Below the pieces are notes generated by a model, which worked only from the letters and a program-made list of their open reading frames with translations, had not been told where the DNA came from and did not search any database. 9,625 bases of DNA from JAMORN01 sp027063545 [NCBI: bacterium] (lineage in GTDB: Bacteria; JAMORN01): the NCBI GenBank assembly GCA_027063545.1, contig JAMORN010000099.1, forward strand, positions 1 through 9,625. The letters are read 5' to 3'. Positions 1 to 9,625 of this stretch are shown here, in pieces; within the stretch, counting starts at the first letter, position 1; every line of letters starts with the position of its first letter. Both the position numbers and the translations under genes were made by a program.

Positions 1-768
1 ATAATTTATTACATCAAACCCTAAAGTTTTTGTAACCGACCCTATAAAAGCATTTGTTGTTATATTAAGAGCTTTCTTTTTATACAAATCCTTAAACATT
101 GGAATAAGCTTCTTTTTACCTTTTCCCCATATCCATATAAAATTAATTTCATTTTTATTATTATCTCTTCTAATTTTATTTACGTTATGATCTTTTAACT
201 CATCTCTAACTATATCTAAAATATCATAAAAAAAAACCGCCCATGTCCCTTTAAAAATATCTTGTTTCTCTATTGTTTTAGTTATAACATCTTCAAAATC
301 ATCAACTATTAATGAATCTATGTCCTCATCTAATACTAATAACATCCTTTGATTAGATATTTTATAAAATCTAATAGGAATGCCTCTAAAATTACCATTA
401 AACCTTTCATTTAATGATGTTATTAATTCATCTGACTCTTCTTCTGAAATATTATCTAAATAATATATTTTCTTACTATTCTCATCATAATAGCAAAAAT
501 CACAAATAAAAGCTGTATCTATTTCTCCTAAAGAAATCCCCAAATTTATACTTTCAAATAATCCTGCTCCATTATAATATTTAGATGGAGAATAACCTAA
601 TAAAGATAAAGTTGTTATATCCTCTCTTATTTTTATACCTTTAACTATAGCATCTAATCTTACTACTTTACCTTCTGCTGCAAATGTATCTATATTTATA
701 GTATAAACATCTTCTCCAACAGGGAAAAATCCAGGAATAACTAAATACATATATTTACGTTTCATCAT
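1..768 (-). CDS. Divergent ApgM-like / 'proposed homoserine kinase' family protein, 3' end cut by window edge
   Basis: The frame is open from ATG 768 to base 1, giving 256 residues without a stop. Complete family members are about 400 residues, so roughly the last third is missing. Family signatures seen are LSLLGYSP (54-61), followed by YYNGAGLFES (64-73), where the family has YYTGRxPLEA; LGISLGEIDTAF (76-87); IRFYKIS with RMLLVL, matching the FYPGVSYRHLLV block; HNVN (194-197); and IWIWGKG (211-217), matching IWLWGQG. The family belongs to the alkaline-phosphatase superfamily and includes cofactor-independent phosphoglycerate mutase; the thr-operon branch has been proposed to be a homoserine kinase. 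Its place directly after hom and thrC fits that role. However, the N-terminal DG metal motif is absent and this segment is shortened (YLVIPGFF at 8-15). PGSD reads IRED (47-50), so Ser becomes Glu49. The PPHD histidine is missing, and the SAVDL aspartate aligns with Ala240. The start is supported by TAGGA 7 nt upstream, and the gap to thrC is 4 nt. Homology is fairly sure; activity is doubtful. Confidence 0.78.
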   Translation of the reverse strand, partial: MMKRKYMYLVIPGFFPVGEDVYTINIDTFAAEGKVVRLDAIVKGIKIREDITTLSLLGYSPSKYYNGAGLFESINLGISLGEIDTAFICDFCYYDENSKKIYYLDNISEEESDELITSLNERFNGNFRGIPIRFYKISNQRMLLVLDEDIDSLIVDDFEDVITKTIEKQDIFKGTWAVFFYDILDIVRDELKDHNVNKIRRDNNKNEINFIWIWGKGKKKLIPMFKDLYKKKALNITTNAFIGSVTKTLGFDVINY

Positions 769-772
769 TTTT

Positions 773-2143
773 TTATCCTAAAAATTTTTTTTCATATTCA
801 TATATAACCTTTTTAATGGACTCTATATTAGCTTCAACATCTACAGGTTGATTAGCCATTTTAGATGTATCTATCTTTCCTTCTCTTATAACATAATTCT
901 TTTCATAATAAGAATGTATATAAAAATTATTTGTATGAAACTCTACAGTATAATCAGGATCCTTTAACAAATTTCCTGTTAATATACCAACTACAAAAGC
1001 ATCTTTATCTATAATTCCTTTTTCTACTAATTTTTTTATTCCTGCAACCGTTGTTGCACTAGCAGGCTCACATCCTATGCCATCCCTTCCTATTATTGCC
1101 TTAGCAAAAGCAATTTCTTCTTCTGTAACCTGTTCTACTATTCCATTTGTAAACTCTATAGTCCTTACAGATTTTTTCCAAGAAACAGGATTTCCAATTT
1201 TTATCGCTGTTGCTCTTGTATATGCTTTTACTGGTTTAAATTCTTTTTTACCTTCTTGAAAATATCTATATAAAGGATTAGCCCCTTCAGCCTGTACCAC
1301 AACAACCTTTGGCAACTTATCTATAAATCCTAAATTATATAACTCCTGTAATGCTTTTCCAAAAGAAGAATTATTCCCTAAATTACCACCAGGGACTACT
1401 ATGTAATCTGGTACATTCCAATCTAACTGATCTAACAATTCTATAATTATTGTCTTTTGACCCTCTAATCTAAAAGGATTGATAGAGTTTAAAAGATAAA
1501 TTCCTAATTCTACAGAGACTCTTTCCACTAATTTCATAGCATCATCAAAATCACCATTAATTCTTAAAGTTAAAGCACCATAATCCAAAGCCTGAGATAA
1601 TTTCCCATAAGCAATTTGTTTTCCTCCAGGTATAAAAACTATAGGAAGCATTCCTGCTCTAGAAGCGTAAGCACTCATAGAAGCAGAAGTATTTCCTGTA
1701 GAAGCACATGCTACCCTATTAAAACCTAATTTTTTAGCCATTGTAGTTCCTGTTGTCATTCCATTATCTTTAAAAGAACCAGTTGGATTAAGACCCTGAT
1801 GCTTCAAAAATAACCTATTTAAACCAGCGTATTTAGCACTCTTTGGAGCATCAAAAACATTAGTATTTCCCTCTGGCATGGTTACAATCTTATCTAAATC
1901 TTTTTCTATATCAATAAATTGAAGAAATTCCCTATATCTCCATACACCTGATAGATCATACTTATTATTTGTTAACCTTCTCTCGCGAAATACCTTCTTC
2001 CAGTACTCTGGATCTATACTACTAGTATCAAATTCATAAACTACATCTAATAGATCTCCACAATCACATCTATATCTTACTTCATTAATATCATATTCTT
2101 TTCCACAGGATATACATTTAAAATAAACTCTATTAATCTTCAT
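773..2143 (-). CDS. thrC: Threonine synthase (PLP-dependent)
   Basis: A 456-residue protein that converts O-phosphohomoserine to threonine and phosphate in the cytoplasm, the last step of threonine synthesis. The N-terminus has a four-cysteine knuckle (Cys10, Cys13, Cys26, Cys28), as in many threonine synthases with the extended N-terminal domain. The PLP-binding lysine is Lys125 in NPTGSFKDNG, a hallmark of fold-type II PLP enzymes. The phosphate/cofactor-binding segment ASTGNTSAS follows, and the glycine-rich loop VPGGNLGN lies in the middle of the protein. The C-terminal GCEPASATT segment also fits the family. ATG 2143 is preceded by AAAGGGG at about 8 nt. The gap to hom is 16 nt and the gap to the downstream ApgM-like gene is 4 nt, so the three form a threonine sub-operon. 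A cysteate synthase or other threonine-synthase paralogue is possible, but the neighbour hom makes ThrC by far the best reading. Confidence 0.94.
   Translation of the reverse strand: MKINRVYFKCISCGKEYDINEVRYRCDCGDLLDVVYEFDTSSIDPEYWKKVFRERRLTNNKYDLSGVWRYREFLQFIDIEKDLDKIVTMPEGNTNVFDAPKSAKYAGLNRLFLKHQGLNPTGSFKDNGMTTGTTMAKKLGFNRVACASTGNTSASMSAYASRAGMLPIVFIPGGKQIAYGKLSQALDYGALTLRINGDFDDAMKLVERVSVELGIYLLNSINPFRLEGQKTIIIELLDQLDWNVPDYIVVPGGNLGNNSSFGKALQELYNLGFIDKLPKVVVVQAEGANPLYRYFQEGKKEFKPVKAYTRATAIKIGNPVSWKKSVRTIEFTNGIVEQVTEEEIAFAKAIIGRDGIGCEPASATTVAGIKKLVEKGIIDKDAFVVGILTGNLLKDPDYTVEFHTNNFYIHSYYEKNYVIREGKIDTSKMANQPVDVEANIESIKKVIYEYEKKFLG
776..780 (-). promoter_or_regulatory. Shine-Dalgarno site of the ApgM-like gene, inside the thrC 3' end
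   Basis: Read on the minus strand, TAGGA ends 7 nt before ATG 768 and overlaps the last codons of thrC. The thrC stop TAA is followed by a short A-run leading straight into ATGATG, so the two genes are probably translationally coupled. The second ATG (765) is possible but further from the site. Confidence 0.55.
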
Positions 2144-2159
2144 ATTTTATACCCCTTTA

Positions 2160-3470
2160 TTATAAGTCCTCTTCTACTCTTAAAATTTGTGGTTCTGATT
2201 CTATAATATCACCTACCAATTCTTTAAATTTTTCTAGGGCTTTTAGCATTATGCCTTCTTTAGTCTTATGAGTTAATATAACTACTGGCACATATTCTCC
2301 ATCTTTTAATTCACCATCTTTTTGAATAACAGCCTTTATAGAAATACCAACATCTCCAAGTATATTTGTTATTTTAGCCAAAACTCCAGGTTTATCTAAA
2401 CTAGAAAATCTTAAATAATACTGGGTTATAATCTCTTCTCTTGGAAGTATCCTTTTTAATTCTCCTCCTCGATGATAAGGTGGAACTCTACCAACAGAAT
2501 TATTTATTATATTTCTTGCAATATCTATAACATCAGATACTACAGCAGAAGCTGTTGGATAACGTCCTGCTCCTTTACCTTTTAAAAGGAGTTCATCTAC
2601 AAAATTACCTTTTATCATAACAGCATTAAATTCATATAAAATAGAAGCTAAAGTACTCTTTGAAGGAATTAATGTTGGATGAACTCTTAATTCAATCCCG
2701 TCTTCTCTATCCCTTGCTATTGCCAATAATTTTACAGTATAACCTAACTCTTCAGCAAATTTAACATCAAGACTTGTTATCTTTCTTATACCTTCGGTTA
2801 TAAAATCTTCCATTTTTACTTCTCTCCAGTATACTAAAGATGCTAGTATTGTTAACTTATGGGCACTATCAATCCCATCTATATCAAAAGTTGGGTCTGC
2901 TTCAGCAAATCCTAATTCTTGAGCTTTTTTTAAAGCTTCTTCAAAACTTAATCCTTCATTCTTCATAGTGGTTAAGATATAATTACAAGTCCCATTTATT
3001 ATTCCAAAAATTTTTTCTATGTTATTGGCTAACATAGCCTCTTTTACTACTTTTATAATAGGAATTCCACCTGCAACCGCCGCATCATAGTATATATCTA
3101 CTTTTTTTTCTATTGCTTTATCAAATATTTCTTTACCATATACTGCTAAAAGAGCTTTATTTGCTGTTACTATATTTTTTCCCATTTCTATAGATTCTAA
3201 TATTAACTTCTTGGCAAAATCATATCCTCCTACTAATTCTATAACTATCTCTATTTCTGGATCATCTACTATCTCCTTATAATTTGTAGTTAAAAGTTCC
3301 TTAGGAACATTCACTCCTCTATCTGTTTCTATATCCAGATCTGCTATCTTTTTTAAATTAATATCAATATCTAAAGTTTTCTTCCATTCTTCTCTCTTTT
3401 TTAGTAGAATATCAGCAACCCCTGCACCTATTGTCCCAAATCCAACTAAACCTACATTTATCTTTTTCAT
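2160..3470 (-). CDS. hom: Homoserine dehydrogenase with C-terminal ACT domain
   Basis: NAD(P)H-dependent reduction of aspartate semialdehyde to homoserine, the branch point to threonine and methionine. It is 436 residues from the preferred start. It has a Rossmann loop GFGTIG (10-15), the TANKALLA block (102-109) with the conserved Asn-Lys, the INGTCNYIL substrate-domain motif (158-166), FAEADPTFDIDG followed by DSAHKLTIL with the candidate catalytic Asp201 and Lys205, and GKGAGRYPTASAV. An ACT domain begins near residue 351 (YYLRFSSLDKPGVLAKI). This domain normally gives feedback inhibition by threonine, so allosteric control is likely. A longer frame starts at ATG 3479 (three extra residues), but AAAGGAG abuts that codon directly. 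The same site lies 9 nt from ATG 3470, so 3470 is preferred. No aspartokinase domain is fused and none lies in the window. It follows ptsI by 19 nt. Confidence 0.95.
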   Translation of the reverse strand: MKKINVGLVGFGTIGAGVADILLKKREEWKKTLDIDINLKKIADLDIETDRGVNVPKELLTTNYKEIVDDPEIEIVIELVGGYDFAKKLILESIEMGKNIVTANKALLAVYGKEIFDKAIEKKVDIYYDAAVAGGIPIIKVVKEAMLANNIEKIFGIINGTCNYILTTMKNEGLSFEEALKKAQELGFAEADPTFDIDGIDSAHKLTILASLVYWREVKMEDFITEGIRKITSLDVKFAEELGYTVKLLAIARDREDGIELRVHPTLIPSKSTLASILYEFNAVMIKGNFVDELLLKGKGAGRYPTASAVVSDVIDIARNIINNSVGRVPPYHRGGELKRILPREEIITQYYLRFSSLDKPGVLAKITNILGDVGISIKAVIQKDGELKDGEYVPVVILTHKTKEGIMLKALEKFKELVGDIIESEPQILRVEEDL

Positions 3471-3479
3471 CCCTATCAT

Positions 3480-3486
3480 CTCCTTT
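3480..3486 (-). promoter_or_regulatory. Shine-Dalgarno site that decides the hom start
   Basis: AAAGGAG on the minus strand ends exactly where the upstream candidate ATG (3479) begins, leaving zero spacing. The ATG at 3470 has a normal 9-nt spacer. The site lies in the short interval after the ptsI stop. Confidence 0.6.
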
Positions 3487-3489
3487 TGT

Positions 3490-5262
3490 TTATTTCATTT
3501 TTGGAATATATTTATATAGCTTTAAGTTTATAAATTCTTCTATATCTTTTGAATTATCCATCGTCATTATTTTACTTACAATACTTCTTATATCTTCATA
3601 TTTCACACTTCGTATTATCTTTTTTATATATGGAATACTTCCAACAGCCATAGAAAGCTCATCAACCCCAAAACCTAATAATAAAATAGCAAAAATAAAA
3701 TCACTCGCTATTTCCCCACATACACCAACCTTTACTCCATAAGAATGGGCTACCTCAACAATATTGTAAAAAGTTTTAAATAAACTAGGTTGATATAAGG
3801 AATATAAATCTGTTACATCCTCATTCCTTCTATCTATTGCAAACATAAATTGTATAAGGTCATTTGTACCTATTGAAATAAACCGAATATCTTCGATTTT
3901 CTTTAAAAAATTTTCTAGCATTATAGCTGTACTAGGTATTTCTACCATTATACCAAATTCAATATTTTTATCATCAAATGAATATCCCTGCTCTCCCAAT
4001 TTTGATTTTACTTTATCTATTTCATCTAAAATTTCCTCTACTTCCCATATATCTGTTACAAACGGTACGGATATTCTAATAGTCAAGTTTTCTTTATTCT
4101 TATATTTATATACATCTCCAATAGCTTTATAAATTGCTGTAATCTGCGATCTTAAAATATCCCTATATCTAATTAAATATCTAGCACCTCTTATACCTAA
4201 AAAAGAATTATCTGTTGTTGATGACTCATCAATTATCTTATCTCCTCCAAAATCAAATAATCTTATAGTTAAAAGCCGTTCTTCAGACTCTATTAAAAAT
4301 TTATAAACTTCATATTGGTCTGTTTCGGATAAATTCTCCCTTAAATTTGTTAAATATATATATTCTGACCTAAAAAGTCCTACACCTTCTGCACCATATG
4401 AACTAGTGTGAGTAATTTCCCAAGGAAGTTCAATATTTGAAAGTAATGTTAATTTTTTACCATCAATAGTAATAGGTTGTAAATTTCTTAAGCTTTTTAA
4501 TTCTTCTTGTTGTCGCTCATATACAATTTTTATTTCATTATATTTTTTTAAATCACTATTATTAGGATTTACAATAATTTTCCCATTTATAGCATCTAAA
4601 ATTGTAAAATCTTCGTTATTAACCTCTTTATATATTCCTTTACATCCTACAATTCCAGGAATTTCTAGAGATTTAGCTATTATAACAGAATGGGAAGTTA
4701 AACTCCCCTCTTCTAAAATAAATCCCTTTATATTCCCTAATAAAAAATGCACAATATCACTGGGATATAATTCTTTTGCTACAATTATAGGTTTATCTTC
4801 ACTTTTACTTTTTTTATTCTTATATAATCCACCCTGAAGATATGATATTATAATTTTTCTTATATCTTTTAAATCTAAAACTCTTTCCTTTAAATAAAAA
4901 TCTTTTACCTGTTCTAGTTTATCAATATATTCCTCTATAACCTCATAAGTAGCCCATATGGCATTATATTTCTTTTCTCTAATTAAATCTTCAATCTGTT
5001 TCAAAAGGACTTCATCTTCAAGAAGAGCTAGCTGAATTTTTAAGATATCTGATATTGCTGGAAAAGCTTCGGCTTTAGACTTTATATCGCTTTTTATTTT
5101 TTCTAAAGTCTTATAAAAAAATTTTACTTCCTTTTCTATTCTTTTTTCACCAATATAAAATCTTGTCGGAAGAACATCGCCCCCTGAGAACTTATAGATA
5201 TTTCCAAATACTATTCCATAGGATGCAGAGATCCCCTTATAAACCCTTCTTTTATTCTTCAT
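3490..5262 (-). CDS. ptsI: PTS Enzyme I, phosphoenolpyruvate-protein phosphotransferase
   Basis: A cytoplasmic 590-residue protein, of usual length, that takes phosphate from PEP onto a histidine and passes it to HPr. The N-terminal part (about 1-150) is the HPr-binding domain, opening with YKGISASYG. The phospho-histidine is His191 in LTSHSVIIAKSLEIPG; just before it the usual GGxTSH reads G-S-L-T-S-H. The PEP-binding barrel shows EGVGLFRSEY, LFDFGGDK, FLGIRGARYL, IMVEIPSTA, ISIGTNDLIQF with AIDRRNED, and VGVCGEIASD with the catalytic Cys near 515. All expected catalytic motifs are present, so the protein should be active. No fused GAF domain is present, so it is the sugar-type EI architecture rather than PtsP. 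ATG 5262 lies inside ptsH with an 11-nt overlap and no clear Shine-Dalgarno site, implying coupled translation. No Enzyme II gene is visible in the window. Confidence 0.96.
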   Translation of the reverse strand: MKNKRRVYKGISASYGIVFGNIYKFSGGDVLPTRFYIGEKRIEKEVKFFYKTLEKIKSDIKSKAEAFPAISDILKIQLALLEDEVLLKQIEDLIREKKYNAIWATYEVIEEYIDKLEQVKDFYLKERVLDLKDIRKIIISYLQGGLYKNKKSKSEDKPIIVAKELYPSDIVHFLLGNIKGFILEEGSLTSHSVIIAKSLEIPGIVGCKGIYKEVNNEDFTILDAINGKIIVNPNNSDLKKYNEIKIVYERQQEELKSLRNLQPITIDGKKLTLLSNIELPWEITHTSSYGAEGVGLFRSEYIYLTNLRENLSETDQYEVYKFLIESEERLLTIRLFDFGGDKIIDESSTTDNSFLGIRGARYLIRYRDILRSQITAIYKAIGDVYKYKNKENLTIRISVPFVTDIWEVEEILDEIDKVKSKLGEQGYSFDDKNIEFGIMVEIPSTAIMLENFLKKIEDIRFISIGTNDLIQFMFAIDRRNEDVTDLYSLYQPSLFKTFYNIVEVAHSYGVKVGVCGEIASDFIFAILLLGFGVDELSMAVGSIPYIKKIIRSVKYEDIRSIVSKIMTMDNSKDIEEFINLKLYKYIPKMK

Positions 5263-5518
5263 AGAATTTTGCTTCGAATAATTTTAAAATAGCCTCAACA
5301 GCTTCCTTCTCATCTTCTCCCTCCGCTCTTATAATTACTTCAGCACCTGGAGGGATTGCTAAAGTAATCATTTCAATAACACTCTTTGCATTTACTTCTT
5401 GATTATTATATATAAGACTTATCTTAGACTTATATTTCATTGCTTCTTCTCTTACTCGTGTAGCTGGCCTAGAATGAAATCCCACCTTATTTTTTACAAT
5501 AGCCTTTGTTTCAACCAT
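5252..5518 (-). CDS. ptsH: HPr phosphocarrier protein
   Basis: An 88-residue protein of typical HPr length. It accepts phosphate from Enzyme I on His15, in the motif GFHSRPAT (13-20), and passes it on to Enzyme IIA-type partners. Ser46 lies in NAKSVIEMITLAIPPG, the position phosphorylated by HPr kinase in organisms that have HprK, so Ser-phosphorylation control is possible; hprK itself is not in the window. The gene sits downstream of rpoN and hpf, where proteobacteria carry npr, the nitrogen-PTS HPr. A role in a regulatory PTS is therefore as plausible as sugar uptake. The upstream site is weak (AAGG about 12 nt before ATG 5518). The gap to the MCE gene is 6 nt, and the stop overlaps the start of ptsI by 11 nt. 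Confidence 0.94.
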   Translation of the reverse strand: MVETKAIVKNKVGFHSRPATRVREEAMKYKSKISLIYNNQEVNAKSVIEMITLAIPPGAEVIIRAEGEDEKEAVEAILKLFEAKFYEE

Positions 5519-5524
5519 ATATTT

Positions 5525-6448
5525 TTACAACCTTAATCGTACTTTTATACCCTTTGAATCTAAATAATAATACAATAACGAATCAACTTTACTTTTCAAT
5601 TCTAAAATATCATAATATAAACTATCATCCTTTACTAATTTTCCTACTGTACCCTCCCCACTATTAATGTATGTTAAAATACTATCTAATGAAGAGGATA
5701 TACTCTTTGCTGAAGACATTAACTCTTTTGTATCTGTTGTAATAGTATCCAAATTGGATATTATATTCATTATATTATCCATCTTAGAGTTTAGCTGCGT
5801 TAATAATAACCTTAAATCTCTCACTGACTTATCTGTATTTACTATTATTCTATTAATTCTCCTTTTATTAGTAGATAAAATATTATTTAAATTTTCAGAT
5901 GTATAAGTTAAATTATCTATAATTTTTGAAAAATTATTAGAAAATTCTTCTTTCGCAACAGTACTATCCAAAACTTTTTTTACTAAAACTAATAAAGTAT
6001 CAACTTTATCTATTAAAAATCCTATACTACCTAAAGCCTCCCCTATACCCGTATGATAAATGCCTGAATATTCTTTTTTAGGATCTAAATAATTCTCTGA
6101 ATTCCCTAGTTCAATAGATATCATTCTCTCACCCATTATTCCCATAGATTCCACATAAAATTTGGAATCATCTGGAATTTTATATTTAGAATTTATTTTT
6201 AATGTAACTAATACATCTTTATATCTTAGTTTAATACCATCAACCTTTCCAACTTTTACTCCCGAAACCCTAACTGGATCTCCTACAGTTAAAGTACCTA
6301 CATTTTTAAAACTAACATTTATTATATAAAAATCTTCCCCTGGTTTATAATTCTTCAAAAACAAAATACTTAAAGTTAATATTACCACAGAAACTATAAT
6401 TATTAAAGTCACCAAAACCTTTTGTTTGGCTTCTTCCTCAAAAGTCAT
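5525..6448 (-). CDS. MCE/MlaD family outer-membrane lipid transport protein
   Basis: A 307-residue protein with one N-terminal membrane helix (about 11-31) after a short charged cytoplasmic stretch, then a single MCE domain (about 40-125). The MCE core reads FKNVGTLTVGDPVRVSG (47-63), followed by VKVGKVDGI. The C-terminal half is mostly predicted helix rich in Asn, Ser, Leu and Ile, and ends with GEGTVGKLVKDDSLYYDILEL (264-284), a segment common in MlaD-like proteins of the single-helix type. Such proteins form periplasmic rings that carry phospholipids between the inner and outer membranes, working with an MlaE permease and MlaF ATPase. Neither partner gene is in the window, so the partners must be encoded elsewhere. 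The start is ATG 6448, with AGGAG about 10 nt upstream inside hpf. The gap to hpf is 2 nt. Confidence 0.88.
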   Translation of the reverse strand: MTFEEEAKQKVLVTLIIIVSVVILTLSILFLKNYKPGEDFYIINVSFKNVGTLTVGDPVRVSGVKVGKVDGIKLRYKDVLVTLKINSKYKIPDDSKFYVESMGIMGERMISIELGNSENYLDPKKEYSGIYHTGIGEALGSIGFLIDKVDTLLVLVKKVLDSTVAKEEFSNNFSKIIDNLTYTSENLNNILSTNKRRINRIIVNTDKSVRDLRLLLTQLNSKMDNIMNIISNLDTITTDTKELMSSAKSISSSLDSILTYINSGEGTVGKLVKDDSLYYDILELKSKVDSLLYYYLDSKGIKVRLRL

Positions 6449-6450
6449 GT

Positions 6451-6783
6451 CTATTTTTCTCCTAATATTTCTTCCAGTTTACTAATAGATATCTTTTCTA
6501 TATGATGAACCTTATCATTATATTTTTTTAATTGAGTTAATAATTTATGTAAAGCATCATGAAAAGCTTTTGTTAAATATTCTGCTTTTGTAGATGCTAT
6601 AAAATCTTTATGGTGAGAATGAATCATTATTTCAACCTTAAACTCATGTTTAATTTTTTCTACTATAACAGTTGCTCCTTTTGCTCCCTCTACATATGGA
6701 ACTATCTTTTGTAATTCTTCTTTTATTACTTCTTCTGCTTCTGGTTTAATTTCAGTATGTCTTATTGTTATTTTTACATCCAT
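6451..6783 (-). CDS. hpf: Ribosome hibernation promoting factor, short form (HPF/RaiA family)
   Basis: A 110-residue protein with the single-domain beta-alpha-beta fold of the sigma-54 modulation / S30AE family. It begins MDVKITIRHTEIKPE and has the alternating strand pattern around VIVEKIKHEFKVEIMIHSHH, then the helix AFHDALHKLLTQLKKYND. It binds the small ribosomal subunit near the mRNA channel and promotes inactive ribosomes during slow growth or starvation. The C-terminal dimerisation domain of long-form HPF is absent. Its place directly after rpoN is the classic one, from which the family got its old name as a sigma-54 modulator. ATG 6783 has a strong GAGGAG site at 5 nt spacing. The 70-nt gap upstream is the only sizeable one in the window and could hold a separate promoter. 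Confidence 0.93.
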   Translation of the reverse strand: MDVKITIRHTEIKPEAEEVIKEELQKIVPYVEGAKGATVIVEKIKHEFKVEIMIHSHHKDFIASTKAEYLTKAFHDALHKLLTQLKKYNDKVHHIEKISISKLEEILGEK

Positions 6784-6853
6784 ACTTACTCCTCTTTTTA
6801 TGGTTGTTAAATTTTCTCTTACTTTAGTAAAATAAATTATTTAATAAAATCTC
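6784..6853 (-). other. Intergenic gap before hpf, the only sizeable non-coding stretch
   Basis: These 70 nt between the rpoN stop and the hpf start are very AT-rich and end with the hpf Shine-Dalgarno site (AAGAGGAG). An imperfect 12-bp dyad with arms TTACT/AGTAA around two bases lies at 6819-6830. It is too tight to be a terminator hairpin and could at most be an operator. No convincing -35/-10 pair or sigma-54 -24/-12 element was found by eye. Confidence 0.3.
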
Positions 6854-8302
6854 TCAATATTTTTTTCTCATTCTAGCTGGTGGAATTCCTAATTCATCCC
6901 TATATTTAGCAACAGTCCTTCTTGCTATTTTTATATTTTTGGAATTTAAAATATTTGCTATTTTTTCATCACTTAATGGTTTTGACTTATCCTCATTTGC
7001 TATAATCTCTTCTATCATTTTCATTACCTCTTTAGCTGAAATATCTTCTTCTTTTTCACTATCATCTTTTGGCAATGAAGTGGAAAAAAAATCTTTTAAC
7101 TTATACATTCCATAAGGGGTTAATATATATTTTGAATTTATAGCTCTACTTACAGTTGCTGTATGGACACCTATCATTTCTGCTATATCAGCTAATGTCA
7201 TAGGCTTTAAGCCTTCTCCTTTCTCAAAAAAATCTTTTTGATATTCTAATATAGCTTTTGCCACTTTTTGTAAAGTTTCTCTTCTTTGCTTTATAGAATT
7301 AATTATAAAATTAGCCTTTTCATATTTCTGAGCCAAAAATTCTTTAGCTTTTCTATCATTTTTTGAATTTATAGAATCCTTATATTTTTTATTTATTTTT
7401 AATTTAGGTAAAAATCCTTCATTAATCTCTACTATCCATTCTCCTTTATCATCTTTTCTAACAATTATATCAGGCTCTACATATTTATATTCATCTAAAG
7501 ATGAGGTATATTTTTGGCCCGGATAAATTGGATATTTTGTTATTTCTTTTATCACCTCTTCTATTATTTTCACTGGCCTGTCTAGTTTTCTTGCCAAATC
7601 TCTTATTTTTCTCTTTTTAAAATCATCATAATATTTTTCTATTATTTCATAATGAAGAGTATTCTCCTTACCATCTGCTTCTAATTGAGCAAGCAGTGCT
7701 TCTCGAATGTCTCTAGCACCACAACCTGTTGGTTCTAATTTCTGAATTTCTTTTAGTATTTTCTCTATCTTTTCAATGTTATCTTCCATATTTAATTGTC
7801 TTGAAATTTCCTCAATAGGTAATGTAAGAAATCCATTATCATCAATATTTCCAATAATAAACTCTGCTATTTTCTTATCTTCCTCAGAATCAAATCTTAA
7901 ATTTGCCTGTTCCAATAAATGCTCTTGTAAGCTTTTCGAATTTTTCACAAATCTTTCTATTTCATATTTTTCCTCATCTTCCTTTGTGATTCTTTCTTGT
8001 AAATATGATGTATCATACTCTTCTAATTCATAACTATCTTCTATTACATCCCACTCTACTTCTTCTTTATCCTCTTTAATCTCTAGCTCTTTTTCTGGAT
8101 CCTCATATTTTTGCTCCTCTATAACTCCCTCAGTCTCTTTAAAATCCTCATCCAACTCTAAAACAGGATTTTCCTCTAATTCATTTTTAATTTCTTGCTC
8201 TAAACTTTGAATATTCATTTGTAAAAGTTTTAAAGCATTAATCTGTTGAGGTGCAATTCTTTGTTCTAATCTTTGTTGTTGACTTTGTCTTATATCTAAC
8301 AT
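6854..8302 (-). CDS. rpoN: RNA polymerase sigma-54 factor
   Basis: A 482-residue protein, of normal length for sigma-54. Region I is the Gln/Leu-rich N-terminus (QSQQQRLEQRIAPQQINALKLLQM, residues 6-29), which contacts enhancer-binding AAA+ activators. Region II (about 50-118) is a strongly acidic linker. The core-binding domain follows with FIIGNIDDNGFL (148-159) and LEPTGCGARDIREALLAQL (189-207). A helix-turn-helix lies near 369-392 (TLADIAEMIGVHTATVSRAI). The RpoN box that reads the -24 element is ARRTVAKYRD (460-469), matching the ARRTVAKYRE consensus except for the final Glu to Asp change. The protein directs polymerase to -24/-12 promoters; its activators are not in the window. ATG 8302 is preceded by AAGGAAG. 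It follows lptB by 13 nt, as in many diderm bacteria. Confidence 0.97.
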   Translation of the reverse strand: MLDIRQSQQQRLEQRIAPQQINALKLLQMNIQSLEQEIKNELEENPVLELDEDFKETEGVIEEQKYEDPEKELEIKEDKEEVEWDVIEDSYELEEYDTSYLQERITKEDEEKYEIERFVKNSKSLQEHLLEQANLRFDSEEDKKIAEFIIGNIDDNGFLTLPIEEISRQLNMEDNIEKIEKILKEIQKLEPTGCGARDIREALLAQLEADGKENTLHYEIIEKYYDDFKKRKIRDLARKLDRPVKIIEEVIKEITKYPIYPGQKYTSSLDEYKYVEPDIIVRKDDKGEWIVEINEGFLPKLKINKKYKDSINSKNDRKAKEFLAQKYEKANFIINSIKQRRETLQKVAKAILEYQKDFFEKGEGLKPMTLADIAEMIGVHTATVSRAINSKYILTPYGMYKLKDFFSTSLPKDDSEKEEDISAKEVMKMIEEIIANEDKSKPLSDEKIANILNSKNIKIARRTVAKYRDELGIPPARMRKKY

Positions 8303-8315
8303 ACTTCTTCCTTTT

Positions 8316-9038
8316 TTATACTATTAATTTAAATTTTTCTCCTAAATATATTTTTTTCACCTCTTCATCTTCGGCGAGCTCTTTGGGTTTACCCTTTTTT
8401 AAAATCTTCCCTTGATATATAATATAAGAATAATCTGTAATTCTTAAAGTCTCATAAACATTATGATCTGTTATTAAAATACCTATACCTTTCTCTTTTA
8501 ATTTAAATATTACCTCTTGAATATCCTCAACTGCTATAGGATCAACCCCTGCAAAAGGTTCATCTAACAAAATAAAAGAGGGATTTGTTACCAAGGTTCT
8601 TGTTATTTCTAACCTTCTTCTTTCACCACCAGATAATGTATAAGCTTTACTTTTAGCCAAGTGGGCAATTCCTAACTCTTCCAAATACTTATAGGCTATA
8701 TCTCTTCTTTCTTTTTTATTTACTCCAATTAATTCTAGTACTGCTATAATATTTTCTTCCACAGTTAATTTTCTAAAAATAGAAGGTTCTTGAGGTAAAT
8801 ATCCTATTCCCATTCTCGCCCTTTTATACATAGGAAATTTTGTTATATCTCTGTTATCTATATAAATATTTCCCGATGTAGGCCTTACAATACCAACTAT
8901 CATATAAAATGTTGTGGTTTTACCAGCACCATTGGGGCCTAAAAGTCCTATAATTTCACCTTTTTTTAATGTTAAACTTAAATTATCAACAACTTTTCTA
9001 TTCCCATATATTTTTATTAAATTTTTTGCTTCTAACAT
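8316..9038 (-). CDS. lptB: LPS export ABC transporter ATP-binding protein LptB
   Basis: A 240-residue ATPase that powers extraction of lipopolysaccharide from the inner membrane with LptF/LptG and delivery to the LptC-LptA bridge. All motifs are intact: Walker A GPNGAGKT (34-41), Q-loop Gln83 in LPQEPSIF, signature LSGGERRRLEI (135-145), Walker B FILLDE (155-160) followed by PFAGVDPIAVEDI, and the switch His192 in LITDHNVYETL. The LSGGERRR, PFAGVDPIAV and ITDHNV combination distinguishes LptB from MlaF, LivF/LivG and other ABC ATPases. Position between an OstA/LptA-like gene and rpoN supports this. The stop of the upstream gene is 7 nt away, and the ribosome site is weak (AAGAGA more than 10 nt from ATG 9038), which suggests coupling. 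Confidence 0.96.
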   Translation of the reverse strand: MLEAKNLIKIYGNRKVVDNLSLTLKKGEIIGLLGPNGAGKTTTFYMIVGIVRPTSGNIYIDNRDITKFPMYKRARMGIGYLPQEPSIFRKLTVEENIIAVLELIGVNKKERRDIAYKYLEELGIAHLAKSKAYTLSGGERRRLEITRTLVTNPSFILLDEPFAGVDPIAVEDIQEVIFKLKEKGIGILITDHNVYETLRITDYSYIIYQGKILKKGKPKELAEDEEVKKIYLGEKFKLIV

Positions 9039-9045
9039 ATATATT

Positions 9046-9624
9046 TTAATTTCTCTTTATTTTTATTATCTTCCCTTCTATAGCACCTTCTAAATTCATT
9101 TTTATTGGTTTTGATTCTTTAAATTTTACAAAAAAAGAATCACACGTTACTATATTAAGCCATTCTACTTTTTTTTCTATTTTATATATACCCAATTCTG
9201 CTTGAACGTAAACTTTTAATATATTAATGTTGTTATTTTCAAAATCTATAAACGCCTCTTCTCCTTTAAAATAATTTTTTTTATCTATATTTTCATTAGT
9301 ATATAAGTAGTAAACTACATTTTTTTTGATAATAATATTTTTTATTATATTTGAATCTAACAGGCTTATATTTAATGTATCTCCAAAAAAATCTCCATAT
9401 TCAATTAAAGAATCTCTCTTAATTCTTTTATAGTTTCCCTTAATCTCACCTATAATTAACACATTATTTATATTAGAATTTTTAAAATTAATCCTCATAA
9501 AGTCGCCTGTTAATATATAGATTAAGCTGTCATTTTTACTATTTACATAAACATTTTTAAATAATTTTAAAGAATCCAGAGTTCTTGTTTTCCTATTAAA
9601 ATATCCTATTATAAATTTTGAGGT
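9046..9624 (-). CDS. OstA/LptA-like periplasmic protein, 5' end cut by window edge
   Basis: The frame ending at stop 9046-9048 stays open to the right edge, so at least 192 residues are visible and the true start lies outside. ATG 9498 is internal: the codons before it read on without a stop, and a repeat unit (see 9181-9507) begins three codons upstream of it. The visible protein is made of roughly 40-residue beta-strand repeats of the form G-D/E-x3-I-x-hydrophobic, then Asn-rich turn, then Ile/Val-rich strand, then Tyr. This is the pattern of OstA/LptA/LptC beta-jellyroll domains, which bind LPS in the periplasm. The place directly before lptB is where lptA normally lies. No signal peptide can be assessed because the N-terminus is missing. 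Assignment rests on repeat pattern and context; LptA, LptC or a general OstA-like protein cannot be separated. Confidence 0.62.
   Translation of the reverse strand, partial: TSKFIIGYFNRKTRTLDSLKLFKNVYVNSKNDSLIYILTGDFMRINFKNSNINNVLIIGEIKGNYKRIKRDSLIEYGDFFGDTLNISLLDSNIIKNIIIKKNVVYYLYTNENIDKKNYFKGEEAFIDFENNNINILKVYVQAELGIYKIEKKVEWLNIVTCDSFFVKFKESKPIKMNLEGAIEGKIIKIKRN
9181..9507 (-). repeat. Three degenerate ~40-residue beta-repeats within the OstA-like protein
   Basis: Repeat units start at 9507 (GDFMRINFKNSNINNVLIIG), 9384 (GDTLNISLLDSNIIKNIIIK) and 9264 (GEEAFIDFENNNINILKVYV). The spacing is 123 and 120 nt, or 41 and 40 residues. Each has Gly-acidic, a strand, an Asn-rich turn, a second strand and a final Tyr. 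This is protein-level structural repetition; the DNA itself is not an obvious tandem repeat. Confidence 0.55.
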
Positions 9625-9625
9625 A

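What the first reader, a model, noticed from the sequence alone, without database searches (positions are those of the whole stretch)
1..768. Putative pseudoenzyme of the ApgM / proposed homoserine kinase family in the threonine operon
The gene keeps many family landmarks (LSLLGYSP, YYNGAGLFES, HNVN, IWIWGKG). It appears to have lost most residues expected for phosphotransfer in the part visible: no N-terminal DG metal motif, Glu49 for the PGSD serine, no PPHD histidine, and Ala240 for the SAVDL aspartate. The reading frame is intact over 256 codons with a good ribosome site, so it looks maintained rather than decaying. It may be a regulatory or scaffold partner of ThrC/Hom, one half of a heteromer with an active paralogue, or an enzyme with different chemistry. 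The consensus comparison is from memory of the family, not an alignment run here.
Basis: partly seen in the sequence, partly recalled or inferred. Interest (0 to 1): 0.72.

Follow-up and report, generated by a model that had tools for sequence, protein, structure and literature searches.

The report
Dead enzyme kept in threonine operon
A gene in a bacterium's threonine-making cluster has lost the readable part of the active site of its supposed enzyme family but still looks maintained, and a family of marine nitrifying bacteria keeps a similar inactive-looking version, which raises doubt about how these bacteria carry out one step of threonine synthesis.

Summary
Window 1-768 (-) is the first 256 codons of an ApgM/ThrB2-type protein (PF10143, 84 bits), directly after hom and thrC and cut by the contig end. 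Of 120 aligned homologues outside the window and Nitrospinaceae, 120 keep the metal Asp and 120 the Ser/Thr nucleophile; the window has Pro12 and Glu49 and lost two near-invariant Arg. The C-terminal metal ligands lie off the contig. No active paralogue and no known homoserine kinase was found in the MAG (82.7% complete), and no near relative in the collections searched. Nitrospinaceae carry another degenerate form: 42 of 43 full-length sequences lack five to seven of seven catalytic residues (the other, partly masked, four of five readable), 43 of 43 precede lysC-cimA, dN/dS is 0.06-0.17 in 12 chosen pairs. Three such genomes tested have no ThrB over cut-off. Operon-linked homologues elsewhere rarely coexist with ThrB (4 of 75 genomes against 109 of 311). 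Most likely these are retained pseudoenzymes with a non-catalytic role in the aspartate-family pathway; the role is inferred. Whether the two forms share an origin is unresolved. A new variant of a known family, bearing on the open 'missing homoserine kinase' question.

The parts
1..768 (-). apgM/thrB2-like pseudoenzyme gene, codons 1-256; the C-terminal part (~145 codons in relatives) is off the contig
733..735 (-). codon 12, Pro where 120 of 120 other homologues have the metal-binding Asp of DG
   Evidence: codon read
706..723 (-). approximate place (codons 16-21) of a ~10-residue deletion that removes the TPLE segment
   Evidence: alignments
622..624 (-). codon 49, Glu at the place of the Ser of PGSD (Ser/Thr in 120 of 120 others)
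   Evidence: codon read
565..567 (-). codon 68, Ala for the GRAP Arg (Arg in 120 of 120 others)
505..507 (-). codon 88, Ile for the CRCN Arg (Arg in 119 of 120 others)
292..294 (-). codon 159, Glu for the PPHD His (His in 104 of 120 others)
   Evidence: codon read
49..51 (-). codon 240, Ala for the SAVDL Asp (Asp in 97 of 120 others)
   Evidence: codon read
776..780 (-). TAGGA, Shine-Dalgarno-like, inside the end of thrC; the ATG follows the thrC stop by 4 bases
   Evidence: sequence
773..2143 (-). thrC, threonine synthase with N-terminal Cys-rich segment
   Evidence: TIGR00260 257.8 bits, cut-off 167.1; best solved chain 1e5x
2160..3479 (-). hom, homoserine dehydrogenase with ACT domain
   Evidence: PRK06349 519.6 bits, cut-off 205; PF00742, PF03447, PF01842

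Best explanation
The gene encodes a retained pseudoenzyme: a ThrB2/ApgM-type protein of the hom-thrC operon that lacks the first metal Asp and the residue that would carry the phosphate, so it should not transfer phosphate by the alkaline-phosphatase-superfamily route. Shown: loss of the N-terminal catalytic residues, family membership, operon position, acceleration relative to Hom with the frame still open, and another degenerate form kept under strong purifying selection in Nitrospinaceae. Inferred: that the product works as a non-catalytic part of the pathway. The most likely way is as a binding or scaffold subunit that uses the retained cap domain (the best-predicted part of the model) to hold a pathway ligand or to dock Hom/ThrC (LysC in Nitrospinaceae), while another, unidentified protein phosphorylates homoserine. 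Glu49 could imitate the phosphoserine state; that is speculation.
For: Family: PF10143 84.3 bits, cut-off 21.5; TIGR00306 141 and TIGR02535 120 bits on the truncated protein; the AlphaFold model's six significant PDB matches are all chains of 3idd, 3kd8 and 2zkt. Catalytic loss: against 120 of 120 other homologues. In print, the zinc sites of a phosphoglycerate mutase structure are fully conserved in BT2402, the genetically implicated member (PMC9765024, parts 1 and 2 of 3 of the text). Change relative to Hom: the window protein is at a median of 26.3% to homologues of other loci (22 pairs) against 46.0% between those loci (224 pairs; 7 more failed the length filter), while Hom is 44.7% against 43.8%; 0 of 224 pairs are as discordant. 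Maintenance: no stop in 256 codons (chance 2.7e-13 for random sequence of this composition) and GC1>GC2>GC3 as in the neighbours, on an end branch of 2.4 changes per site against a median of 0.47. Precedent: Nitrospinaceae, 42 of 43 full-length sequences lack 5-7 of 7 catalytic residues and one lacks 4 of 5 readable; dN/dS 0.06-0.17 in 12 of 12 pairs that I chose among 30 sequences; 43 of 43 are followed by lysC and cimA.
Against: The C-terminal half with five metal-site residues is unseen. No near relative of the window gene exists in what was searched, so its own selection is not measured. No known homoserine kinase was found in the MAG, which would fit the gene still doing that job by other means. 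Nothing here shows binding to Hom, ThrC or a ligand. Two of the losses (PPHD His, SAVDL Asp) also occur in otherwise intact homologues (16 and 23 of 120). The comparison done with ThrC in place of Hom does not single out the window gene (210 of 465 other pairs are as discordant).
Confidence: 0.6

Rival explanations
1. The protein is still the homoserine kinase (or another phosphotransferase of the pathway) with changed chemistry, for example a nucleophile-free transfer from a donor to homoserine in a rebuilt site.
For: No ThrB over cut-off, no APH-type and no shikimate-kinase-type match in the MAG, while ThrC passes the threonine-synthase cut-off and needs O-phosphohomoserine (established knowledge). 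The gene sits beside the genes for the steps before and after homoserine kinase. Family members elsewhere seem to replace ThrB: 4 of 75 genomes with an operon-linked homologue also have ThrB, against 109 of 311 others.
Against: Metal Asp, nucleophile and two near-invariant Arg are gone; the Nitrospinaceae form has lost most of the centre too. The MAG is 82.7% complete, so a kinase may be missing from it, as the shikimate kinase also seems to be.
Confidence: 0.17
2. The gene is in relaxed decay: a former ThrB2 on its way out in a fast-evolving, AT-rich lineage.
For: Very long end branch (2.4, 5.3), unusual letter make-up flagged by the tree tool, no relative of this exact form found.
Against: Frame open for 256 codons and coding-like codon-position composition; cap-domain landmarks kept; start 4 bases after thrC with a ribosome site; Hom of the same operon is not accelerated.
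Confidence: 0.12
3. One half of a heteromer with an active paralogue encoded in the missing part of the genome.
For: 17% of the MAG is missing; 7 of the 58 other genomes of the first sample carry two or three family members.
Against: Only one PF10143 and no PF01676 match in the genome. In Nitrospinaceae 43 of 46 genomes match the degenerate protein and only two have a second match: one gene split over two contigs (G428) and one extra N-terminal fragment (G426).
Confidence: 0.06

Closest known systems
ThrB2 / TIGR02535 'proposed homoserine kinase' (BT2402 of Bacteroides thetaiotaomicron)
   Same: Same family by profile; next to hom and thrC; by genome distribution it replaces ThrB (PMC9026213 and PMC7311316, passages)
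   Different: BT2402 keeps the zinc sites (PMC9765024); the window protein has lost the metal Asp and the nucleophile and scores below the family cut-off, though it is truncated
Archaeal-type cofactor-independent phosphoglycerate mutase ApgM (PDB 2zkt, 3kd8, 3idd)
   Same: Fold and sequence relatives
   Different: The Ser and the first metal Asp are absent in the window protein
Degenerate ApgM of Nitrospinaceae (described here)
   Same: Family, loss of the catalytic centre, place in an aspartate-family operon, no TIGR00191 ThrB over cut-off in three of three genomes looked at
   Different: Different substitutions (Asp->Ala/Asn/Ser, Ser->Asn), next to lysC-cimA instead of thrC, 23-27% identical to the window protein

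Membership tests
ApgM/ThrB2 family (PF10143, TIGR00306) | profile match over the PF10143 cut-off | tested here: met
   84.3 bits, cut-off 21.5
ApgM/ThrB2 family (PF10143, TIGR00306) | TIGR00306 whole-protein cut-off (320 bits) | tested here: inconclusive
   141 bits on a truncated protein; five full-length degenerate Nitrospinaceae proteins scanned reach 296-398, four of five over the cut-off
Active cofactor-independent mutase / phosphotransferase | DG metal Asp | tested here: not met
   Pro12
Active cofactor-independent mutase / phosphotransferase | Ser/Thr nucleophile | tested here: not met
   Glu49
Active cofactor-independent mutase / phosphotransferase | C-terminal metal ligands (PDEAGH, PDH, KTHT) | not testable with these tools
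   off the contig; not found elsewhere in the assembly
TIGR02535 proposed homoserine kinase | curated cut-off 446.3 bits | tested here: inconclusive
   120.4 bits, truncated; five of five degenerate Nitrospinaceae proteins scanned are also below it (268-362 bits)
TIGR02535 proposed homoserine kinase | neighbourhood with threonine genes and no ThrB in the genome | tested here: met
   genome 82.7% complete
TIGR02535 proposed homoserine kinase | homoserine kinase activity | not tested
   needs the bench. PMC7311316 (passages) calls it uncertain for BT2402; PMC9765024 calls BT2402 'the alternative homoserine kinase' without new data in the parts read

The most novel reading that the evidence does not exclude
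The role of the ThrB2/TIGR02535 family in threonine synthesis does not depend on its phosphotransfer centre: it is an accessory or allosteric part of the pathway, the chemistry is dispensable, and two lineages have dropped it while keeping the protein. The true homoserine kinase of many bacteria would then be another, unknown protein. This would also explain why BT2402 is needed for threonine in B. thetaiotaomicron yet did not rescue an E. coli thrB mutant.
Probability: 0.12. Interest if true: 0.85.

Novelty: new variant of a known kind. Interest (0 to 1): 0.6.

Why it matters
Of 148 prototrophic microbes examined by GapMind, 29 lacked a recognised homoserine kinase and 15 of these have the putative replacement TIGR02535, whose activity that paper calls uncertain (PMC7311316, passages). 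Operon-bound family members that have lost the catalytic centre, one of them across a family of nitrite oxidisers whose member N. gracilis can be grown in a more defined sea-salt medium with vitamin B12 (PMC8026999, passages), show that presence of the gene cannot be taken as presence of the activity, and give natural mutants with which to separate catalytic from non-catalytic roles.

Tried and rejected
Shifted catalytic residues: rejected by alignments and phmmer. Second half of the gene on another contig: PF01676 and a 13-row C-terminal profile found nothing in the genome; as controls PF01676 detects three of three degenerate Nitrospinaceae proteins and rings in 13 of 14 control genomes; the profile itself had no control. 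Close relatives: a scan of genome contigs with the window protein (six exact peptide patterns) found none, the phylum search held only the window's own genome, and the best-scoring match in 386 genomes was 34% identical. One shared origin of the two degenerate forms: unresolved. A 95-row tree puts the window gene among other, intact members (SH-aLRT 89), a 36-row tree of hand-picked rows restricted to its span joins it to the Nitrospinaceae (87); both are open to long-branch attraction, and the AU test on the large set did not finish. ThrC as a second yardstick of acceleration failed to discriminate. A ThrC that needs no phosphohomoserine: made unlikely, as it passes the thrC cut-off. Promoter scan: 52 sites, shuffles 60.5.

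What was left out of counts: in the 386-genome search 197 genomes had a match, four of them the window's own and three Nitrospinaceae. I read 120 homologues from 112 of the other 193, mostly the higher-scoring; the rest were not read and count as 'others'. Three duplicate rows were removed. For the 95-row tree four rows (L029, L066, L092, L115), rows over 60% identical and all but ten Nitrospinaceae were dropped. One of the 75 operon-linked homologues (L092) has a stop in its frame and lies in one of the four genomes that also have ThrB.

Full report
WHAT IS THERE. The window is one whole contig (G000:C99, 9625 bases) of a 1.57 Mb genome in 355 contigs, 82.7% complete, the only held member of its phylum. 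The main genes are all on the minus strand: an ORF without a Pfam match (9624-9046), lptB, rpoN, hpf, mlaD, ptsH, ptsI, hom, thrC and the finding. The finding, 768 to 1, is an open frame of 256 codons cut by the contig end, its ATG 4 bases after the thrC stop with AGGA seven bases upstream.

FAMILY. PF10143 matches at 84.3 bits, TIGR00306 apgM at 141 and TIGR02535 'proposed homoserine kinase' at 120 bits; the last two are under their cut-offs, as expected for about 60% of a protein. Solved relatives are 2zkt, 3kd8 and 3idd. An AlphaFold model with 24 sequences has mean pLDDT 81, over 90 in much of the cap domain and under 60 in residues 1-50; its six PDB matches at E <= 0.001 are all chains of these entries.

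LOST RESIDUES. I aligned the window protein with 123 distinct homologues from a 386-genome sample. Leaving out three Nitrospinaceae, 120 of 120 have Asp in the DG motif, 120 of 120 Ser (116) or Thr (4) at the nucleophile, 120 the GRAP Arg, 119 the CRCN Arg, 104 the PPHD His and 97 the SAVDL Asp. The window has Pro12, Glu49, Ala68, Ile88, Glu159 and Ala240 there, and a deletion of about ten residues in the TPLE segment. So four losses are at near-invariant places; the last two also vary among intact members. That the DG Asp is a zinc ligand in a mutase structure and is kept in BT2402 is in PMC9765024 (parts 1 and 2 of 3 of the text); roles of the other residues are recalled from cofactor-independent mutases. 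The C-terminal ligands cannot be read, and no other piece of the gene was found in the assembly.

MAINTAINED OR DECAYING. The window gene has an end branch of 2.4 changes per site against a median of 0.47. Its Hom is as close to other Homs (median 44.7%) as they are to each other (43.8%), whereas the ApgM-like protein is at 26.3% against 46.0%; none of 224 other pairs is as discordant. The same comparison with ThrC does not discriminate (210 of 465). After so much change a frame with no stop in 256 codons and coding-like codon-position composition argues for selection on the protein, but no relative is close enough for dN/dS.

ANOTHER DEGENERATE FORM. Three sampled genomes, G005, G153 and G293, carry a full-length family member without most catalytic residues. 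In their family 43 of 46 genomes match it, including 20 of 20 at 90% or more completeness and at most 5% contamination. A scan of GTDB genomes gave 45 loci, titled Nitrospina, Nitrospinaceae, Nitrospinia, Nitrospinae or Nitrospinota, with one titled Nitrospirae. L161 (LFLA01000026, 65,077 bases) has the contig length and the protein of G005:C18, so I call the group Nitrospinaceae; some titles give no family. Of 43 full-length sequences 41 lack the metal Asp, 38 lack the Ser, none shows PDEAGH Asp or His (one is masked there), none has the PDH Asp, 42 lack the last His, and 41 keep the PDH His. Forty-two lack five to seven of the seven; the masked one, L169, lacks four of five readable. All 43 are followed by lysC, with overlap in 31, and then cimA; the other two loci end at the contig end. 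dN/dS (NG86) is 0.06-0.17 in 12 of 12 pairs that I chose among 30 sequences. A model of L203 (pLDDT 88.6) matches 2zkt best (TM 0.73). So members of this family without the catalytic centre can be kept under strong selection in an aspartate-family operon. The window form differs in its substitutions and is 23-27% identical to this one. Trees do not settle whether they share an origin.

WHO PHOSPHORYLATES HOMOSERINE. Of the 120 other homologues, 75 have hom, thrC, lysC or cimA within about 0.9-1.5 kb. They lie in 75 genomes, 4 of which have TIGR00191 ThrB over its cut-off, against 109 of the 311 remaining genomes (Fisher p 3e-8; genomes are not independent, and one of the four, G257, has a stop in the homologue's frame). 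This agrees with the published view of ThrB2 as a replacement for ThrB (PMC9026213 and PMC7311316, passages). The window genome has no ThrB match at 1e-15; its two GHMP kinases score best as HddA (454 bits, under the 600 cut-off) and IspE (over cut-off), and 50-56 bits as ThrB against a cut-off of 168. APH-type and shikimate-kinase-type families give no match at 0.01, though the lack of any shikimate kinase also shows how incomplete the MAG may be. G005, G153 and G293 have no ThrB over cut-off (G153 has one weak match, 1.6e-16). Ten of ten Nitrospinaceae genomes searched have two thrC-like genes; in the three thrC1 loci that I read, a gene that I read as hom lies directly upstream. APH-type and shikimate-type kinases were not searched in Nitrospinaceae. 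N. gracilis grows in a more defined sea-salt medium with vitamin B12 (PMC8026999, passages), so it presumably makes threonine.

MECHANISM. Transfer by two metals and a phosphoserine should not be possible without the first metal Asp and the nucleophile (inference from the superfamily mechanism, recalled). I think a non-catalytic part in the pathway most likely: ligand binding or docking through the retained cap domain. This step is inferred. The main rival is changed chemistry, which the missing kinase speaks for. The bold reading is that the family's pathway role never depended on phosphotransfer; BT2402 being needed for threonine yet not rescuing E. coli thrB (PMC7311316, passages) leaves room for it, but conservation of the centre in 120 of 120 other homologues speaks against it.

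IN PRINT. Searches of the open PMC library showed no paper on a degenerate ThrB2/ApgM among the titles listed; some lists were capped (10 of 318, 10 of 16, 8 of 125), and most subscription papers are not held. Papers were seen as passages, except parts 1 and 2 of 3 of PMC9765024.

Noticed in passing
window 773-2143 (-): ThrC has an N-terminal Cys-rich segment and its best solved match is plant threonine synthase 1e5x; it is further from the thr-locus ThrCs compared (median 43.8%) than those are from each other (64.6%).
   Followed up: partly
window 9046-9624 (-): ORF of 192 codons (5' end open) upstream of lptB with no Pfam match; by position a candidate lptA/lptC-type gene (recalled context, untested).
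   Followed up: no
window 3490-8302 (-): ptsH and ptsI overlap by 11 bases and sit between hom and mlaD-hpf-rpoN-lptB, which looks like a nitrogen-PTS/sigma-54 cluster (recalled) next to a threonine operon.
   Followed up: no
G000 (own genome): No PF01676, APH or shikimate-kinase match in the MAG, so a usual iPGM and AroK are also missing or undetected.
   Followed up: partly
L021, L027, L030, L062, L064, L065, L068, L069: A subgroup of ApgM homologues with Gly after the nucleophile Ser and Glu for the PDEAGH His; they form one branch in the 95-row tree.
   Followed up: no
L206, L213, L215 and L217, L224, L225: Nitrospinaceae carry two thrC-like genes (10 of 10 genomes): in the loci read one follows a hom-like gene, the other follows a cysteine-synthase-like gene and lies near a MoeB/ThiF-like gene (names from my reading).
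   Followed up: partly
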